Source of the DNA: an uncultured Eggerthellaceae bacterium
Lineage (GTDB): Bacteria > Actinomycetota > Coriobacteriia > Coriobacteriales > Eggerthellaceae
Assembly: GCA_905234785.1 (NCBI GenBank)
Contig: CAJOIP010000021.1
Location: 1 to 64,000 of the forward strand
DNA: 64,000 bases
Reading direction: 5' to 3'
Shown: piece after piece, positions 1 to 64,000 of the stretch
Position numbering within the stretch: the first letter of the stretch is position 1
How the letters are laid out: every line of letters begins with the position of its first letter
Program-made: the position numbers and the translations under genes
Notes under the pieces: model-generated
Databases searched by the model: none
Told to the model about the DNA's origin: nothing
What the model saw: only the letters and a program-made list of their open reading frames with translations

Positions 1-155
1 TAGCGAGCTTCTTCGTCGCGAACGTGTCTGAGAATCTCTGATGCTGAAGGTGATTGTGGCGAAACGGGAATAGGGTTGAGTTCGGCAATGCGATTGAAAA
101 TCGACTTGCGCTTTTCAACATAATCAGGTTTATGGAATCTGACCTCGTTTCGCAT
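1..155 (-). CDS. Hypothetical protein, 3'-truncated by window edge
   Basis: An open frame starts with ATG at 153-155 on the minus strand behind an AAGGAAG Shine-Dalgarno and runs off the left edge after about 51 codons. It is missing from the ORF track because no stop is reached. The visible residues are polar and charged (MRNEVRFHKPDY at the start, EILRHVRDEEAR near the cut) and show no membrane segment or recognised motif. It begins 12 bases after the stop of the upstream hypothetical gene, so the two are probably co-transcribed. Function unknown. Confidence 0.5.
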   Translation of the reverse strand, partial: MRNEVRFHKPDYVEKRKSIFNRIAELNPIPVSPQSPSASEILRHVRDEEAR

Positions 156-167
156 AAAACTTCCTTA

Positions 168-1079
168 CTATGCTTCAGCAGCACCGTCCCCCAAGCGTGC
201 GCTAATCTTGCACGCCATGACGCCATCACCGCACAGTTCGCGTTCGACAACGTCGACGTCTGCAAACGCCTTATGCAAAACCATGAGCACATCCTGCATG
301 TGAGTTTGGGAAATGACGGCATCGAGCTTGATTGCCCCCTCGTCAAACCCGTCGAGAACCCGCGCATTGTAAGACTCGTTTGCTCCGAGAGCCAGCGAGA
401 AGCCAAGCAGCGTCTCGTTATTGTCGTCGGTATCATCGAAATCGGCATACGAATAAACATGAACGTACTGCCCGTATTTCATATCCGCATACACATCCGG
501 ATTTCCATCTCCGTTCAGATGCCTATGAATGCTGGCGCCCATATCCTCTGAACGCCCCATGAACAAACCCGTATACTTCGCTGCACCATCGCGCGCGGGC
601 TTGCCTTTGTATGTGGCTATCGCATAATACCCTGGTATCTTTAGCGGCATGAGCCCGTTGCTTTCGATTGCTTGTGACCAGTTTTTCTCGAAGTCAGCCG
701 CTGACAACGAAGCGGACGCGCCCGCAAGAACTTGCTGCCGTGCTTCAAGAAGCGCCTTCTCACGCGCCCGTGCATCCTGAGCGTTCTTAACCGCATCTGA
801 TGCGCCATCAAAAAGCTTTCCGACTCGCTTCGATGCGCCAGAGAAAGCCTTGCCTGCAGCGTCTTTGACCTTCTCGCCCGCTTCCGCACCTGCGCTTGTC
901 ACCTTCTTTGCAACAGGAGACAACGTTTCGGCGGCTGCCCCAGCCGTTTCTGCTCCTGCATTTATGGCCTTTGTAGCCGCATTCGCAATTTCGGCCACAT
1001 TGTTCATTGCCTCTGGGTCGCTCATTATTGCTGCTGCCGCAGAAATTGCTGCAGTTATTGCCGTCACTGGAATCGCCAT
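168..1079 (-). CDS. Hypothetical protein with Ala-rich helical N-terminus and GIY-YIG-like C-terminal region
   Basis: The start is placed at ATG 1079, five bases after GGAGG, rather than at the longer ORF-track start, giving 303 residues. Residues 1-125 are Ala-rich with repeated AxxA and KVKDAAGKAF-like amphipathic segments, resembling an extended helical or stress-type coil. From about residue 150 the protein is globular. PGYYAI, then KYTGLFMGRSEDMG and IHRHL, have the order and spacing of the GIY, YIG and conserved Arg/His positions of a GIY-YIG fold, but the match is divergent and the catalytic Glu is not certain. It could instead be an unrelated mixed alpha/beta domain. It heads a probable two-gene unit with the truncated ORF at the window edge. 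Biological role unknown. Confidence 0.6.
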   Translation of the reverse strand: MAIPVTAITAAISAAAAIMSDPEAMNNVAEIANAATKAINAGAETAGAAAETLSPVAKKVTSAGAEAGEKVKDAAGKAFSGASKRVGKLFDGASDAVKNAQDARAREKALLEARQQVLAGASASLSAADFEKNWSQAIESNGLMPLKIPGYYAIATYKGKPARDGAAKYTGLFMGRSEDMGASIHRHLNGDGNPDVYADMKYGQYVHVYSYADFDDTDDNNETLLGFSLALGANESYNARVLDGFDEGAIKLDAVISQTHMQDVLMVLHKAFADVDVVERELCGDGVMACKISARLGDGAAEA

Positions 1080-1203
1080 GAGCCCTCCAACCACTGGCTA
1101 TTTATTATTTTCAACGATTATATACTCAATTAGAGTTTTGCATGGAACGGTAATCTGCCCAAACTGTCAGCAGAGCACACTTGTTAACACGGCCTCGCAA
1201 CGC

Positions 1204-1233
1204 AGGAAGGGCCGCTCGAAAGTGGCCCTTCCT
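1204..1233. terminator. Strong hairpin, possible terminator
   Basis: AGGAAGGGCC and GGCCCTTCCT form a 10-bp perfect stem with a short GC-containing loop, in the 331-base gap between the LysR gene and the hypothetical gene. No clear T-run follows on either strand. It could be a structured leader of the downstream hypothetical gene or a factor-dependent stop. Apart from this hairpin and the one at 1325, nothing is seen in the gap. Confidence 0.4.
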
Positions 1234-1324
1234 GTCATGAAAGTATTTGAACGGCTTCCCCTGCAAGCCGTTTCGTTAAGGAAACTATAAGGCGGGTTCA
1301 GCATTATTCTTGGTATGGGTAAGA

Positions 1325-1355
1325 CAAGGCTGTTGCAAAATATGCAACAGCCTTG
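1325..1355. terminator. 13-bp perfect hairpin, probable terminator of the LysR gene
   Basis: CAAGGCTGTTGCA pairs perfectly with TGCAACAGCCTTG across a five-base A/T loop, 56 bases downstream of the LysR stop in the direction of its transcription. The flanking sequence is only weakly T-rich, so intrinsic termination is likely but not certain. Confidence 0.5.
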
Positions 1356-1410
1356 ATCAACACTTCTCTCTACTACGGAACACTTACTGCAGGCGAGTTT
1401 CGATACTCCG

Positions 1411-2364
1411 CTACTCGAAGCTCGCCATGGAAAAGCCGATGGCGTCGTTTTCCTTTGCGGCATCCCAGCTCCTCATGGATTGCTGGCACGACTCGAAGCC
1501 CTTACGGCAGGCATCGTACGCATCGGCGGGGATATCGTCGCTGTAAAACGCGCTCACGCTGAACGACGAATCGATGCCGGTCACGGGCACGATTGCCAGC
1601 GCGTCGCCGAACATGGCGTTGTTCAGGCCCGACGAGAACGCCACGAAGCCCTCGGTTTGCACCTTCAGGTACAGCATGTCAATGTCGCGGTAGTATTCGC
1701 GGGCCACGGCCTGCGGCGACGACTCGACGAGCTCGTCGATGAGCTCGCTTAAGCCCGCGAACACGAAGCTATCGGGAAGCAGCAGCTTCTCGGCGGGAAG
1801 CTCGTCGATCGAGACGCCTTCCGTGCGGCCCGCCAGCGGATGATCCTTGCTCATGACCGCATAGAACCGGTCGGTGTAGATGGGCGTCGAGCGGTAATTC
1901 CGCGATATGCGCGGATCGACGTTCACGGCGAGCGCGATGTCGACGCCGCCCTCGTCCATGGCGCGGCGCAGCTCGCTGTATTCCATGCACGTCATGTCGA
2001 GCTGCACGTCGGGGTGCTCGTGGTTCATGTAGCGCACGAACCGCACGAGGACGGGCCGGGCCGCGTTCTTCAAGTAGCCGATGCGCACCGTCCGGCCGTC
2101 CATGCGTCCGACCTCGCGCGTGCGGTCGACGAGGTTCGAGTAGGCGCGCAGCACGGTTTGCGCCTCGCGGTAGAACACCTTCCCCGCCTCGGTCAGCTGA
2201 GCCGACTGATTGCCGCGGTCGATCAGCTTCACGCCGATGACTTCCTCGAGCGCCGCCAAGTGACGGCTAATGACCGAACGGCTGACATAGAAGTAATCGG
2301 CCGTGCGCTTGAAGCTCAGCGTCTCGGCAAGGTATATGAACTCGATGAGGTGGTTGACGTTCAT
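1411..2364 (-). CDS. LysR-family transcriptional regulator
   Basis: A 317-residue protein of usual LysR length. The N-terminal winged HTH (about residues 1-60) contains LAETLSFKRTADYFYVSRSVISRHLAALEE, typical of LysR, although the common QPA(L/V)S segment is replaced by YVSRSVIS. Residues 90-300 form the periplasmic-binding-like effector domain (VRIGYLKNAARP opens it). The effector is unknown. It is transcribed away from the 52-residue small ORF at 2673 across a 308-base divergent region with phased TTGCAA repeats. Regulators of this family commonly control the divergently transcribed gene, so the small ORF or an autoregulatory loop is the nearest candidate target. Confidence 0.9.
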   Translation of the reverse strand: MNVNHLIEFIYLAETLSFKRTADYFYVSRSVISRHLAALEEVIGVKLIDRGNQSAQLTEAGKVFYREAQTVLRAYSNLVDRTREVGRMDGRTVRIGYLKNAARPVLVRFVRYMNHEHPDVQLDMTCMEYSELRRAMDEGGVDIALAVNVDPRISRNYRSTPIYTDRFYAVMSKDHPLAGRTEGVSIDELPAEKLLLPDSFVFAGLSELIDELVESSPQAVAREYYRDIDMLYLKVQTEGFVAFSSGLNNAMFGDALAIVPVTGIDSSFSVSAFYSDDIPADAYDACRKGFESCQQSMRSWDAAKENDAIGFSMASFE

Positions 2365-2465
2365 GCCGCAGCCTTATTACCAACATTCCACCCGCTGCTG
2401 AAACTACACGGCATGCGGGCTTTTCGTGCTATGTGACAGCAGAGCACATCATGGTTTTCGCAGAC

Positions 2466-2500
2466 GTTGCAATCTTTGCAATGCGTTGCAACTCCTGCAA
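2466..2500. promoter_or_regulatory. Phased TTGCAA repeats in divergent promoter region
   Basis: GTTGCAA (2466), TTTGCAA (2475), GTTGCAA (2485) and a weaker CCTGCAA (2494) recur every 9-10 bases, close to one helical turn. Each TTGCAA is itself a palindrome. They lie in the 308-base gap between the divergent LysR gene and the small ORF, about 100 bases upstream of the LysR start. This suggests an operator, possibly for LysR itself, but binding is inferred. The rest of the gap (2365-2672) shows no ORF. Confidence 0.35.
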
Positions 2501-2672
2501 TCACCCACTGTGCAAGGCTCTCATCAGGCATTATACCCGAAACATTATCCTCAGTAGCTTCACATAGCCTACATCCACTATGCCGTTCACGATATTATCC
2601 GCGCACGACCTGTTTCGTTGGGTATGGTTGCAGAGGTTCGAAACCGACAACCCTCAACGAAAGGACGAAACA

Positions 2673-2831
2673 ATGGAGAACACCGCACGCGACTACGCAA
2701 ACATGAGCATGAACGACGTCATCGAGGCCGTCATCCGCGACTCGAAGCTTCAGGGCACCATCACCTACCCGCTGCGCACCGAAGGCTACCACACCTGCAG
2801 CAACCTGCTCTACACCGAGCGCCTGAAGTAA
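2673..2831 (+). CDS. Small hypothetical protein, 52 residues
   Basis: The ORF track starts this frame at 2580, but the ATG at 2673 follows GAAAGGACG at good spacing and is the better start. It encodes a soluble, acidic 52-residue peptide beginning MENTARDYANMSMNDVIEAV and ending with a Tyr/Thr-rich tail that contains one Cys. It has no signal peptide or membrane helix. A good intrinsic terminator begins 38 bases after the stop, so this is a self-contained transcription unit. I do not recognise the family. A regulatory small protein or a peptide precursor are possibilities; no modification enzymes lie nearby. Confidence 0.6.
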   Translation: MENTARDYANMSMNDVIEAVIRDSKLQGTITYPLRTEGYHTCSNLLYTERLK

Positions 2832-2868
2832 TTACCGCGGGTCACGCGCCCGCACAGGCATCACGAGA

Positions 2869-2904
2869 AAGCGCCCTGGCATTGCCGGGGCGCTTCTTGT
2901 TTTC
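2869..2904 (+). terminator. Rho-independent terminator after the small ORF
   Basis: AAGCGCCC (2869-2876) pairs with GGGCGCTT (2888-2895), followed by CTTGTTTTCC. Stem, loop and T-rich tail fit an intrinsic terminator for the plus-strand small gene. Confidence 0.75.
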
Positions 2905-2921
2905 CAAGGCTTTGGCAATTC

Positions 2922-3058
2922 GAAACCGCTTTCGACGCTTCCCCCCTTTCGCACCATACGGCAATCGTGCCGGCACGCGCTTGCCAAGCTGAAGCAGCTT
3001 TCGACACTTCCCCCAGTTGTTCGCATTGAACGGCAACCACGGAAGCACGCGCTTACAC
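2922..3058. repeat. Tandem duplication, two ~67-bp units
   Basis: Unit 1 (2922-2986) begins GAAACCGCTTTCGACGCTTC and unit 2 (2991-3058) begins GAAGCAGCTTTCGACACTTC. Both end in CACGCGCTT. They are roughly three-quarters identical by eye. They lie in the 443-base non-coding gap between the small ORF and birA, and no conserved ORF is seen in them. Confidence 0.55.
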
Positions 3059-3244
3059 ATAGACCCGATATCGCTTCATATTGCATTCTTTTTCGCGTTT
3101 CGCGCAGTGATATGAGGCCCGTGTGTATCGATTATGCCGTGCGCAGGGGGAATACGATGCACATGTGCATCGTATCGCTGCATGGAGGTACACATGGAGC
3201 CCATATCGCTGCGCGAAACGCAAAATAAGATGCAGCTTGCAACA
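3052..3244. repeat. Three-hairpin dispersed repeat, copy A
   Basis: This ~190-bp non-coding element has a second copy at 30521-30710. Layout: an imperfect long hairpin whose arms start CTTACACA and end GTGTGTA, a perfect 24-bp palindrome at 3152-3175 whose half is ATACGATGCACA, and a third segment that repeats the beginning of the first arm and ends CCATATCGCTGCGCGAAA. Both copies share all three parts in the same order. It occupies most of the gap before birA. It resembles a REP/BIME or MITE-like element; no transposase is present. Confidence 0.65.
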
Positions 3245-3274
3245 ATAGGGGGCTTGTGCGCGAGTTAGAGCCCC

Positions 3275-4021
3275 TCAGAGCACGTGGGCTTCGCCGGAAG
3301 AGACGGGACAGTCGCCGACGAGGAGGCTGCCATCTGCGTTAACGCCGGTGACGGGACCGGACGCGACCACGTTGCCGTTGCGGTCGGCGATGTCAACCTG
3401 CTTGCCGGACAGAGCGTTGCAGGCGTTGTACTCGTCGACGAACGGCGCGAAGCCTTCGCGCTGCCATTGGGCGTAGCGCTGCCAAAGCACGGCCATGACC
3501 TCGTCGCCCACGAAATCGATGGCGGATTGGCGGTCGGCGGCCTGATCGAGGCCGTTACGGGCGATTTCGGAAACGTAGGCGGGCGTGTTCTTCCCGCCGA
3601 CCGGCTGCTCGTCTGCAGGGCGCCACACGTTCACGCCAATACCGACGCACACGCCATCGGCATGCTTTTCCATGGAAATGCCAGCGAGCTTGCCTTCCGC
3701 GCACATGACATCGTTGGGCCATTTCACCTGCACCTCGTCGGACATGAGGGCGGCGGCGCTGAGCAACGCGCGTCGCACCGACAGCGCCACGACCAAGCCC
3801 AGCGTGGGAAGTTGCCCTGCCGGCACGTCGGGGCGCAACAGGACCGACTGGTACAGGCCGCCGCGTGGGCTCGACCATGTGCGGCCCTGACGGCCATAGC
3901 CGCCGACTTGCTCGGCGGCGCGACACACGAGACCCTCGTCATAGCCCATTTCCAGGCCGTGTTTCACCAGCTCGTTAGTGGAAACGACGGTATCGAAACG
4001 TTCGATGCGGTACATCTGCAT
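3275..4021 (-). CDS. birA: Biotin--[acetyl-CoA-carboxylase] ligase (class I, no HTH)
   Basis: BirA activates biotin with ATP and transfers it to the acceptor Lys of biotin-dependent carboxylases in the cytosol. The 248-residue protein is catalytic domain only: it starts directly at RIERFDTVVSTNE, so it lacks the N-terminal repressor HTH of class II BirA. The biotinyl-AMP loop is GYGRQGRTW (41-49), with KWPNDV (100-105) and KLAGI (111-115) as further active-site motifs. A short C-terminal SH3-like domain follows. It begins nine bases after the folP/folK stop and is the last gene of the tilS-maf-hpt-ftsH-folPK-birA row. With no HTH, it should not itself regulate biotin genes. Confidence 0.95.
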   Translation of the reverse strand: MQMYRIERFDTVVSTNELVKHGLEMGYDEGLVCRAAEQVGGYGRQGRTWSSPRGGLYQSVLLRPDVPAGQLPTLGLVVALSVRRALLSAAALMSDEVQVKWPNDVMCAEGKLAGISMEKHADGVCVGIGVNVWRPADEQPVGGKNTPAYVSEIARNGLDQAADRQSAIDFVGDEVMAVLWQRYAQWQREGFAPFVDEYNACNALSGKQVDIADRNGNVVASGPVTGVNADGSLLVGDCPVSSGEAHVL

Positions 4022-4030
4022 TACGGGCGA

Positions 4031-5341
4031 CTATTCAATGCGTGTGGCTTTGCCGTACTTCACGTCGGCATTGTCGAGCGACTTGCCGTCGGCGAAGGCG
4101 AAATGCGGACGCAGCTCGGCCAAGGGCCGCACGACGAAATCGCGCTCGAGGGCGCGGGGGTGCGGCAGCGTGAGCACCTCGTTTTCAGTGACGTACATCT
4201 GGTAATCGACGATGTCGAGATCGCACGTGCGCGGCCCGTTTTCAATCGTGCGCACGCGGCCGAGGCTGTTCTCGATGGCATGCAGGTACTGCAGCAACTC
4301 CTTCGGCGGCACGCCGCAACGCATGAGCACGATGGCGTTCACGAACTCATCCTGGTCCTCGTAATAAGCCGGCTCGCTCGCGTAGAAGCTCGAAATGTCG
4401 ACGATCTGCGAGTCGGGAACGGTGCACAGCTGGCTGATGGCATGGTTGAGCTGGGCGATCTTGCCTTCACGCTCTTCCCCGTCGTTGGCGACGAGCGCGA
4501 TGTTGCAGCCGAGCGCCACCACGACGAGCGGGCGCAGGTTCGCAAGCGCCTTCGCCGTCGCGGCCACGTTATGCGCACGAACCACGGTCGCACCGAGCTC
4601 GGCAGCCATGAGCGCCTCGGCTGCCGACGCCTCGTCACGCGCGCTGGGCTCGTCGATGTGGTACGCCCACCCGATGAAGCTCTTGCGCGACACGGCGCAC
4701 ATGACCGGGTACCCCAGCCGCGCGAACTCGTGGAAGTTGCGCACGAGCTCGAGCGTCTGGCTCGGCGTCTTGCCGAACCCGGGACCCGGATCGACGCAGA
4801 TGCGCTCGCGCGCGATGCCGGCAGCTTCCAGCTCGGCCGCACGGTCGCGCAGGTAATCGCAGACCTCGGCAACGACGTCGTCGTACACGGGGTCGGCTTG
4901 CATGGTCTTGGGCTCGCCTTTCATGTGCATGACGACCAGGCCCGCATCGCATCCGCAGGCGACCTCCACCATGGCGGGGTCACGGAACCCCGACACGTCG
5001 TTGATGATGGCGGCACCAGCCTGAACAGCCGCGCGGGCGACCTCGGCATGGCGCGTGTCAATGCTGACGCATGCGCCCTCTTCGGCAAGCACGCGCACGA
5101 CCTCGATGGTGCGGGCCAGCTCTTCCTCGATCGCGACCTCGTCGCTTCCCGGGCGCGTGGACTCGCCTCCCACGTCGATGATGTGGGCGCCTTCGTCGAG
5201 CATGCGGTGCGCATGGGCGATGGCGTCTTCCTGTGCGTTGTGGGTGCCGCCATCCGAGAAGGAATCGGGCGTAACATTGAGGATGCCCATGATGATGGGC
5301 ATCCTCTCGTCGAATTCGAATGTGGCGCATTGCCAGGTCAT
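4031..5341 (-). CDS. folP-folK: Bifunctional dihydropteroate synthase / HPPK (FolP-FolK fusion)
   Basis: Two consecutive folate enzymes in one 436-residue chain. Residues 1 to about 265 are dihydropteroate synthase: ILNVTPDSFSDGG (20-32) is the pterin/diphosphate loop, with DVGGESTRPG and DPGPGFGKT also present. Residues from about 272 to the end are 6-hydroxymethyl-7,8-dihydropterin pyrophosphokinase: VVVALGCNIA, FYASEPAYY, and the NGPRTCDLDIVDY Mg/ATP motif. FolK catalyses the step just before FolP, so the fusion may channel the intermediate. The start ATG follows AAAGGGG. It lies 15 bases after ftsH and just before birA. Confidence 0.95.
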   Translation of the reverse strand: MTWQCATFEFDERMPIIMGILNVTPDSFSDGGTHNAQEDAIAHAHRMLDEGAHIIDVGGESTRPGSDEVAIEEELARTIEVVRVLAEEGACVSIDTRHAEVARAAVQAGAAIINDVSGFRDPAMVEVACGCDAGLVVMHMKGEPKTMQADPVYDDVVAEVCDYLRDRAAELEAAGIARERICVDPGPGFGKTPSQTLELVRNFHEFARLGYPVMCAVSRKSFIGWAYHIDEPSARDEASAAEALMAAELGATVVRAHNVAATAKALANLRPLVVVALGCNIALVANDGEEREGKIAQLNHAISQLCTVPDSQIVDISSFYASEPAYYEDQDEFVNAIVLMRCGVPPKELLQYLHAIENSLGRVRTIENGPRTCDLDIVDYQMYVTENEVLTLPHPRALERDFVVRPLAELRPHFAFADGKSLDNADVKYGKATRIE

Positions 5342-5356
5342 GTGACCCCTTTCGGT

Positions 5357-7762
<2,406 letters not shown>

Positions 7763-7808
7763 GTGCTTCGTCTCTCTTATGCTCGTATGCTACGCGCGTC
7801 TCGTATGC

Positions 7809-8360
7809 TTATTCGTACACTTCGGGTTTGAGGATGCCGATGTAGGGCAGGTTGCGGTAACGCTCGGCGTAGTCGAGGCCGTAGCCGACGATGAACTCGT
7901 CGGGGCACTCGAAGCCGACGTGCGCGCAGTCGATGTGGACCTGCTCCTTGGTCTTCTTGCGCAAAAGCGTGATGACCTCGATGGAAGCGGGCTCGTGCTG
8001 CTCGAGGTAGTTGATGAGGAACTGCAGCGTCAGGCCCGAGTCGAGGATGTCCTCGACCACCACGACGTGCTTGCCCTTGATCGGCGACGTCAGGTCCTTC
8101 TGAATCTGAACGCGGCCCGAGCTCTTCGTGGAACTGCCGTACGACGACAACGCCATGTAGTCCATTTCCAGCGGAATCTCGGTTGCGCGGGCGAGGTCGG
8201 CCATGAAGATGGCGGCGCCGCGCAGCACCGACAGCAAAAGCACGCCTTCCCCGCGAGATGCAGCCTCGGAGTACTCGTCGGTCAGCGCCGCGCCGATTTC
8301 CTTCACGCGCGCCTGAATCTCGGTGTCGGCGAACAGGATTTCCTTGATGTCCTTATGCAT
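7809..8360 (-). CDS. hpt: Hypoxanthine phosphoribosyltransferase
   Basis: A purine-salvage enzyme converting hypoxanthine or guanine plus PRPP to IMP or GMP. The 183-residue length is normal. The PRPP-binding motif is VVVVEDILDSGLTL; SVLRGAAIFMADL and SSYGSSTKSSG (catalytic flexible loop) are also present, and the C-terminal DYAERYRNLPYIGIL is characteristic. It lies between maf and ftsH. The 134-base gap upstream, after maf, contains TTGACG and AT-rich stretches and could hold an extra promoter, but no convincing pair with correct spacing was found. Confidence 0.95.
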   Translation of the reverse strand: MHKDIKEILFADTEIQARVKEIGAALTDEYSEAASRGEGVLLLSVLRGAAIFMADLARATEIPLEMDYMALSSYGSSTKSSGRVQIQKDLTSPIKGKHVVVVEDILDSGLTLQFLINYLEQHEPASIEVITLLRKKTKEQVHIDCAHVGFECPDEFIVGYGLDYAERYRNLPYIGILKPEVYE

Positions 8361-8494
8361 GGTTGCCCAATCTATCAGCTCTTATACACAAACGGAAAGT
8401 GTACCATTTGGCGGTTAATTGGGCTTTGCGATACGTCAACGGCCAGCTAACAAACCATAGGGAATGCACACCACGGGAAAACTGGCGCGCGTGC

Positions 8495-9133
8495 TCATCC
8501 GAAGATGTCGGGGAATTCGGCTTTCAGGCGCTCGACGGGAAACCCGATGACGGTGTCGAGGCTGCCCTCGATGTGGTCGACGAAGGCGCCGCCGCCCGAC
8601 TGGATGCCATAGGCGCCGGCCTTGTCGAAGGGGTCGCCGCTTTCGATGTAGGCGGCGATTTCGGCGTCGGAAAGCTCGCGGAAGTACACGTAGGTCGTGT
8701 CGACGAACGTGCGGTAGAACAAGCCGACGTCCTGGCCTTTCGGGGCGTTGACCGCCCAAAACGACACGGCCGTGTGAACATCGTGCCCATGGCCGGAAAG
8801 CGCGCGGAGCATGCGCTCGGCATCGGCGGCGTCGCGCGGCTTGCCGAAGATCTCGCCGCGGAACACCACCATGGTGTCGGACCCCAGCACGACCATCGTG
8901 CCGTCGTAGTCAGGCGTGACCAGCTGCTCGACCGCGGCTTTCGCCTTGCGCTCGGCCAGCTTCCTCACGGCTTCGAGGGGGTCTTGCGCCAGGCGCTCGT
9001 CAAGCGACTCGTCGACGTCGACCGCGTGCACGCGAAACTCGACGCCCGTTTGCGCCAACAACTCGCGGCGCCGCGGCGACGCGCTTGCCAATACGATGTC
9101 GAATGCGTCGATCTGATCAGGCAAGTTTGACAT
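8495..9133 (-). CDS. maf: Maf-like nucleoside triphosphate pyrophosphatase
   Basis: Maf proteins hydrolyse non-canonical or standard NTPs to NMP plus PPi and are linked to septum inhibition and nucleotide house-cleaning. The 212-residue protein has the diagnostic N-terminal LASASPRRRELL, VDESL, the LGSDTMV motif and KAGAYGIQSGGGAFV near the C-terminus. Its start lies one base from the stop of tilS, so the two are translationally coupled. Confidence 0.93.
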   Translation of the reverse strand: MSNLPDQIDAFDIVLASASPRRRELLAQTGVEFRVHAVDVDESLDERLAQDPLEAVRKLAERKAKAAVEQLVTPDYDGTMVVLGSDTMVVFRGEIFGKPRDAADAERMLRALSGHGHDVHTAVSFWAVNAPKGQDVGLFYRTFVDTTYVYFRELSDAEIAAYIESGDPFDKAGAYGIQSGGGAFVDHIEGSLDTVIGFPVERLKAEFPDIFG

Positions 9134-9134
9134 G

Positions 9135-10220
9135 CTACACCCGCTTCCGGCGCGTGCGGAAGGCGGCCATGGGCTCGATGCGCACGCCTTGCTTGTTGGC
9201 GCTGACGGCCAGGTTGCCCTGCACGTTCACGACGTAGCCGCCGTTGGGCTTGCCGTCAGAGAACCCGGCGAGAACCGCTTCTATGGTGGCCGTGTCGATG
9301 CGCTCGTCGGCCCCGAGCATCTGCGCAAGCGCACCGGACACCACGCGGCGCTGCAAGGGCACGGGCACGCCGGCGAACGCGGGAGCAATGAGGCAGCCCT
9401 CCCCCTCGCCCAGCCACTGCACGTGTTTGGCTGCGACTTCGTCGGCCATGGCGGACACCATGTCGTCTTCGTCGGCGATGAGGTTCATCGTGCGCATGAG
9501 CGTCTCGCGCAAGCGCGGGTTGCGCTCTTCGGCCCGCGGGATGATCTCGTGGCGGACGTACGCGCGGAAGCGGTCGGTGTGCTCGTTGGTGGCGTCTTCG
9601 CGCCAAAGCGCGCCGGCCGCGTCGCGGGCAACCGGGAACCCATCCTTCGCCCGGCGGCGGATGTAGTCCCTCAGCTCTTCGCGGCTCGCGTCGAGCACGG
9701 GGCGCACCACCTGGCCGTTGCGGTACAGCATCGACCTGAAACCGCCCGGCCCCGTGCCCACGATGGATCGCATGTAGAAGTTCTCGATGCGGTCATCGAC
9801 CGTGTGCGCCACGAAAATGCGCCCCTGCGACACCGGCGCCTCCTCGCGCCGGCACAAATCGGCGAGCGCGTCATGGGCGGCCGCGTATCGCTCGCGGCGC
9901 GCAACCGCCTCCACGTTGCCGTGCTCCGCTTCCGCTATGGCGCCGACTTCGACCGTCGCGCAGGTGAAGGGAATGCCCAGAACCTCGGCGAGCTGCCGCG
10001 CGAATGCGGCGTCGGCATCGGCCGCCTCGCCGCGAAGCCGGTGGTTCACATGCAGCATGGCGAGCGGTCCGATTGCGCCCCGCTCGCAAAGCCCCCGCGC
10101 AAGGTAGGCCATCGCCGTGGAATCCGACCCTCCCGACACCATGAGCAGCACGGGGCCGCCCGCTTCCACGAGCCCGCGGCTTGCAAGCACGAGCTCGGTT
10201 CGGAACAGCAGGTCTATCAT
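9135..10220 (-). CDS. tilS: tRNA(Ile)-lysidine synthase
   Basis: TilS ligates lysine to C34 of the CAU-anticodon tRNA-Ile, changing its specificity from AUG to AUA, and is generally essential. The chosen ATG at 10220 overlaps the TGA of the preceding GGDEF gene (ATGA). The ORF-track start 39 codons earlier lies inside that gene. The N-type PP-loop is SGGSDST (29-35), with HVNHRLRG, GHTxxD-like AHTVDDRIENF and a C-terminal substrate-recognition region. 361 residues is normal. It is in the row GGDEF-tilS-maf-hpt-ftsH. Confidence 0.93.
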   Translation of the reverse strand: MIDLLFRTELVLASRGLVEAGGPVLLMVSGGSDSTAMAYLARGLCERGAIGPLAMLHVNHRLRGEAADADAAFARQLAEVLGIPFTCATVEVGAIAEAEHGNVEAVARRERYAAAHDALADLCRREEAPVSQGRIFVAHTVDDRIENFYMRSIVGTGPGGFRSMLYRNGQVVRPVLDASREELRDYIRRRAKDGFPVARDAAGALWREDATNEHTDRFRAYVRHEIIPRAEERNPRLRETLMRTMNLIADEDDMVSAMADEVAAKHVQWLGEGEGCLIAPAFAGVPVPLQRRVVSGALAQMLGADERIDTATIEAVLAGFSDGKPNGGYVVNVQGNLAVSANKQGVRIEPMAAFRTRRKRV

Positions 10221-11974
10221 GGCTGTTGCCCGTTTTCCGCGCTTGCCTCGGCAGCGGCGCGGTCGCGCCTGCGCCTGTATTGCTGCTTGTCCTCGTACAT
10301 GCGCTCGTCGGCACGGGTGAACACGTCTTCGACGCACGTATCCTGCCCCGGCGCGAACAGGGCCATGCCCTTGGCGATGTTGATGCGCTTCCAGGGCTCG
10401 GAAACGGCGGCATTCACCTCTTCGACCTTCTTGTCGAACGCTTCGAGCAGCTGGCTTCTGTTGTCGTAGTCTTCGCCTTGCAAGACGACCGCGAACTCGT
10501 CGCCGCCCACGCGGAACACGGCGCTGTGGGCGAACACCCGGCAGATGACCCTGCGTGCGCTTTGCAGGTACACGTCGCCGTTCGCATGCCCGTACTCGTC
10601 GTTGATCTGCTTCAGGTCGTTGCAGTCGAGCACGATGAGGCCGAACGTGGGCGGCTCGCCCTCGCCGCTTGCGTCTATCGTCCCGTCGATCTTGGCAGCC
10701 AGGGCATCGTATGCGCCCTTGTTCCTCACGCCCGTCAGGGCGTCCGTCGAAGCGCGGCTGTTCAAATCGGCAATGTGGGTTCGCAGCTCGTCACGCATCT
10801 GCCTGAACGAGTCGGTGAGCACGCCGACTTCGTCTTTCCCGTCGTATTCGAGCTCCACATCGTAATCGCCGGACGCGAGCTTGCGGGAAGCAGCCGTCAG
10901 GCGTTTCAGCGGTTCGGTGACAGCCTCCATGATGACCATGGCGAATATGGCGAAAAGCACGAGGAGCACGGCAGCCGCCACCAAGATGAGCTCGGTCAGC
11001 TGACGCCGCGACGCGGCGATCTCGCTCACCGGCGCCGCAACCACGATTTTCAGGCCGTTGGTCAGCGTCGAGAACGCGAGCTGGCGCTCCTGGCCGTCCA
11101 CGAGGTAGCGGATCATCTCGCCGTTGCTGCTTTCCTGTTGGAAGACGCCCGAGCTGATCAGGTCTTCGATGGCCTGCGGCACGCTTCCCTTTTCCATGCT
11201 GGGGTGATACAGGATGTGGCCGTCTTGATCGAGCAGGCAGGCGAAGCCCGTGTCGTACACCTTGATGGAGCTGATTTGGGAAATCATCGTTTCCATGAGG
11301 ATGTCCATGCCGATGACGCCGATGAGCGTGTTGTCCCTGTACGTCGGAACCACGTACGAGATCACCTGCGCGCTGTCGTGGTAGCGGTCCCTGTAGGGGC
11401 CCACCCAAACGGGTGCGCCGGCCTGGATGGCCGCGAAATACCAGACGTCGCGGTCGACTTCGCGCGGGTCGAGGGTATGCGAGTTTATGGGCTGCTGCTC
11501 TTCGAACTCGGTAAGGCCCACTTTCGAATAGAAGAAGCCATGGTTCGACGAGCCGAGGTTGGCGTTGATGCAGTAATAGTATTCCTCGACGCCGCTCGTG
11601 GAGCTGGCCACGCTGCCGAACGCGCTTCGCACGAGCTCGAAATGCGACGCGAGGAACTCGTCGAGCTTCTGCGCCTGCTCGGGCGTTTGGTTCACGGCAC
11701 GCGAAGACGCATTGGGAATGTTGTAGTCCTCGAGGCGAATCTGCGACAACGAGTCTTCCGCCACGAAGTCGGCCATGTCGACCGACTGTTTCAGGCTGTC
11801 GAGGTACGCGTCGAGCGACTTCTGCGCGTTCTCGCTTATGAGCTGCATCTTCTCGGTCGCGGCCTCGTCGCTTTCCACGCCGATGGTGAACACGGCGATG
11901 AAGCCCAGCGTCAGCACGCTGACGATGATCGCCGCAATGGTGACCGCCGTGATCTTTACGCGAATCGAATGCAT
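10217..11974 (-). CDS. Membrane diguanylate cyclase (dCache-HAMP-GGDEF)
   Basis: Predicted to synthesise c-di-GMP from two GTP at the membrane in response to an external ligand. Of 585 residues, TM1 is about 7-30, the extracytoplasmic dCache-type sensor 35-310, TM2 about 325-345 (ILVAAAVLLVLFAIFAMVI), HAMP 347-400 and GGDEF about 415-575. The active-site loop is RVGGDEFAVVL, intact; the RxxD inhibitory site upstream of it appears absent. The start ATG follows AGGGGCGGGGG. It is translationally coupled to tilS. It is preceded by a related but truncated GGDEF gene. Confidence 0.9.
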   Translation of the reverse strand: MHSIRVKITAVTIAAIIVSVLTLGFIAVFTIGVESDEAATEKMQLISENAQKSLDAYLDSLKQSVDMADFVAEDSLSQIRLEDYNIPNASSRAVNQTPEQAQKLDEFLASHFELVRSAFGSVASSTSGVEEYYYCINANLGSSNHGFFYSKVGLTEFEEQQPINSHTLDPREVDRDVWYFAAIQAGAPVWVGPYRDRYHDSAQVISYVVPTYRDNTLIGVIGMDILMETMISQISSIKVYDTGFACLLDQDGHILYHPSMEKGSVPQAIEDLISSGVFQQESSNGEMIRYLVDGQERQLAFSTLTNGLKIVVAAPVSEIAASRRQLTELILVAAAVLLVLFAIFAMVIMEAVTEPLKRLTAASRKLASGDYDVELEYDGKDEVGVLTDSFRQMRDELRTHIADLNSRASTDALTGVRNKGAYDALAAKIDGTIDASGEGEPPTFGLIVLDCNDLKQINDEYGHANGDVYLQSARRVICRVFAHSAVFRVGGDEFAVVLQGEDYDNRSQLLEAFDKKVEEVNAAVSEPWKRINIAKGMALFAPGQDTCVEDVFTRADERMYEDKQQYRRRRDRAAAEASAENGQQP

Positions 11975-12040
11975 CCCCCGCCCCTGCCGGCCTGCTCGGA
12001 AAAGCGACGATGAACGGCCGACACCAGCATTATACGGCTT

Positions 12041-13111
12041 TCAGCAGGCAATCGCCCGCCAATATGCGATGCTCGGCACCACGCTCTGGCAAAAAGCGAT
12101 TGCCGGGGCGGATTTACCGCAATTCAACCGGCTTCTCGTCATCGCAGAACGTGACGGCGCTTCGACGAGCTGGTTGAACGGTCCGCGGTTGAGGACGCCT
12201 GTGAGCGGGTCGGTTTCAGCCTCATGCTTCAACGACGCCCTGCGCTTCTGCGCTTCGGCCAGCAGGCTGTTGTAAGCAACCGCCACACGCCTGATCTCAT
12301 AGCTTCCGACCACGTCGAAGGGGCGCTCTTCCCTCAGGTTCTTCTCATGTGCCCGCATCGGCCGCATCACCAGGAAATAGTTCGAGATGGTGGCGAACGC
12401 CACCAGAAGCAGGAGCAGCACGGTTATGACCACCTGCATGAAGAGGAGCCTGTCGGTCGCGCGCTCGTGGTCGAGCACCTTCTGCTCGAGGCCGCGGACA
12501 AGCTCGCCGGCGCAATTGTCGACGTCTTGCAGGATGATGCCCTTCATGTCGCGGTACGCATCGCCGAGGACCATCGATTGCGCAAGCGCCCTCTTCTCGG
12601 AAGCCGTCAGCACCTCGTCTTCGGCGCTTATACCGACTGCGGCGAGCTGATCGGGAAGCGGGGTCACGCCGACGGCCTCCGCCGTGAGCTTCATGGCGTA
12701 CATCTCGGTTTCCGCGAGCTCGTTCGACTCCGCAAGGGCCGCGGTCAGCTCCGCAGTGGCGTTCGCGTCCCCGCCTTCCGATCCGAGGGTCGTCACGGCG
12801 ACATCGCGGCGCTTCGTGACGTAGAGCTCCTCGAAGTACGCGTCCAGGTAGCCTCTCTCGCCCGTCATCACGAACATGCGGCATTGCGTCGTGAGGTAGT
12901 CGGAAGCGATGCGCAGCTCGGTGGCGGCGCTGGCGCACTCGTTGTAGCGGGAGTGCACGTGCTCCGACTGGTTGCTCGATTGCACGAGGCGCCCCACGAC
13001 GACGATCGACACGATGACGAGAATCGCCGCGATGACGACCGATATCGTGTTCAGGACCTGAATCTTGGGCGCATGAATATCCGGTTCGGAAACCTTGTCT
13101 GTATCGCTCAC
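12041..13111 (-). CDS. Truncated GGDEF-type membrane sensor lacking the catalytic core
   Basis: A 356-residue protein with GTG start at 13111 behind GGGGGAGGG. TM1 is about residues 20-42, then a helical extracytoplasmic sensor (to about 225), TM2 about 228-250 (VVITVLLLLLVAFATISNYFLV) and a HAMP-like linker. A GGDEF domain begins with AETDPLTGVLNRGPFNQLV, but after about 20 residues the sequence becomes unrelated (SAMTRSRLNCGK onward) and stops. The GG(D/E)EF loop and metal sites are missing, so it cannot be a cyclase as it stands. It may be a decayed gene or a signalling-dead sensor. It lies 66 bases upstream of the intact cyclase, which suggests a deletion between two tandem paralogues. 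Confidence 0.75.
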   Translation of the reverse strand: MSDTDKVSEPDIHAPKIQVLNTISVVIAAILVIVSIVVVGRLVQSSNQSEHVHSRYNECASAATELRIASDYLTTQCRMFVMTGERGYLDAYFEELYVTKRRDVAVTTLGSEGGDANATAELTAALAESNELAETEMYAMKLTAEAVGVTPLPDQLAAVGISAEDEVLTASEKRALAQSMVLGDAYRDMKGIILQDVDNCAGELVRGLEQKVLDHERATDRLLFMQVVITVLLLLLVAFATISNYFLVMRPMRAHEKNLREERPFDVVGSYEIRRVAVAYNSLLAEAQKRRASLKHEAETDPLTGVLNRGPFNQLVEAPSRSAMTRSRLNCGKSAPAIAFCQSVVPSIAYWRAIAC

Positions 13112-13247
13112 AACGCCCTCCCCCGAAGCATGTAGAGCTACCTGCGAGGATGCGTCACGCGCAGCCTCGCGCCCTCCCGATATGGTGAAGCGCGGTTCAT
13201 AATAGAGATAGCGGCACCGCTATTCTGCGGAAATCTGCATTCGGCCT

Positions 13248-14486
13248 TCAAAATGTTGACGAATTGGGATTTCTGACGAGGGCTGCTACCGTTTCGATGT
13301 GGTCGGTATGCGGGAACATGTCGACCGGCTGCACCACCCGGGTTGGGTAACCGCGCTGGGCCAGGTGGCGCAGGTCGCGCACCTGGGTTTCGGGATTGCA
13401 GCTGACGTAGACGATGCGCTGTGGCGCAAGGCGTGCGCACGCATCGAGGAACTCGGGCGTCGAGCCTGCGCGCGGCGGGTCCATGAGCACCACGTCGGCA
13501 TGTTCGCCTGCCGCCGCCATGTCGTGCATGAACGCCGTCGCGTCTGCGACGACGAAACGGGCGTTCTCGATGCCGTTGTGGCGCGCGTTCTCGCGGGCGT
13601 CGCGAATGGCCGATTCCACCGAATCGACGCCTATCACCTGCACAGCCCCGCGCTTTGCGGCCACCAGCCCGATGGTTCCCGTGCCGCAGTACGCGTCGAT
13701 GACCTTGGAAGGCTCGCCTAGCCCGGCGGGAGCGGCCCCCTTCGGGCCGACGAGGCCCGCCAGCTGCATCGCCGTTTCGTACAGCACCGTGGTCTGCACG
13801 GCGTTCACCTGGTAGAACGATTGCGAAGAAATGCGGAAGCTCAGCCCGCAGAGCGTGTCCAGGATGAACCCCGGCCCGTACAGGCGGCGTTCGTCTTTCC
13901 CCAAGATGACGTTGGTCTGGCGCGTGTTCACGTTCTGCACGATCGTGGTGATGAACGGGCAGCGCTTCACGAGCGCGCGGCAAAACGCCTTCGACGCCGG
14001 GAATTCGTCGGCGTTCGTGACGAGCGTCACGAGCACTTCGGCACTTTCGTGCCCCACGCGCACGACCACGTGGCGCATGAACCCGGTGTGGCGGTCTTCG
14101 TCGTAGGGCTCGATGCGGTGCTTGCGCATGAGCTGGCGAATGGAGCGCACGACCTGCTGCGCCTGCTCGTTTTCGACCAGGCAGCCATCGGTGCTCACGA
14201 GCTTGTGCGTGCCGGCGGCGTACATGCCCGTCAGGATTTCGCGGCCGCCGTTAGGCCCGCGCTTTCCCGGCGCGAACGGCGAGATGACCTTGTTGCGGTA
14301 GTGGAACGGCTCGTCCATGCCGATGATGGGCCGCAGCTCGGCGTTTGCGAGGGCCTCGCCCGAAAACAGTTCCGCCACCCGCGCGTCCTTCGCCTTCAGC
14401 TGCTCGGCGTATGGCTCGCCCACATGCTGACACGCCCCGCACGCGCGGGACACGGCGCATTCGAGTTTTGACGATTGGTTGACCAT
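13248..14486 (-). CDS. RNA m5U methyltransferase, RumA/RlmD family
   Basis: A SAM-dependent uracil-C5 methyltransferase of the TrmA/RlmC/RlmD superfamily, most likely acting on 23S rRNA. Start ATG 14486 follows GGAGGAG; the ORF-track start is earlier. It lacks a TRAM domain at the N-terminus but has a Cys cluster CGACQHVG suggestive of the [4Fe-4S] site. Catalytic motifs: DAYCGTGTIGLVAAKRG (SAM), DVVLMDPPRAG, and YVSCNPETQVRDL (nucleophilic Cys). 412 residues. It is transcribed divergently from the small holin-like protein, with 59 bases between. The target base cannot be told from sequence. Confidence 0.9.
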   Translation of the reverse strand: MVNQSSKLECAVSRACGACQHVGEPYAEQLKAKDARVAELFSGEALANAELRPIIGMDEPFHYRNKVISPFAPGKRGPNGGREILTGMYAAGTHKLVSTDGCLVENEQAQQVVRSIRQLMRKHRIEPYDEDRHTGFMRHVVVRVGHESAEVLVTLVTNADEFPASKAFCRALVKRCPFITTIVQNVNTRQTNVILGKDERRLYGPGFILDTLCGLSFRISSQSFYQVNAVQTTVLYETAMQLAGLVGPKGAAPAGLGEPSKVIDAYCGTGTIGLVAAKRGAVQVIGVDSVESAIRDARENARHNGIENARFVVADATAFMHDMAAAGEHADVVLMDPPRAGSTPEFLDACARLAPQRIVYVSCNPETQVRDLRHLAQRGYPTRVVQPVDMFPHTDHIETVAALVRNPNSSTF

Positions 14487-14545
14487 GCCGCTCCTCCAGT
14501 TGAAAACATGATACCTTCCTGTTGGAAGCACGATGAGGAGCCGCC

Positions 14546-14914
14546 ATGAATTTCATCATCCGTTGGATCGCAACCGCCATCGCCGTGGGCGCAGCCGTCT
14601 GGCTCGTGCCGGGCATCACCACCGTGGGCAGCGACGCCACCATAGCCATCGCCGTCGGCGCGCTCGTGCTGTCGCTCATCAACATCGTGTTGAAGCCGAT
14701 CCTGCAGGTCATCAGCTTGCCCATCACCGTGCTGACGCTGGGCGTCTTCTACGTCATCGTGAACGCCCTGCTGCTGGAATTGGCGGCATGGGCTGCCACC
14801 GGCCTGTTCGGCAGCGGCATCGCCGTCGACGGGTTCGGCGCGGCGTTCATCGGCAGCATCATCATCAGCATCGTGAGCGCCATCGTGAACAGCGTTCTCG
14901 GCGGCAAGGATTAA
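14546..14914 (+). CDS. Phage-holin-4 superfamily (YvlD-like) membrane protein
   Basis: A 122-residue, four-helix integral membrane protein of the YvlD/phage_holin_4_2 family. Hydrophobic segments lie at about 5-22, 28-48, 55-80 and 95-117. The family consensus is visible in NIVLKPILQVISLPITVLTLG. Start ATG follows GATGAGGAG. Despite the family name there is no prophage nearby; such proteins are usually chromosomal and of unknown role, sometimes tied to envelope stress. Confidence 0.88.
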   Translation: MNFIIRWIATAIAVGAAVWLVPGITTVGSDATIAIAVGALVLSLINIVLKPILQVISLPITVLTLGVFYVIVNALLLELAAWAATGLFGSGIAVDGFGAAFIGSIIISIVSAIVNSVLGGKD

Positions 14915-14930
14915 GACCGCGAAGCCGAAA

Positions 14931-15054
14931 CGTCGTTTTTGCCGGTAAATGTACGGCTAGATACGTTTCCGCGCATACATTTCCAGCGATTCTTGGCTTA
15001 TGTACGACTTAGAAGGTTGTCAGGCGTACATTTCCCTTTCGGAATGTCGTTTTC
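14931..15054. repeat. Cluster of GGAAATGTACG-like motifs in both orientations
   Basis: GGTAAATGTACG (14944), GCATACATTTCC (14973) and GCGTACATTTCC (15024) are variants of one 12-mer in opposite orientations, with a partial TTATGTACGAC at 14998. The cluster is framed by CGTCGTTTT (14931) and TGTCGTTTTC (15045). It lies in the 186-base gap between two convergent genes and may form a bidirectional stop structure or be a degraded repeat. Confidence 0.35.
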
Positions 15055-15100
15055 ACTCGCCAAACCTGAATCGGCTACGCAGCAAGCCAATAAATTACCA

Positions 15101-15520
15101 TTACAGGGTAGAAGCCTCGGTTGGCGGGGCAAAGGGCACGATGTGCCCGTTCGGAAACGCGGCGAGCATGCCGTGGTCGTTGCCCTTCAGCAGCTCCTCG
15201 GCAATGGCGGTTGCCGCCGCGCCGTACAGCGGATGCGACTGGTCGATGGGATGCGGCTCGGGCGAATTCCCCTGCTGTTCGGCAATGAGCACCACGAACA
15301 GCTGGCCGTTCAGGTCGTAGGCGTTCTGCCCGCGTGCCATGCCGATGCCGAGCATCTGCACGATCTTGTCGCGGTTCACGGCGTAGTCGGCGTAGTTGTC
15401 GGCGTCTTCGAGCGATTGCGTCTCGGAGTGTGCGAGGCAAATCTGCCAACCCAACAGCTGCGTCGGCTGCTGCGCACCGCCTGCATCGTAGTTGAACGTG
15501 TATCCCGCCAAGTCCGCCAT
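15101..15520 (-). CDS. Hypothetical protein downstream of panF
   Basis: A 139-residue soluble protein with no recognised motif, no signal peptide and no membrane helix. It contains ICLAHSETQSLEDADNYADYA and a hydrophobic strand GQLFVVLIAEQQ. It begins 18 bases after the panF stop, so it is probably the third gene of the DUF997-panF unit, but no role in pantothenate uptake can be inferred. The Shine-Dalgarno is poor. Confidence 0.6.
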   Translation of the reverse strand: MADLAGYTFNYDAGGAQQPTQLLGWQICLAHSETQSLEDADNYADYAVNRDKIVQMLGIGMARGQNAYDLNGQLFVVLIAEQQGNSPEPHPIDQSHPLYGAAATAIAEELLKGNDHGMLAAFPNGHIVPFAPPTEASTL

Positions 15521-15538
15521 AATGCTGCAATCGTAGCA

Positions 15539-17083
15539 CTAGTCGGCCGGGAAGAACACGGCCCGCGTTTCGTCGTCGGGTTGCTTCGTCGCCAGCGAGC
15601 CGGCCACCATGAGCACGAGCGCCACGGGAATGCCGATGACGATCTGGTGCAGCCCGAACAGCTTGAAGCCGAGCGCCATGGCGATGCAATATGCCGCCGT
15701 GCCGCCGACCATCGACAGGATGGCGCCTTCTTTCGTGGCCCGCTTCCAGAACAGGCCGCACACGAGCACCCAGCAAAACGCCGTTTCCAAGCCGCCGAAC
15801 GCGAACATGTTGATCTTCCAAATGAGGTCGGGCGGCGTGATGGAAAGCACGAACACCGCAATGCCGATGAACAGCGTCATCGCATGGCTGACGATGCGCA
15901 CCACGCGGTCGTCGCGCACGGCGTCGGGCTTTCCTGAGGCGCCTCCGACCGGCACCGATTCTTGCACGTGGGCCCTCGGGTGGCGGTAGTTCAGCCACAC
16001 GTCCTTCACGATGGCCGACGACGCCGCGATGAGCAGCGACGACACGGTTGAGATCGACGCCGCGATGGGCCCGACGATGGCGATGCCCGCCAACCACGGC
16101 GGCAGCGTGGCGACGATGACCTGCGGGATGATGTTGTCGACCGAGCCGCCGTACGCCGCCAGGTCGTCGGTCAGCACGCCGGCCGAGAACGTGCCGAGCG
16201 CCGTCACGCCGATCATCATGAAGCCGATGATGACCGTGCCGAGCACCATGGCGTTGCGCATGGCTTTCATGTCCTTGAAGCCCATCGTGCGCACGACCGA
16301 CTGCGGCAGGCAGAACGTGAACACGCCGACGAGCAGCCACTGCGTGAAGTAGAGCCCCACGGGCATGCCGCCCGCGTCGAGCGGTTCGAGCATCTCGGGG
16401 TGGTTGGCCGCGATGGTGTCCATGACCTGCTCGTAGCCGCCGCCAGCAGTGAAGATGCCGCCCGCCAGCACCACGATGCCCACGAGCATGGCGATGCCGC
16501 AGAGCGCATCAGTGATGGCCACGCCGCGGAAGCCCCCCAGCGTGGTGAACGCGACCACCGCCACCGCGAAGATGACGAGCCCCGTGACGTACGAGTAGCC
16601 CGTCACGGCCGCGAACAGCTTCGCACCGCCCACGAACTGGGCGATCATGGTGGTGGCGAAGAACACGACGATGATGATGGCCGCCGCGTTGGCCAGCACG
16701 TTACTCTTGTAGCGCGCGCGGATGACGTCGATGACCGTGACCGCGCCGAGCTTGCGCGACACGAGCGCCATCTTCTTACCCATGAGGCCGTACAGCAAAA
16801 ACAGCGTCGTCACCTGCACGGCGGCCATGTACACCCAGCCGAAGCCCGTCTGCCACGCCTGCCCCGGGCCGCCCACGAACGAGCTCACGGAGCCGTACGT
16901 GGCGATGGTGGTCATGGCCAGCACGAACGCGCCGAGGCTGCGGTTTCCCAGGAAGTACTCGCCCACGAACCCGCCGCCTGCGGCCTTTGCAGCGCGGCTG
17001 CGGGAATACACGGCGATGCCGAGCGCGGCGGCGAGGAAGACGACGACGGGCACAAGCCCCGCCAAACCGGTGAGGCTACTCAT
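15539..17083 (-). CDS. panF: Sodium:solute symporter, probable sodium/pantothenate symporter
   Basis: Solute:sodium symporter (SSS) family, 514 residues with about 13 membrane helices. EYFLGNRSLGAFVLAMTTIATYGS is the conserved TM1 segment, followed by SSFVGGPGQAWQTGFGW. Pantothenate is the inferred substrate because of two neighbours: a DUF997/YhdT protein directly upstream, which typically precedes panF, and divergent coaX (pantothenate kinase). The ATG at 17083 (behind AAGGTGGGGC) is preferred; a GTG at 17092 is also possible. The start overlaps the DUF997 stop by a few bases. Confidence 0.85.
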   Translation of the reverse strand: MSSLTGLAGLVPVVVFLAAALGIAVYSRSRAAKAAGGGFVGEYFLGNRSLGAFVLAMTTIATYGSVSSFVGGPGQAWQTGFGWVYMAAVQVTTLFLLYGLMGKKMALVSRKLGAVTVIDVIRARYKSNVLANAAAIIIVVFFATTMIAQFVGGAKLFAAVTGYSYVTGLVIFAVAVVAFTTLGGFRGVAITDALCGIAMLVGIVVLAGGIFTAGGGYEQVMDTIAANHPEMLEPLDAGGMPVGLYFTQWLLVGVFTFCLPQSVVRTMGFKDMKAMRNAMVLGTVIIGFMMIGVTALGTFSAGVLTDDLAAYGGSVDNIIPQVIVATLPPWLAGIAIVGPIAASISTVSSLLIAASSAIVKDVWLNYRHPRAHVQESVPVGGASGKPDAVRDDRVVRIVSHAMTLFIGIAVFVLSITPPDLIWKINMFAFGGLETAFCWVLVCGLFWKRATKEGAILSMVGGTAAYCIAMALGFKLFGLHQIVIGIPVALVLMVAGSLATKQPDDETRAVFFPAD

Positions 17084-17351
17084 GCGCCCCACCTTCTTCC
17101 ACGTCGTCGAGGTCGACGTCGGTGATGACGCGCCTGCTCATGACCACGGCCACGATGATGGCGACGATCCACGTGCCCACCGTTCCCGTGATGACCCACA
17201 GCGGCGTGTGGAACACTTCGATGCCCGTCGACGCGACGCCGAAGCCCAATGCGACCCAGGCGATGACCACGACGGCGAGCCCGACAAGCGTCGCCTTCGC
17301 CTCGCGGTTGGCCTGGCGCATCTTATCGGCATAAGATGCCCTGTTCTTCAT
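17076..17351 (-). CDS. DUF997 / YhdT-family membrane protein
   Basis: A 91-residue protein with two membrane helices (about 22-43 and 52-75) flanked by charged ends. Start ATG 17351 follows AGAGGCA; the ORF-track start is upstream without support. Small proteins of this family lie just before panF in many bacteria and are thought to be accessory subunits. Here the genes overlap, consistent with coupling. Confidence 0.8.
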   Translation of the reverse strand: MKNRASYADKMRQANREAKATLVGLAVVVIAWVALGFGVASTGIEVFHTPLWVITGTVGTWIVAIIVAVVMSRRVITDVDLDDVEEGGAHE

Positions 17352-17500
17352 GATTGCCTCTTTCGTATATCCGCTTCCCCTTCGTTCGGGAAGTCGGGTT
17401 ACGATGCGAACTATAACGCACTTCACGTGGCCAGGCTATTGCTACACTGTATACGGTTGGTTAACGGACGGTGCACGGCATCGCGCGACGGAGGACGGAC

Positions 17501-18274
17501 ATGGGCAACTCGACACTGCTTGCCGTGAACGTGGGCAATTCGGAAACGGCGATGGGGCTGTTTGACGACGGGGAGCTTTTAGGCCAGTTCGCCATCGCCA
17601 CGGCCACGAGCACCACAGCCGATGAAGCCGAGCAGGCCATCTGGTCGTTTTTGCAGATGCGCGACGTGCCCGAGCCAGTCGAAGCCATCATGTGCTCGGT
17701 CGTACCGTCGCTTTCTTCCACGTGGGGCGCGGCGCTGGAATCGCTCGTTGGAAAGCGCCCGCTCGTCGTGGGCCCCGGCCTGAAAAGCGGCATGCGCCTC
17801 GGTTACAAGGACCCCGGCCAGATGGGCGGCGATCGCGTTGCCTGCGCCGTGGCCGCGCGCGAGCTGTTCGGAAGCCCGGTCATCGTCGCCGATTTCGGCA
17901 CGGCAACGAGTTTCACCGTCGTGGACGAGAAGGAGTCGCTGCTCGGTGGCGCCATCGCCCCGGGCATCCGCGTGGGCATGGAGGCGCTCAGCGATTCTGC
18001 CGCCCAGCTTGCGGAAACCGACCTCCAGGCTCCGCGCCAGGCCATCGGCCGCAGCACGGCCGACGCCATCCGGTCGGGGGTCGTGTTTGGCGAAGCCGCG
18101 CGCGCCGACGGTCTCGTCGAGGCTATGTGGGACGAGCTTGGCTACGAGACCGCCCTGGTCGCAACCGGACGCTTCGCGCACGTTGCTTGTGCGGTTTCCC
18201 GCCACGACTTCAACCAGCGCGACGACCTGACATTGCAGGGCCTTCGCCTCATCTTCAACGCAAACCGGAAGTAG
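17501..18274 (+). CDS. coaX: Type III pantothenate kinase
   Basis: CoaX phosphorylates pantothenate, the first committed step of CoA synthesis. It is not feedback-inhibited by CoA. Start ATG 17501 follows GGAGGAC, giving 257 residues, normal for CoaX. ASKHA-fold motifs: VNVGNSETAMGLF (phosphate 1), DFGTATSFTVVD (phosphate 2) and GGAIAPGIRVGMEAL (pantothenate/dimer region). It is divergent from the DUF997-panF uptake genes, 149 bases away, forming a pantothenate uptake and activation locus. Confidence 0.95.
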   Translation: MGNSTLLAVNVGNSETAMGLFDDGELLGQFAIATATSTTADEAEQAIWSFLQMRDVPEPVEAIMCSVVPSLSSTWGAALESLVGKRPLVVGPGLKSGMRLGYKDPGQMGGDRVACAVAARELFGSPVIVADFGTATSFTVVDEKESLLGGAIAPGIRVGMEALSDSAAQLAETDLQAPRQAIGRSTADAIRSGVVFGEAARADGLVEAMWDELGYETALVATGRFAHVACAVSRHDFNQRDDLTLQGLRLIFNANRK

Positions 18275-18318
18275 CAGCGCAGGGGCGAGTGCGGAACTTT
18301 CAATCACGGGCGTCGCGG

Positions 18319-18595
18319 GGTGCAGAACCCGTATTTTCGCGCACTGCGAGGTGCAAAACCCACAATTTGGAACACCCGGTGCACGAGATTCGGGGTCTTG
18401 CACCCAGCCTCATGCATACGAAAGTTTGTGAACTGGGAAAACGCATGATGGCGAAGGGCTCAATGCCTCATTTCAGGTGCAAAATTCGCATTCTGAAGCA
18501 TCGAGTGCACGAGATTGCGGGTTCTGCACCCGCAACGCACGAGATTGCGGGTCCTGCACCCCGCAGTGCGCGAGATTACGGGTCCTGCACCTCGG
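18319..18595. repeat. Cluster of ~26-bp degenerate repeats in both orientations
   Basis: Units resemble GTGCACGAGATTGCGGGTTC followed by TGCACC. Plus-orientation units start near 18380, 18505, 18537 and 18566; minus-orientation units lie near 18319, 18350 and 18475. Neighbouring inverted units can form hairpins. The cluster fills most of the 406-base gap between coaX and the HAD gene. Units diverge from each other and spacing is uneven, so this is not a CRISPR array. Confidence 0.6.
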
Positions 18596-18680
18596 CGTTA
18601 TGCAGCAAAAGCGTTCCTGATGCAATAAGCCGCGGCTAGCACGACCATGAAACAGAGCGCCAAACAAGTATCCTGTGCGT

Positions 18681-19334
18681 CTATAGGAAGTCGGCGGGGT
18701 TCAGGGCTGTGAAGTCGTCGATGACCCTGTCCGCGTAACGGCCGAGCTCTTCGTGGGTGCCGCAGCGATCGGAGCTGTGGACGCCGATTGCGTGCAGGCC
18801 CGTTTCGTGCGCCGTTTGCACGGCGTACCAGCTGTCGTCGAACAGCCACGTGTCAGCAGGGTCGGTGCCAAGCAGCGCGCAGACACGCTGGAAGGTTTCG
18901 GGGTTGCGCTTCGTCCAACCGCGATCCTCAGCCGAGATGATGAGGTCGCCTTCGAAGTACTGCTTCAGGTCCGCATGCCCAAGGCCAGCCTGCAAGAACT
19001 CCTGGGGACTCGACGAGAGCACGCACATAGGCGCCCCGGCGCTGTGAAGGGCCGCCACGAACTCGGTGACGCCGGGGTTCGGCTGCACCTTGTTGCGGTA
19101 CGAGTCGATCATGTAGTCGACAATCGTGCGCGCGACCTCGTCCCCGCTGCCCATGACGCCGAACTTGTCATGGAACCAATCGCCGGCTTCTTCGAGCGTC
19201 AGCGTGTTCAGCTCGTCGCGCTCGTCTTTCGTCAGCTTCGCGCCGACCATGTCGAGCACGTACTGCTCGGAGTCGAACCAGAGGTTGATGCTGTCGAGCA
19301 GGCAGCCGTCCATGTCGAAGATGAAGCCGGCCAC
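18681..19334 (-). CDS. HAD-superfamily hydrolase
   Basis: A 217-residue HAD phosphatase/phosphoglucomutase-like enzyme. Motif I FDMDGCLLDS supplies the nucleophile and acid Asp; motif II is VLSSSP; motif III Lys lies in WTKRNPE; motif IV is WLFDDSWYAVQ. A helical cap lies between residues 15 and 85. The substrate is unknown. Start GTG 19334 follows the hom stop without a gap, so it is co-transcribed with homoserine dehydrogenase. Confidence 0.88.
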   Translation of the reverse strand: MAGFIFDMDGCLLDSINLWFDSEQYVLDMVGAKLTKDERDELNTLTLEEAGDWFHDKFGVMGSGDEVARTIVDYMIDSYRNKVQPNPGVTEFVAALHSAGAPMCVLSSSPQEFLQAGLGHADLKQYFEGDLIISAEDRGWTKRNPETFQRVCALLGTDPADTWLFDDSWYAVQTAHETGLHAIGVHSSDRCGTHEELGRYADRVIDDFTALNPADFL

Positions 19335-20618
19335 TTAGTCCTCCACGCGAATGACGGTCGGGTCGACGAGCAGCATGTCCTCCATGGCGGCGAGCTCGGC
19401 CAACGCCGTGCGGATGTTCTTCTCGCGGGCGGTGTGCGTGACGAAGATCAGGTTCACGGCATCGCGCTCGCGCGTGCCCTCCTGCACGACCGAGCGCAGC
19501 GACACGCCATGCCTCGCAAAGACCTCGGCCGCCGCGGCGAGCACGCCCGTGCGGTCGGGCACGACGAAGCGGATGTAGTAGCGGGTCTCGAGGTTGTCCA
19601 TGGGGACGATGGGCAGCTTGTCGGTGCACGTGCAGCCGACGATCGGCGGCACGCCCAGCGTGATGTGGCGCGACACTTCCAGCACGTCGCCCATGACGGC
19701 GCTCGCCGCCGGGCCCGAACCCGCGCCGGCGCCGAAGAACATCGTCTCGCCCACGGAATCGCCCGTGACGTAGATGGCGTTGTCGACGCCGTTCACGTGC
19801 GCGAGCTGGTGGGTGCGCGGGATCATCGTGGGGTGCACGCGCACGTCGACACCCTCGGGCAGGCGGTGCCCGATGGCGAGCAGCTTCACGGCGTAACCCA
19901 TGTCGCGGGCCGTCGCCAGGTCGATGGGCTGGATGTTGCGGATGCCCTCGTTGTGCACGTCGCTCATGACCACGCGCGAGTTGAAGGCGATGGAGGCCAG
20001 GATGGCGATCTTGGCCGCGGCGTCGAAGCCGTCCACGTCGGCGGTCGGGTCGGCCTCGGCGAAGCCCTTCGCCTGCGCCTCGGCGAGCACCTCGTCGTAG
20101 GGCATGCCGTCTTCGTCCATGCGCGTGAGCATGTAGTTGGTGGTGCCGTTGACAATGCCGAGCACCGAGGAGATCTCGTTGGAGATGAGCGAGTGCTTCA
20201 GCGGGTCGATGATGGGGATGCCGCCGCCGACGCTGGCCTCGAAGGCGATTTCCACGCCAGCCTCGTCGGCCAGGTGGAAGATCTCCTCGCCGGCCGTGGC
20301 CATGAGCGCCTTGTTGGCGGTGACCACGTGCTTGCCGTTCTTCAGCGCCTCGGTGACGATGGCATGCGCCACGCCCGTGCCGCCGATGAGCTCGATGACC
20401 AGGTCGATTTCGGGGTCGGTCGTGATGTCGTGGAAATCGCTCGTGAACAGGTGGCCCACGCCGTGCGCCTCGGCTTCGGCGGGGTCGAGCGAGCACACGC
20501 GAGCAAGCTCGATGTCGATGCCGTAATGGCGAATGAAATCATCACGATGCTTCTGGATGATGTCGATGCAGCCGCCGCCCACGGTGCCGGTGCCGACAAG
20601 GCCGATTCTCACAGGCAT
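19335..20618 (-). CDS. hom: Homoserine dehydrogenase
   Basis: NAD(P)H-dependent reduction of aspartate semialdehyde to homoserine, the branch to threonine and methionine. Of 427 residues, the Rossmann domain starts IGLVGTGTVGGG and the catalytic domain holds GIVNGTTNYML and ADPTADVDGFDAAAK. The C-terminal ACT domain, about residues 350-425, starts YYIRFVVPDRTGVLA and probably mediates feedback inhibition. Start ATG follows GGAGAT. The HAD gene follows directly. Confidence 0.95.
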   Translation of the reverse strand: MPVRIGLVGTGTVGGGCIDIIQKHRDDFIRHYGIDIELARVCSLDPAEAEAHGVGHLFTSDFHDITTDPEIDLVIELIGGTGVAHAIVTEALKNGKHVVTANKALMATAGEEIFHLADEAGVEIAFEASVGGGIPIIDPLKHSLISNEISSVLGIVNGTTNYMLTRMDEDGMPYDEVLAEAQAKGFAEADPTADVDGFDAAAKIAILASIAFNSRVVMSDVHNEGIRNIQPIDLATARDMGYAVKLLAIGHRLPEGVDVRVHPTMIPRTHQLAHVNGVDNAIYVTGDSVGETMFFGAGAGSGPAASAVMGDVLEVSRHITLGVPPIVGCTCTDKLPIVPMDNLETRYYIRFVVPDRTGVLAAAAEVFARHGVSLRSVVQEGTRERDAVNLIFVTHTAREKNIRTALAELAAMEDMLLVDPTVIRVED

Positions 20619-20717
20619 GGTATCTCCGTTTCCCTACGCTGAAATTGAATGCACACCAGTATACCCGTCGATTCGCGCTCTGCGAATCGACTCGGCGAAA
20701 TGCGCATGAGACTGCTG

Positions 20718-20857
20718 GGGAAAGGGCCGCTGGCGGAGAGGGTGAGCGTTTGTCCTCGCACGCTCAGCGGCAATAGCGCATCAAAAACCGCAACAGCAAT
20801 CGCCGCTTCGCTTAGCTGCGGAATCGCGCTCATCCTCTTCGCCAGCGGCCCTTTCCC
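20718..20857. repeat. Long inverted repeat LIR-1 after cbiC
   Basis: Arms 20718-20747 and 20828-20857 (30 bp each) pair with only two mismatches, both G-U compatible in one strand's RNA. The left arm begins GGGAAAGGGCCGCTGGCG. The 80-base spacer can fold further. The right arm ends 6 bases from the cbiC stop, so the cbi transcript would end in this hairpin. No T-run follows. Confidence 0.6.
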
Positions 20858-20863
20858 TGCGGC

Positions 20864-21520
20864 TTATTCGCGGGCGTTGTTGCTGGCGAGGTATAGAAGC
20901 GCGTTGCAGATGGCGGCGGCGACGTTGCTGCCGCCCTTGCGGCCGCGCGCCACGATGTGCGGCACGTCGAGCTCGCAGATGAGCTCCTTCGACTCGACCA
21001 CGTTCACGAAGCCGACGGGAACGCCGACGATGAGCGCGGGCGGGCACGGCATCTCGCCTGCCTGCAGCATCTCGTAGAGGCGCACGAGGGCCGTCGGCGC
21101 GTTTCCCACGGCGTAGATGAGCGGCTTGCCGAGCGCGGCGGCGCGTTCCATGCACACGGCCGAGCGCGTGAGGCCGCGCTCCTTCGCCTCGGCTGCCACG
21201 TCCGGATCGGAGATGAAGTTGAAGACCTCGCCGCCGAATTTCGCGAGCACGCGCTTGTTGATGCCCGACGCCGCCATCTTCGTGTCGGTGACGATGGAGC
21301 AGCCGCCCTTCAACGCCTCGACCCCGATGGTGGTCGCATGCGGCGAGAACACCAGGTTGTCGGCGTAGTCGAAATCGGCCGACGTGTGGATGACGCGCTT
21401 CACGACGAGCTCGTTTTCCGGGTCGAGCGCGCGCCCGCCCAACTCGGCCGTGATGATCTCGAAGCTGCGCGCCTCGATGTCGGCCGGCTTCACGAACTGC
21501 AACTTGTCTAGGCTGCTCAT
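20864..21520 (-). CDS. cbiC: Cobalt-precorrin-8 methylmutase
   Basis: CbiC/CobH moves the C11 methyl group to C12, forming cobyrinic acid. The 218-residue protein shows the family: IEARSFEIITAE, RVIHTSADFDYADNL (catalytic His) and GVPVGFVNVVESKE. Start ATG follows AAGAGGAAAC. It is the last gene of the cbi operon, 91 bases after cbiP with a REP-like palindrome between, and is followed by LIR-1. Confidence 0.95.
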   Translation of the reverse strand: MSSLDKLQFVKPADIEARSFEIITAELGGRALDPENELVVKRVIHTSADFDYADNLVFSPHATTIGVEALKGGCSIVTDTKMAASGINKRVLAKFGGEVFNFISDPDVAAEAKERGLTRSAVCMERAAALGKPLIYAVGNAPTALVRLYEMLQAGEMPCPPALIVGVPVGFVNVVESKELICELDVPHIVARGRKGGSNVAAAICNALLYLASNNARE

Positions 21521-21536
21521 GTTTCCTCTTCTCCTT

Positions 21537-21603
21537 CGGGCAATGTGCTCGATTCGTCACTACGCTTCGCGGAGATTCCTCGCTGCGCTCGGAATGACGA
21601 GCG
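21537..21603. repeat. REP-like palindrome between cbiP and cbiC
   Basis: The GATTCGTCACTACGCTTCGC and GCGCTCGGAATGACG sequences belong to the same TGACxxxxxGAGCG-type family as copies near 44110, 54684 and 57511. It fills the cbiC-cbiP gap inside the operon. Confidence 0.5.
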
Positions 21604-21611
21604 GGCGTTGC

Positions 21612-23084
21612 TCATACGCCCTCCTCGATGATGCGGTAGATCAGGTCCATGTCCATGTTGTCGCGCATGGCCTGCGCGAGCTTGTCGTATTGCTCTTCCT
21701 TGTAGGCCTTCATGTCGTGCGCCTGGACGTCGGCGGCATCGAGACCCTTCGCCTCGAACAGGGCGCCTGCCAGCGCCTCGGCGCATTCCCTCGTGTCGAA
21801 GACGCCATGAATGTAGGTGCCGTACACGTTGCCCTCGTTGACCATCGGCGCCGTGACGGGCTCGCCTTCGATGAACGTCTCGCCCATGTGAATCTCGTAC
21901 CCCTCGACGGGCATGCCCGACAGCGCCGCGAGCGCGCCGCCCACCTCGCCGAGCTTCGTGCGCACGCGCACCTGGCGCTTCTCGGGCTCGAACACCGTGC
22001 GGGTCGGCAAAAGCCCCACGCCGCGCACGCAGCCGCCGCCCTCCACGCCATGCGGATCGCTGACCTCGAGCCCGAGCATCTGGTAGCCGCCGCAAATGCC
22101 CACGACCGGGGTTCCCGCAGAAGCGCGCTTCAAAAGCACCGTCTCGATGCCGCTTTCGCGCAGCCACTTCAAATCGGCGATCGTGTTCTTCGTGCCCGGC
22201 AAGATGATGAGGTCGGGCTCGCCCAGATCGGACGCCCGTTGCACGTAGCGCACGCCCACGCCGTCGATGGCCGACAACGCGATGAAGTCGGTGAAGTTCG
22301 ACACCTTCGGCAGGCGGATGACCGCGACGTCGACGAGCGCGCCTGCGCGGCGCACGTCCAGGCGGTCGGACAGGCTGTCCTCGTCGTCGATGTCGAGCTG
22401 CGTGTAGGGAATGACGCCCGCAATCGGGATGCCCGAGCGCTCGCGTAGAATGTCGAGCCCCGGGTCGAGGATGGTCTTGTCGCCGCGGAACTTGTTCACG
22501 ATGAGGCCCTTCACGCGGGCGCGCTCGTCGTCTTCGAGCAGCATGAGCGTGCCGAGCAGCTGCGCGAACACGCCGCCGCGGTCGATGTCGCCCGCCAGCA
22601 GCACGGGAGATGCCGCCATGCGCGCCATGCCCATGTTCACAATGTCGTCGTCTTTCAGGTTCACCTCGGCGGGGCTGCCCGCGCCCTCGATGACGATGAT
22701 GTCGAAGCGGCTGGCCAGGTCGTTGTACGCCCGCATGATGTCGGGCACCAGCTCGTGCTTGAAAGCGAAGTAGTCGCGCGCGCTCATGGTGCCGATGGCC
22801 TGGCCGTTCACGATGACCTGGCTTCCCGTGTCGTTCGTGGGCTTCAGCAGAATCGGGTTCATGGCGGCCTCGGGGGCTATGCCGGCGGCTTCGGCCTGCA
22901 CGACCTGCGCGCGGCCCATTTCGGCCCCTTCGGCCGTGATCGACGAGTTCAGCGCCATGTTCTGCGATTTGAACGGCGCCACGCGATACCCGTCTTGCGC
23001 GAAGATGCGGCACAGGCCCGCCGCGAGCAGGCTCTTGCCCGCCCCGGACATCGTGCCCTGCACCATGATGGGCTTGGCCGTCAT
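21612..23084 (-). CDS. cbiP: Cobyric acid synthase (glutamine-hydrolysing)
   Basis: CbiP/CobQ amidates four carboxyl groups of (adenosyl)cobyrinic acid a,c-diamide using Gln and ATP. The start at 23084 overlaps the cbiA stop (ATGA), giving 490 residues, normal length. The N-terminal DRTG synthetase domain starts IMVQGTMSGAGKSLLAAGL (P-loop), with FKSQNMALNS. The C-terminal glutaminase has the nucleophile motif GICGGYQMLG. It acts directly after CbiA. Confidence 0.95.
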   Translation of the reverse strand: MTAKPIMVQGTMSGAGKSLLAAGLCRIFAQDGYRVAPFKSQNMALNSSITAEGAEMGRAQVVQAEAAGIAPEAAMNPILLKPTNDTGSQVIVNGQAIGTMSARDYFAFKHELVPDIMRAYNDLASRFDIIVIEGAGSPAEVNLKDDDIVNMGMARMAASPVLLAGDIDRGGVFAQLLGTLMLLEDDERARVKGLIVNKFRGDKTILDPGLDILRERSGIPIAGVIPYTQLDIDDEDSLSDRLDVRRAGALVDVAVIRLPKVSNFTDFIALSAIDGVGVRYVQRASDLGEPDLIILPGTKNTIADLKWLRESGIETVLLKRASAGTPVVGICGGYQMLGLEVSDPHGVEGGGCVRGVGLLPTRTVFEPEKRQVRVRTKLGEVGGALAALSGMPVEGYEIHMGETFIEGEPVTAPMVNEGNVYGTYIHGVFDTRECAEALAGALFEAKGLDAADVQAHDMKAYKEEQYDKLAQAMRDNMDMDLIYRIIEEGV

Positions 23085-24463
23085 CGCTGACCCCTTTCCC
23101 CGCCGTATGCCGCGCACGCGTCGACGAAACGGCGCGCGGCCTGCGGATGTGCCGGTAGATACAAGTGCGGATAGCCCGCGTACATGGAAGGCGTGGACAT
23201 GCCGCATTTCCACGAACGCCCCGATTGCGGTTTCTCGGCCGTGAAATCGTTGCCGGGCGTCTCGCTATCCCAGTAATGGAACTCGTGCGCCCGCAGCTTC
23301 TCGTCGGCGTCGGCGAGCAGGCCGTCGTGCGCGGCGGTCAGCGTGATGTAGCCGAACCGCCCGAGCTTCGAGGTCTTAAACGACGCGCCCGGCACGACGC
23401 CCACCTCGGAATACGTGCCGCCGTCGGAGTCTTCCAGCACGTCGTGCAGGTACATGAACCCGCCGCACTCGGCGATGGTCGGCATGCCGGAGCGGATGGC
23501 GCGCGCAATCGCCGTGCGCATGGGCGCGTTCGCGTTCAGCTCGCGCGCGTGCAGTTCGGGGTAGCCGCCGCCCAGGTACAGGCCCGAGGCGCCTTCGGGA
23601 AGGCCCGCGTCGGCGAGTGGGGAGAATTCGACGAGCTCGGCGCCGAGGTGCTGCAGCAACCGCAAGGCGTCGGCGTAGTAGAAGCAGAACGCGTCATCGC
23701 GGGCGATTGCGATGCGCGGCAGCGCGGGAAGCGTGCGCGGCTCGATGCCCTGCCATGCGGACCCATTCAGGACGGGCGCTGACGAGGCCAGGCGCAGCAG
23801 GCCGTCGATGTCGACCGTGCGCTCCATCACGCTCGCCAGCTTGTCGAGCTTCGCCTGCAGGTCGGCAACCTCGGAAGCCGTCACCAATCCCAGATGGCGG
23901 CTCTCCAGGCTGCAGTCTTCGAGCACGGGCAGGTAGCCGTACACACGCACACCCGTCTCGGCTTCGATGACGTCTTTCAGGCGAGGGTACAGCATGTCTG
24001 ACACGCGGTTCAGCACGACGCCTTCCACATGGCTGTCCGCACGGAAGCGGGCGAAGCCGGCGACCTCGGCGGCAATCGAGCGCGCGCGCCCGCGGCCGTC
24101 GATGACGAGCACCGCCGGGGCGTCGATCGTGCGCGCGACGTCCCATGCGCTCGCCTCGTCGCTCACCGCGATGCCGTCGTAATAGCCCATGACGCCCTCG
24201 ATGACCACGGCGTTGCCATGCGCGGCGCTGTCGGCGACGAGCGCGCGGACCTGGGCCGCATCCGAGAAGAACAGGTCGAGGTTGCGCGAATAGGCGCCGA
24301 TGACCTCGCTGTGGAACATCGGGTCGATGTAATCGGGGCCGCACTTGCACGCGGCGGGCGCCATGCCGCGCCGCACGAGCGCCTGCAGCAGGCCGCACGT
24401 GAACGTGGTCTTGCCCCCGCCGCTTGCAGGGGCGCCGATGACGATGCGCGGTGCCGCTGTCAT
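23081..24463 (-). CDS. cbiA: Cobyrinic acid a,c-diamide synthase
   Basis: ATP- and Gln-dependent amidation of carboxyls a and c of cobyrinic acid. Of 460 residues, the P-loop is GAPASGGGKTTFTCGLL, followed by KCGPDYIDPMFH; the C-terminal glutaminase has GLYLGGGYPELHA and AECGGFMYLHD (nucleophile Cys). Both ends overlap neighbours by ATGA (cbiET upstream, cbiP downstream), indicating tight coupling. Confidence 0.95.
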   Translation of the reverse strand: MTAAPRIVIGAPASGGGKTTFTCGLLQALVRRGMAPAACKCGPDYIDPMFHSEVIGAYSRNLDLFFSDAAQVRALVADSAAHGNAVVIEGVMGYYDGIAVSDEASAWDVARTIDAPAVLVIDGRGRARSIAAEVAGFARFRADSHVEGVVLNRVSDMLYPRLKDVIEAETGVRVYGYLPVLEDCSLESRHLGLVTASEVADLQAKLDKLASVMERTVDIDGLLRLASSAPVLNGSAWQGIEPRTLPALPRIAIARDDAFCFYYADALRLLQHLGAELVEFSPLADAGLPEGASGLYLGGGYPELHARELNANAPMRTAIARAIRSGMPTIAECGGFMYLHDVLEDSDGGTYSEVGVVPGASFKTSKLGRFGYITLTAAHDGLLADADEKLRAHEFHYWDSETPGNDFTAEKPQSGRSWKCGMSTPSMYAGYPHLYLPAHPQAARRFVDACAAYGGERGQR

Positions 24464-25698
24464 TGCCGATCACCTTCTATAATCAATTTCCTCGGAGGAT
24501 ATTGATTATCGAACGTGACGATGTAGACCGGGTTCTCGGCGCGCATGAGGTGGTACGAGCCCACCGCGTCGGCGCGGGCGACCGACACCTGCACGATGTC
24601 GGCGTCTTCCACGTCGTGCGCGCGCAGGCAGGCCAGCACGTCGGCAAGCGTCTCGAGCGTCACCGCCGTGACGCAGATGCGCACCTGCGGGTTGGCGGCC
24701 AGCGCCGCGTTCACGATGGCGTCGAGGTTGCCGGACGACCCGCCGATGAACACGCGGTCGGGCGCCGGCAAGCCGGCAAGCGCGTCGGGCGCCTCGCCTT
24801 CCACGGGGACCATGTTGAAAGCGCCCTTGGCAGCTCGGTTCTCGCGCATGAGCGCCAGCGCGTCGGGGTTCTTCTCGACGGCGTACACGACGCCGCGGTT
24901 CGCCGCGAGCGCTGCCTCGACCGACACCGAGCCCGTGCCCGCGCCGACGTCCCAGACCACATGGCCGGGGGCGATCCGAAGCTTCGCGATTGCCAGCGCG
25001 CGGACTTCCTCTTTCGTCATGGGGGCCTTCCCGCGCGCGAAATCGCCGTCTGCCAGCGACGGCGCCGCGAACGGGCGTTTCACGGAATGCGGGTTCTCGG
25101 CGAGCATGACCGACAAGTCCGCGAAGCTCATCTCGGCGAGCTCGGACGCCGTGCCGCGCACGATGCGCTCGTCGTCGTACGACAGGCGCTCGCCCGCCGC
25201 AACCGACACGCCACCCATCCCCCGTTTCACGAGGTCGCGGCAAATGTCTTCCACTTTGGTCTTGCCGCCCGTGATGCAAAACGTCTTCGGGCTCGACTGA
25301 ATCGCGCCCACCGCGTCGTGGTCGCGGCCGTGCGCCGACACGAGCGTCGCGTCCTGCCAGGGCGTGCGCAGCTTCGCGCAGAAGTACACGAGCGACGAGA
25401 TGCCGGGGACGACCTCGACCTCGAAGTCGGCCAGCTTGCCGTACAGCGCCGTCGCGCCGCTGTAGAAGCCGACGTCGCCGGAAAGGAGCACGCTCGCCTG
25501 CTCGCACGTGGCGGCGTGAAGCGCGGCGACGATGTCGTCGGACTTGATGAGCTCAAGCTTTTCGCAGTCGTTGCCTTGGAACGGCTCGAGCAGTCGTTTC
25601 GCCCCGATGAGCAGGCCGCTTTCGCGAATGGCGCGCTCAGCGCCCAGCGTCAGCGTGTCGGGGTTTCCCATGCCGATGCCGATCAGATATACCTTCAT
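24460..25698 (-). CDS. cbiET: Precorrin-6Y C5,15-methyltransferase/decarboxylase, CbiE-CbiT fusion
   Basis: A bifunctional enzyme methylating C5 and C15 and decarboxylating the C12 acetate. Of 412 residues, CbiE is about 1-195 (MKVYLIGIGMGNPD at the start, SGDVGFYSG), and CbiT about 205-412 (VWDVGAGTGSVSVEAAL SAM site, DRVFIGGSSGNLD). The start overlaps the cbiJ stop (ATGA). CbiE and CbiT are separate proteins in Salmonella but fused in many bacteria (CobL-type). Confidence 0.94.
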   Translation of the reverse strand: MKVYLIGIGMGNPDTLTLGAERAIRESGLLIGAKRLLEPFQGNDCEKLELIKSDDIVAALHAATCEQASVLLSGDVGFYSGATALYGKLADFEVEVVPGISSLVYFCAKLRTPWQDATLVSAHGRDHDAVGAIQSSPKTFCITGGKTKVEDICRDLVKRGMGGVSVAAGERLSYDDERIVRGTASELAEMSFADLSVMLAENPHSVKRPFAAPSLADGDFARGKAPMTKEEVRALAIAKLRIAPGHVVWDVGAGTGSVSVEAALAANRGVVYAVEKNPDALALMRENRAAKGAFNMVPVEGEAPDALAGLPAPDRVFIGGSSGNLDAIVNAALAANPQVRICVTAVTLETLADVLACLRAHDVEDADIVQVSVARADAVGSYHLMRAENPVYIVTFDNQYPPRKLIIEGDRQ

Positions 25699-26495
25699 AA
25701 CCCCAGCACCTTTTCCAATTCCTGTTTCGCCTGATCCATGCTCAGGCCCTCTTCGTCGCGCGGGCGGTGGATGACCACGAGGTCGCACCCGCATTCACGG
25801 GCCGCCTCGACCTTCTCCCAGAAACCGCCAGCCGCACCCGACGCCTTCGTCACGAGCGTGCGGATGCCGAACTCGCGGATCAGCGCCATGTTGAGCTCCT
25901 TCGAGAAGGGGCCCTGCATGGCGATGATGTGGCTCGTCGGAATGCCGAGCTCGTCAGCCGCGGCAAGCGACGAGGCGACGGGAAGCACGCGCGCGTACAG
26001 CCGCTCGGCATAATCGGGCAGGGCGCCCACGTACAGCGGAAGGTCCTTGCTGCCCGTCGTCAGCATGACGGGTCCCATCTTCCGCGCGATGAGCTGCGCA
26101 GCCTCAGCCGGGCTGCCTGCGCCTTCCCACGGGCCCTCGGGCTCGCGTTCGCGCAGCACGCGCAACAGCAGCACGCCGCACGCTTCGGCGGCGCCCGCAA
26201 TGCTTTCCGACACGCCGGCAGCGTAGGGGTGCGTCGCGTCGACGACGCATGCGAAGGGCTCGTCGCGCATGAGCCGTTCCATGTCGCCCGGCAGCATGCG
26301 CCCCGTAAGCGACGTCACGTTGGGAATGTTCTCGACAAGCGACCCGCCGTATTCCGTAAGCGAGCTGACGTACACCTGGCAGCCGCCGCGTCCGCCCAGC
26401 CACGTGGCGAGCTCGCGGCCTTCGGTCGTGCCGCCGAACACGAGGACGCGCGGCAACGTGGAACGCGTTTCCGGTTTCCGCTCCATTTGCTCCAC
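25695..26495 (-). CDS. cbiJ: Cobalt-precorrin-6A reductase
   Basis: CbiJ/CobK reduces cobalt-precorrin-6A to 6B with NAD(P)H. A 266-residue protein; VLVFGGTTEGRELA and VVDATHPYA are diagnostic, with MQGPFSKELN and LVTKASGAAGGFWEK near the C-terminus. GTG 26495, five bases after GGGAGGA, is the likely start; ATG 26486 is an alternative. It starts immediately after the cbiH stop. Confidence 0.93.
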   Translation of the reverse strand: MEQMERKPETRSTLPRVLVFGGTTEGRELATWLGGRGGCQVYVSSLTEYGGSLVENIPNVTSLTGRMLPGDMERLMRDEPFACVVDATHPYAAGVSESIAGAAEACGVLLLRVLREREPEGPWEGAGSPAEAAQLIARKMGPVMLTTGSKDLPLYVGALPDYAERLYARVLPVASSLAAADELGIPTSHIIAMQGPFSKELNMALIREFGIRTLVTKASGAAGGFWEKVEAARECGCDLVVIHRPRDEEGLSMDQAKQELEKVLGL

Positions 26496-26496
26496 G

Positions 26497-27240
26497 CTAA
26501 TCCTCCCGCTGAAGGTAGCCGCGCGGAGTGACCATCTTGCCGTTCAGCTCGACCGTCTGGCTGTTGCCGACGAACACGCACGTGAACATGTCGACCTGCG
26601 TGTCGCGCAGTTCGGCCAGCGTCATGACATGCGCTTCCTGCCCCTCGCGCCCGATGTTGCGCACGGTGCCGCACACGGTGTCGGGGCTCTTGCCCGCGCC
26701 GAGCAGGATGTCGCACGCCCGCTGCAGGTAATCGGGACGCTTGTGCGACGAGGGGTTGTACAGGCTGATGACGAAGTCGGCCTGCGCCGCCGCCACGAGC
26801 CTGCGCTCGATCGTTTCCCACGGGGTGAGCAAGTCGGAAAGCGAGATGGCGCAGTAGTCGTGCATGAGGGGCGCGCCGAGTACGGCCGCTCCCCCGTTCG
26901 ACGCCGACACGCCGGGGATGACCTCGATGTCGACGGGAGGGAACTCGTCTGCCAGCTCGTAGATGAGCCCGGCCATGCCGTACACGCCCGGGTCGCCCGA
27001 GCACACCATGGCGACGCTCAGGCCAGCTGCGGCCTTTTCCAACGCGGCGCGGCACCGCTCGACCTCTTTGCGCATGGGCGTGGTTATGATCTCCTTGTCG
27101 GGAAACTCGTCGCGCAGCAAGTCGACGTACACCATGTATCCTGCGATGAGGTCGCATGACTCGATGCCCGCGCGCGCACGGCCCGACATGTCCTCGGCCC
27201 CTCCCGGGCCCAAGCCCACGACCAGCAGCTTTCCAACCAT
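26497..27240 (-). CDS. cbiH: Cobalt-precorrin-3 C17-methyltransferase
   Basis: Methylates C17 with ring contraction. The 247-residue protein is a typical SAM tetrapyrrole methylase: VVGLGPGGAEDMS, SGDPGVYGMAG, EVIPGVSASNGGAAVLGAP and ISLYNPSSHKRPDYL. Start ATG follows GGAGAAGAGT. No extra domain. It is separated from cbiG by a 137-base gap occupied by inverted REP-like repeats. Confidence 0.94.
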   Translation of the reverse strand: MVGKLLVVGLGPGGAEDMSGRARAGIESCDLIAGYMVYVDLLRDEFPDKEIITTPMRKEVERCRAALEKAAAGLSVAMVCSGDPGVYGMAGLIYELADEFPPVDIEVIPGVSASNGGAAVLGAPLMHDYCAISLSDLLTPWETIERRLVAAAQADFVISLYNPSSHKRPDYLQRACDILLGAGKSPDTVCGTVRNIGREGQEAHVMTLAELRDTQVDMFTCVFVGNSQTVELNGKMVTPRGYLQRED

Positions 27241-27264
27241 ACTCTTCTCCTGTTTCGTTTATAA

Positions 27265-27370
27265 CCGTAGGAGCTCCATTCATCGAGCCCACGCCGCGGA
27301 GCGGCAATATATCGGTTATCACCAATATATCCGCCTTCGGCGGCGGGCGCGATGAATCGCGCCCCTACGA
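27265..27370. repeat. Inverted pair of GGGCGCGATGAATCGCGCCC-type repeats
   Basis: The right copy is GGGCGCGATGAATCGCGCCC then CTACG (27346-27370). The left copy, CCGTAGGAGCTCCATTCATC (27265 on), is the same sequence inverted and degraded. AATATATCGG/ CCAATATAT lie between. The pair forms a large hairpin inside the cbiG-cbiH gap. Related single copies lie at 36200, 46932 and 62166. Confidence 0.55.
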
Positions 27371-27377
27371 GTCCAAC

Positions 27378-28407
27378 CTATAACAGCAGCGGCCCGCAGG
27401 CCAATGCAACCGTCACGCCGTCTTGGGCTTGCTTGCCCAGCAGCAGCGTGCCGCCATCGGCGCACGCGGCGCGCTCGCACACGTTGCCGACGCCCACCGT
27501 CTTCTCGACGAAATCGGATTGCGCGAAATCGCCCAGAACGGCGGCCAGCTCGTCGGCCGTGTAAAACCTCAAATCCCACCCTTCCGACAGGGCGAGGGCG
27601 CGTATCGCCGGCTCGTCGGCCTTCACGTCGATCGACGCCAAGGTGGAAACAGCCAGCGGAGACACGTGCGCCAGGGCAAGCGCCCTGAACACCGCTTCGC
27701 GCACGGCCTCGGCGGCCGTGCCCCTGCGGCAGCCGACGCCCACGGACGCGCGGCACCAGGTGAAGCGTGCGCGCGAACGGCGCCGACGCCTCGTCGAGCG
27801 TCACGGCGAAGCCGATTTCGGCAGGCCCGTCGGACACGCCGGCGGGAAGCTTCCAATTCATGTCGAAATCGGACCTGAAGCCGACGACGCGCCCTTCGAG
27901 CAGCGCCGCCGAGACTTCCTTGGCGATATCGCGCTCGAGGATGATGAGGCCGTGGCGCACCGCCCACTCATCGACGGCGAACAGGCCGTTCACGTCGGTG
28001 GCGGTGGACACGACGGCCTGGCCGCCCGCTATGTCCGCGACGTCGCGCGCGAGGGCGTTCGCCCCGCCCACATGGCCCGACAGCAGCGGCACGGCGAAAC
28101 GCCCCGCCTCGTCGACGCTGATGACCGCCGGGTCGGTGAACTTGTCCTTCACGTGCGGTGCGATGGCGCGCACGGCGATGCCCGACGCGCCCACGAACAA
28201 AAGCGCCTCGTCGGCGGCGAAATGCTCGGCAGCCCACGACGACAGGCTGTCGTATGCGTCGATGCCCGCTTCGTCCGCGAACCGCGCAGGCCCGCTTACG
28301 GAAAACGCCGCATCCGCGTAAGTGGGCAGCGCCGCGAGCTCGCGCGCGAGCTTGGCCGCGAGCTCGCAGCCGGCCTTCGTGAACGCAATGCAGCCAATGC
28401 TATTCAT
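27378..28407 (-). pseudogene. cbiG: Cobalt-precorrin-5A hydrolase with a frameshift
   Basis: CbiG opens the delta-lactone and releases acetaldehyde. The N-terminal part (28407 down to about 27755) gives MNSIGCIAFTKAG, FVGASGIAVRAIAPHV, LSGHVGGAN, then FARTLHLVPR. The C-terminal part continues in another frame as VGVGCRRGTAAEAV to the stop at 27378, matching the conserved CbiG C-terminal domain. The break lies at a CGCGCG run (27747-27752); adding two bases or removing one restores a frame of about 343 residues. Either a real mutation, a phase-variable slip, or a sequencing error. The start overlaps the cbiF stop. All other operon genes are intact, so the pathway would be blocked here if the shift is real. 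Confidence 0.85.
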
Positions 28408-29158
28408 CGGTGCCTTTGCGGAACATGTGCGTGAACGCGGGGTCGTACAGGCGCGAGCGGTCGTACGCGCCGCCCAAGAACCCGCCGATGGTGATGAGCG
28501 CCGTGTTCTTCACGCCGGCCTCGCGCGCCGTCTCGGCAAGCGTGCCGACCGTGCACGGGAACACCTTCTCGTCAGGCCACGTGGCCTTGTACACGATGGC
28601 CGCGGGCGTGTCGGGTTCGTACGCGCCAGCCAGCAGCTCTTCCTGCGCCTGCTCGAGCAGGCTCGTGGAGAGGAACAGCACCATGGTGCAGCCGTGACTC
28701 GCCATCGACCGAAGCTTCTCGCCATCAGGCACGGGCGTGCGGCCTTCCATGCGCGTGATGATGACCGACTGAGACACGTTCGGCAGCGTGTATTCCGCCT
28801 TCAATGCCGCCGCCGCGCCGCAAAACGACGAAACGCCCGGCACCACGTCGTAGGCGATGCCCTCTTCGTCGAGCAGGTCCATCTGCTCGCGGTGCGCGCC
28901 GTACAGCGACGGGTCGCCCGTGTGCAGGCGCACCGTCATCTTGCCTGCGGCCTCGGCGGCCTTCATGACCTCGATGACTTCCTCTAACGTCATGTGCGCC
29001 GAGTTGTGGATCTCGCATCCCTCGTGAGCGTACTCGAGCAACGCCGGGTTCACGAGCGAACCAGCGTAAATGATGACGTCGGCCTCTTCGAGCAGCTTGG
29101 CGCCCCGCACCGTGATGAGGTCGGCCGCGCCAGAACCCGCGCCTACGAAATGAATCAT
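28400..29158 (-). CDS. cbiF: Cobalt-precorrin-4 C11-methyltransferase
   Basis: SAM-dependent methylation at C11. The 252-residue protein has VGAGSGAADLITVRG, YAGSLVNPALLEYA, HTGDPSLYGAHREQM and PGVSSFCGAAAAL, all typical of CbiF/CobM. It overlaps cbiD (ATGA) upstream and cbiG downstream. Confidence 0.95.
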   Translation of the reverse strand: MIHFVGAGSGAADLITVRGAKLLEEADVIIYAGSLVNPALLEYAHEGCEIHNSAHMTLEEVIEVMKAAEAAGKMTVRLHTGDPSLYGAHREQMDLLDEEGIAYDVVPGVSSFCGAAAALKAEYTLPNVSQSVIITRMEGRTPVPDGEKLRSMASHGCTMVLFLSTSLLEQAQEELLAGAYEPDTPAAIVYKATWPDEKVFPCTVGTLAETAREAGVKNTALITIGGFLGGAYDRSRLYDPAFTHMFRKGTDE

Positions 29159-30342
29159 GCCAGGTCTTCCTTTCCGTCAACCTGGGACAATGGGGCCTGC
29201 CCCTTTTGTCCCATTTCTTCCAACAACGCGGCCGCGCCCGGGGTATACCCGAGCACGCCGTGAACGTTCGAGAACACGATGGCCTCGACCTGCAGCGCAC
29301 CGGCCACGCGGTGGTTCAGCTTGTCGGCGAGGCTTTCCATGACCGATTGCATCGCCGCCTCTTCTAGCCCGCACGCGATGAGCACGTCGAGCGCCGCATC
29401 GGTCGTCGCCGCGCCCATGATTTGGCGCACGGCATCTTGCGTGGCGCCGACGAGCGCGGCATGGGCCGCGAGCACCTCGACGCGGCAGTCGGCCACGCGG
29501 GAATGCGTGTTCATGATGCCGCCCGCCACCTTGGCCATCTTGCCGATATGGCCGACGATGAGCACGCGCGCAAAGCCGAGCACGCACGCCGCGTCGAGCG
29601 TGGCGCCGAAGTAGTTCGAGCACGACACCGCCTCGTCCATGTTCAGGCTGAGCTGCCCGCATGCGAAGTCGCGGCCGTAGTTGCCCGGAACGACGAGCAG
29701 GTCGGTCGCTCCGCGCGCCCGCAGCGTCTTCATCTCGAGCTCGATCGAGGAGATGAGCGCGTCTTCGCTCATGGGGCGCACGATTCCCGACGTGCCGAGG
29801 ACCGAGATGCCGCCCTCGATGCCAAGCCGCGGGTTGAACGTCTTGGCCGCGAGCTCGACGCCCGCAGGTATGGAAATGGTCACGAGCAGGCCGAGATCGC
29901 CCGCATCGGCACCACCAGCCGCTTCGGCGACCTGCTCGGCGATCATCTTGCGCGGCGTGGAGTTGATAGCCGCAGCGCCGACTGGCTGGTCGAGGCCCTC
30001 GCGCGTCACGCGCCCCACCCCGACGCCTCCGTCGACGTGGATGCCGGGCTCGTCGCAGCGCTCGACGCGCGCGTACACGAGCGCCCCGTTCGTCACGTCG
30101 GGATCGTCGCCTGAATCCTTGCGCACGGCGCATTCGGCCCAACCGTCGCCCGAGTCGTGCTCCTCGATTTCCACCACCACGTCGATGCCCGCGGGCGTGG
30201 AAACCACCACGGCCGGAACCAGTTCGCCGCGCAGCAGAAGCTCGGATGCCGCGCGTGCTGCCGCCGACGCGCAGGTGCCCGTCGTGTAGCCGCAGCGCAT
30301 GCGCTTCGTGCCGACCGTTATGTACTCTTCCAACTGCTTCAT
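29155..30342 (-). CDS. cbiD: Cobalt-precorrin-5B C1-methyltransferase
   Basis: CbiD methylates C1 in the anaerobic pathway and is not related to the other methylases. RCGYTTGTCASAAARAA is the family signature, with GVGRVTREGLDQPVG, ELAAKTFNPRLGIEGGISVLGTSGIV and VGHIGKMAKVAGG. The start is uncertain: ATG 30342 (MKQLEEYITVG, 395 residues) fits family length better than ATG 30408. Neither has a strong Shine-Dalgarno. It is the first gene of the cbi operon; no cobalamin riboswitch was recognised upstream. Confidence 0.93.
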   Translation of the reverse strand: MKQLEEYITVGTKRMRCGYTTGTCASAAARAASELLLRGELVPAVVVSTPAGIDVVVEIEEHDSGDGWAECAVRKDSGDDPDVTNGALVYARVERCDEPGIHVDGGVGVGRVTREGLDQPVGAAAINSTPRKMIAEQVAEAAGGADAGDLGLLVTISIPAGVELAAKTFNPRLGIEGGISVLGTSGIVRPMSEDALISSIELEMKTLRARGATDLLVVPGNYGRDFACGQLSLNMDEAVSCSNYFGATLDAACVLGFARVLIVGHIGKMAKVAGGIMNTHSRVADCRVEVLAAHAALVGATQDAVRQIMGAATTDAALDVLIACGLEEAAMQSVMESLADKLNHRVAGALQVEAIVFSNVHGVLGYTPGAAALLEEMGQKGQAPLSQVDGKEDLA

Positions 30343-30520
30343 CTGGGTGCGAATAATTGTAAGCCACGACGAAGCGTTTGCGGAGCTGGCCGCGCGAATC
30401 GTGCGCATCGACGATAAACCGATGCGTCAATCAGGCCAGGCCAGGCTGACGCGCTTCCAATAACGTTAGCCTAGAGGGGCCTGTCTTCTTTGCATCGGTC
30501 AACCCGAATTGCCTTTTCAG

Positions 30521-30710
30521 CTTACACACGGAGGCCATATCGCTGCATCATGACGATGATTTCCAGTTTCGTGCAGCCATATGAGGTCCGTGTGTAGGTT
30601 ATCGACCGCGCACGTAGGAATACGATGCACGTGTACATCGTATCCATGCACGGCGATACACATAGACCCCATATCGCTGCGCGAAATCGAGAAAAAGCTG
30701 CAATGTGAAG
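30521..30710. repeat. Three-hairpin dispersed repeat, copy B
   Basis: Second copy of the element at 3052-3244. The first hairpin (30523-30595) has arms TACACACGGAGG and CCGTGTGTA; the central near-perfect palindrome is at 30620-30643 (ATACGATGCACGTGTACATC start); the third segment ends CCATATCGCTGCGCGAAA. It fills the gap between cbiD and the DMT transporter. The remaining gap sequence (30409-30520 and 30711-30868) shows no further feature. Confidence 0.65.
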
Positions 30711-30868
30711 CAAATGCCGGGCGATGTCGTCGGCGTAGGATTCGAACGCGGCGAGGAAGAGCATGCGCAAGAACTCCTCTCGTGCGCTTCAGCCGAATCG
30801 CGCCATGCCCGCTCGTGCTACAATCCACCCACTGCGCCCTTTCGCCCATCCGACCTCGGAAGGTTTCC

Positions 30869-31852
30869 TTGAAAGCCAAAGGCCCGATACTGCTGCTCAT
30901 CACCGCCATGCTGTGGGGCATGGCGTTCGTCGCGCAGACATCGGCGGCGGAAAGCGTCGGGCCGTTCACGTTCAACGCCTCGCGCAACCTCATCGGCGCG
31001 TTGTTCTTAACCGGGGTGATTGCGTTTCGCAAGCGGACGGGGCAAGATGCGCCGCCCGTCGACAACGCCTCCTTGCCCGACGCGCGCGACGCCGCAGGCG
31101 AACAGGCTGAAGCCAAAGGGACGTACACAAGGCGCACGCTGATCGTCGCGGGCGTCATGTGCGGCATCGCCCTCTGCACCGCGTCGCTGTTGCAGCAGGC
31201 CGGCATTACATCGTACCCACCCGAGGCGGCGGCTTCGTCGCGGTCCGGGTTCGTCACGGCGACCTACATGGTGATGGTGGCCGTCATGATGATCGGAATG
31301 GGAAAACGGCCGCACATTGTCGTATTCGCGGCCGTCGTGGTCGCGCTCGTCGGAATGTATTTGCTCTGCGTGCCCGACGGGCTCGGGAGCGTATACCTAG
31401 GCGACTGGCTCGTTCTGGCTTCGGCATTCGGATACGCGGTCCACATCCTGATAATCGACCGGTTCACGCAGGTGGATGGCGTGCGCCTCTCGTGCGTGCA
31501 GCTCATGGTGTCGTGCGCGATCTCGCTGGTCGGCGCGCTTGTGTTCGAACATCCTGAGCCTGCCGCCATCCTCGCCGCGCTCGTGCCGATCCTGTACGCG
31601 GGCATCTGCTCCGACGGCATCGCCTACACGCTGCAGATCATCGCGCAGAAGACGACCGACGCCACCGTGGCCTCCATCATCATGAGCCTGGAATCGGTGT
31701 TCGCCGCGCTCGGCGGCTGGCTGATCCTCTCGGAGAGCCTGACGCCCGTCGAGCTTGGCGGATGCGCGCTCGTCTTCGCAGCCGTGCTCCTCTCGCAGGT
31801 CCCCGACTTCATCGAGGCGAAGCGCGGAGACGGCGATGCGGCAGCGTCTTAG
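30869..31852 (+). CDS. EamA/DMT-superfamily transporter
   Basis: A ten-helix drug/metabolite transporter, 327 residues, with two EamA repeats (about 5-150 and 180-310). The ORF-track start 96 codons upstream runs through the repeat element and is not credible. TTG 30869, six bases after GGAAGG, fits the first helix (GPILLLITAMLWGMAF). The second repeat contains DWLVLASAFGYAVHILIIDR. A ~30-residue charged loop follows helix 2. The substrate is unknown. Confidence 0.85.
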   Translation: MKAKGPILLLITAMLWGMAFVAQTSAAESVGPFTFNASRNLIGALFLTGVIAFRKRTGQDAPPVDNASLPDARDAAGEQAEAKGTYTRRTLIVAGVMCGIALCTASLLQQAGITSYPPEAAASSRSGFVTATYMVMVAVMMIGMGKRPHIVVFAAVVVALVGMYLLCVPDGLGSVYLGDWLVLASAFGYAVHILIIDRFTQVDGVRLSCVQLMVSCAISLVGALVFEHPEPAAILAALVPILYAGICSDGIAYTLQIIAQKTTDATVASIIMSLESVFAALGGWLILSESLTPVELGGCALVFAAVLLSQVPDFIEAKRGDGDAAAS

Positions 31853-31922
31853 GGATAGGCGCGCATGCAACGGCCGAACGCCGCGCGCTTCCCGCTGTTC
31901 AACGGAATTGCAGGCCCGCGCC

Positions 31923-32432
31923 TTAGCCCCTGAAACGCTTCGCGATCATGACGCCCAGGGCGACGAAGGCGGAGACGATGACGGCAGACGAAATCGCCTC
32001 GGCGACGATCGCCTGCCTGTCGGCGACGGCCGTGTCGCCCACTTTGGGCCCGACCTCGCCGAACACGCGGGCAGACGGCTTGCTGCGGCCGATTTGCGTC
32101 ATGTGGGCCCAAAAGTGGTTCGACGTAACCGGGATGCCCTTCGCCTTCAGGATCTTACGCAGCGCCAGCACGGTGCGGCGCGACCAGTTCGACGTGCTGA
32201 ACAGCACGACGCGCCCGACCTTGTCCGGCGCGAGGCGCTCGGCGTATTCCCGAAGTTCGGGCGCCATGATGTTGGCATAGGGCGCACCGCCTAAGAACAG
32301 CACGTCCACATGCTCGGGAAGTTCGGGCTCGTCGACGATCGAGACGGCCTTCACGCCCGCGCCGGCTGCGATTTCCTCCGCGATGGCCTTGGTGTTGCCG
32401 AGCACCGAAAAGTACCTGACTGCGATTTCCAT
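31923..32432 (-). CDS. Flavodoxin-like protein with C-terminal membrane anchor
   Basis: A 169-residue protein: residues 1-140 form a flavodoxin fold with the FMN phosphate loop YFSVLGNTKAIAEEI and VLFLGGAPYANIMAPELREY. Residues about 142-163 (IVAEAISSAVIVSAFVALGVMIA) are a single membrane helix ending KRFRG. Start ATG 32432 follows AAGGGG. The tether should place the FMN domain at the inner face of the membrane, possibly for electron transfer to a membrane partner or a haem-pathway oxidase-like role; neither is shown. Convergent with the DMT gene. Confidence 0.82.
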   Translation of the reverse strand: MEIAVRYFSVLGNTKAIAEEIAAGAGVKAVSIVDEPELPEHVDVLFLGGAPYANIMAPELREYAERLAPDKVGRVVLFSTSNWSRRTVLALRKILKAKGIPVTSNHFWAHMTQIGRSKPSARVFGEVGPKVGDTAVADRQAIVAEAISSAVIVSAFVALGVMIAKRFRG

Positions 32433-32519
32433 GGCAAACCCCTTATCGTTGCGGTATTTGCTCATAGTGTACCGCAGCGGGGCAACAGTGCCGAGAACCA
32501 GGGCTCCTGCACCCGGACG

Positions 32520-33740
32520 CTACCCTTTAACGCCCTTAAGCGGTGCGGACGAGCGCAGCAGGGCGGCCCAGCCGACGAGCGCGAAGGCCATGCCGCCGGC
32601 CATGAGCCAGGCGACTGCCGAAATGTAGTCGGAAAACACCGGAGCCACCACGGCGAACATGCCGATGACCCCCATGAACGTGCGCGTGAAGTTGATGAGC
32701 GCCGATGCGGACCCGGTGTCGTTTTCCTGCTGGGACAGCAGCACGTTCACCGCATAGGGGCGCACGGACGACTCGAAGAACGCAAAGGCCGTGAACAGCG
32801 CGCAGAACACGAACGCGCCTGCGGAGCCGAGCACGAGCTCCCCCGCTCCGATTGCCAGCGACGCGATGATGGCGATTGTCGTGAACTTCCGTTTCGTCAT
32901 GACACGCGAGATGCGCAGCCATGCCACGGGGCCGATAGCACACGTAAGCGCCGCCACCGCGAAGAACAGGCTGTAGCCAATGGGAGGGAACCCGAAGTAC
33001 TCGATGTAGATGTACGAGCCGACCGAAACGTACCCCATGTAGCCGAGCTCCCACGCGCTCGTGATGAGCAAAAACGCCGTGAACCCGGGGTTACGCGCCA
33101 CAACGCCCAGATGCCCGAGCGTCGCGAACACGCCCACGCCAAGGCGCTTTTCGACTGGCAGCGTCTCATGGAAGAGCAGCGCCATGACGAGCTCTGCGGC
33201 GGATATGAGCGCGAGCGTCCAGAACGTGCCGCGCCAGTCGGTGATGGCCAGGATGCCCGCGCCGATGATGGGCGCCGCAACCGGCCCGATGACGAACATC
33301 ACCTGGATGATGGCGAGCATCCTCTCGCGCATGTCCTCGCGCACGGCATCCTTCACGACCGCCGTGCACACCGCGCTCATGGCGCCTGAGCCGAGCGCCT
33401 GCACCACGCGTGCGGCAACGAGCATCCATATGCTTGCAGACAGAGCGCACGCCATGCTTGATGCGCAGTACGCTGCGATGCCCGCCACGAGCACCGGCTT
33501 GCGCCCGTACTTGTCGGAAAGCGGCCCGAAGATGAGCAGCCCCACGGCGAGGAACAGGTAGTAGCCCACGAGCGTGAGGTTCACGATCTCGTCGGTCGTC
33601 GAGAAGTACTCCGCCATGCCGGGAACTGCTGGCGTGTACATGTCGAGGGAAAGCGGCGCTACGAGCGAGCCCATGACGAGCAGCACGAGCAGGCCTGCAA
33701 CGCCCAGCCGCGGCTGCGGCTCGACCAGCCACTCGTCCAT
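32520..33740 (-). CDS. MFS transporter, Bcr/CflA-type drug exporter
   Basis: A 406-residue, 12-helix major facilitator. LSLDMYTPAVPGMAEYF near the N-terminus and GPLSDKYGRKPVLVAG (MFS motif A) are typical of the Bcr/CflA (DHA1) subfamily; motif C-like MFVIGPVAAPIIGAGIL lies in TM5. ATG 33740 is the likely start, after GTGGGG. Exported substrate unknown. Confidence 0.87.
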   Translation of the reverse strand: MDEWLVEPQPRLGVAGLLVLLVMGSLVAPLSLDMYTPAVPGMAEYFSTTDEIVNLTLVGYYLFLAVGLLIFGPLSDKYGRKPVLVAGIAAYCASSMACALSASIWMLVAARVVQALGSGAMSAVCTAVVKDAVREDMRERMLAIIQVMFVIGPVAAPIIGAGILAITDWRGTFWTLALISAAELVMALLFHETLPVEKRLGVGVFATLGHLGVVARNPGFTAFLLITSAWELGYMGYVSVGSYIYIEYFGFPPIGYSLFFAVAALTCAIGPVAWLRISRVMTKRKFTTIAIIASLAIGAGELVLGSAGAFVFCALFTAFAFFESSVRPYAVNVLLSQQENDTGSASALINFTRTFMGVIGMFAVVAPVFSDYISAVAWLMAGGMAFALVGWAALLRSSAPLKGVKG

Positions 33741-34059
33741 CTTCCCCACTTCGTCCCCTCCTTCTGCTCCCCCGAAAGCAGCACCAGCTATTCTGCCATG
33801 AAAGAACCTGGTCAACAAGGTGTTTTGCGCAGTGAAGATTCACGGGAAGCTGGCTTTGCGCAGCCGTGGTGCGCTACCGGGGTTGAAGCGCAACGGATGC
33901 GTCATGCAATTCGACAAGGTTGCACCGTTCTCGCTCGTTTCCGCAATTATTGGTGTATGTTGTCATGGATGGCAAAACGGGCGTCGGAGAACCGCGAGCT
34001 CGGCGCGCGTTTGCTTTCAGCCAATTGGATGAAGCGTTTGGAACAGCAAGGAGGCAAGC
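33741..34059. other. 319-base intergenic gap
   Basis: A divergent gap between the MFS gene and the acyl-CoA dehydrogenase gene. A weak plus-strand promoter is possible (TTGCAC at 33920, AATTAT at 33945, spacing 19, longer than ideal), and a strong AAGGAGG lies just before the plus-strand ATG at 34060. Otherwise no ORF, repeat or terminator is seen. Confidence 0.3.
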
Positions 34060-34995
34060 ATGACCATCAAGAAGGTGACCGTTGCAGGTGGCGGCGTTTT
34101 GGGAAGCCAGATCGCGCTTCAAAGCGCGTATTGCGGCTTCGACGTGACCATCTGGCTGCGCAGCGAAGGCTCGATCGAGCGTTGCGCCCCGAAGCTCGAC
34201 CGCTTCGCCGGCATCTACGAGGCCACGTTGCAGGCGACCAAGGCCAACCCGGCGGCTCGCGCCCGCGGCCTTTCCGACGAGGGCGCCACGGCCGAAGAGC
34301 TCGACGCGTTGTGCGCGAAGGTGGCCCCGGCCCGCGCCGGCATTAAGCTGACGTGCGACTGGGACGAGGCGTTTGGCGACGCCGACCTGGTCATCGAGGC
34401 CGTAGCCGAAGACCCCGCGCAGAAAGTCGAGTTCTACACCGAGCTGCAAAAGCACATCCCCGAGAAGACCATCTTGGTGACGAACTCCTCCACCCTGCTG
34501 CCGAGCCAGTTCGCCGAGGCCACCGGCCGCCCCGCGAAGTTCCTGGCGCTTCACTTCGCCAACAACATCTGGATGGGCAACACCGCCGAGGTCATGGGCC
34601 ATGCCGGCACCGACCAGCAGTACTACGACCAGATCGTCAAGTTCGCCGAGGACATCCGCATGGTGCCGCTGTGCCTGAAGAAGGAGCAGCCCGGTTACAT
34701 CCTGAACTCCATGCTCGTACCGTTCCTGTCCGCCGCCGAGGCGCTCTACGCCAACGACGTGGCCGACCCCGAGACCATCGACAAGACCTGGACGCTCGCG
34801 ACCGGCGCGCCGAACGGCCCGTTCCGCATCCTGGACGTCGTGGGCCTGGTGACGGCGTACAACATCGTGAGCATGAACCCCGAGGCCGCCGACCCGAACT
34901 CGACGCCCGGCAAGATCTGCGCCAAGCTGAAGGAGAAGATCGACGCCGGCAAGACCGGCATCAACGCCGGCGAGGGCTTCTACAAGTACAACTAA
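34060..34995 (+). CDS. 3-hydroxyacyl-CoA dehydrogenase
   Basis: NAD-dependent oxidation of a 3-hydroxyacyl-CoA (or the reverse in butyrate-type pathways). The 311-residue monofunctional enzyme has the Rossmann motif VAGGGVLGSQIALQSA, LVIEAVAEDPAQK, the catalytic region NSSTLLPSQFAE and LHFANNIWMGNTAEVMGH, and the C-terminal dimer domain PGYILNSMLVPFLSAAEAL. Start ATG follows AAGGAGG. No other beta-oxidation gene lies nearby, so its substrate is open. Confidence 0.9.
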   Translation: MTIKKVTVAGGGVLGSQIALQSAYCGFDVTIWLRSEGSIERCAPKLDRFAGIYEATLQATKANPAARARGLSDEGATAEELDALCAKVAPARAGIKLTCDWDEAFGDADLVIEAVAEDPAQKVEFYTELQKHIPEKTILVTNSSTLLPSQFAEATGRPAKFLALHFANNIWMGNTAEVMGHAGTDQQYYDQIVKFAEDIRMVPLCLKKEQPGYILNSMLVPFLSAAEALYANDVADPETIDKTWTLATGAPNGPFRILDVVGLVTAYNIVSMNPEAADPNSTPGKICAKLKEKIDAGKTGINAGEGFYKYN

Positions 34996-35028
34996 CACCC
35001 GGTGAAACCCCGCCCAGGAGTGGTTGGC

Positions 35029-35871
35029 ATGAACAGTGCGGAATTACGCGAACGGCTTCGCGAGCACGTGCTCACGAGCCCCGATAACGCGATTCAGCCA
35101 GAATGAGCCCTGAGCAAGGACATCGTCGGCATGCGCATGTGGGACGCCCCGCTTGTGGGCGTGGCGCGTGCCGACGACCCCCTCTTCGAGACCATTCGCG
35201 CCACCGACCACATCCTGGGCGACACCTTCCGCCTCCCCGGCGATTGGCTGCCCGGGGCGAAAAGCGTCATCTCCATTTTCTACCCGCACACGAAAGACGT
35301 GCGTCGCAGCAACTGGGAGAACCTGGGCGTTCCGTCCGGCCCTTGGCTGCACGGACGCATCGAAGGGCACGACTTCATACATGCGACAGACCGCATGGTG
35401 GCGGGATGGCTTCAGGAAGAGGGACATGCCACTTGCATACCCGCGCTCGAGCCGTCCCTGGTCATCAACAAACGCGAGCCGGAGGATGCCGTTGGGCGCC
35501 CGATGTTCACCAGCAGCTGGTCGGAGCGCCACGTCGCATTCACATGCGGGCTCGGAACGTTCGGCTTGACCGCGCATCTCATTACGGAAGCGGGCAAATC
35601 GGGGCGTTTCGGAAGCATCATCACGACGGCCGAGCTCGAGCCAACCGAGCGGCCGTACGGCGAAGACCCGTACGCGTACTGCATCCGCTGCGGAGCATGC
35701 ACGACGCGCTGCCCGGTTGATGCCCTTTCACTCGAGCACGGCAAGGACTTCCAAACGTGCTGGGTTTACCTGGAAGAGTCGAAGATCCGATTCAAGCCCC
35801 GCTACGGCTGCGGGAAGTGCCAGCTGCAAGTGCCGTGCGAAACGCGCATCCCCGCCGCTTCGGCCCTATAA
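35029..35871 (+). pseudogene. Ferredoxin-type 4Fe-4S reductase-like protein with in-frame TGA
   Basis: From ATG 35029 the frame reads MNSAELRERL to NAIQPE, meets TGA at 35104-35106, then continues in the same frame as ALSKDIVGMRMWDAPLVGVA through the whole protein. The region after the stop (246 residues from ATG 35131) is intact: a QueG-like fold with two cluster motifs, CIRCGACTTRCPVDA and CGKCQLQVPC. ATG 35131 has no Shine-Dalgarno, whereas 35029 does (AGGAGTGG). Possibilities are a recent nonsense mutation (CGA or TGG to TGA), restart at 35131, or selenocysteine. No SECIS-like hairpin was obvious. Function unknown; such proteins are often misannotated epoxyqueuosine reductases. Confidence 0.7.
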
Positions 35872-36242
35872 GCGCCGGTGGCTGCGCGCACATTGCAGAA
35901 CGTCTGTTTTTTGCCGGGTTTCCAATCAGAACGGCTCATTCTTGCCCTCAGCTAGAACTCGCGGTAAGAATCTCCCAAGCAGAATAGAGATGACGATGCA
36001 GAACCGCTAAAACTTGGCGTTTCCCATTCACTTCAACTCATTCTTACCGCGTTTTGGTTCTATTCAATCAATTATTGCCATGAAAACATCATGCTGGCAA
36101 CAATACGCCGTTGTGAAGAGTCCGCCCTGCGTTGGCCTTGCTTGGTCACTTTGGCGCGTTAACATCCGCTTTGCGCAGCTTAAGAATCCGTTACGAAAAC
36201 GGGCGCGATGAATCACTTCCCCACGGATGGACGCGCAGCAGG
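35872..36242. other. 371-base gap with an inverted repeat
   Basis: CGCGGTAAGAAT (35958) and ATTCTTACCGCG (36041) are perfect 12-bp arms 71 bases apart. A degraded GGGCGCGATGAATC repeat lies at 36200-36217 next to the stop of the antiporter gene. The region lies between convergent genes, so the structure may terminate both transcripts. No ORF recognised. Confidence 0.4.
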
Positions 36243-37415
36243 TCACTTTTCGGGTTCGGAGAGAACCTGGGCGAGCAGCGGCATGAGGAACACCGATATC
36301 GCGGCGCCGGAGATCATGAGCGAGGCGCCGGCCTGCGTGAGGGCGCCGGCATCCACCGCGGTCGAGGACACGGCCACGATGATGGAAAGCGCCGTGGTGA
36401 TGTACGCGGAGACGGCGGCGCGGTTGCGCACCGAGAGCTTCTCGCCCTTGCCCAGCGACTGAGCGATGAACGCCGGCAGCGCGCGGACGATGACGAGTGC
36501 GAGCACGGCGATGACCAAGCGCGTCGGAGCGGCGCCGACCGAGAGCAGGTCTATCTTCATGCCCGATTCCACGAAGAAGATGGGGATGAAGAACCCGTAG
36601 GCGATGGCGTTGAGCTTGTCGTCGGTGCGCTGGTGGCCCTCCGGCAAGATGAAGCGCAGCACGAAGCCGGCGGCGAACGCGCCCAAGATGACGTCGAGGC
36701 TCGCCACCGAGGCGGCTGCGACGAGCACGACGAGCAGCAGCACGGCGCAGCGCACGAACAGCTGCGAGGACGAGTCGCCCTTCTCCTCGATGATCCGCAT
36801 GAGCTTGCCGCCGCGGTTCTTGACGCGGCGGGTGCCGAGCGCCACGAGGATGCATATTCCCACGAGAACCGCCAGCACGATCAGCGTCTGGTACGCGCGG
36901 CGCGTGGAGAGCAGCAGCGCGATGGCGATGACCGGGCAGAGCTGGCCCCACACGCCATACGTCATGATGTTGTCGCCGAGCGCCGTGCCCTCAAGCCCGC
37001 GCTCTTTCATGATGCCGATGAGGGTGCCGAGCGCCGTGGACGTCATGGCGATGGCGACGGCCGCGAAGGCCATGAAGTTGTCGGCCGGATTGAACAGCAA
37101 AGCCGCCGCGCCGAGCGCAAGTGCGAACGTGACGCCCCACGTGGCCAGCCCCTTCATGCCGCGCTTGCCCGTGAGCAGCGTCGGGTCGATCTCGTAGCCT
37201 GCGATGAGAAACTGGAACGCCAGGCCGAGCTTGGCCATGAACTGGATGGTCTGGTCGTCTTGTATCGTGCCGACCAGATGCGGACCGAAGATGGCGCCCG
37301 CGAGCAGCAGCAACACGGCTTCGGGAATGATCTTCCTCGGCACGATCTGCGCGATGATCGGGCAGATGACAGCCGCGGCGACAATGGCGAGTAGCGAGAT
37401 GTAATCAGCGGTCAT
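36243..37415 (-). CDS. Cation:proton antiporter (CPA2 / KefB-like)
   Basis: A 390-residue protein with about 12 membrane helices of the Na+/H+ exchanger domain. LLLLAGAIFGPHLVG near the start, FLIAGYEID and FFIPIFFVESGMKID match the CPA2 family. No C-terminal TrkA/RCK domain. The start overlaps the FUSC-protein stop (ATGA), so the two membrane proteins are co-translated. Ion specificity is unknown. Confidence 0.87.
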   Translation of the reverse strand: MTADYISLLAIVAAAVICPIIAQIVPRKIIPEAVLLLLAGAIFGPHLVGTIQDDQTIQFMAKLGLAFQFLIAGYEIDPTLLTGKRGMKGLATWGVTFALALGAAALLFNPADNFMAFAAVAIAMTSTALGTLIGIMKERGLEGTALGDNIMTYGVWGQLCPVIAIALLLSTRRAYQTLIVLAVLVGICILVALGTRRVKNRGGKLMRIIEEKGDSSSQLFVRCAVLLLVVLVAAASVASLDVILGAFAAGFVLRFILPEGHQRTDDKLNAIAYGFFIPIFFVESGMKIDLLSVGAAPTRLVIAVLALVIVRALPAFIAQSLGKGEKLSVRNRAAVSAYITTALSIIVAVSSTAVDAGALTQAGASLMISGAAISVFLMPLLAQVLSEPEK

Positions 37416-39238
37416 GCTTTGGCTCCTTCCGTTGTCTGAAAGCCGTCCGTTGCCGGCGCCGGCAAAGCGCAGAGGTTGGCGCCGAGCCACTGGGCATGCG
37501 CGATGAGACCCGCCACGCCAGGCTGGCCGTCTGGCGGCGCGTCGTCGGGAAACGCGTCGAACGACACGCGCTCGACCCGCTCCACGATATCGCCGATGGC
37601 GCCGCGCCCGGACATGACGTCATCGATGCCGCACAGGACCAGATCGAGGCAAACCAGCGCGAACTGCTCGACCTGCTCGCGCTGGCCGGCATCGGCTGCG
37701 TCGCCGGCGTGTTCGCGCCTCAGCTCGTCGGATGCCGCCGAGTACTCGGTGAACGCCTCGGTCAGCACGATGGGCCTATCGGCGTTATCGCGCAGGGTTT
37801 CCAGCACGCACAGCGTAGAGCGCCACATGGTGTCGACGCTTTCGCGCATGGTCGGATGCGGCACGGGGCGCACCACCACGAAGCCGCCGACGACGCCCAC
37901 AACGATGGACGCGGCGATGACGACGAGGTACTCGACGATGTAGGAAACGGGGTCGGCTCCGCTCGTGCCCACGGCCATGCCGATGGACATGACGGCCATG
38001 AAGAAGTACGCCAGCGCGGGATTCGACAGCATGAACCACATGCCGAGCAGCTGGCAGACCATGGCCACGGGAAGCATGACGTGCGCGGGAAGCACGGCGG
38101 TCAGCACGGCCGATACGACCATGCCCGCCGACACGCCGATGATGCGCGCCTTCGATTTCGCCAACGTGGCATGCCAGCTCGACTGGAGGATGGCGAACGT
38201 GCACAGCAGCGCCGACGCCTTCAGCGAAGTGCCCGGGGGAAGCAGCGCCGTGGTGAGCGCGATCATGACGCTCATGCCGATGAACGTGCGCAGCGCATGG
38301 GCGATCTGCACCTTGCGCTCGCGCAGCAGCGGCTTGCCGGCGATGGCCCGCAGCGATTCGCGCGAGGGGCGCGTCGTGACGCCGGCCGGGCGCGCGATTG
38401 CCGCTTCGAAGGCAACGGCCAGGCCATCGGCGGCTTGGCCGGACATGCGGCCAGCCTCGCCTTCCAGATGGACCTCGGGCAGGGAAAGTTGGCAATGCGC
38501 ATCGGGCGCCTTCGCACGCACCTGGCCGGCAACCTGCCCGGCGGCGTCGGTGTACTGGGCGATGAGGTCGTCGAAGCGGCTGTCAGCACGCCCGAGCAAA
38601 CGCAACATGTGAATGCCGCCGCGCGAGCGGCATGCGGCCGAAATCACCTTCGCCTGCCAGAGCTTGCGCCCTCCGAGCAGCCAAGCATGCAGCACGCCTT
38701 CCAAATCGGGCTCGTCGGCTTCGAGCAAACCCGCGATGCTCTCGCGCGTGGCCTTGTCGGGGTCGCGCGCACCCGTCAGCAGGCGCAACAGCACCGGCCA
38801 GATCACGGCCACGGCGATGGCCACCACGAACTGCGCCGCATTGAATTCGCCGGGCAGCGCCATCGCATACGAGAAGATGACCGCCATGCCCCCTCCCATG
38901 CGCGCGTTGCCGAGCCGCTCGTCGTGCAGGGGCAACAGCACGACCACGAGCAAGCACGCGCACGCCGCTACAGCACCGGCGACGGCGTTCCATTCGGAAA
39001 CGAGGCGGGGAACCGTGGCGGCCACGAAGATGAACGGCACTACGACCGCAGCGGTTTTCATGTCGGCGAGCAGCGAGCCGCCGATGATCGAGATAAACGT
39101 GAACAGCGACACCATCATCGCGATCATGGCCACCGAACCTGCGCCGAACAGCGTCGCGAGCGCGTAGGCGGGTAGCCCGCAGACAACGAGCCCCACTATG
39201 ATGATGGGCAGTGCGTTGGCTTTTCCGCCTGCGGCCAT
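37412..39238 (-). CDS. FUSC-family (aromatic-acid-exporter-like) membrane protein
   Basis: About 608 residues arranged as two six-helix halves (about 1-150 and 335-470) separated by a soluble domain and followed by a helical cytoplasmic tail, the usual FUSC/YccS/AaeB layout. ATG 39238 after GGGAGCGAGGGA is preferred. The second half starts HALRTFIGMSVMIALTTALLPPG. Family members export aromatic acids or small amphiphiles; the substrate here is unknown. It is coupled to the antiporter. Confidence 0.82.
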   Translation of the reverse strand: MAAGGKANALPIIIVGLVVCGLPAYALATLFGAGSVAMIAMMVSLFTFISIIGGSLLADMKTAAVVVPFIFVAATVPRLVSEWNAVAGAVAACACLLVVVLLPLHDERLGNARMGGGMAVIFSYAMALPGEFNAAQFVVAIAVAVIWPVLLRLLTGARDPDKATRESIAGLLEADEPDLEGVLHAWLLGGRKLWQAKVISAACRSRGGIHMLRLLGRADSRFDDLIAQYTDAAGQVAGQVRAKAPDAHCQLSLPEVHLEGEAGRMSGQAADGLAVAFEAAIARPAGVTTRPSRESLRAIAGKPLLRERKVQIAHALRTFIGMSVMIALTTALLPPGTSLKASALLCTFAILQSSWHATLAKSKARIIGVSAGMVVSAVLTAVLPAHVMLPVAMVCQLLGMWFMLSNPALAYFFMAVMSIGMAVGTSGADPVSYIVEYLVVIAASIVVGVVGGFVVVRPVPHPTMRESVDTMWRSTLCVLETLRDNADRPIVLTEAFTEYSAASDELRREHAGDAADAGQREQVEQFALVCLDLVLCGIDDVMSGRGAIGDIVERVERVSFDAFPDDAPPDGQPGVAGLIAHAQWLGANLCALPAPATDGFQTTEGAKA

Positions 39239-39399
39239 TCCCTCGCTCCCCGATTTCCACTCGTAGCCCAGAAGGAACACGCCCCTTTTGGTTCAGCGCG
39301 GGCAAGAGCTTATACTATGGGTATGTCAGCCGTCAATCGAAGGCTTCGCGGCACGCGAGGGCGAACGACCTGGAAGGAAACCGCGAAACGAGCTACGGC

Positions 39400-39531
39400 G
39401 TGGATTTGGCAGCTCACGCACAGCGTGACAGATGGCGTCGCGACTTCGCAAACGCGGTGCGCATTGCGGTCGTCATCATCGTGCTCGTGGTGATGACGGG
39501 CTCCATCGGCGTGGTCGGCGCCATGGGCTAA
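39400..39531 (+). CDS. Possible small single-span membrane protein
   Basis: A plus-strand frame (inside ORF-track 39211..39531) ends with RIAVVIIVLVVMTGSIGVVGAMG, a convincing membrane helix preceded by basic residues. The start is uncertain: GTG 39400 gives 43 residues, with GGAAGG too far upstream; a CTG at 39370 is closer to that site. It lies in the 365-base gap between the divergently transcribed FUSC gene and the Fic gene. May be spurious. Confidence 0.3.
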   Translation: MDLAAHAQRDRWRRDFANAVRIAVVIIVLVVMTGSIGVVGAMG

Positions 39532-39603
39532 GCTGCCTGGGCGAGTCTAGCTGCGCGTTGCAGATTAAGCGAGGCCGCATCGAATTCCAGCTTGGCAGCC
39601 TAC

Positions 39604-40671
39604 TCAGCGCTCGAGAGAATCGCTCCTCGCATATCGAGTCTTCCGGCCTGCGCCGATCCTGCTTAGGGTCCCGTCGTCCACGAGTTTCTTCAGCGCAGAT
39701 TCGACCGACGAGCTGCCCAAGCTCGGGCAGGCTTCGAGCGCGTCCCGCTTAGTGAACGTGCCCACCTTCCCCATGACATAGCTCCTCACGATGTCGTATG
39801 AAGTGCTCCGGGCTCCGGCGTCTTCGACAGCGCCCACACGCGAGTCAAAGTCGCGGTAGCAAGACAGGACAACGCCCAGCAAGTACTCGATGAAGGGCTT
39901 GGGGTCGTTCTCGCCGTCGTGCCAGCCAGCGTCTGCTGCGGAGAGCGCCCGGTAGTAGGCTTCCTTCGTGTCATCTATTGCCTTCTCGACGCTGACATAG
40001 CGGCCCACCAAATATCCGGCTTGATACAGCAAAAGCAGCGTCAACAGGCGGCTCATACGCCCATTGCCGTCTTTAAAGGGATGGATGCACAGGAAGTCGA
40101 GCACGAAGCATGGGATGAGTATCAGGGGATCGACTTCGCCCTCGGCGATTGCAGTGTTGTACGCTTCGCACAGCTGCTCCATAGCCCCAGGCACTTCGTG
40201 CGGCTCGAGCGGCGCGAACAACGTGACCACTTCACCGCTGGGAAGCACCGTCCCTATCTCGTTGGGAGCCGACTTGAAGCTACCGCCGAAGGAGTAACCG
40301 GTATAGCGCAACAGGTCGCGATGAAGCTGCAGGATGTAATTCGGGCGCACAGGGATGTACTCGTAGCTCTCGTGGATGAGGTCGAGCACGTTGCGATAGC
40401 CGAGTATCTCCTCCTCGTCGCGGTTCCTGGGCGTGGTCTTGTCTGCGATGAGCTGTCGGAGCCGAGGGCCGGTGGTTCTTATTCCCTCGATGCTGTTCGA
40501 GCCCTCGGTGCTCCGGATCCTTGCGATGTCAACAAGGCGGTCGAGTGCCGCGGGTTTTGCGGTCAGGTACAGCCCCTGCCTGCCCTTGTACTCATGGATC
40601 TGGGCGACACGGGAGACGATTTCGTTGCTCCATGTGCGTTTTTTCAGAACGCCGTAATCAAATTCCCTCAT
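39604..40671 (-). CDS. Fic-domain AMPylator with C-terminal winged helix
   Basis: A 355-residue Fic protein that probably transfers AMP to a protein. The catalytic motif HPFKDGNGRMSR (197-208) is intact. An N-terminal inhibitory helix carries SNSIEG (58-63), matching (S/T)xxxE(G/N) of class II Fic proteins, so it is self-inhibited. Residues about 290-350 form a winged HTH (TFTKRDALEACPSLGSSSVESALKKL). A palindromic operator lies just upstream, so autoregulation is likely. Start ATG 40671. No antitoxin gene is adjacent, in keeping with the built-in inhibitor. Confidence 0.92.
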   Translation of the reverse strand: MREFDYGVLKKRTWSNEIVSRVAQIHEYKGRQGLYLTAKPAALDRLVDIARIRSTEGSNSIEGIRTTGPRLRQLIADKTTPRNRDEEEILGYRNVLDLIHESYEYIPVRPNYILQLHRDLLRYTGYSFGGSFKSAPNEIGTVLPSGEVVTLFAPLEPHEVPGAMEQLCEAYNTAIAEGEVDPLILIPCFVLDFLCIHPFKDGNGRMSRLLTLLLLYQAGYLVGRYVSVEKAIDDTKEAYYRALSAADAGWHDGENDPKPFIEYLLGVVLSCYRDFDSRVGAVEDAGARSTSYDIVRSYVMGKVGTFTKRDALEACPSLGSSSVESALKKLVDDGTLSRIGAGRKTRYARSDSLER

Positions 40672-40694
40672 GCGTTTTCTCTCAACTTGCTTCT

Positions 40695-40750
40695 ATTTCT
40701 CCCAAATATACCACCATTTTGGGAGAAATAAACCGACGCTTGGGAGAATG
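40695..40750. promoter_or_regulatory. Palindromic operator upstream of the Fic gene
   Basis: ATTTCTCCCAAA (40695-40706) and TTTGGGAGAAAT (40718-40729) are perfect 12-bp inverted arms with an 11-base centre. A third half-site, CTTGGGAGAATG, lies at 40739-40750. The first arm begins 24 bases from the Fic start codon. The likely ligand is the HTH at the C-terminus of the Fic protein. Confidence 0.6.
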
Positions 40751-40812
40751 CCTCATCGCATTGCTCGAGCAAGGGCGACGGCGAGGTCTATGCCCCTATG
40801 GGCCCGTGCGCG

Positions 40813-42021
40813 TTACGCGCGGCGGATGTGGTCGTTTTCGACGGGCACGATGTCTTCGACCTTGCCGTCGCCGAGGCACTTCAGCGTCTGCACCGTGTCG
40901 CCTTCGTGCGTCGATTCGACGAGCACGAACGTGGCGGTGTTGTTGAGGTCGTCGGTGTTGTTGTCGACCCACGTGCCGCTGTTGGCGAACACCTTCGGGC
41001 GGTCGTAGCCCGTGAAGTCCTTGTAGCCGGGCACGTGCGTATGGCCGAACACGACCACGTCGACGCTCGGGTCGACGTCGAAGTACGCGCGCGCGGGCAG
41101 CTCCTCGATGCGCTCCTCGTTGTCGGCGGCGTGTTTCAGCGAGTGCTCAGCGCTGACGGGCGCGGGCACGAGGTTTCTGCGCTGCACCTCATCCCAGTTC
41201 TTCCACAGGTCCTTGTACAGCACCGCGTTCAGGCTGCCGTCGGGCTGCACGGCGGGCAGCAGGTCGGAAAGCGAGAACTCGCCGGCCAAGCCGTCGACGG
41301 CCACCTTCACGAACGTGTCCTGCATGCCCTCTTTCACGGGGAACCAGTCGTTGATGATGTCGGCCCACACCTTCCAGTACTCGTAGGCCGCACGCGCGTC
41401 GGCGTCGTCCGCGTCGGGCGCAGGCGGTGTGGGAAGGTCTTTGCGCAGCGATTCGTCCTTCGAATACGCGAGCCCCTCCGCCCCCGACTGCACGCCCACG
41501 CGCGCGAAGAAGTACCCGGCCGGGAGCATGGGGTAGCCGTATTCCATGAGCTCGGCGTTGGTGATGGTGTCGGGCGCGCACATGATCTCGTAGCGGTGCG
41601 AGTGCTCGATGACGACCTCGCCGCGCACGCCGGTGCGGTAACGGCCCAGGCCCGGCACGTCGCGCGCCTGGCGGATGCCCGGCACGATTTCCGCGAGGAT
41701 CTCGTGGGTCATGGTCATGTCGTGGTTGCCCGGCACGTACACCACGGGGATTCCCGACTCGATGAGGCGGACGAGCGCGTCGACGACGTCCTGGTTGTTC
41801 TTCGCGCAGGCCAGGTAGAACTCGCGCGAGTCGCGCGGCAAGTCCACGCTTCCGGGGTAGTACCACTGGTCGAGGAAGTCGCCCGCGATGACGAGCTCGT
41901 CGGCCATCTTCTCGGTGCGGATCTTGTCAATGAAGTCGACGAGCTTCGGGCGGTTCTTCACGTCCTCGGAAATGCGGTCGTCAAGCCCCAGGTGCAGATC
42001 GCTTACAATGATCGTCTTCAT
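40813..42021 (-). CDS. Calcineurin-like metallophosphoesterase
   Basis: A 402-residue protein with the full dimetal site: SDLHLG, AGDFLDQW, VPGNHDMTM and GHTHVPGY. An insertion of about 120 residues lies between the GNHD and GHTH motifs. No signal peptide, so cytoplasmic. Substrate unknown. Start ATG 42021. Its end is 62 bases from the Fic operator. Confidence 0.88.
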   Translation of the reverse strand: MKTIIVSDLHLGLDDRISEDVKNRPKLVDFIDKIRTEKMADELVIAGDFLDQWYYPGSVDLPRDSREFYLACAKNNQDVVDALVRLIESGIPVVYVPGNHDMTMTHEILAEIVPGIRQARDVPGLGRYRTGVRGEVVIEHSHRYEIMCAPDTITNAELMEYGYPMLPAGYFFARVGVQSGAEGLAYSKDESLRKDLPTPPAPDADDADARAAYEYWKVWADIINDWFPVKEGMQDTFVKVAVDGLAGEFSLSDLLPAVQPDGSLNAVLYKDLWKNWDEVQRRNLVPAPVSAEHSLKHAADNEERIEELPARAYFDVDPSVDVVVFGHTHVPGYKDFTGYDRPKVFANSGTWVDNNTDDLNNTATFVLVESTHEGDTVQTLKCLGDGKVEDIVPVENDHIRRA

Positions 42022-42201
42022 GCATGCCCCCGTTTCGCCGATTTATGCGGTAACTCGTCTTAGTTTACAGTATGCGCCCTTGAAATGGGTTAGGCGATAC
42101 AGGCGCGCGACGGCGCCAACCGACTTCGCCTCACCCTTTGCGGGGAGACGGCGGTTGAATGCGCGCAGATTACGTCGTGCCCAGCCCCTGCCAGGCTGCT
42201 A

Positions 42202-42738
42202 CTACGGCATCTGGATGCCGCGGACGATGAGGTCGATGCCCGAGAAGATGATGGCGACGCCCAGCATGGCGCCGACGCCGACCATGACGGCCAGCGGGTT
42301 GAACAGGCATAGCACGCCCAAGATGACGATGATGATGCCCAGCACGAGCAGCAAGCCCCAGCTGCCGTCGATGGCGCTGCCAGTGGCGTCGCGGAACTGG
42401 CGCAGCTTGACCGCCGCGATGATGCGCGTGATGCCGCCGATGACGAACCATGCGGCGATCATGTACGCGATGAACAGGTCGACGGCGAACTGCGCCACGT
42501 AGCTGACGAGCAGGATGCAGCCCAAGATGATGGAGACGATGGCGCCCAACAGCGTCCAACCGTCGGCGAACCCGAGCTTGCGGCGGTCATTCCACGTGAC
42601 GACGCTGCCGATGCCCTCGACGAGCATGGCCAGGCCGATGAGCCAGCTGAGGACGGAATACGTGGCGATGGGGGTCATCAGGCAGTACACGCCGCCGATG
42701 GCGAGCAGCACGCCGAGGACGATGGATAAGATCTTCAT
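42202..42738 (-). CDS. HdeD/DUF308-family membrane protein
   Basis: A 178-residue protein with six membrane helices in three pairs, typical of the HdeD family: MKILSIVLGVLLAIGGVYCL, then WLIGLAMLVEGIGSVV and LLLVLGIIIVILGVLCLFNP. HdeD is linked to acid resistance in enterobacteria, but most members have no known function. Monocistronic by appearance, 75 bases after hemL's end in the opposite order of transcription flow. Confidence 0.85.
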   Translation of the reverse strand: MKILSIVLGVLLAIGGVYCLMTPIATYSVLSWLIGLAMLVEGIGSVVTWNDRRKLGFADGWTLLGAIVSIILGCILLVSYVAQFAVDLFIAYMIAAWFVIGGITRIIAAVKLRQFRDATGSAIDGSWGLLLVLGIIIVILGVLCLFNPLAVMVGVGAMLGVAIIFSGIDLIVRGIQMP

Positions 42739-42813
42739 GCTGTTCCTTTCGCGTTTGAGGCCCTATTTTCTGATTCATTGTACCAGCAATCACATGAGCC
42801 GCCGCGCCCCGTG

Positions 42814-44088
42814 CTAGGACAGGTACTCGGCAATCGCGGCGAGCGTCTCGTCGATGTGCTCGTCGGTGTGCGCGCACGAGATGAACATCGCCTCGAACTG
42901 CGACGGCGCGAGCGAGAAGCCGCGGTCGAGCATGAAGCGGAAATAGCGCGCGAACGCATCGGTATCGGACGCCTTGGCCGACGCGTAATCGGTCACCGGG
43001 CCAGGCGCGAAGAACGTGCTGCCGATCGAGCCGATGTGGTTGACGCAGCACGGCGCGCTGCGATCTTCAAGCAGCTTGGCGATGCCGCCGAACAGGCGCT
43101 CGCCCGCCGCTTCGAGCCGCTCGTAATGCTCGGGATGGTCGTGCAGCTCCCTCAGCTGCGCGAAACCGGCCGTCATGGCGATGGGGTTGCCCGATAACGT
43201 GCCCGCCTGGTACACGGGGCCCGCAGGCGCCATGTGGTTCATGACGTCGGCCCGACCGCCGAATGCGCCGACCGGCATGCCGCCGCCGATGATCTTGCCA
43301 TACGTGACCAGGTCGGGGCGCACGCTGAAACGCTCGGCCGCGCCGCCGTATGCCAGGCGGAACCCGCAGATGACCTCGTCGAACACGAGCAACGCGCCCG
43401 CCTCGTCGCAGAGGGCGCGCAAGCCCTCCAGAAAGCCCGGCGCGGGAAGCACGACGCCCATGTTTGCGGCGACCGGCTCCACGATGACGGCGGCGATTTG
43501 CCCGGGGTTGCTCTCGAAGAGCGCCCGCACGCTTTCCAGGTCGTTGTACGCGGCCGTCAGCGTGTCGCGCGCGCAGCCCTCCGGCACGCCTGCGCTTCCG
43601 GGCACGCCTGCGGTCATGACGCCCGAACCGGCCTCTACGAGCATGCAGTCGCTGTGGCCATGGTAGTTGCCCGCGAACTTCACCACCTTGTCGCGCCCGG
43701 TGAAGCCGCGCGCCAACCTCAGCGCGCTCATGACGGCCTCGGTGCCGGAATTCACCATGCGGATCATCTCGACGTGCGGCACGGTGTCGCAGATGAACTC
43801 CGCGATTTGCACCTCGAGCTCGGTCGCGGCGCCGAAGCTCATGCCCCGCCCGCACGCTTCCTGCACGGCCTCGCGCACAACCGGGTCGTTGTGACCCAGG
43901 ATCATCGGGCCCCACGAACCGATGTAGTCGAGGTAGCGGTTGCCCTCGACGTCCCACACGTACGGCCCGTCGGCGCGCGCGATGAAGCGCGGCGTGCATC
44001 CCACGCTCTGAAACGCCCTCACCGGCGAGTTCACGCCGCCGGGAATGACCTTCACGGCGCGTTCCATCAATTCAGCTGAAGTCGGCAT
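42814..44088 (-). CDS. hemL: Glutamate-1-semialdehyde 2,1-aminomutase
   Basis: A PLP enzyme making 5-aminolevulinate from glutamate-1-semialdehyde. ATG 44088 behind AAAGGAA is preferred, giving 424 residues. Motifs: GGVNSPVRAF, NSGTEAVMSALRLARG, DEVICGFRLAYGG and YGKIIGGGMPVGAFGG (Schiff-base Lys). Last gene of the hem cluster; a REP-like palindrome separates it from hemB. It works directly after HemA. Confidence 0.96.
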   Translation of the reverse strand: MPTSAELMERAVKVIPGGVNSPVRAFQSVGCTPRFIARADGPYVWDVEGNRYLDYIGSWGPMILGHNDPVVREAVQEACGRGMSFGAATELEVQIAEFICDTVPHVEMIRMVNSGTEAVMSALRLARGFTGRDKVVKFAGNYHGHSDCMLVEAGSGVMTAGVPGSAGVPEGCARDTLTAAYNDLESVRALFESNPGQIAAVIVEPVAANMGVVLPAPGFLEGLRALCDEAGALLVFDEVICGFRLAYGGAAERFSVRPDLVTYGKIIGGGMPVGAFGGRADVMNHMAPAGPVYQAGTLSGNPIAMTAGFAQLRELHDHPEHYERLEAAGERLFGGIAKLLEDRSAPCCVNHIGSIGSTFFAPGPVTDYASAKASDTDAFARYFRFMLDRGFSLAPSQFEAMFISCAHTDEHIDETLAAIAEYLS

Positions 44089-44109
44089 GTGATTCCTTTC
44101 GATTCTCTT

Positions 44110-44195
44110 TGTCATCCTGAGCGTAGCGAAGGATCTCCCTCGCCGCTTCGCGGAGATCCTTCGACTCCGCGCTTCGCGCTCCGCTCAGGATGACA
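44110..44195. repeat. REP-like palindrome between hemB and hemL
   Basis: TGTCATCCTGAGCG (44110) and CGCTCAGGATGACA (44182) are perfect arms; the interior holds a second hairpin (GGATCTCC / GGAGATCC). Related copies lie near 21537, 54684 and 57511. It lies in the 147-base hemB-hemL gap. Confidence 0.65.
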
Positions 44196-44235
44196 TGCGG
44201 GGATGCTTCACGCGTCCTGAAGAATGACATGCGAG

Positions 44236-45219
44236 TTACCCCACGGCTCCTTCGGCAATGAGCTTCGCGATGAGCTCGGCGTAGTACGTCAGGTAGATGC
44301 CGGCGCCGGCGCGGTAGACCGAGGCGGCCATCTCGCCGACGATGCGCTCCTCGTCGATCCATCCCTGCGCGGCGGCGGCCTTCACCATGGCGTACTCGCC
44401 GCTGACGCTGTAAGCCGCGACCGGCACGTTCACGGCGTCGTGGACCTCGCGCACCAAATCGAGAAACGACATGGCCGGCTTCACCATGACGATGTCGGCG
44501 CCCTGCTCGATGTCCTGCAGCGCCTTCTTCACGGCCTCGCGGCGGTTGTGCACGTCCATCTGGTATGAGCGCCGGTCGCCGAACGCGGGCGCCGAATCGG
44601 CAGCCTCGCGGAACGGCCCATAGAACGCGCTCGCGTACTTCACGGAATACGCCATGATGGGCACCGTCGTGAAATCGGCGGCGTCGAGCGTCTGGCGGAT
44701 GCCGAGCACGCGGCCGTCCATCATGTCGGAGGGCGCCACCATGTCGGCGCCAGCTGCCGCATGCGACACGGCCGTGCGGGCGAGCAGCTCGACCGACGGG
44801 TCGTTGTCGACTTCCTGGCCGCGCAGCTGTCCGCAATGCCCGTGGCTCGTGTACTCGCACAGGCAGACGTCGGTGATGCAGTACAGGTCGGGCGCCTTTT
44901 CCTTGCACACGCGCACCGCGCGCTGCACGATGCCGTTCTCGTCGTATGCGCCTGAAGCGACCTCGTCCTTCTCGGCGGGGATGCCGAACAGCATGAGGCT
45001 GCCCACGCCCGCTTCCTGCAGCTCTTCGAGCTTTTCGGGAAGGCGGTCGAGCGACCAGCGGAACTGCCCGGGCATCGAGGGGATCTCCTCTTTCACGCCC
45101 GTGCCTTCGACGACGAACATCGGGTAAATGAGCGACGACGCATCGGCGCGCGTCTCGCGCACCATGCGGCGCAGGCCCTCCGACCCGCGCAGGCGCCTCG
45201 AACGTTGCAGCAATTCCAT
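44236..45219 (-). CDS. hemB: Porphobilinogen synthase (ALA dehydratase)
   Basis: Condenses two 5-aminolevulinate to porphobilinogen. 327 residues. A zinc-type active site is visible in ITDVCLCEYTSHGHCG (three Cys). The two catalytic lysines lie in MAYSVKYASAFYGPFREAA and VMVKPAMSFLDL. Upstream is the MATE gene, downstream hemL, all same strand. Confidence 0.96.
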   Translation of the reverse strand: MELLQRSRRLRGSEGLRRMVRETRADASSLIYPMFVVEGTGVKEEIPSMPGQFRWSLDRLPEKLEELQEAGVGSLMLFGIPAEKDEVASGAYDENGIVQRAVRVCKEKAPDLYCITDVCLCEYTSHGHCGQLRGQEVDNDPSVELLARTAVSHAAAGADMVAPSDMMDGRVLGIRQTLDAADFTTVPIMAYSVKYASAFYGPFREAADSAPAFGDRRSYQMDVHNRREAVKKALQDIEQGADIVMVKPAMSFLDLVREVHDAVNVPVAAYSVSGEYAMVKAAAAQGWIDEERIVGEMAASVYRAGAGIYLTYYAELIAKLIAEGAVG

Positions 45220-45291
45220 GGTTTGGCCTCCTCGGCTGGCGTGATTATCTGCACGAGCAAATGATACCAGCGCGGGAGGTTTTATGCGCGG

Positions 45292-46803
45292 CTAAGCGGC
45301 CGCGGGAAGCTCGGTTTGCGCGTCTTGGCCCTCGTTGGCGCGTTTGCGCAGCTTCAGCAGCTCGGGAACGATGAACGCGGCGGTCGTGAGGATGGACAGA
45401 ACGTCGGCTGTCGGATACGTGAAGCAGATGGCCTGCAGCGCCGTGACGCTGATGAAGCCCGGCAGGAACTGCGGCAGCAACAGCAGCAGCGGGATGAGGA
45501 ACAGCACCTGGCGCGTGAGGCTTAGAAGCGACGCCTTCAGCGGCTGGCCGGTCGACTGGAAGTAGTTCGAGCTCATCATCTGGAAGCCGACGAGCGGGAA
45601 CATCGCCGTCATGACCTGCAGCGCGAAGATCGTGAATTCCTCGAGGCCGCCCTCGACGCCGAACAGCTGCACGATGGGGCCTGGAATGACGTGAATCAGG
45701 ATGAAGAAGAACGTGATGATGATCGTGGCGAACAGCACGCCCAACCCGTACGCCTTCAGCACGCGGTTCCATTTGCGGGCGCCGTAGTTGTAGCCGATGA
45801 GCGTCTGCGCGCCCATGAGCACGCCGATGGCCGGCATGAACGCGAAGCCGTTGACGCGGCCCGCCAAGCCGATGGCAGCCAGCGCGCCGGCTGCGCCGAT
45901 GGGGTCGAACTGGCCGTAATACGCGAGCGTCTGGTTCAGAATGGTGTTGATGACCGCGTTCGCCACCTGCATGATGAACGAGGCGATGCCCAGCGACAGG
46001 ATGACGCCCCATAGGTGGAAATCGGGCTTCATGCACGACAGGCGCAGGTGGAACGGCGCGTCCTTGCCGCGCATGAGGTACCAGATGACCGGCACCATGC
46101 CGCAGCCCTGGCCGATGATCGTGGCGAACGCCGAGCCCGCCACGCCGAAGCCCATCCACATGACCAGGATGAAGTTGAAGATGATGCACATGATCGTGCC
46201 GAGCACGCTCGTGCCGAGCGCGAGCATCGGCTTGCCCTCGGTGCGCAGGAAGTTGTTCGCGCCCATGCCGAGGCACTGGAACAAAAAGCCGATCATGACG
46301 ATCTGCATGAAGAGCTTGGCCATGTCGTACAGCTCGGGCGTGGTGCCCACGAGCGCGAGCAGCGGGTCGATGAGCACGACGCCCGCGATCGCGATGATGA
46401 TGGCGATGATGATGAGCAGCAAAACCGTGTTGCCCACGGTGCGTTCCACATCGTCGACCCGGTCTTCGCCCAGCTGAATGGCCGCGAGCGCATTGCCGCC
46501 CTGGCCGGCGAGCGCCGATAGGCCCATGAGCAGCGTCATGATGGGAAACGCCAACGTGGTGACCGCGATGCCGTCAGGCCCGACCGCCTGGCCCAAGAAC
46601 ACCGAGTCGACGATGTTGTACAGCGCGTTGAAGGTCATCATGATGATGGCCGGAATCGAGAACTCGATCAGCAGCTTCAGGATGCTGCTCGTGCCCAGGC
46701 GGTCGGTCGAGAGCGCGGCGCGCTCCTCTTCGACAACCTCGGCGCTTTCTTCGAGCGTATTGGTTTCAGCGAGCTCGTCGCGCTCGCTCAGTTCTTCCGT
46801 CAT
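45292..46803 (-). CDS. MATE-family efflux transporter
   Basis: A 503-residue, 12-helix multidrug and toxic-compound exporter with a ~35-residue acidic cytoplasmic N-terminus. ILKLLIEFSIPAIIMMTFNALYNIVDSVFLGQAVG is the family's first-helix region. It sits between cobA/hemD and hemB on the same strand, so it may be co-transcribed with haem genes; whether it exports a tetrapyrrole or toxic intermediate is speculation. Confidence 0.9.
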   Translation of the reverse strand: MTEELSERDELAETNTLEESAEVVEEERAALSTDRLGTSSILKLLIEFSIPAIIMMTFNALYNIVDSVFLGQAVGPDGIAVTTLAFPIMTLLMGLSALAGQGGNALAAIQLGEDRVDDVERTVGNTVLLLIIIAIIIAIAGVVLIDPLLALVGTTPELYDMAKLFMQIVMIGFLFQCLGMGANNFLRTEGKPMLALGTSVLGTIMCIIFNFILVMWMGFGVAGSAFATIIGQGCGMVPVIWYLMRGKDAPFHLRLSCMKPDFHLWGVILSLGIASFIMQVANAVINTILNQTLAYYGQFDPIGAAGALAAIGLAGRVNGFAFMPAIGVLMGAQTLIGYNYGARKWNRVLKAYGLGVLFATIIITFFFILIHVIPGPIVQLFGVEGGLEEFTIFALQVMTAMFPLVGFQMMSSNYFQSTGQPLKASLLSLTRQVLFLIPLLLLLPQFLPGFISVTALQAICFTYPTADVLSILTTAAFIVPELLKLRKRANEGQDAQTELPAAA

Positions 46804-46931
46804 TTCCGTTGTGCCCCTCTAGAACCTGTTGTTTTCCAACCCTTGATTATGCTCATATCAGCCGCCCCTATTGCAACTCGGAGCAAAAACCCTAACTTCA
46901 CCACTTTGTGTTCGGAAAACCGCCAATCGGC

Positions 46932-46960
46932 GCGGGCGCGATGAATCGCGCCCCTACGGG
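46932..46960. repeat. GGGCGCGATGAATCGCGCCC repeat
   Basis: One copy, followed by CTACGGGGGTGGCCTGCAG, in the 172-base gap between cobA/hemD and the MATE gene. The same repeat occurs at 27346 and 62166 with a similar flank. Confidence 0.55.
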
Positions 46961-46975
46961 GGTGGCCTGCAGCTT

Positions 46976-48484
46976 CTAGCGGGAAGAGAACTCGCGAACG
47001 ATGAGCTCGGTGAGGCTGTCCATGGTGGCCTTGCCGGACATGCGGGTTCGCATGCCGAACGACGCGGCCGTGGCACGGGTCTTCTCGCCGATGCAAGCGG
47101 CGAGCACCTTCGAGAAGTCGAGCCCAGGGTTCGCCTCGGCGAAGGCGCGCACGCCCGACGAGCTGGTGAAGACGGCGCAGAAGATGCGACCTTGCTCGAA
47201 CTCGGCGGCGATGTCGACGAGGCCGCCGGGCAGCGGCACGGTATCGTACGTCGGCACGTCGTCGACCGCGTGGCCGGCGGCGACGAGTGCTTCCACGAGC
47301 TCGGGGTTGCCGATGCGCGCCCGCGGGATGAAGATCTTGCTGTTCGGCTCGGCGGCTTCCGCAAGCGCTTGGCCGAGCGCCTCGCCCGTCGCCTCCTCGG
47401 GCACGAGGTCAGCTATGTAGCCGTGTTTGCGCAGTTCGTTGGCCGTGCCTTGCCCGAGTGCGGCGATTTCCGCCATGAACAGGCGCCGGTCGATGCCTGC
47501 CTTGCCGAGCTCGTCGAAGAAGATGCGCACGCCCGACGGGCTCGTGAAAACGACCCAGTCGTACAGCGCCACGTCTTCCAACGCCCTGAAGAGCCGCTCG
47601 TTGCCCTGCACGGGCACTGTGGCGATGGCGGGAACCTCGAGCACTTCGGCGCCGAGCGCGCGCAGGCGATCCGACATCGTGGAGATGAGCTCGGCCGGGC
47701 GCGTGACGAGCACCTTGCAACCCGAAAGCGGCAGCTTCTCGTACCAGGCGAACTGGTCGGCCAGGCCGCACACCTCGCCCACCACGATGATGGCGGGCGC
47801 CGCGATCTGCGCCTTCTCGGCTTCGGCGGGAAGCGTACCGACCGTGGCGACAACCCGACGCTGCCCCGCCGTCGTGCCCTCCTGCAGCACGGCAGCAGGC
47901 ACCTCGGCGCTCATGCCCGCGTTCATGAGGCCGGCCATGATGTCGGGCAGCGAGCGGACGCCCATGAGGAACACGAGCGTGCCCTTCGTGCGCACGAGCG
48001 CTTCGAAGTCGATGTCGTAATCGGCGCCGGCGCGCTTGTGGCCGGTGATGATGTGCAGCGACGACGTGAAGTCGCGATGCGTCACGGGAATGCCGTTGTA
48101 AGCGGGAACGGCGACGGCCGAGGTGATGCCGGGCACGACCTCGTACGGCACGCCGTGCTCGGCGAGCAGCTCGAGCTCTTCCCCGCCGCGGCCGAACACG
48201 AAGGGGTCGCCGCCCTTCAGGCGCACGACCTTGTTGCCCGCAAGCGCCTCGTCGAGGAGCACCTGGCTGATCTGCTCTTGCGGCATCGTGTGATTGGCGG
48301 CGCGCTTGCCCACGTCGATCGTGCGAGCTTCGCGCGGAACGCATGAAAGCACGCCATCGCCCACGAGCGCGTCGTACACGACCACGTCGGCCTGCTGCAG
48401 CACGTCGTAGCCCTTGCGCGTGAACAGACCTGCATCGCCCGGACCGGCTCCGACCAACCACACCTTGCCCATTACCTTGCTCAT
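46976..48484 (-). CDS. cobA-hemD: Uroporphyrinogen-III methyltransferase / uroporphyrinogen-III synthase fusion
   Basis: A 502-residue bifunctional enzyme. Residues 1 to about 245 are CobA/SUMT, making precorrin-2 with two [61 protein letters not shown]. Residues about 255-502 are HemD, cyclising hydroxymethylbilane: [17 protein letters not shown] and [12 protein letters not shown]. The same chain thus forms and then methylates uroporphyrinogen III. The start overlaps the hemC stop (ATGA). Precorrin-2 then goes to the dehydrogenase domain on HemA. Confidence 0.96.
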
Positions 48485-49368
48485 ATCTGCTCTCCTTCGC
48501 CGGCGCGTAAGCGGTCTGCCAAATCGCGTGCGTGCGTAAGGGCCTCCTCGACCGAACCGCTCACACTGCCCCGCCACGCCTGCTGAGTCCCCTCGTCGTA
48601 ATACATGCCGCGCAACTGGAACATGCCACCTTCCACCGTGGCATGCGCCGCAATGGGCGACGAGCAGCCGCCATCGAGCCGCGCCACGAACGCACGCTCG
48701 GCCGCCACGGCCACGGCCACCTGACCGTTCGCAAAGCCTTCGAAGAGCGCTGGCTGCGCATCCGCACGCCCCTGCACGGCGAGCACCCCTTGCCCGGCTG
48801 AGGGGATGACTTCATCAACCGCCAGGTAGCGCCCGATGCGCTCTTCGAGCCCCATGCGCTTCAGACCCGCCGCCGCCAACACAAGGGCACCGTAACCACC
48901 CTCATCGAGCTTGCGCAAGCGCGTCTGAAGGTTGCCGCGCACGCTTTCGAACGTCGCATGCGGGAACAGCGCGCGCAGCTGAATCTCGCGCCTGCGCGAC
49001 GATGTGCCGATGGGCTTCGACCAATCGGGTTCACTTGCCCCTTGCGGAAACACGAGCACGTCGCGCGGGTCCTCGCGCACCGAGAAACACACGAGCGGCA
49101 AGTCGTACGGCACTTCCATGGGTAGGTCCTTGCAGCTGTGCACCGTATAGTCGCATTGTTCCGCGCGTAGCGCTGCGTCGAGCTCCTTCACGAACAGCCC
49201 CTTGCCGCCGACCTCGTCGAGCCGACGGTCCAAGATCTTGTCCCCCGTCGTCTTGAACGTGGCGAGCGACACGTCCATTCCGGGATGAGCTTCGCGTAAA
49301 AACGCAATGACCATCTGGCTTTGCACGACAGCCAACTTGCTGTCGCGGCTTCCGATAACCACCTTCAC
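48481..49368 (-). CDS. hemC: Hydroxymethylbilane synthase
   Basis: Polymerises four porphobilinogens on a dipyrromethane cofactor. The ORF-track start lies inside hemA; GTG 49368, two bases after the hemA stop and behind AGGAC, gives 295 residues. VIGSRDSKLAVVQSQ opens the protein, GGKGLFVKELDAAL and YTVHSCKDLPM are catalytic segments, and ARLDGGCSSPIAAH carries the cofactor Cys. Confidence 0.96.
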   Translation of the reverse strand: MKVVIGSRDSKLAVVQSQMVIAFLREAHPGMDVSLATFKTTGDKILDRRLDEVGGKGLFVKELDAALRAEQCDYTVHSCKDLPMEVPYDLPLVCFSVREDPRDVLVFPQGASEPDWSKPIGTSSRRREIQLRALFPHATFESVRGNLQTRLRKLDEGGYGALVLAAAGLKRMGLEERIGRYLAVDEVIPSAGQGVLAVQGRADAQPALFEGFANGQVAVAVAAERAFVARLDGGCSSPIAAHATVEGGMFQLRGMYYDEGTQQAWRGSVSGSVEEALTHARDLADRLRAGEGEQI

Positions 49369-49369
49369 G

Positions 49370-50902
49370 TTACAGGTCCTCTTCTTCCAACAGCCTTTCA
49401 ATGCGGGCGCGCAACTGCCGCACGCGGCGATGGTCCTTGCCACCGGCGCTGATACCGACGACGAGCCCTGCGTTTTGCACCACGCCCGGGAAATAGAAAT
49501 CGCACTTGTACCGGTCGCTGCACACGTTCACGGGAATGTGGCGCTGTTTGCATGCAGCCCACACCTCGTCGTTCAAATTGGAATCGTTCGTACACGCAAA
49601 CACGATGTCGGCGCCCTCGAGCACCGATTCGTCGTACGGCTTCCGCACAAGTTCGAGCGCGCCGTCGAGCGCAAACCGCTCGAGCTCGGGCGTGAAATCG
49701 GGAGCGTACACCACGATATCGCCCGCAAACGGCAGCAGCGTGCGGACGCGCCGCAGGGCGATGGTGCCGCCGCCCACGAACACGGCTCGCTTGTCGCTGA
49801 TGTCGATGAACGCTGGGAAGAACGCCCCGGCAGGCGGGCGCTCGTTCGCCATGTTCTCGCGGCGACGGGTCCAATCCCAAAACTCCTCGACGCCCTCCGC
49901 CAGCATGCGCTGTGCCGTAGCGATTGCCTGCGCGTTCTCGGTTCCAATTTGCGCCGAGAAGCTGTCGATGTCGTGAAGCGCACATCCTGACACATCCGCA
50001 ATGGAGGGGTCGATGTCGTGGGGAATGGCAAGGTCGAAAAACTCAATGTGCGCATCGGCACCAAGGGCAGATGCCAACTCGCCGCGTTCGAGCGTATAGT
50101 GCGGGCTCGTCGTGGCGCTCATGACCACCTTGCAGCGCCCGATGTAATCGTAGCGGTCGGCGTAAGGAATGCCCGTGCACCCCCTGGGAATGGTCACCGC
50201 GCCGTGCGTGTACTGGCGCACGGTTACGAGCACCTCGGCACCCTGCTCGGCAAGTGTCGAGGCCGCCAAGCGGCCGTATTCGCCATTGCCGATGACCATG
50301 CACGTTGCACCGAAAAGATCGACGCCGTCATCGTTCAACTGCTCGACCGCCTGATCGATGGCCGTCGCATAGGCGCGCGTGAACCGCACCCCGCTTTTCA
50401 CCTGCTTTGCCGCCGTCACAGCTTGGCGGAACAACACCTCGAGCACGCTATCGGCCACGCCGATCTCGCGCGAGTAGGCTATCGCCTGCTTCACCTGCGA
50501 CACGATTTGGTCTTCGGCCATGATGGCCGAACGCAAGCCGCAAGCAACGTTGAACAGGTGGTCGACTGCCGCATCTCCCGACCGGCATGCGAAATACCGA
50601 GCGTAATCAGCAGGATCGACCATGTGCATCTCGCATATGACCCGCAGCAACGGATCGTCAGCTTTGGGAGCGCCGCCCGCATCCACGCTGCGCATGGGGG
50701 CTGGCACGCCGTCGAAACTCGCCCACAACTCGGTGCGGTTGCACGTGGCCAACAGCACCACGCCGCTCGCACCCAACTTGACGCGGGCGAGCGCCAACAC
50801 GTCCTCGCGCACGTCGGTCGGCAGCGAGAACGCCGAGCGCACATCGGCCGAAGCCAGCCCATGATCGGTGCCGATCATGCAAACAAGTTCATCGCGATTC
50901 AT
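49370..50902 (-). CDS. hemA: Glutamyl-tRNA reductase fused to precorrin-2 dehydrogenase
   Basis: A 510-residue two-domain protein. Residues 1 to about 340 are HemA, reducing Glu-tRNA to glutamate-1-semialdehyde: ATCNRTELW (nucleophile Cys54), EDQIVSQVKQA, and an NADPH domain with CMVIGNGEYGRLAASTLAEQG. Residues about 355-510 are a CysG-N/Met8-type dehydrogenase: FPAFIDISDKRAVFVGGGTIALRRV and VVGISAGGKDHRRVRQLRARIE. The HemA C-terminal dimer helix appears shortened at the junction. No separate ferrochelatase domain or cysG is present. The fusion joins the first step of the pathway with the sirohydrochlorin step. First gene of the hem cluster; a 50-bp inverted repeat lies just upstream. Confidence 0.93.
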   Translation of the reverse strand: MNRDELVCMIGTDHGLASADVRSAFSLPTDVREDVLALARVKLGASGVVLLATCNRTELWASFDGVPAPMRSVDAGGAPKADDPLLRVICEMHMVDPADYARYFACRSGDAAVDHLFNVACGLRSAIMAEDQIVSQVKQAIAYSREIGVADSVLEVLFRQAVTAAKQVKSGVRFTRAYATAIDQAVEQLNDDGVDLFGATCMVIGNGEYGRLAASTLAEQGAEVLVTVRQYTHGAVTIPRGCTGIPYADRYDYIGRCKVVMSATTSPHYTLERGELASALGADAHIEFFDLAIPHDIDPSIADVSGCALHDIDSFSAQIGTENAQAIATAQRMLAEGVEEFWDWTRRRENMANERPPAGAFFPAFIDISDKRAVFVGGGTIALRRVRTLLPFAGDIVVYAPDFTPELERFALDGALELVRKPYDESVLEGADIVFACTNDSNLNDEVWAACKQRHIPVNVCSDRYKCDFYFPGVVQNAGLVVGISAGGKDHRRVRQLRARIERLLEEEDL

Positions 50903-50917
50903 TCGCCTTACCTCTCA

Positions 50918-51070
50918 GGTGAGCGCAATGGCGGGCGTGAGCCCGGCGGGCAGCAGGGGCATGCGCCGCTTGCGCAGCCGCCATTTTTGAAATACCCAAT
51001 ACATTCGGCGAGCAGCCGTAGGCGCATGCCCCTGCTGCCCGCCGGGCTCACGCCCGCCATTGCGCTCACC
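50918..51070. repeat. Long perfect inverted repeat LIR-2 (50-bp arms)
   Basis: Arms 50918-50967 and 51021-51070 are perfect reverse complements over 50 bp (start GGTGAGCGCAATGGCGGGCG). The spacer is 53 bases. The right arm overlaps the stop codon of the membrane protein at 51066 and the left arm ends 16 bases before hemA. The spacer ends (GCCTACGGCTGCTCG and GCTGCGCAAGCGGC, read on the minus strand) match those of LIR-3 although the arms are unrelated. Confidence 0.9.
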
Positions 51071-52139
51071 GTTTCCTTCTCTTCTTCAACACGTAATTCA
51101 AAATACCGCCCACCACAATGATGACGATGGCGATAATGAGCACCTTTATGGCCGCCTCCTGCGGGATGGCGTCCTTGTCGTCGATCGTGGTCGAATAGAA
51201 CGTCAGGTGGTACTCGATTTCCACCGGGTCGCCCATGGCCGTGGTATCGGCCACGACCGGCATCTCCTCGTCCATCTGGGTAATGGGAATGATGAACGTC
51301 GAGTTGCTGCCATCGTCGGTCAGGTTCTCATAGCGCTGCTCGTCGACGATCATGTAATCGTAGTACGAGCTCGACCACAGCAGTCGCGCATAGGCGTGGC
51401 CGTCTTCGACGATGAGCCAAGTCGGCGAGCTCACCGAGGCACGCCCGCTGCCGCCCGTCATGTTCACCTCGATGGAGTACTCGCCATCGGGCAAGTCGAC
51501 CGCAACGGCCTCGTAACCGTCCTCATGCACGACACCCGTAGCCACATCGGCACTGGTCTTCGCCACGTTCACGCTTTCCGGGTCGACGGGGTCGCCGTAT
51601 GTGGGCAAATCGACGAGCAACGCGTCGGCCGGCAACGTGGCCGCGTAGAACATGAGCTTGCGGTCGTACCACATCTTGCGGCGCTTGCTCCACGCCGCGC
51701 AGTCGATTTCGGCATCGAGCGCTTCCACGGGCACGGTGAACGTCCAGGAGTCGCCGTCGAACTCGATGTAGTCGCTTGCGGGCGCATCTGCGGCCTCCTG
51801 GCCCGTTCCCATGTACACGAGCGGATAGCTCTTCGAGTCGAACCCGATTTCCGCCGTCATCTTTCCGTTGCGCACGGTCAGCTTCGCGCTCTTTATCTTG
51901 AAGAACGGCGATGTCGATTCAGCTTCGATTTCGTACGTGCCGTCTTTCACCTTGTCGCCCGTGATGGGCGCCATGCCCTCGAGCAGCAGCACCTTCGAAG
52001 ACGCCATCTGGCTTGCAGACGCCACCTTGGCATGCGCTTCGTCGGCGAAGGCAGGCTGCGCGAACGCGCACGCGCCCAGCAGCATGCCGAGCATCAACGC
52101 CACGAGAACGGTTGCAGTATGCCGAGCGACATTACCCAC
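51066..52139 (-). CDS. Exported membrane-anchored protein with two beta-rich modules (A+B)
   Basis: The ORF-track start at 52148 is a TTG abutting the Shine-Dalgarno; GTG 52139, nine bases after GGGAGG, is preferred (357 residues). A signal peptide with both LGAC (lipobox-like) and an AFA cleavage site is followed by module A (about 63-170; DGTYEIEAES, AKLTVRNGKMTAEI, MWYDRKLMF), module B (about 202-318; GGSGRASVSSP, WSSSYYDYMIVD), a membrane helix (about 330-350) and KKRRKR. Module A recurs in the lipoprotein at 60659, module B in the binding protein at 57600. Module A resembles haem-binding NEAT domains in strand pattern, but this is not established. Last gene of the riboswitch operon, overlapping cbiK. 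Confidence 0.8.
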   Translation of the reverse strand: MGNVARHTATVLVALMLGMLLGACAFAQPAFADEAHAKVASASQMASSKVLLLEGMAPITGDKVKDGTYEIEAESTSPFFKIKSAKLTVRNGKMTAEIGFDSKSYPLVYMGTGQEAADAPASDYIEFDGDSWTFTVPVEALDAEIDCAAWSKRRKMWYDRKLMFYAATLPADALLVDLPTYGDPVDPESVNVAKTSADVATGVVHEDGYEAVAVDLPDGEYSIEVNMTGGSGRASVSSPTWLIVEDGHAYARLLWSSSYYDYMIVDEQRYENLTDDGSNSTFIIPITQMDEEMPVVADTTAMGDPVEIEYHLTFYSTTIDDKDAIPQEAAIKVLIIAIVIIVVGGILNYVLKKRRKR

Positions 52140-52905
52140 GCAGGGCAACCTCCCTCATCATGAGCGCCTGCTCCACGTGGTCGCACACAAGCTGCTGAAT
52201 GCCGGCGTATTCGCCAAGGCCCTTCAACACGGGAACCGCCTCGAGCCCGCATGCGGCAACGCGGCTGGCCCACGAGTCGTCATCCTCGCCCGCCAAGTCG
52301 TTTTTCGCATGATCGCCGGCAACGATCATGAGCGGCGCCAAGTGCACGCGCGCAGCCCCGCTCGCCTGAACGAGCGGCCATACGTCGTCGAACGTCGGCT
52401 CGCCTTCCACCGTCGCCACGAAAAAGCGGTCGTTGCCCTGCGCATGGAACGCTTCCTGCACCTGACGGTACACCTCGTTGCCGCCGGTCGGCGATCCGTG
52501 GCCCATCAGCAGCACTGCGTCGTCGGCACCCAGGCCTGCAAACTCATCGGCAATGGCGCGCGCCACGGCGGCCTGATCGCCAGGGGAATTCAGCAACGGC
52601 TCGGCAATCTCCGTCGGAATGTTGCGCTCGGCGGCCCACGGAATAACGGCTTTCTCGATCTTGGCCATCTCGGCGCCGTGCATGAGGCACGTCGTCGACA
52701 CGATCAGGTCGTCCACGCCGTCCAGCGTATCGTGGTGCTCTCCGCGCTCGGCAGCCACCTTCTTTATGATCATGCCGCTCGTCCACGCGCTGTACGGCGT
52801 GCAATCCGGAAACGCCGCGCGCACCTTCGCCTGAATGGCGTCGATGGTCTTCACGCGCGTATCCTCGTGCGACGTTCCGAAGCTCACGAACAGCATGCCC
52901 CTCAT
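52132..52905 (-). CDS. cbiK: Sirohydrochlorin cobaltochelatase, cytoplasmic
   Basis: Inserts Co2+ into sirohydrochlorin, the entry to the anaerobic cobalamin branch. 257 residues, no signal peptide; ATG 52905 (MRGMLFVSFGTSHEDTR) is the start. Metal and active-site segments: TTCLMHGAEM, EIAEPLLN and IVAGDHAKNDLAGEDDDSW, as in CbiK. This is one of two CbiK homologues in the window; the other (59367) is an exported lipoprotein. It lies between the ABC-2 permease and the A+B membrane protein. Confidence 0.93.
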   Translation of the reverse strand: MRGMLFVSFGTSHEDTRVKTIDAIQAKVRAAFPDCTPYSAWTSGMIIKKVAAERGEHHDTLDGVDDLIVSTTCLMHGAEMAKIEKAVIPWAAERNIPTEIAEPLLNSPGDQAAVARAIADEFAGLGADDAVLLMGHGSPTGGNEVYRQVQEAFHAQGNDRFFVATVEGEPTFDDVWPLVQASGAARVHLAPLMIVAGDHAKNDLAGEDDDSWASRVAACGLEAVPVLKGLGEYAGIQQLVCDHVEQALMMREVALRG

Positions 52906-52915
52906 ATGCGCCCCC

Positions 52916-53647
52916 TTACAGGTTTTTCTTCTTATAGATGAACGCAAACGAAATGCCCGCGAACACCGCCAGGTACACCGCCAACACCACAAGCCCCATC
53001 AGGTTGGGGTCGTTGCCCTGCGCGATGGCGCGCACCATGTCGGAAGTTTGCGACAACGGCAGCGCCTGCACGAATTCCTTGATGCCGTGCGGCATCTGGT
53101 CGGTCGAGAAGAACGTGTTGCACAGAAACGACATGGGCATGATGATATAGGTGTTGAACCGCGGTGCGTCGGTGTAGCTCTTCGCCAAAAACGACAACGC
53201 CACCGCAATCGTGGCGAACACGGTGCCGTTCACGAACATGATGACGAACGACAGCCAGTTGAACACGAGCGACGTGCGGATGGGCGATATCAGCAGCAAG
53301 ATGACCACCGCCGCGTACATGCCGCGCAGCGCGCCGCCCACAATCTGCCCCACGATGAACTGCCACAACGGCGTGGGCGACACCATCACCTGATCGAGCG
53401 CTTTCTCGTACAGGCGCTGCACGCTCATGTTCTGCGACACGGCGCTGAAGCTGCCGGTCATCGTGACCATGGCCACGATGCCGGGAATCAGAAAGTTCAG
53501 GTACGGCTCGCCGTGCGAGGTGGTCTGAATGCCCAGCCCGAACACGAGCAGGTACATGAGCGGCGAGATCATGGCCGCGACCGTGATCTTGTAGAAGTCG
53601 CGTTTGAACTCCGCCCATTTTTCCCACAGTACCGTGATGATGCCCAT
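52916..53647 (-). CDS. ABC-2-type transporter permease
   Basis: A 243-residue six-helix permease of the ABC-2 family. The N-terminal elbow helix is followed by PLMYLLVFGLG, FLIPGIVAMVTMTGSFSAVS and LPLSQTSDMVRAIAQG, typical of NodJ/DrrB-like exporters. It pairs with the ATPase at 53817, 170 bases upstream, across LIR-3. It lies inside the riboswitch operon, between cbiL and cbiK. The exported substrate is unknown; a metal, drug or tetrapyrrole are all possible. Confidence 0.9.
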   Translation of the reverse strand: MGIITVLWEKWAEFKRDFYKITVAAMISPLMYLLVFGLGIQTTSHGEPYLNFLIPGIVAMVTMTGSFSAVSQNMSVQRLYEKALDQVMVSPTPLWQFIVGQIVGGALRGMYAAVVILLLISPIRTSLVFNWLSFVIMFVNGTVFATIAVALSFLAKSYTDAPRFNTYIIMPMSFLCNTFFSTDQMPHGIKEFVQALPLSQTSDMVRAIAQGNDPNLMGLVVLAVYLAVFAGISFAFIYKKKNL

Positions 53648-53688
53648 AATTACTTCCGCCGTTGCATCTGGCGCCCCATTCCAGCTCA

Positions 53689-53816
53689 GGAAACGCCGGC
53701 TGATTCCGCCTCAGGATGCCGCCTACAGCTGCTCGGCGGGTATCTGCAAACCATCCCCATGACTATGCCGCCTGCGCAAGCGGCCACATCCTGAGGCGGA
53801 ATCAGCCGGCGTTTCC
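53689..53816. repeat. Long perfect inverted repeat LIR-3 (30-bp arms)
   Basis: Arms 53689-53718 and 53787-53816 are perfect (start GGAAACGCCGGCTGATTCCG). The 68-base spacer starts CCGCCTACAGCTGCTCGGCG and ends GCCTGCGCAAGCGGC, matching the LIR-2 spacer read in the opposite orientation. It lies directly after the ABC-2 ATPase stop. Confidence 0.85.
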
Positions 53817-54659
53817 CTACCTTTTCGTAATGCGGTGGCCCACCCTTTCCACGAACACGTCTTCCAATGTCGTCGCGCGCAGCACGGCGTCGTCCGGCAG
53901 CTCGCGCAACCGTTCGATCGCCGCTTCGCGCGTGGGGAAATACTCGCTTTCCAACTTGCCATCCACCAGGTTGTCGATGGCGAAGGGACCCAGCTGGTCG
54001 ATGAGCGCAAGCGGCGCATCCACCACGTCGAGCTTGCCGCCGTCGATGAACGCCACGCGGTTGCAGAGCGCCTGCGCCTCGTCGATGTAATGAGTCGTCA
54101 GCAAGATGGTGAGGTTGCGGTCCTTCAGGCTGCGCAGCAAGTCCCACATCTGGCGGCGCGCCAGGGCATCCATGCCGGCCGTGGGCTCGTCGAGCAGCAG
54201 GATCTCGGGTTCCACCATGAGCGCGCGGCAAATCATGAGCTTGCGCTTCATGCCGCCGGAAAGATGGCGTACCGTGCGATGCCCGAAATCGGAAAGGCCC
54301 GCGAACTCGAAAAGCTCTTCGGTTTTCGCGCGGATCTCCTTCTTGCGCATGTAATACAGGCGGCCCTGGTATTCCATGACCTCGTTCATGGTCATGTCCT
54401 GGCGCATGGAATACTCCTGCGTCACCACCGACAGCTTGCGTTTCACGGCGGCCGCCTTGCGGTTCAGCTGCTGTCCGTCGATCAGGATCTCGCCCGACGT
54501 CGGCAGCAGCACCGTCGACATCATGCTGATGGTCGTGGTCTTGCCCGCACCGTTCGGGCCGAGCAGCCCCATAAACTCGTTCGTCTGAATGGTCAAGTTC
54601 AGGTGGTCGACAGCGGTGAAGTCGCCGAATCGTTTTGTCAGGTCGCGAATCTCGATCAT
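53817..54659 (-). CDS. ABC-2-type transporter ATP-binding protein
   Basis: A 280-residue DrrA/CcmA-like ATPase. Walker A GPNGAGKTTT, signature HLSGGMKRKLMICRAL, Walker B ILLLDEPTAGMD and H-loop TTHYIDEAQAL are all intact. A short C-terminal domain follows. Partner of the permease at 52916. It follows cbiL, with a REP-like palindrome in the 115-base gap. Confidence 0.93.
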   Translation of the reverse strand: MIEIRDLTKRFGDFTAVDHLNLTIQTNEFMGLLGPNGAGKTTTISMMSTVLLPTSGEILIDGQQLNRKAAAVKRKLSVVTQEYSMRQDMTMNEVMEYQGRLYYMRKKEIRAKTEELFEFAGLSDFGHRTVRHLSGGMKRKLMICRALMVEPEILLLDEPTAGMDALARRQMWDLLRSLKDRNLTILLTTHYIDEAQALCNRVAFIDGGKLDVVDAPLALIDQLGPFAIDNLVDGKLESEYFPTREAAIERLRELPDDAVLRATTLEDVFVERVGHRITKR

Positions 54660-54683
54660 CGAAGCAACTCCGCTGGATGCTGG

Positions 54684-54764
54684 GCGGGCAAAGCCCGAGA
54701 TCCCTCGCTAACGCTCGGGATGACAAAGGGGGCGTGCTTCGCGCTCCGCTCGGGTTGACAAATA
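54684..54764. repeat. REP-like palindrome between cbiL and the ABC-2 ATPase
   Basis: GCCCGAGATCCCTCG, CGCTCGGGATGACA and CGCTCCGCTCGGGTTGACA are members of the TGTCATCC-type family seen at 44110 and 57511. Confidence 0.5.
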
Positions 54765-54774
54765 TGGGGCATGC

Positions 54775-55464
54775 TTACGCGCCCTTCACGATGACGACCG
54801 AGAAGTAATCGCCGTCTTCGTCGATATCGGCAAGGTGGGGAAACACCTTTTCATCGGGCAGCCCGCAATTGGCGACCATGCTGGCACGGTCGAGTTCGCC
54901 GCGCGCTTCCAGCTTGTCGCGCAAATCGTGCACAGCCTTGCCCGATTTCATGAACACCTTGTTCGCCGGCACGTTCAAGATCTCGTCGACGTTGCCCGAC
55001 ATGACCGGCGAAACGAGCAAGCGCTCGGAACCTTCGCACAGCACCATGCCCAGCCGGGCCGCGCTCGCTGAAAAAGACGTGACGCCCGGGATGATTTCCA
55101 CATCGTAGCCGGCAGCGCGCACCCGCTCGTTCACGGGCGCGAAACTGGCGTACACGCCGATGTCGCCAAGGCACAGGTAGGCGACGTTGCGCCCCTCGGC
55201 CAGAAACTCGCAAATCCTCCGCGCGTTCTCGGCATAGGCGGCCTGGCGCACCTGCGCATCGCGCGTCATGGGCGTCGAGCACTCAATCTGGGGCTTGCCC
55301 TTTATGTGTTCCGCAGCAATGGAAAGCGCCGTCTGACGTCCATGCCCGATGTTGGGCACCGCGATAACATCAGCTTCGCGAATGGCGCGTATCGCCTTCA
55401 GCGTAAGCAATTCGGGATCGCCCGGGCCCACGCTCACGCCATAGAGTGTTCCTTTAACCACCAT
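54775..55464 (-). CDS. cbiL: Cobalt-factor II C20-methyltransferase
   Basis: SAM-dependent C20 methylation directly after cobalt insertion. ATG 55464 follows AAGGGA, giving 229 residues. GVSVGPGDPELLTLKAIRAI, CLGDIGVYASF and EIIPGVTSFSASAARLG are characteristic. It is absent from the main cbi operon and sits here under the riboswitch with cbiK, which supplies its substrate. Confidence 0.94.
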   Translation of the reverse strand: MVVKGTLYGVSVGPGDPELLTLKAIRAIREADVIAVPNIGHGRQTALSIAAEHIKGKPQIECSTPMTRDAQVRQAAYAENARRICEFLAEGRNVAYLCLGDIGVYASFAPVNERVRAAGYDVEIIPGVTSFSASAARLGMVLCEGSERLLVSPVMSGNVDEILNVPANKVFMKSGKAVHDLRDKLEARGELDRASMVANCGLPDEKVFPHLADIDEDGDYFSVVIVKGA

Positions 55465-55558
55465 GATTCCCTTCTTGACGATTCCCATCATTCTACATCG
55501 CAAGCGAAGAGCTGCGTGTGCGAGAAGCCAAAAGCCGCTTTCGATGGCTGGCTGGAGC

Positions 55559-56428
55559 TTACAGCTCTTCCAACTCGATGTTGCCGGTTATGGGATCGAA
55601 GACGCCAGGCTCGAGGTCGTACAGGTCGTTGATGACTTCAGGCGTGAAAATCTCGTCGGGCGCGCCCTGCGCGCAGACGCGGTCGCCCTTGATGCACATA
55701 ACGTAGTCGCTTACCTTGCGCGCAAGCGGTAGCTCGTGCAGCGACATGATGACCGCCACGTCGCGCGTGCGCACCAGGCGGCGCAGCACGTTCAAAAGCT
55801 CGATCTCGTAATGGATGTCCAGGTAGTTCGTCGGCTCGTCGAGCATGATCACATGCGGTTCCTGCGCGATGGCGCGCGCGAGCATGATGCGCTGGCGCTG
55901 GCCGTCGGAAATCTGCATGAAGTCGCGGTCGCGCAAATCCCACACGTGCACCATATCCATGGCCTCGCGCACCTTGACGCGGTCTTCCTCGTCGAGGATA
56001 CCCAAACGCCCCGTATACGGGTAGCGGCCCGTTTCCACGATGTCGGCGCACGTCAGAAGCTCGGTGCGCATGCGCTCGGTCAGCATGACCGACAGCTCCA
56101 GCGACATTTCGTGGGCCGAAAGCTCGCCCACGGGCTTTCCCGAGATGAACACGGCCCCGCCGAGCGATTCCAAATAGCCCACGATGCTCTTCAGGATGGT
56201 GGACTTGCCCGCGCCGTTCGGGCCGATGAGCGTGAGGATCTCGCCCGCGTGCAGCTGGATGTTCACATCGCTTATCAGCGGCACGCCATCGTAGCCGACA
56301 ACGAGGTCCTTGGTTTCGAGATAACATGCCTTTTCTACCGTAGGGGCGCTCTCCGAGCGACCGCCGACCGCGGTAGAGGGGCGCTCGGAGAGCGCCCCTA
56401 CGGGATTATTTGCTCCGGGAGCGTTCAT
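55559..56428 (-). CDS. FecE/BtuD-type ABC transporter ATPase with repeat-encoded N-terminus
   Basis: The large ORF-track frame (663 aa) is spurious upstream; ATG 56428 overlaps the permease stop (TAATG) and gives 289 residues. Walker A GPNGAGKSTI, signature QISDGQRQRIMLARA (SGGQ-type motif altered to SDGQ), Walker B VIMLDEPTNYLD. Residues about 9-30 (VGALSERPSTAVGGRSESAP) are encoded by a perfect palindromic repeat (56338-56403) with no other in-frame start downstream before the ABC domain. Works with the permease at 56428 and the binding protein at 57600 to import an iron- or B12-type ligand. Confidence 0.92.
   Translation of the reverse strand: MNAPGANNPVGALSERPSTAVGGRSESAPTVEKACYLETKDLVVGYDGVPLISDVNIQLHAGEILTLIGPNGAGKSTILKSIVGYLESLGGAVFISGKPVGELSAHEMSLELSVMLTERMRTELLTCADIVETGRYPYTGRLGILDEEDRVKVREAMDMVHVWDLRDRDFMQISDGQRQRIMLARAIAQEPHVIMLDEPTNYLDIHYEIELLNVLRRLVRTRDVAVIMSLHELPLARKVSDYVMCIKGDRVCAQGAPDEIFTPEVINDLYDLEPGVFDPITGNIELEEL
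56338..56403. repeat. Palindromic repeat LIR-4 inside the ABC ATPase gene
   Basis: Perfect 22-bp arms, CCGTAGGGGCGCTCTCCGAG at the left end (56338-56359) and its complement at 56382-56403, spacer 22 bases. Same family as LIR-5 at 59164. Translated in the ATPase N-terminus. Confidence 0.8.
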
Positions 56429-57480
56429 TAGCGCCTCGCCTTCTCGCGTTTCAACAAGATGCTGATGACGATGGGTGCGCCGAAGATGGCCGTGACCGCC
56501 GAGATGGAAACCTCGGTCGGGGCGAACACGCACCGTGCGATGAGGTCGCAGAACAAGCAGAAGATGGCACCGCCCAAGAACGCGCCGGGTATGACCACGA
56601 GCGGCTTCGACGTACCGAGCGCGCGCTTGATCACATGCGGCACGGCAATGCCGACGAAGCTGATGGGGCCGGCGAACGCCGTCACAGTGGCCGCGAGCAA
56701 GCTCGACAGCAAGATGAGCGCAATGCGGAAAAAGCGGATGTTCACGCCCATGCTGCGCGCGTACTGCTCGCCCAGCTGGAAGGCCCCGATGGGCTTCGAC
56801 ATGCAGAACACGGCAATGCTCGCCACGATGACGACGACCGTCATGATGCCGATGTCGTTCCAATTCGCACCCGAGAAACTTCCGAGCGACCAGTTCTTCA
56901 GGTTCACGATGTTGGCGTCGGACGCGAACGTGATAAGGAAGTCGGTGGCAGCCGAGCAGATGTAGCCGATCATGACGCCGGCCACGATGAGCATCGACAT
57001 CGAGTTGATGCGCCGCGACACCAGCAACACGAAGATCATCGCCAACAGCGAGCCGACGAATGCCGAGACCACCATCATGCCGCTCGTCATGACGCCCGAC
57101 CCGCCCACGACCACGATCATGACCAAAGCCACGACGAGCTTCGCGCCCGAGCTGATGCCCAGGATGAACGGGCCGGCGATAGGATTGTTGAAGAACGTCT
57201 GCAACAGGAAGCCCGACAGCGCCAACGCGCCGCCCAGCAGCGCCGCCGAAATCAGGCGCGGCAAACGGATGCTCCAGATAACCTGGTAGTTCGTGCTTTC
57301 GGCGCCCTGGCCGAAGAGTATTGCCCACACGTCGCCGATGGGCACGTTCAGGCTGCCGATGCACAGGTTTGCCGCCGACAGCAGCACGAGCAGCACGGCC
57401 AGCGCCGAGAAGACGACGGTCACCCGCCGATGCCGCACGCTGCGACCGAACGCATCGTCTAGTTCGCTTTGCTTCTGCAT
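56428..57480 (-). CDS. FecCD-family ABC transporter permease (BtuC/FhuB-like)
   Basis: 350 residues, about nine or ten membrane helices. ATG 57480 after GGGGGG is the real start; the ORF-track extension runs through a REP element. Family motifs: WSIRLPRLISAALLGGALALSG, LLQTFFNNPIAGPFILGISSGA and AFAGPISFVGIAVPHVIKR. Members import ferric siderophores, haem or cobalamin. The riboswitch and cob genes favour a corrinoid, cobalt complex or other tetrapyrrole. Confidence 0.94.
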   Translation of the reverse strand: MQKQSELDDAFGRSVRHRRVTVVFSALAVLLVLLSAANLCIGSLNVPIGDVWAILFGQGAESTNYQVIWSIRLPRLISAALLGGALALSGFLLQTFFNNPIAGPFILGISSGAKLVVALVMIVVVGGSGVMTSGMMVVSAFVGSLLAMIFVLLVSRRINSMSMLIVAGVMIGYICSAATDFLITFASDANIVNLKNWSLGSFSGANWNDIGIMTVVVIVASIAVFCMSKPIGAFQLGEQYARSMGVNIRFFRIALILLSSLLAATVTAFAGPISFVGIAVPHVIKRALGTSKPLVVIPGAFLGGAIFCLFCDLIARCVFAPTEVSISAVTAIFGAPIVISILLKREKARR

Positions 57481-57510
57481 CTGCCCCCCTTGCAAATGCG
57501 CTCCGTCTCC

Positions 57511-57589
57511 TTGTCGTGCTGAGCGAAGCGAAGCATCTCCCCCGCTGCATCGGGGGAGATCCCTCGGGCTTCGCCCTCGGGATGACAAG
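57511..57589. repeat. REP-like palindrome between the binding protein and permease genes
   Basis: TTGTCGTGCTGAGCG, an inner CTCCCCCG/CGGGGGAG hairpin, and CTCGGGATGACAAG. Same family as 44110. Confidence 0.55.
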
Positions 57590-57599
57590 AAGAAGGCGC

Positions 57600-59135
57600 C
57601 TATTTCAACTTGCTCACGTACAGCGTATCGGCTCCCGAACCGGTGACCGCCGCGTTGAAGTCGGCGATGATGCGACCCGTCTGCATCATCTGCTGGTACA
57701 TGTTCTCGCTCGTCACCCACACGTCGCCGTTTCGAACGGCCTTGAAGTCGCCCAGCAGCGCGTTTTTTTGCACAAGGTCGGCCAGCTTCGACACGCTGCC
57801 GTCGATGGAAGCGTTGTAAATGATGACGTCGGCATCCTTGCCCAAGGCGTAGAAGCGCTCCATTTCCAGCGTCACGCTGCTCGTGGAGCCCTCGCCTTCC
57901 GATAGCTCGTCAAACACGTAGTGGCCGCCGGCCTGCTCGATCATCTTGGTGATGTAGTCGCCGGGCTTGCGCACGACCGCCGCCCCATTTGAATTGATGT
58001 AGAAGAACGCCACGGTCTTGCCCGTGTCGGCACTATCGATGCCGCCCACTTGCGCCACCTGCTCGTCGAACAGCTGCTGCGCCTTGTCTTCCATATCGAG
58101 CATGGCACCGTAGCACTTCACCCACTCGGTGCGGCCGAGCGGCTCCGATTCGTAGCTCGACATCTCGGTGAACACGGGAATGCCCAACTCGATGAGCTTC
58201 TCGCGCACAGCCGGCGTGTGGTTGATCATCGTCGATTCGACGGCCAGCTTCACGCCCTTGCCGAGCAACAGCTCGTAATCGGGCGTATTGTACTTGCCAC
58301 CGTACACCATAGCACCCGATTCCATGGCCTTCTCGGCGGCGGGAATGTACCAATTGTCCTTGGAAATGCCCGACACCGTGATGCAATCGAGCGCGCCAAG
58401 CGCATCGAACAGGCACATCGTGTCGGACGCAACCAAGTACACATCGGAAAGCGGCTGTTGAATGACCGCGATGTCGCTCGCGAGGCCAGACGGCACCTCG
58501 GCGCCTTTGGGCACCGTCAGGTAGCGGCCTCCGTCCGAAAGGCAGAACAGCTTGTAGCCGCCGTCGTAGTAATCGACCGTGAAGCATTTCGCGTACTGCA
58601 GCGGCATCGAGCGCACCGCCTTCCACCCATTGCCCAAATCGGCGTTGTGGAAGTTGGCCACCTGCACGGTCGTCGGGCCTTCAGCAGTGTCGTCTTCGGC
58701 GCTCGCCTCGAAACTTATCGTGTAATCAATCAGGTGCGGCGTGCTCATGGCCGTGGTCTCAGCCTGCACGGGGAAATCCTCGTCAAGCGAGGCCACGGGA
58801 ATCTCGAACGTCGAATTGCCCGACTCGTTCACGGGCAAGTACTCCACGCCGTCGACGACCATCTTGTCGTAGTTCGAGCTCGACCACACGACCGTGAGCG
58901 TCATCGAACCGTCTTCGGCAACCGCCACCTTCGCGGGGCTTTCGATGCTCGCACGGCCCGAGCCTCCCGTAAGCACGACGTCGACCTCGTGCTCTGAAGC
59001 CTGGGAAGCGGTTGCGGCCGAAGAGGAGCCCGCCAACGAGCCGGCGCCGACGCCAGTCGCCCCGCACCCCGCGCAGAGCGCGAGCGCGGAAAGCAGAGCT
59101 GCCGTCATTGCCGCAGTTATGAACCTTTTTAGCAT
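57600..59135 (-). CDS. ABC transporter substrate-binding lipoprotein with N-terminal module B
   Basis: 511 residues. A signal peptide ends near LALCAGC (lipobox-like). Residues about 48-145 are module B, as in the membrane protein at 51066: TGGSGRASIESP, VVWSSSNYDKMVVDG, GNSTFEIPV. Residues about 155-511 are a BtuF/FhuD-like clustered binding protein: SDIAVIQQPLSDVYLVAS, KLAVESTMINHTPAVREKL, KDADVIIYNASIDGS. The ORF is longer than usual for the family because of module B, which could be an extra ligand-binding or surface-docking domain. It heads the importer genes. Confidence 0.9.
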   Translation of the reverse strand: MLKRFITAAMTAALLSALALCAGCGATGVGAGSLAGSSSAATASQASEHEVDVVLTGGSGRASIESPAKVAVAEDGSMTLTVVWSSSNYDKMVVDGVEYLPVNESGNSTFEIPVASLDEDFPVQAETTAMSTPHLIDYTISFEASAEDDTAEGPTTVQVANFHNADLGNGWKAVRSMPLQYAKCFTVDYYDGGYKLFCLSDGGRYLTVPKGAEVPSGLASDIAVIQQPLSDVYLVASDTMCLFDALGALDCITVSGISKDNWYIPAAEKAMESGAMVYGGKYNTPDYELLLGKGVKLAVESTMINHTPAVREKLIELGIPVFTEMSSYESEPLGRTEWVKCYGAMLDMEDKAQQLFDEQVAQVGGIDSADTGKTVAFFYINSNGAAVVRKPGDYITKMIEQAGGHYVFDELSEGEGSTSSVTLEMERFYALGKDADVIIYNASIDGSVSKLADLVQKNALLGDFKAVRNGDVWVTSENMYQQMMQTGRIIADFNAAVTGSGADTLYVSKLK

Positions 59136-59163
59136 GATCTGGCCTTTTCTGTCCGATAACCAT

Positions 59164-59227
59164 CGTGGGGGCGCTTTCCGGGCGCCTGCCTGCCATGGTT
59201 GACGGGCGCCCGGAAAGCGCCCCCACG
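59164..59227. repeat. Palindromic repeat LIR-5, same family as LIR-4
   Basis: Perfect 23-bp arms (CGTGGGGGCGCTTTCCGGGC start at 59164; complement at 59205-59227), spacer 18 bases. In the gap between the exported CbiK and the binding protein. Confidence 0.7.
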
Positions 59228-59260
59228 GCGGTTATCGTAACTCAACTTCAACACAAAGTC

Positions 59261-59340
59261 GGCGGGGCAGACGAGAATACGTCCGCCCCGCCTGTAGGGA
59301 AAGGAAAGCGTTCACGGGGCGGACGGATAGCCCGCCCCGC
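59261..59340. repeat. Two GC-rich hairpins before the binding-protein gene
   Basis: GGCGGGGCAGACG...CGTCCGCCCCGCC (59261-59292, one mismatch) and GGGGCGG...CCGCCCCGC (59316-59340). They share the core GGGGCGGACG and may be a further repeat pair. Confidence 0.45.
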
Positions 59341-59366
59341 TTACCGCTCGAGAAAACAACGCTCGC

Positions 59367-60578
59367 TTAGCCGATGACGGCCTTCACGTGATCGACGTAG
59401 ATCTGCTGGATAGCCGGGATCTCGCCCAGGCCGTTGATCTGGCAGTCGATGTTCTTGAACGCGCCAGAGGCGGTGAACTGGCTGAACCAGGACTCCTCGT
59501 CCTCGGGGTCGGCCATGTCGTTGTTGGCATGGTCGCCGGCGACGACCATCAGCGGACGCAGGATGACGTTCTCGTAGCCGGCATCCTTGACCTTGTCGAT
59601 GACGACGGAGCACTCGGTGTCAGCAGGCTCGCCCTCGACGGTGCCGACGAAGACGTTCGCATAGCCGAGCTCGTCCATGACGGTCTGCATCTGGTCATAG
59701 GTGACGTTGGCGGTGTGCGACGTGCCATGGCCCATGAGCACGAGAGCGGTCTTGGCCTCGGCAGCGGCGGCGGCGTCAGCGAAGCCAGCCTCCTGCATGG
59801 CAGCGGCCACGACGGCCTCGGCGACGGCCTTCTTGTCGTCGTTGATGACGGTGGCGTCAGCGCCCACCTCGCCGAGCAGCGGCTCGGCAACGGTGATGGT
59901 CATCTTGTCCTCGTAGGGCTTCAGGGCGGCGACGAGCTCGTCGTACTCAGCACCGTGCATGAGATGCGTCGGGGCGACGACGAGGTTCTTCACGCCAGCT
60001 TCCACAGCGGCATCGAGAGCCTGGTCAACCGTGTTGATCTGCTCGCCATCGCGGGCAGCGATGTGGTTGATGATGATCTGGGCCGTGAACGCGCGACGGA
60101 CAGCCCAATCGGGATAAGCGGCCTGGATGGCCTTCTCGACGGCGCCGATCGCGGCAACGCGGCTGTCGTTGAACGACGTGCCGAAGCTCACGACGAGGAT
60201 CTCGTTCTCCTTGTCGGGAGCGGTGGCCAGCGGGTCGTCCTTAGAGGCATCGCCCGTGTCGAGGCCGAAGTAATCGGCTTCCTCGACGAGTTCCTGCTGG
60301 GCAGGGGTCAGGGCGTCCCACGCGGCCTTGGCGGCGGCGCAGTCGGCGTCGGTCGTGTCGGTGCGCTCCTGCACCTGGATGGCCGCGATGAGCTCGTCGA
60401 CCTCGGCAGCGGCGGCGGCATCGGCGTCAGCAGAAGCAGACGAAGCCGAAGCGCTTTCGGAAGCCGAGCTGGCGCTGGCGGAGGCGGCGGAAGAGCTGCT
60501 CGAAGAGGAGCAGCCGGCGACGCCGAAGGCCAGGCAGGCCGAGACAGCCATCACGGCAAGCGGTTTAACAAACTTCAT
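59367..60578 (-). CDS. CbiK-type cobaltochelatase, exported lipoprotein
   Basis: 403 residues. A signal peptide ends in the lipobox VAGC (Cys23), then a Ser/Ala/Glu linker (24-60) and a short helical region (about 60-125). The CbiK domain starts ILVVSFGTSFNDSRVAA. Active-site segments are kept: APTHLMHGAEYDEL, VAEPLLGEVG and MVVAGDHANNDMADPEDEESW. It would sit outside the membrane, where ATP is absent; CbiK needs none. Periplasmic CbiK is known in Desulfovibrio; a lipoprotein form with a linker is less usual. Role could be cobalt insertion into an external tetrapyrrole, metal or haem binding, or a scavenging step before import. Start ATG follows GGGAAGGTACT. Confidence 0.88.
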   Translation of the reverse strand: MKFVKPLAVMAVSACLAFGVAGCSSSSSSSAASASASSASESASASSASADADAAAAAEVDELIAAIQVQERTDTTDADCAAAKAAWDALTPAQQELVEEADYFGLDTGDASKDDPLATAPDKENEILVVSFGTSFNDSRVAAIGAVEKAIQAAYPDWAVRRAFTAQIIINHIAARDGEQINTVDQALDAAVEAGVKNLVVAPTHLMHGAEYDELVAALKPYEDKMTITVAEPLLGEVGADATVINDDKKAVAEAVVAAAMQEAGFADAAAAAEAKTALVLMGHGTSHTANVTYDQMQTVMDELGYANVFVGTVEGEPADTECSVVIDKVKDAGYENVILRPLMVVAGDHANNDMADPEDEESWFSQFTASGAFKNIDCQINGLGEIPAIQQIYVDHVKAVIG

Positions 60579-60658
60579 AGTACCTTCCCTTTCTTTTTTC
60601 CTTTACGCCTTTCCCTTTTCCGTAAAGGCGAGCCGAAACCCGCCTTGCGAAACCATGG

Positions 60659-61234
60659 TTACTGTGCGATCGGATCGGTCACGGACACCTTGTGGTCGTA
60701 CCACGTGCCCTTCTCGCCGAGAATCGCCACGTCGAATTCCTCGCCGATGGCGGGCACGGGAATGTCGAACCCGTACACGTCCTCGGTGGCGCCGTCGCTG
60801 TACGTCACCGAATCGGTCGTCGGCTGAAGCCAGTTGGCCTCGTCGGCCTCGGCGTCGGCCGCCGTGCCCACGTACAGGTTGACGATCTTCTTCGACACGA
60901 GGGTAACGTGGATGGTCATGCCGTCATCGGAAACCGTGAGCACGCCCTTGCCATCGCTGGTCTCGTTCACGTGGAACATCGAGCTGTCGGTGTTGAACGT
61001 GGCGGAATACTCGCCGTTGTCCAAAGCCGCAGCCTGCGAAGCGGCGGATGCGGAGCTGGCCGAAGCCGAGGAGCTCGCGGCGCTGGCAGACACAGACGAA
61101 GCGCTTGCGCTGGCACTTGCGCTCGACGCCGAAGCGGATGCGGCAGACGAGCTTGCTCCCGAAGAGCACCCGACAAGCGCCATGGCCATGACGACCATCG
61201 CCACGACGGCGATCATGCTGATAACACGTTTCAT
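60659..61234 (-). CDS. Surface lipoprotein with module A
   Basis: 191 residues, first gene after the riboswitch; ATG 61234 follows GGAGGAG. Lipobox LVGC (Cys23), a Ser/Ala repeat linker (24-68) and module A (about 70-185): NGEYSATFNTDSSMF, GVLTVSDDGMTIHVTLVSKK, YVGTAADAEAD, FDIPVPAI and GTWYDHKVSV. The same module is in the membrane protein at 51066. It may bind the tetrapyrrole or corrinoid and pass it to the binding protein. The NEAT-like impression (haem binding) rests on strand order only. Confidence 0.8.
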   Translation of the reverse strand: MKRVISMIAVVAMVVMAMALVGCSSGASSSAASASASSASASASASSVSASAASSSASASSASAASQAAALDNGEYSATFNTDSSMFHVNETSDGKGVLTVSDDGMTIHVTLVSKKIVNLYVGTAADAEADEANWLQPTTDSVTYSDGATEDVYGFDIPVPAIGEEFDVAILGEKGTWYDHKVSVTDPIAQ

Positions 61235-61377
61235 GTACGTCTCCTCCAAACGTAACGATGCGCGCCTCTTGCGAGCGCGCAGCACATGCAAACGACTTGT
61301 TGTCGGGAACGATCAGACACGCCTCGAAGCCGCTTGAAGCGGGCTTCGATGAGCGTGCCGCCGGGGTTCACGGCGAC

Positions 61378-61524
61378 AAGGCTCCGCTGAGCAGGCTGGG
61401 TATCCTGACTTGGCAACACGCGCCTAACAGTAATGGCCCTTGTCCGGGACTTTCACCCGGTTCCCCCAGCACGTCCGCGTGCGCGGTACGCTGGCTGCCC
61501 ATGTGCGTTTTCAAATAGCCTTGC
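61378..61524 (-). promoter_or_regulatory. Cobalamin riboswitch
   Basis: Read on the minus strand: P1 arms GCAAGGCT and AGCCTTG close the element; the core has GGGAACCGGGTGAAAGTCCC, then ACAAGGGCCATTACTGTTAG (the B12-box-type conserved part) and CCAAGTCAGGATACC. It lies about 145 bases upstream of the module-A lipoprotein and should repress the whole operon when cobalamin is present. A GAAGCC/GGCTTC hairpin lies between it and the gene. A TATACT -10-like hexamer (61526-61531) lies at its 5' edge, with a weak -35. Confidence 0.88.
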
Positions 61525-61638
61525 TAGTATACGACTTTGGGAGACCGAGCGCAGGCGCCGCCAGGGAATGCCGCCCAACTTCGCAAAATTTGTGCAAATG
61601 GACGAACTTTCACCTATCGTCGACTAGTTAACTGTTTA

Positions 61639-61668
61639 TTGATGACATGTTTGTTCTGCTCCTATAAA
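61639..61668 (+). promoter_or_regulatory. Predicted promoter of the HTH gene
   Basis: TTGATG (61639-61644), an 18-base spacer and TATAAA (61663-61668), in an AT-rich island, upstream of the TTG start at 61759. Confidence 0.5.
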
Positions 61669-61758
61669 ATATTTTTATACCTGTCGGGAGGGACGGTACA
61701 GCAGGTCCGCATTCGATTATTCGATTGCGGGCATTTTGATTGTGAGGGAGGGTTTACC

Positions 61759-62109
61759 TTGGCTCCCAAGAGCGGGTGCGACTCCGCCACCGAACAGGAC
61801 CACGTGAACGCATCAGCCGCACTCGACGATCTCGTGGCCAGCATCAAATCGAACGTCAATCTGAATGGCATGCTCCACCCAGCCCTCGACAAGCTGGCGG
61901 AATACGACCGCGCGAACTCATCCGATTTCCTGCGCACCTTGAAGGTGTACCTGGAAAACGACTGCAACGCGCAGAAATGCGGCAGGCTGCTGTTCCTCCA
62001 CCGCAACTCGCTCGTGTACCGCATCCGCCGCATTCAGGAAATCGCCGGCTGCGACCTGTCCGACCCGGACGAGCGTTCCTACCTGCGCCTATCGCTGCTG
62101 CTGCGCTAG
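61759..62109 (+). CDS. PucR C-terminal HTH-domain protein
   Basis: The ORF-track frame starts at 61537, but TTG 61759 follows GGGAGGG at ideal spacing, giving 116 residues. From about residue 45 the protein is an HTH_30 (PucR/CdaR C-terminal) domain: FLRTLKVYLENDCNAQKCGRLLFLHRNSLVYRIRRIQEIAG. Normally this domain ends a long regulator; here it stands almost alone, with only a short N-terminal helix region and no GGDEF-like or sensor domain. Divergent from the riboswitch operon, so it may regulate it, or be a remnant. Confidence 0.75.
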   Translation: MAPKSGCDSATEQDHVNASAALDDLVASIKSNVNLNGMLHPALDKLAEYDRANSSDFLRTLKVYLENDCNAQKCGRLLFLHRNSLVYRIRRIQEIAGCDLSDPDERSYLRLSLLLR

Positions 62110-62165
62110 ACTCGCAACCTTATGATAGCCCGCTTCGCGGGCTTCTGAAGATCCCGCCTTCGGCG

Positions 62166-62192
62166 GCGGGCGCGATGAATCACGCCCCTACG
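62166..62192. repeat. GGGCGCGATGAATC repeat
   Basis: GGGCGCGATGAATCACGCCC then CTACGGGTTCAGCCTGC, near-identical to copies at 27346 and 46932, between the HTH and SDR genes. A CCCGCTTCGCGGG hairpin lies just before it. Confidence 0.5.
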
Positions 62193-62210
62193 GGTTCAGC
62201 CTGCAATGGA

Positions 62211-62242
62211 AAAGGGCCGCAGCACGAAAGCTGCGGCCCTTT
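62211..62242 (-). terminator. Rho-independent terminator of the SDR gene
   Basis: AAAGGGCCGCAGC and GCTGCGGCCCTTT form a perfect 13-bp stem with a six-base loop, followed on the minus strand by TTCC after a TTTT run. It lies 25 bases after the SDR stop and may serve the convergent HTH gene too. Confidence 0.8.
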
Positions 62243-62266
62243 CGTTTCGCTTGCTTCGATTGCGCG

Positions 62267-63052
62267 CTACACGCAGGTGTAACCGCCGTCGACGGCGATG
62301 GCCTGGCCGGTGACATAGCTCGATTCCTCGGCGCCCAAGAAGACCGCCACGGAGTTGAGCTCGCCCTCGTGGCCGTAACGCTGCATCGGAACCGTGGACT
62401 TCGCGAAGTTCTGGAAGTACTCGGTGTCGAGCGTCTCGGTGGTGAGCTCGGTGTAGAAGTAGCCCGGGCAGATGGCGTTGACGGTGATGCCCAGCGGGGC
62501 CAGCTCGGCGGCGGCGCCGCGGGTGAAGTTCACGACGGCGCCCTTCGAGGCGTGGTAGGCGATGGTCGGGATGGCCGTATTGCCCACGAGGCCGTAAATC
62601 GAGGCGATGTTGATGATGCGCCCGTAGGCCTGCTTGCCGGCCTCGATGTTTTCGGCCATGTAGGCGGCGAACTTCTTGGTCATGGTGAAGACGGAGCTCA
62701 GGTCGAGGTTCATGGTGAAGTCCCAGTCGCCGCGGTCGAACTCGACGAGCTTCGTGCCCGTTCCCTTCTCGCCGCCGGCGCAGTTCACGAGGACCTCGAC
62801 ATGGCCGAACTTCTCGTCGGCAGCGGCGAGGGCCGCGTCGATGACGGCCTCGTCGGTGACGTCGCATGCGAGCGGCAGCACTTCGACGCCGTACTTCTCG
62901 TTGAAGGCCTTCGCGCTTTCCTCGAGGCGCTCGACGCGACGGGCTAGCAGGACGAGGCTCGCGCCCTGCTGCGCATAGCCTTCCGCCATCTGCTTGCCGA
63001 GGCCCGAAGACGCGCCCGTGACCGCAACGACCTTGCCGGTGTAATCAAACAT
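62267..63052 (-). CDS. SDR-family NAD(P)-dependent oxidoreductase
   Basis: A 261-residue short-chain dehydrogenase. Cofactor motif TGASSGLGKQMA, structural NCAG, catalytic Ser-Tyr-Lys in NIASIYGLVGN...AYHASKGAVVNF, and ICPGYFYTELTTE. Arg-rich ARRVERLE after strand 2 favours NADP(H). Substrate unknown; annotated relatives include gluconate 5-dehydrogenase and 3-oxoacyl-ACP reductase. Start ATG follows GGGAGGTTTCAC. Own terminator. Confidence 0.92.
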   Translation of the reverse strand: MFDYTGKVVAVTGASSGLGKQMAEGYAQQGASLVLLARRVERLEESAKAFNEKYGVEVLPLACDVTDEAVIDAALAAADEKFGHVEVLVNCAGGEKGTGTKLVEFDRGDWDFTMNLDLSSVFTMTKKFAAYMAENIEAGKQAYGRIINIASIYGLVGNTAIPTIAYHASKGAVVNFTRGAAAELAPLGITVNAICPGYFYTELTTETLDTEYFQNFAKSTVPMQRYGHEGELNSVAVFLGAEESSYVTGQAIAVDGGYTCV

Positions 63053-63154
63053 GTGAAACCTCCCGAATCATTTCCGACGATTAATATCTTTTCATAATAC
63101 TACCAATCTTGCGGAGACGTCGCCCCGAGACCGCCCGGCAATCCAGCGAACGGC

Positions 63155-64000
63155 CTAAGCGGCTTTCTTATGGTAGGCGACCCAGTACACGAGCCCCACC
63201 ATGATGGCGCCGCCGACGATGTTGCCGAGCGTCGCCAGGCCGATGTTGTAGCATGCGCCGCCTACGTTGAGCGCCTGCGTGATGGCGTCGAGCTTGGCGG
63301 CGTCGATGTCGCCGACGTAGCCGTACGTGTTCAGCGCAGCGATGCCCATCGGCAGGAAGAACATGTTGGCAACGCAGTGCTCGAAACCGCAGGCGACGAA
63401 CGCCATGACCGGGAAGATGCTGGTGAACACCTTGTCGATGACCGTACGGCCGGCAAAGCCCATCCACACCGCCAGGCACACGAGCCAGTTGCACATGATG
63501 CCGCGGAAGAAGATGACCTGCGGTGCCAGCGAGATCTTCGAATACGCCACGTTGATCATGGCGTTGCCCACCGCCCCGCCGTTCATGCCGGCGAAGTTGC
63601 CGCCGATGAGCAGCGCGACGATGATGAGCGAGCCCACCAAGTTGCCGATGTAGACGATGACCCAGTTCTTGATCATCGCGCCCCAGCTGATCTTGTTGCT
63701 GGCAGCGGCGCAGACCATCAGGCAGTTGCCGGTGAACAGCTCGGCGCCAGCCACGATGACGCACAGCAGGCCGAGCGCGAAGCACAGGCCGCCGAGCACC
63801 TGCGATGCCGCGAACGGCAACGTGGGGTCGCCCTTCACGAGCAGCATGAACGTCGCGCCCGTGGCGATCATCATGCCGGCCATGATGGACAACGCGAACG
63901 CCGGGGCTATGTCGAGCTTGGTCTTCCCAATCGCGACGTTCTGCGCCTGGGCGAACAGCGCCGCAGCGCTGCGCGCATCGGGTTTGGCGGCGGCTACCTC
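63155..64000 (-). CDS. Formate/nitrite transporter (FocA/NirC family), 5'-truncated
   Basis: The frame continues past the window edge: upstream of the ORF-track TTG start it reads on as EVAAAKPDARSAAAL to LDIAPAFALSIMAG up to base 64000. Six helices are visible; GAELFTGNCLMV, NWVIVYIGNLVG and ACGFEHCVANMFFLPMG (conserved His in the pore) are typical of FNT channels. Formate, nitrite or hydrosulfide are possible substrates. The gene's start is outside the window. Confidence 0.92.
   Translation of the reverse strand, partial: EVAAAKPDARSAAALFAQAQNVAIGKTKLDIAPAFALSIMAGMMIATGATFMLLVKGDPTLPFAASQVLGGLCFALGLLCVIVAGAELFTGNCLMVCAAASNKISWGAMIKNWVIVYIGNLVGSLIIVALLIGGNFAGMNGGAVGNAMINVAYSKISLAPQVIFFRGIMCNWLVCLAVWMGFAGRTVIDKVFTSIFPVMAFVACGFEHCVANMFFLPMGIAALNTYGYVGDIDAAKLDAITQALNVGGACYNIGLATLGNIVGGAIMVGLVYWVAYHKKAA

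Follow-up and report, generated by a model that had tools for sequence, protein, structure and literature searches.

The class II proteins make up ~80% of all Fic proteins, and their functions and control were called almost unknown in the study of CccR, a class II Fic-HTH protein of Yersinia pseudotuberculosis which was shown to repress its own gene by gel shift, footprint and reporter experiments (PMC9755527). Autorepression by a Fic-HTH protein is, therefore, already known from CccR. The CccR footprint, AGATAATCAT-N26-ATGATAATCT, consists of 10-bp repeats with a 26-nt spacer, which places the repeats 36 bp apart from center to center by the published sequence (PMC9755527). CccR, which is also a T6SS effector, acts without a separate antitoxin and needs to dimerize to bind DNA. 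In CbFic2 of Coxiella burnetii (PDB 8cil), a dimeric, DNA-binding class II Fic protein with a two-stranded winged helix, DNA binding is linked to (de)AMPylation, but no specific binding sequence has been identified (PMC10628234). A C-terminal domain of the DNA-binding type behind a class II Fic domain is also present in the anti-phage proteins SoFic or Sofic (PDB 3eqx, 3zcn); Escherichia coli Sofic is neutralized by AS1, a protein of 47 residues encoded downstream of its gene (PMC12249575).

The Fic gene described here lies within a stretch of 64,000 nucleotides (the window) from an uncultured gut bacterium of the Eggerthellaceae. As in CccR, a class II Fic domain is followed by a C-terminal HTH, and an inverted repeat is located at the gene's own promoter. 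Autorepression without a separate antitoxin and DNA binding as a dimer would be further features shared with CccR. The operators, however, differ, as the repeats in the window are spaced by 22 bp from center to center, are accompanied by outer half-sites and have unrelated letters. The 22-bp geometry, the extra half-sites and a family-wide recognition code with matched operators were not found in the open-access literature searched. Our main reading, to which we assign a probability of roughly 0.87, is that this self-inhibited class II Fic protein also represses its own gene.

The Fic Protein Combines an Inhibitory Motif With a Predicted C-Terminal Winged Helix

The gene (positions 39604–40671, minus strand) encodes a class II Fic (Fido) protein of the AMPylase type with 355 amino acids, which was recognized by its motifs, by Pfam PF02661 (3.8e-16, 60.2 bits at a cut-off of 24), by the PADLOC SoFic profile (7.7e-39 over residues 23–351) and by an AlphaFold model. 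Since it reaches only 51 bits with the NCBIfam SoFic equivalog, which has a cut-off of 550 bits, the protein is, as judged by sequence, probably not a SoFic orthologue. The Fic motif HPFKDGNGRMSR starts at residue 197 and conforms to the pattern HxFx(D/E)GN(G/K)RxxR, which is found in 197/205 homologues. N-terminal to it in the same chain, the class II inhibitory motif (S/T)xxxE(G/N) is present as SNSIEG at residues 58–63 (codons at 40483–40500, minus strand). This motif occurs in 203 of the 205 homologues, and S58, N59, I61, E62 and G63 are invariant in the alignment (A1). The motifs thus predict a self-inhibited class II enzyme of the AMPylase type.

An AlphaFold model that was built from 15 relatives (mean pLDDT 82) predicts a winged helix at the C-terminus, with helices at residues 291–301 and 308–314, a recognition helix at 320–332 and wing strands at 336–339 and 346–349; the codons for the start of the recognition helix (residues 321–325, SSVES) are located at 39697–39711 on the minus strand. 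In addition, a DIP2311-like C-terminal regulator domain (Pfam) was weakly matched in 10/15 members. Both an intramolecular inhibitory helix and a C-terminal winged helix had been proposed by an earlier reading of the letters (in the following, the sequence-only reading), and the present homologue set and the predicted fold support both.

The closest solved relative is a Fic family protein of Bordetella bronchiseptica (PDB 8uqu), which matches with 1.6e-81 over residues 23–348. The match covers the winged helix (wHTH) in the sequence of the construct, and the structure match gave 40–41% identity with a TM-score of 0.92 by target length. No paper naming this entry turned up in the literature searched. 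The next structural neighbors were a Desulfovibrio Fic protein (4rgl), SoFic, CbFic2 (19% identity by structure match) and 7xux, which we take to be CccR and which is only weakly similar to the window protein in sequence (7.6e-8).

The gene occurs sporadically. Among 14 congeneric genomes, one has a relative of 88% identity and six have relatives of 47–48%, and further relatives are present in Coriobacteriia, Firmicutes and Spirochaetes as well as on plasmids and viral contigs. This distribution suggests an accessory gene that is probably moving horizontally.

Four Half-Sites Lie Before the Fic Gene, the Inner Two at the Predicted Promoter

Directly upstream of the gene, a perfect inverted repeat is formed by two 13-bp arms with an 11-nt gap, at 40694–40706 (TATTTCTCCCAAA) and 40718–40730 (TTTGGGAGAAATA). 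The inner half-site h1 within the upstream arm (40719–40727, plus strand) reads TTCTCCCAA in gene sense, and its counterpart h2 (40697–40705, minus strand) reads TTGGGAGAA. An exact third copy of the half-site (TTGGGAGAA) is located farther upstream at 40740–40748 (plus strand) in the orientation of h1, 21 bp from it, and a fourth, TTGAGAGAA in gene sense with one mismatch, follows downstream at 40677–40685 (minus strand) in the orientation of h2, 20 bp away and over the ribosome-binding region. The sequence-only reading had described a three-site operator with a perfect 12-bp palindrome. The perfect repeat and the third half-site were confirmed, but the arms are 13 bp long and the half-sites are four in number. 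Their centers (40744, 40723, 40701 and 40681) are spaced by 21, 22 and 20 bp, and their orientations are symmetric (< < > >). As these spacings correspond to about two helical turns, all four half-sites are expected to lie on about one face of the DNA helix.

A putative extended -10 region, TGG-TATATT (TATATT at 40705–40710, minus strand), was read directly from the sequence and aligned with that of relatives, most of which have TATAAT at this position. The -35 region is weak, which is why a scan with a promoter consensus did not call any promoter at the window Fic gene. With this assignment, h1 is located between the -35 and -10 regions, while h2 covers the 3' end of the -10 region and the predicted transcription start, which falls near 40699.

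Within the 2.26-Mb genome, the exact 9+9 dyad with any gap between 8 and 20 nt occurs once, and also with up to three mismatches at a fixed gap of 13 nt this site is the only one genome-wide. By contrast, the 11-mer with up to two mismatches is not enriched across the whole window (9 occurrences vs. 6.3 expected). It is, thus, the clustering of half-sites and the dyad that are exceptional rather than the count of the 11-mer in the window.

The Dyad Is Conserved in Position While Its Letters Vary Between Clades

Eighty relatives with 49–88% identity were fetched from genomes, and a script was used to locate their start codons and dyads. Nearly all 80 upstream regions share one layout, consisting of a -35 region, half-site 1, a -10 region, half-site 2 over the end of the -10 region and a short leader. 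The centers of the inner half-sites are 22 bp apart in 70 of 81 loci, 21 bp in 8 and 23 bp in 3, counts which are somewhat biased as the dyad finder favored a T-rich start and a -10 region and allowed spacings of 21–24 or 21–22 bp only. A scan independent of any consensus gave an average best arm complementarity of 8.7 out of 10, compared to 7.1 in shuffles, demonstrating that the repeats are real without fixing their register. When all collections were considered, a dyad of 21–22 bp overlapping the promoter passed the threshold in 122/125 close homologues from Coriobacteriia, Firmicutes, Spirochaetes and viral contigs. The half-site letters vary between clades yet match within each locus. The sequence-only reading had named conservation before orthologues as one of the points on which it would stand or fall; position, dyad geometry and promoter overlap are indeed kept in nearly all cases, whereas the letters change with the clade.

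Outer half-sites were also found in the relatives. In 48/122 loci, half-site 2 is followed at a distance of 18–23 bp by an exact extra half-site, and in 94/122 by one with at most one mismatch, counted in a 7-base core; upstream of half-site 1, the corresponding numbers are 25/122 and 56/122. It is, therefore, the downstream and not the upstream extra half-site that is better conserved. Extra half-sites at +20 and +19 bp occurred in 26 and 19 of the 122 loci, respectively, compared to 1.1 and 0.8 in control scans with half-sites of other clades. Some loci have a second upstream dyad ~52 bp away. In a few loci (L012, L054), the scanned region lacks a clear inner dyad where one is normally found: L012 retains a single half-site, CTGGGAGAA, directly before the start, and in L054 the repeats sit farther upstream. 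Two others (L048, L035) have unequal half-sites, with different letters at base 3 (TTGGGCGAA and TTAGGCGAA), and these loci may possibly represent intermediates of an operator switch.

The Half-Site Letters Follow the Recognition Helix of the Fic Protein

With few exceptions, the half-site cores are sorted by three residues near the N-terminal end of the recognition helix, namely 321, 324 and 325. Proteins with A,E,N at these positions have TTAGGC, those with S/T,E,S have TTGGGA, T,E,N goes with TTGGGC, and A or K,E,S with TTAGGA. These four pairings suggest a two-by-two scheme in which residue 321 would set base 3 and residue 325 base 6. Further combinations are S,L,A with TTGGAC, T,F,N/A with TTGAAC, T,G/V,N with TTGGTC, S,E,G with TTAAGG, S,E,K mostly with TTATGC or TTACGC, and S,E,R with TGACGA.

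As related sequences share both helix and half-site by descent, three controls for kinship were applied. In the first, the site was predicted from the best-matching locus with relatives of at least 60, 65, 70 or 80% identity left out. For the whole four-base core, the triad 321/324/325, which had been picked after inspection of the data, outperformed, at every cut, each of 1000 triplets drawn at random from the protein outside the wHTH. The second control compared all windows of 6 and of 10 residues along the whole Fic protein, for which no regions had been picked beforehand. Here, windows in the recognition helix ranked first at every identity cut; with 6-residue windows, they reached 0.50, 0.62 and 0.75 compared to 0.31, 0.45 and 0.49 for the best window outside, and with relatives of at least 65% identity excluded, the recognition helix reached 0.50, while no window beyond the wHTH exceeded 0.305. 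The third control scored co-changes by parsimony on a tree built from the catalytic part. S321 was joint top for base 3, S325 was top for base 4 and E324 for base 5, while S325 was third for base 6, where two columns of the catalytic domain outscored it. Since the tree contains only a small number of independent switches of the operator (9, 8, 2 and 10 changes at positions 3–6 of the site), single p-values were modest. The exclusion-based prediction and the tree co-change took the place of two other approaches. Simple mutual information over all columns was confounded by phylogeny, being clean for position 5 with E324 but noisy for positions 3 and 6, and a path-disjoint closest-pair test yielded too few contrasts and had little power.

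One pair of loci (L037 and L079) comes close to a natural experiment. The catalytic parts of the two proteins are 84% identical, and outside the recognition helix the wHTH is identical at 40/41 positions. The recognition helices read LKSSSIESSL and IGRASVENSL, and the operators TTGGGA and TTAGGC, so that a change of the helix appears to be accompanied by the corresponding change of the operator. This correspondence of residues to bases would allow cheap and direct predictions of the operator for each protein, provides natural pairs for studies of specificity and offers a route to asking whether AMPylation is coupled to DNA binding.

No Antitoxin Partner Is Evident at the Fic Loci

Class I Fic toxin-antitoxin modules (FicT-FicA, Phd-Doc) are marked by a separate antitoxin gene beside the Fic gene, and none is evident here. 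A search for a conserved flanking gene at 81 loci identified none common to more than 7 of them, and among the small open reading frames beside the Fic gene none was conserved throughout the family, as clusters occurred only among loci of close kinship or coincided with the operator. The neighbors of the window Fic gene encode a metallophosphoesterase and a FUSC-type transporter. An AS1-like reading frame, as is present downstream of E. coli Sofic, was also sought and none was found. An adjacent antitoxin was rejected, as the candidate neighbors are not conserved. With neither flanking genes nor small reading frames recurring family-wide, the sequences point to no antitoxin partner, in agreement with the earlier proposal of a module without one. 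Between the Fic gene and the gene of the FUSC-type transporter, there is a short convergent reading frame (39300–39531, plus strand) with a hydrophobic C-terminus. It is probably unrelated to Fic, since no Fic neighbor is conserved.

Proposed Autorepression and Alternative Explanations

Because the half-site covaries with its own recognition helix, the Fic protein is the most likely binder of the array, and its DNA-binding tail very probably recognizes the half-sites, for which the indirect evidence from covariation is strong. Repression is the most likely effect because the inner half-sites sit over the promoter, and this reading would fit both the promoter overlap and the precedent of CccR. 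The self-repressed module suggested by the sequence-only reading is, thus, supported by letters that follow the Fic recognition helix from clade to clade, with binding and repression as the predicted consequences. A Fic dimer, as expected from CccR, SoFic and CbFic2, would contact the inner half-sites, which share one face of the DNA at a distance of 22 bp, with its two C-terminal winged helices. The first winged helix would then be located between the -35 and -10 regions, and the second would cover the end of the -10 region together with the predicted transcription start, by which RNA polymerase would be excluded. Because of the 26-nt spacer in the published site of CccR, the geometry of its dimer is not simply transferable. 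The outer half-sites, ~20 bp away, may take up further protomers that strengthen repression cooperatively, and the downstream outer protomer may additionally cover the ribosome-binding region. The level of the Fic protein would cap itself in this way and the inhibitory helix would restrain the protein that is made, making an antitoxin gene unnecessary. The window protein would likewise be enzymatically active, and a role in phage defense is plausible by analogy to SoFic. In more than 120 diverse relatives, a conserved operator is matched to the protein, which suggests self-repression as a family-wide layer of control and not a peculiarity of CccR.

Alternatively, the palindrome may belong to another transcription factor encoded at an unlinked locus, with the wHTH of the Fic protein serving, for example, protein contacts or non-specific DNA binding. 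The exact dyad is present at promoters of phages in whose records, as far as searched, no Fic gene was found, and CbFic2 binds random DNA with high affinity (PMC10628234). However, letters that track the Fic recognition helix are expected from self-binding but not from binding by an unrelated regulator, and the half-site covaries better with this helix than with any other part of the protein. In addition, the site stays in place across unrelated hosts while the flanking genes change, and its uniqueness in the genome is unlike the sites of a global regulator, which was rejected on this ground. We, therefore, consider an unlinked factor highly improbable. Still less credit, close to none, is given to repeats that arose by chance or act as a hairpin or attenuator in the leader RNA. 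Inverted repeats are able to form hairpins, but one arm is located upstream of the predicted transcription start, neither a T-run nor a terminator call is present, and the outer repeats are direct relative to the inner ones and, thus, unfit for a hairpin. A site that is unique in 2.26 Mb and whose letters track the helix of the Fic protein also argues against both chance and a hairpin.

Binding by the Fic protein itself may also result in activation, or in a switch coupled to the state of the enzyme in which the DNA-bound dimer deAMPylates and the free monomer AMPylates. CbFic2 shifts between AMPylation and deAMPylation with dimerization and DNA binding (PMC10628234), and an array of three to four half-sites exceeds the needs of a simple repressor. 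The inner half-sites between the -35 and -10 regions and over the -10 region, however, occupy a position typical of repression, and CccR is a repressor, so that we regard this explanation as unlikely. An extension in which the operator DNA replaces the antitoxin is quite unlikely in our estimation: the Fic protein would be held on the DNA in an inactive or deAMPylating state, and its stripping, e.g., by phage takeover or competing phage sites, would at once lift the repression of the gene and turn AMPylation on. A two-gene toxin-antitoxin module, in which a small neighboring gene neutralizes Fic as AS1 does for E. coli Sofic (PMC12249575), appears very unlikely, given that flanking genes and small reading frames are shared only as narrowly as described above and that the window gene is flanked by a metallophosphoesterase and a transporter gene. 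Self-repression by the Fic protein, hence, remains our preferred reading.

Similar Repeats at Other Fic Loci and in Phages

Exact TTCTCCCAA-N13-TTGGGAGAA dyads were also identified at phage promoters in ~20 viral contigs (L270–L287, L293), with several dispersed copies per contig. A Fic gene was sought in seven of these phage records and none was found. Since identical dyads occur in such phages, the palindrome alone is not diagnostic of a Fic site; the phage dyads are possibly a convergent site of a phage repressor or a decoy. A ladder-like match in a further locus (L290) was discarded; located just before the tape-measure gene, it probably belongs to the protein-coding part of a phage tail region.

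The same genome contains a second Fic-HTH gene of another subfamily (L001/L240, G000:C53:10576-11757), with relatives L241–L264 in the same class. In this subfamily, the gene is preceded by a separate inverted repeat, in relatives of the type ACGGAAGTGA...TTCACTTCCGT, with a half-site unrelated to that of the window and sometimes in two tandem copies. The best 8-mer spacing was 22 bp in 17 of the 25 loci analyzed, some of which have misplaced starts and for which ties were broken towards 22. The inverted repeat of this second subfamily supports the view that self-regulation is general among Fic-HTH proteins. Another Fic protein (L002, G000:C5:52635-52919) has a helix-turn-helix-like region at its N-terminus, and at this locus CGGCTA and TAGCCG are positioned ~43 bp apart around a TATAAT.
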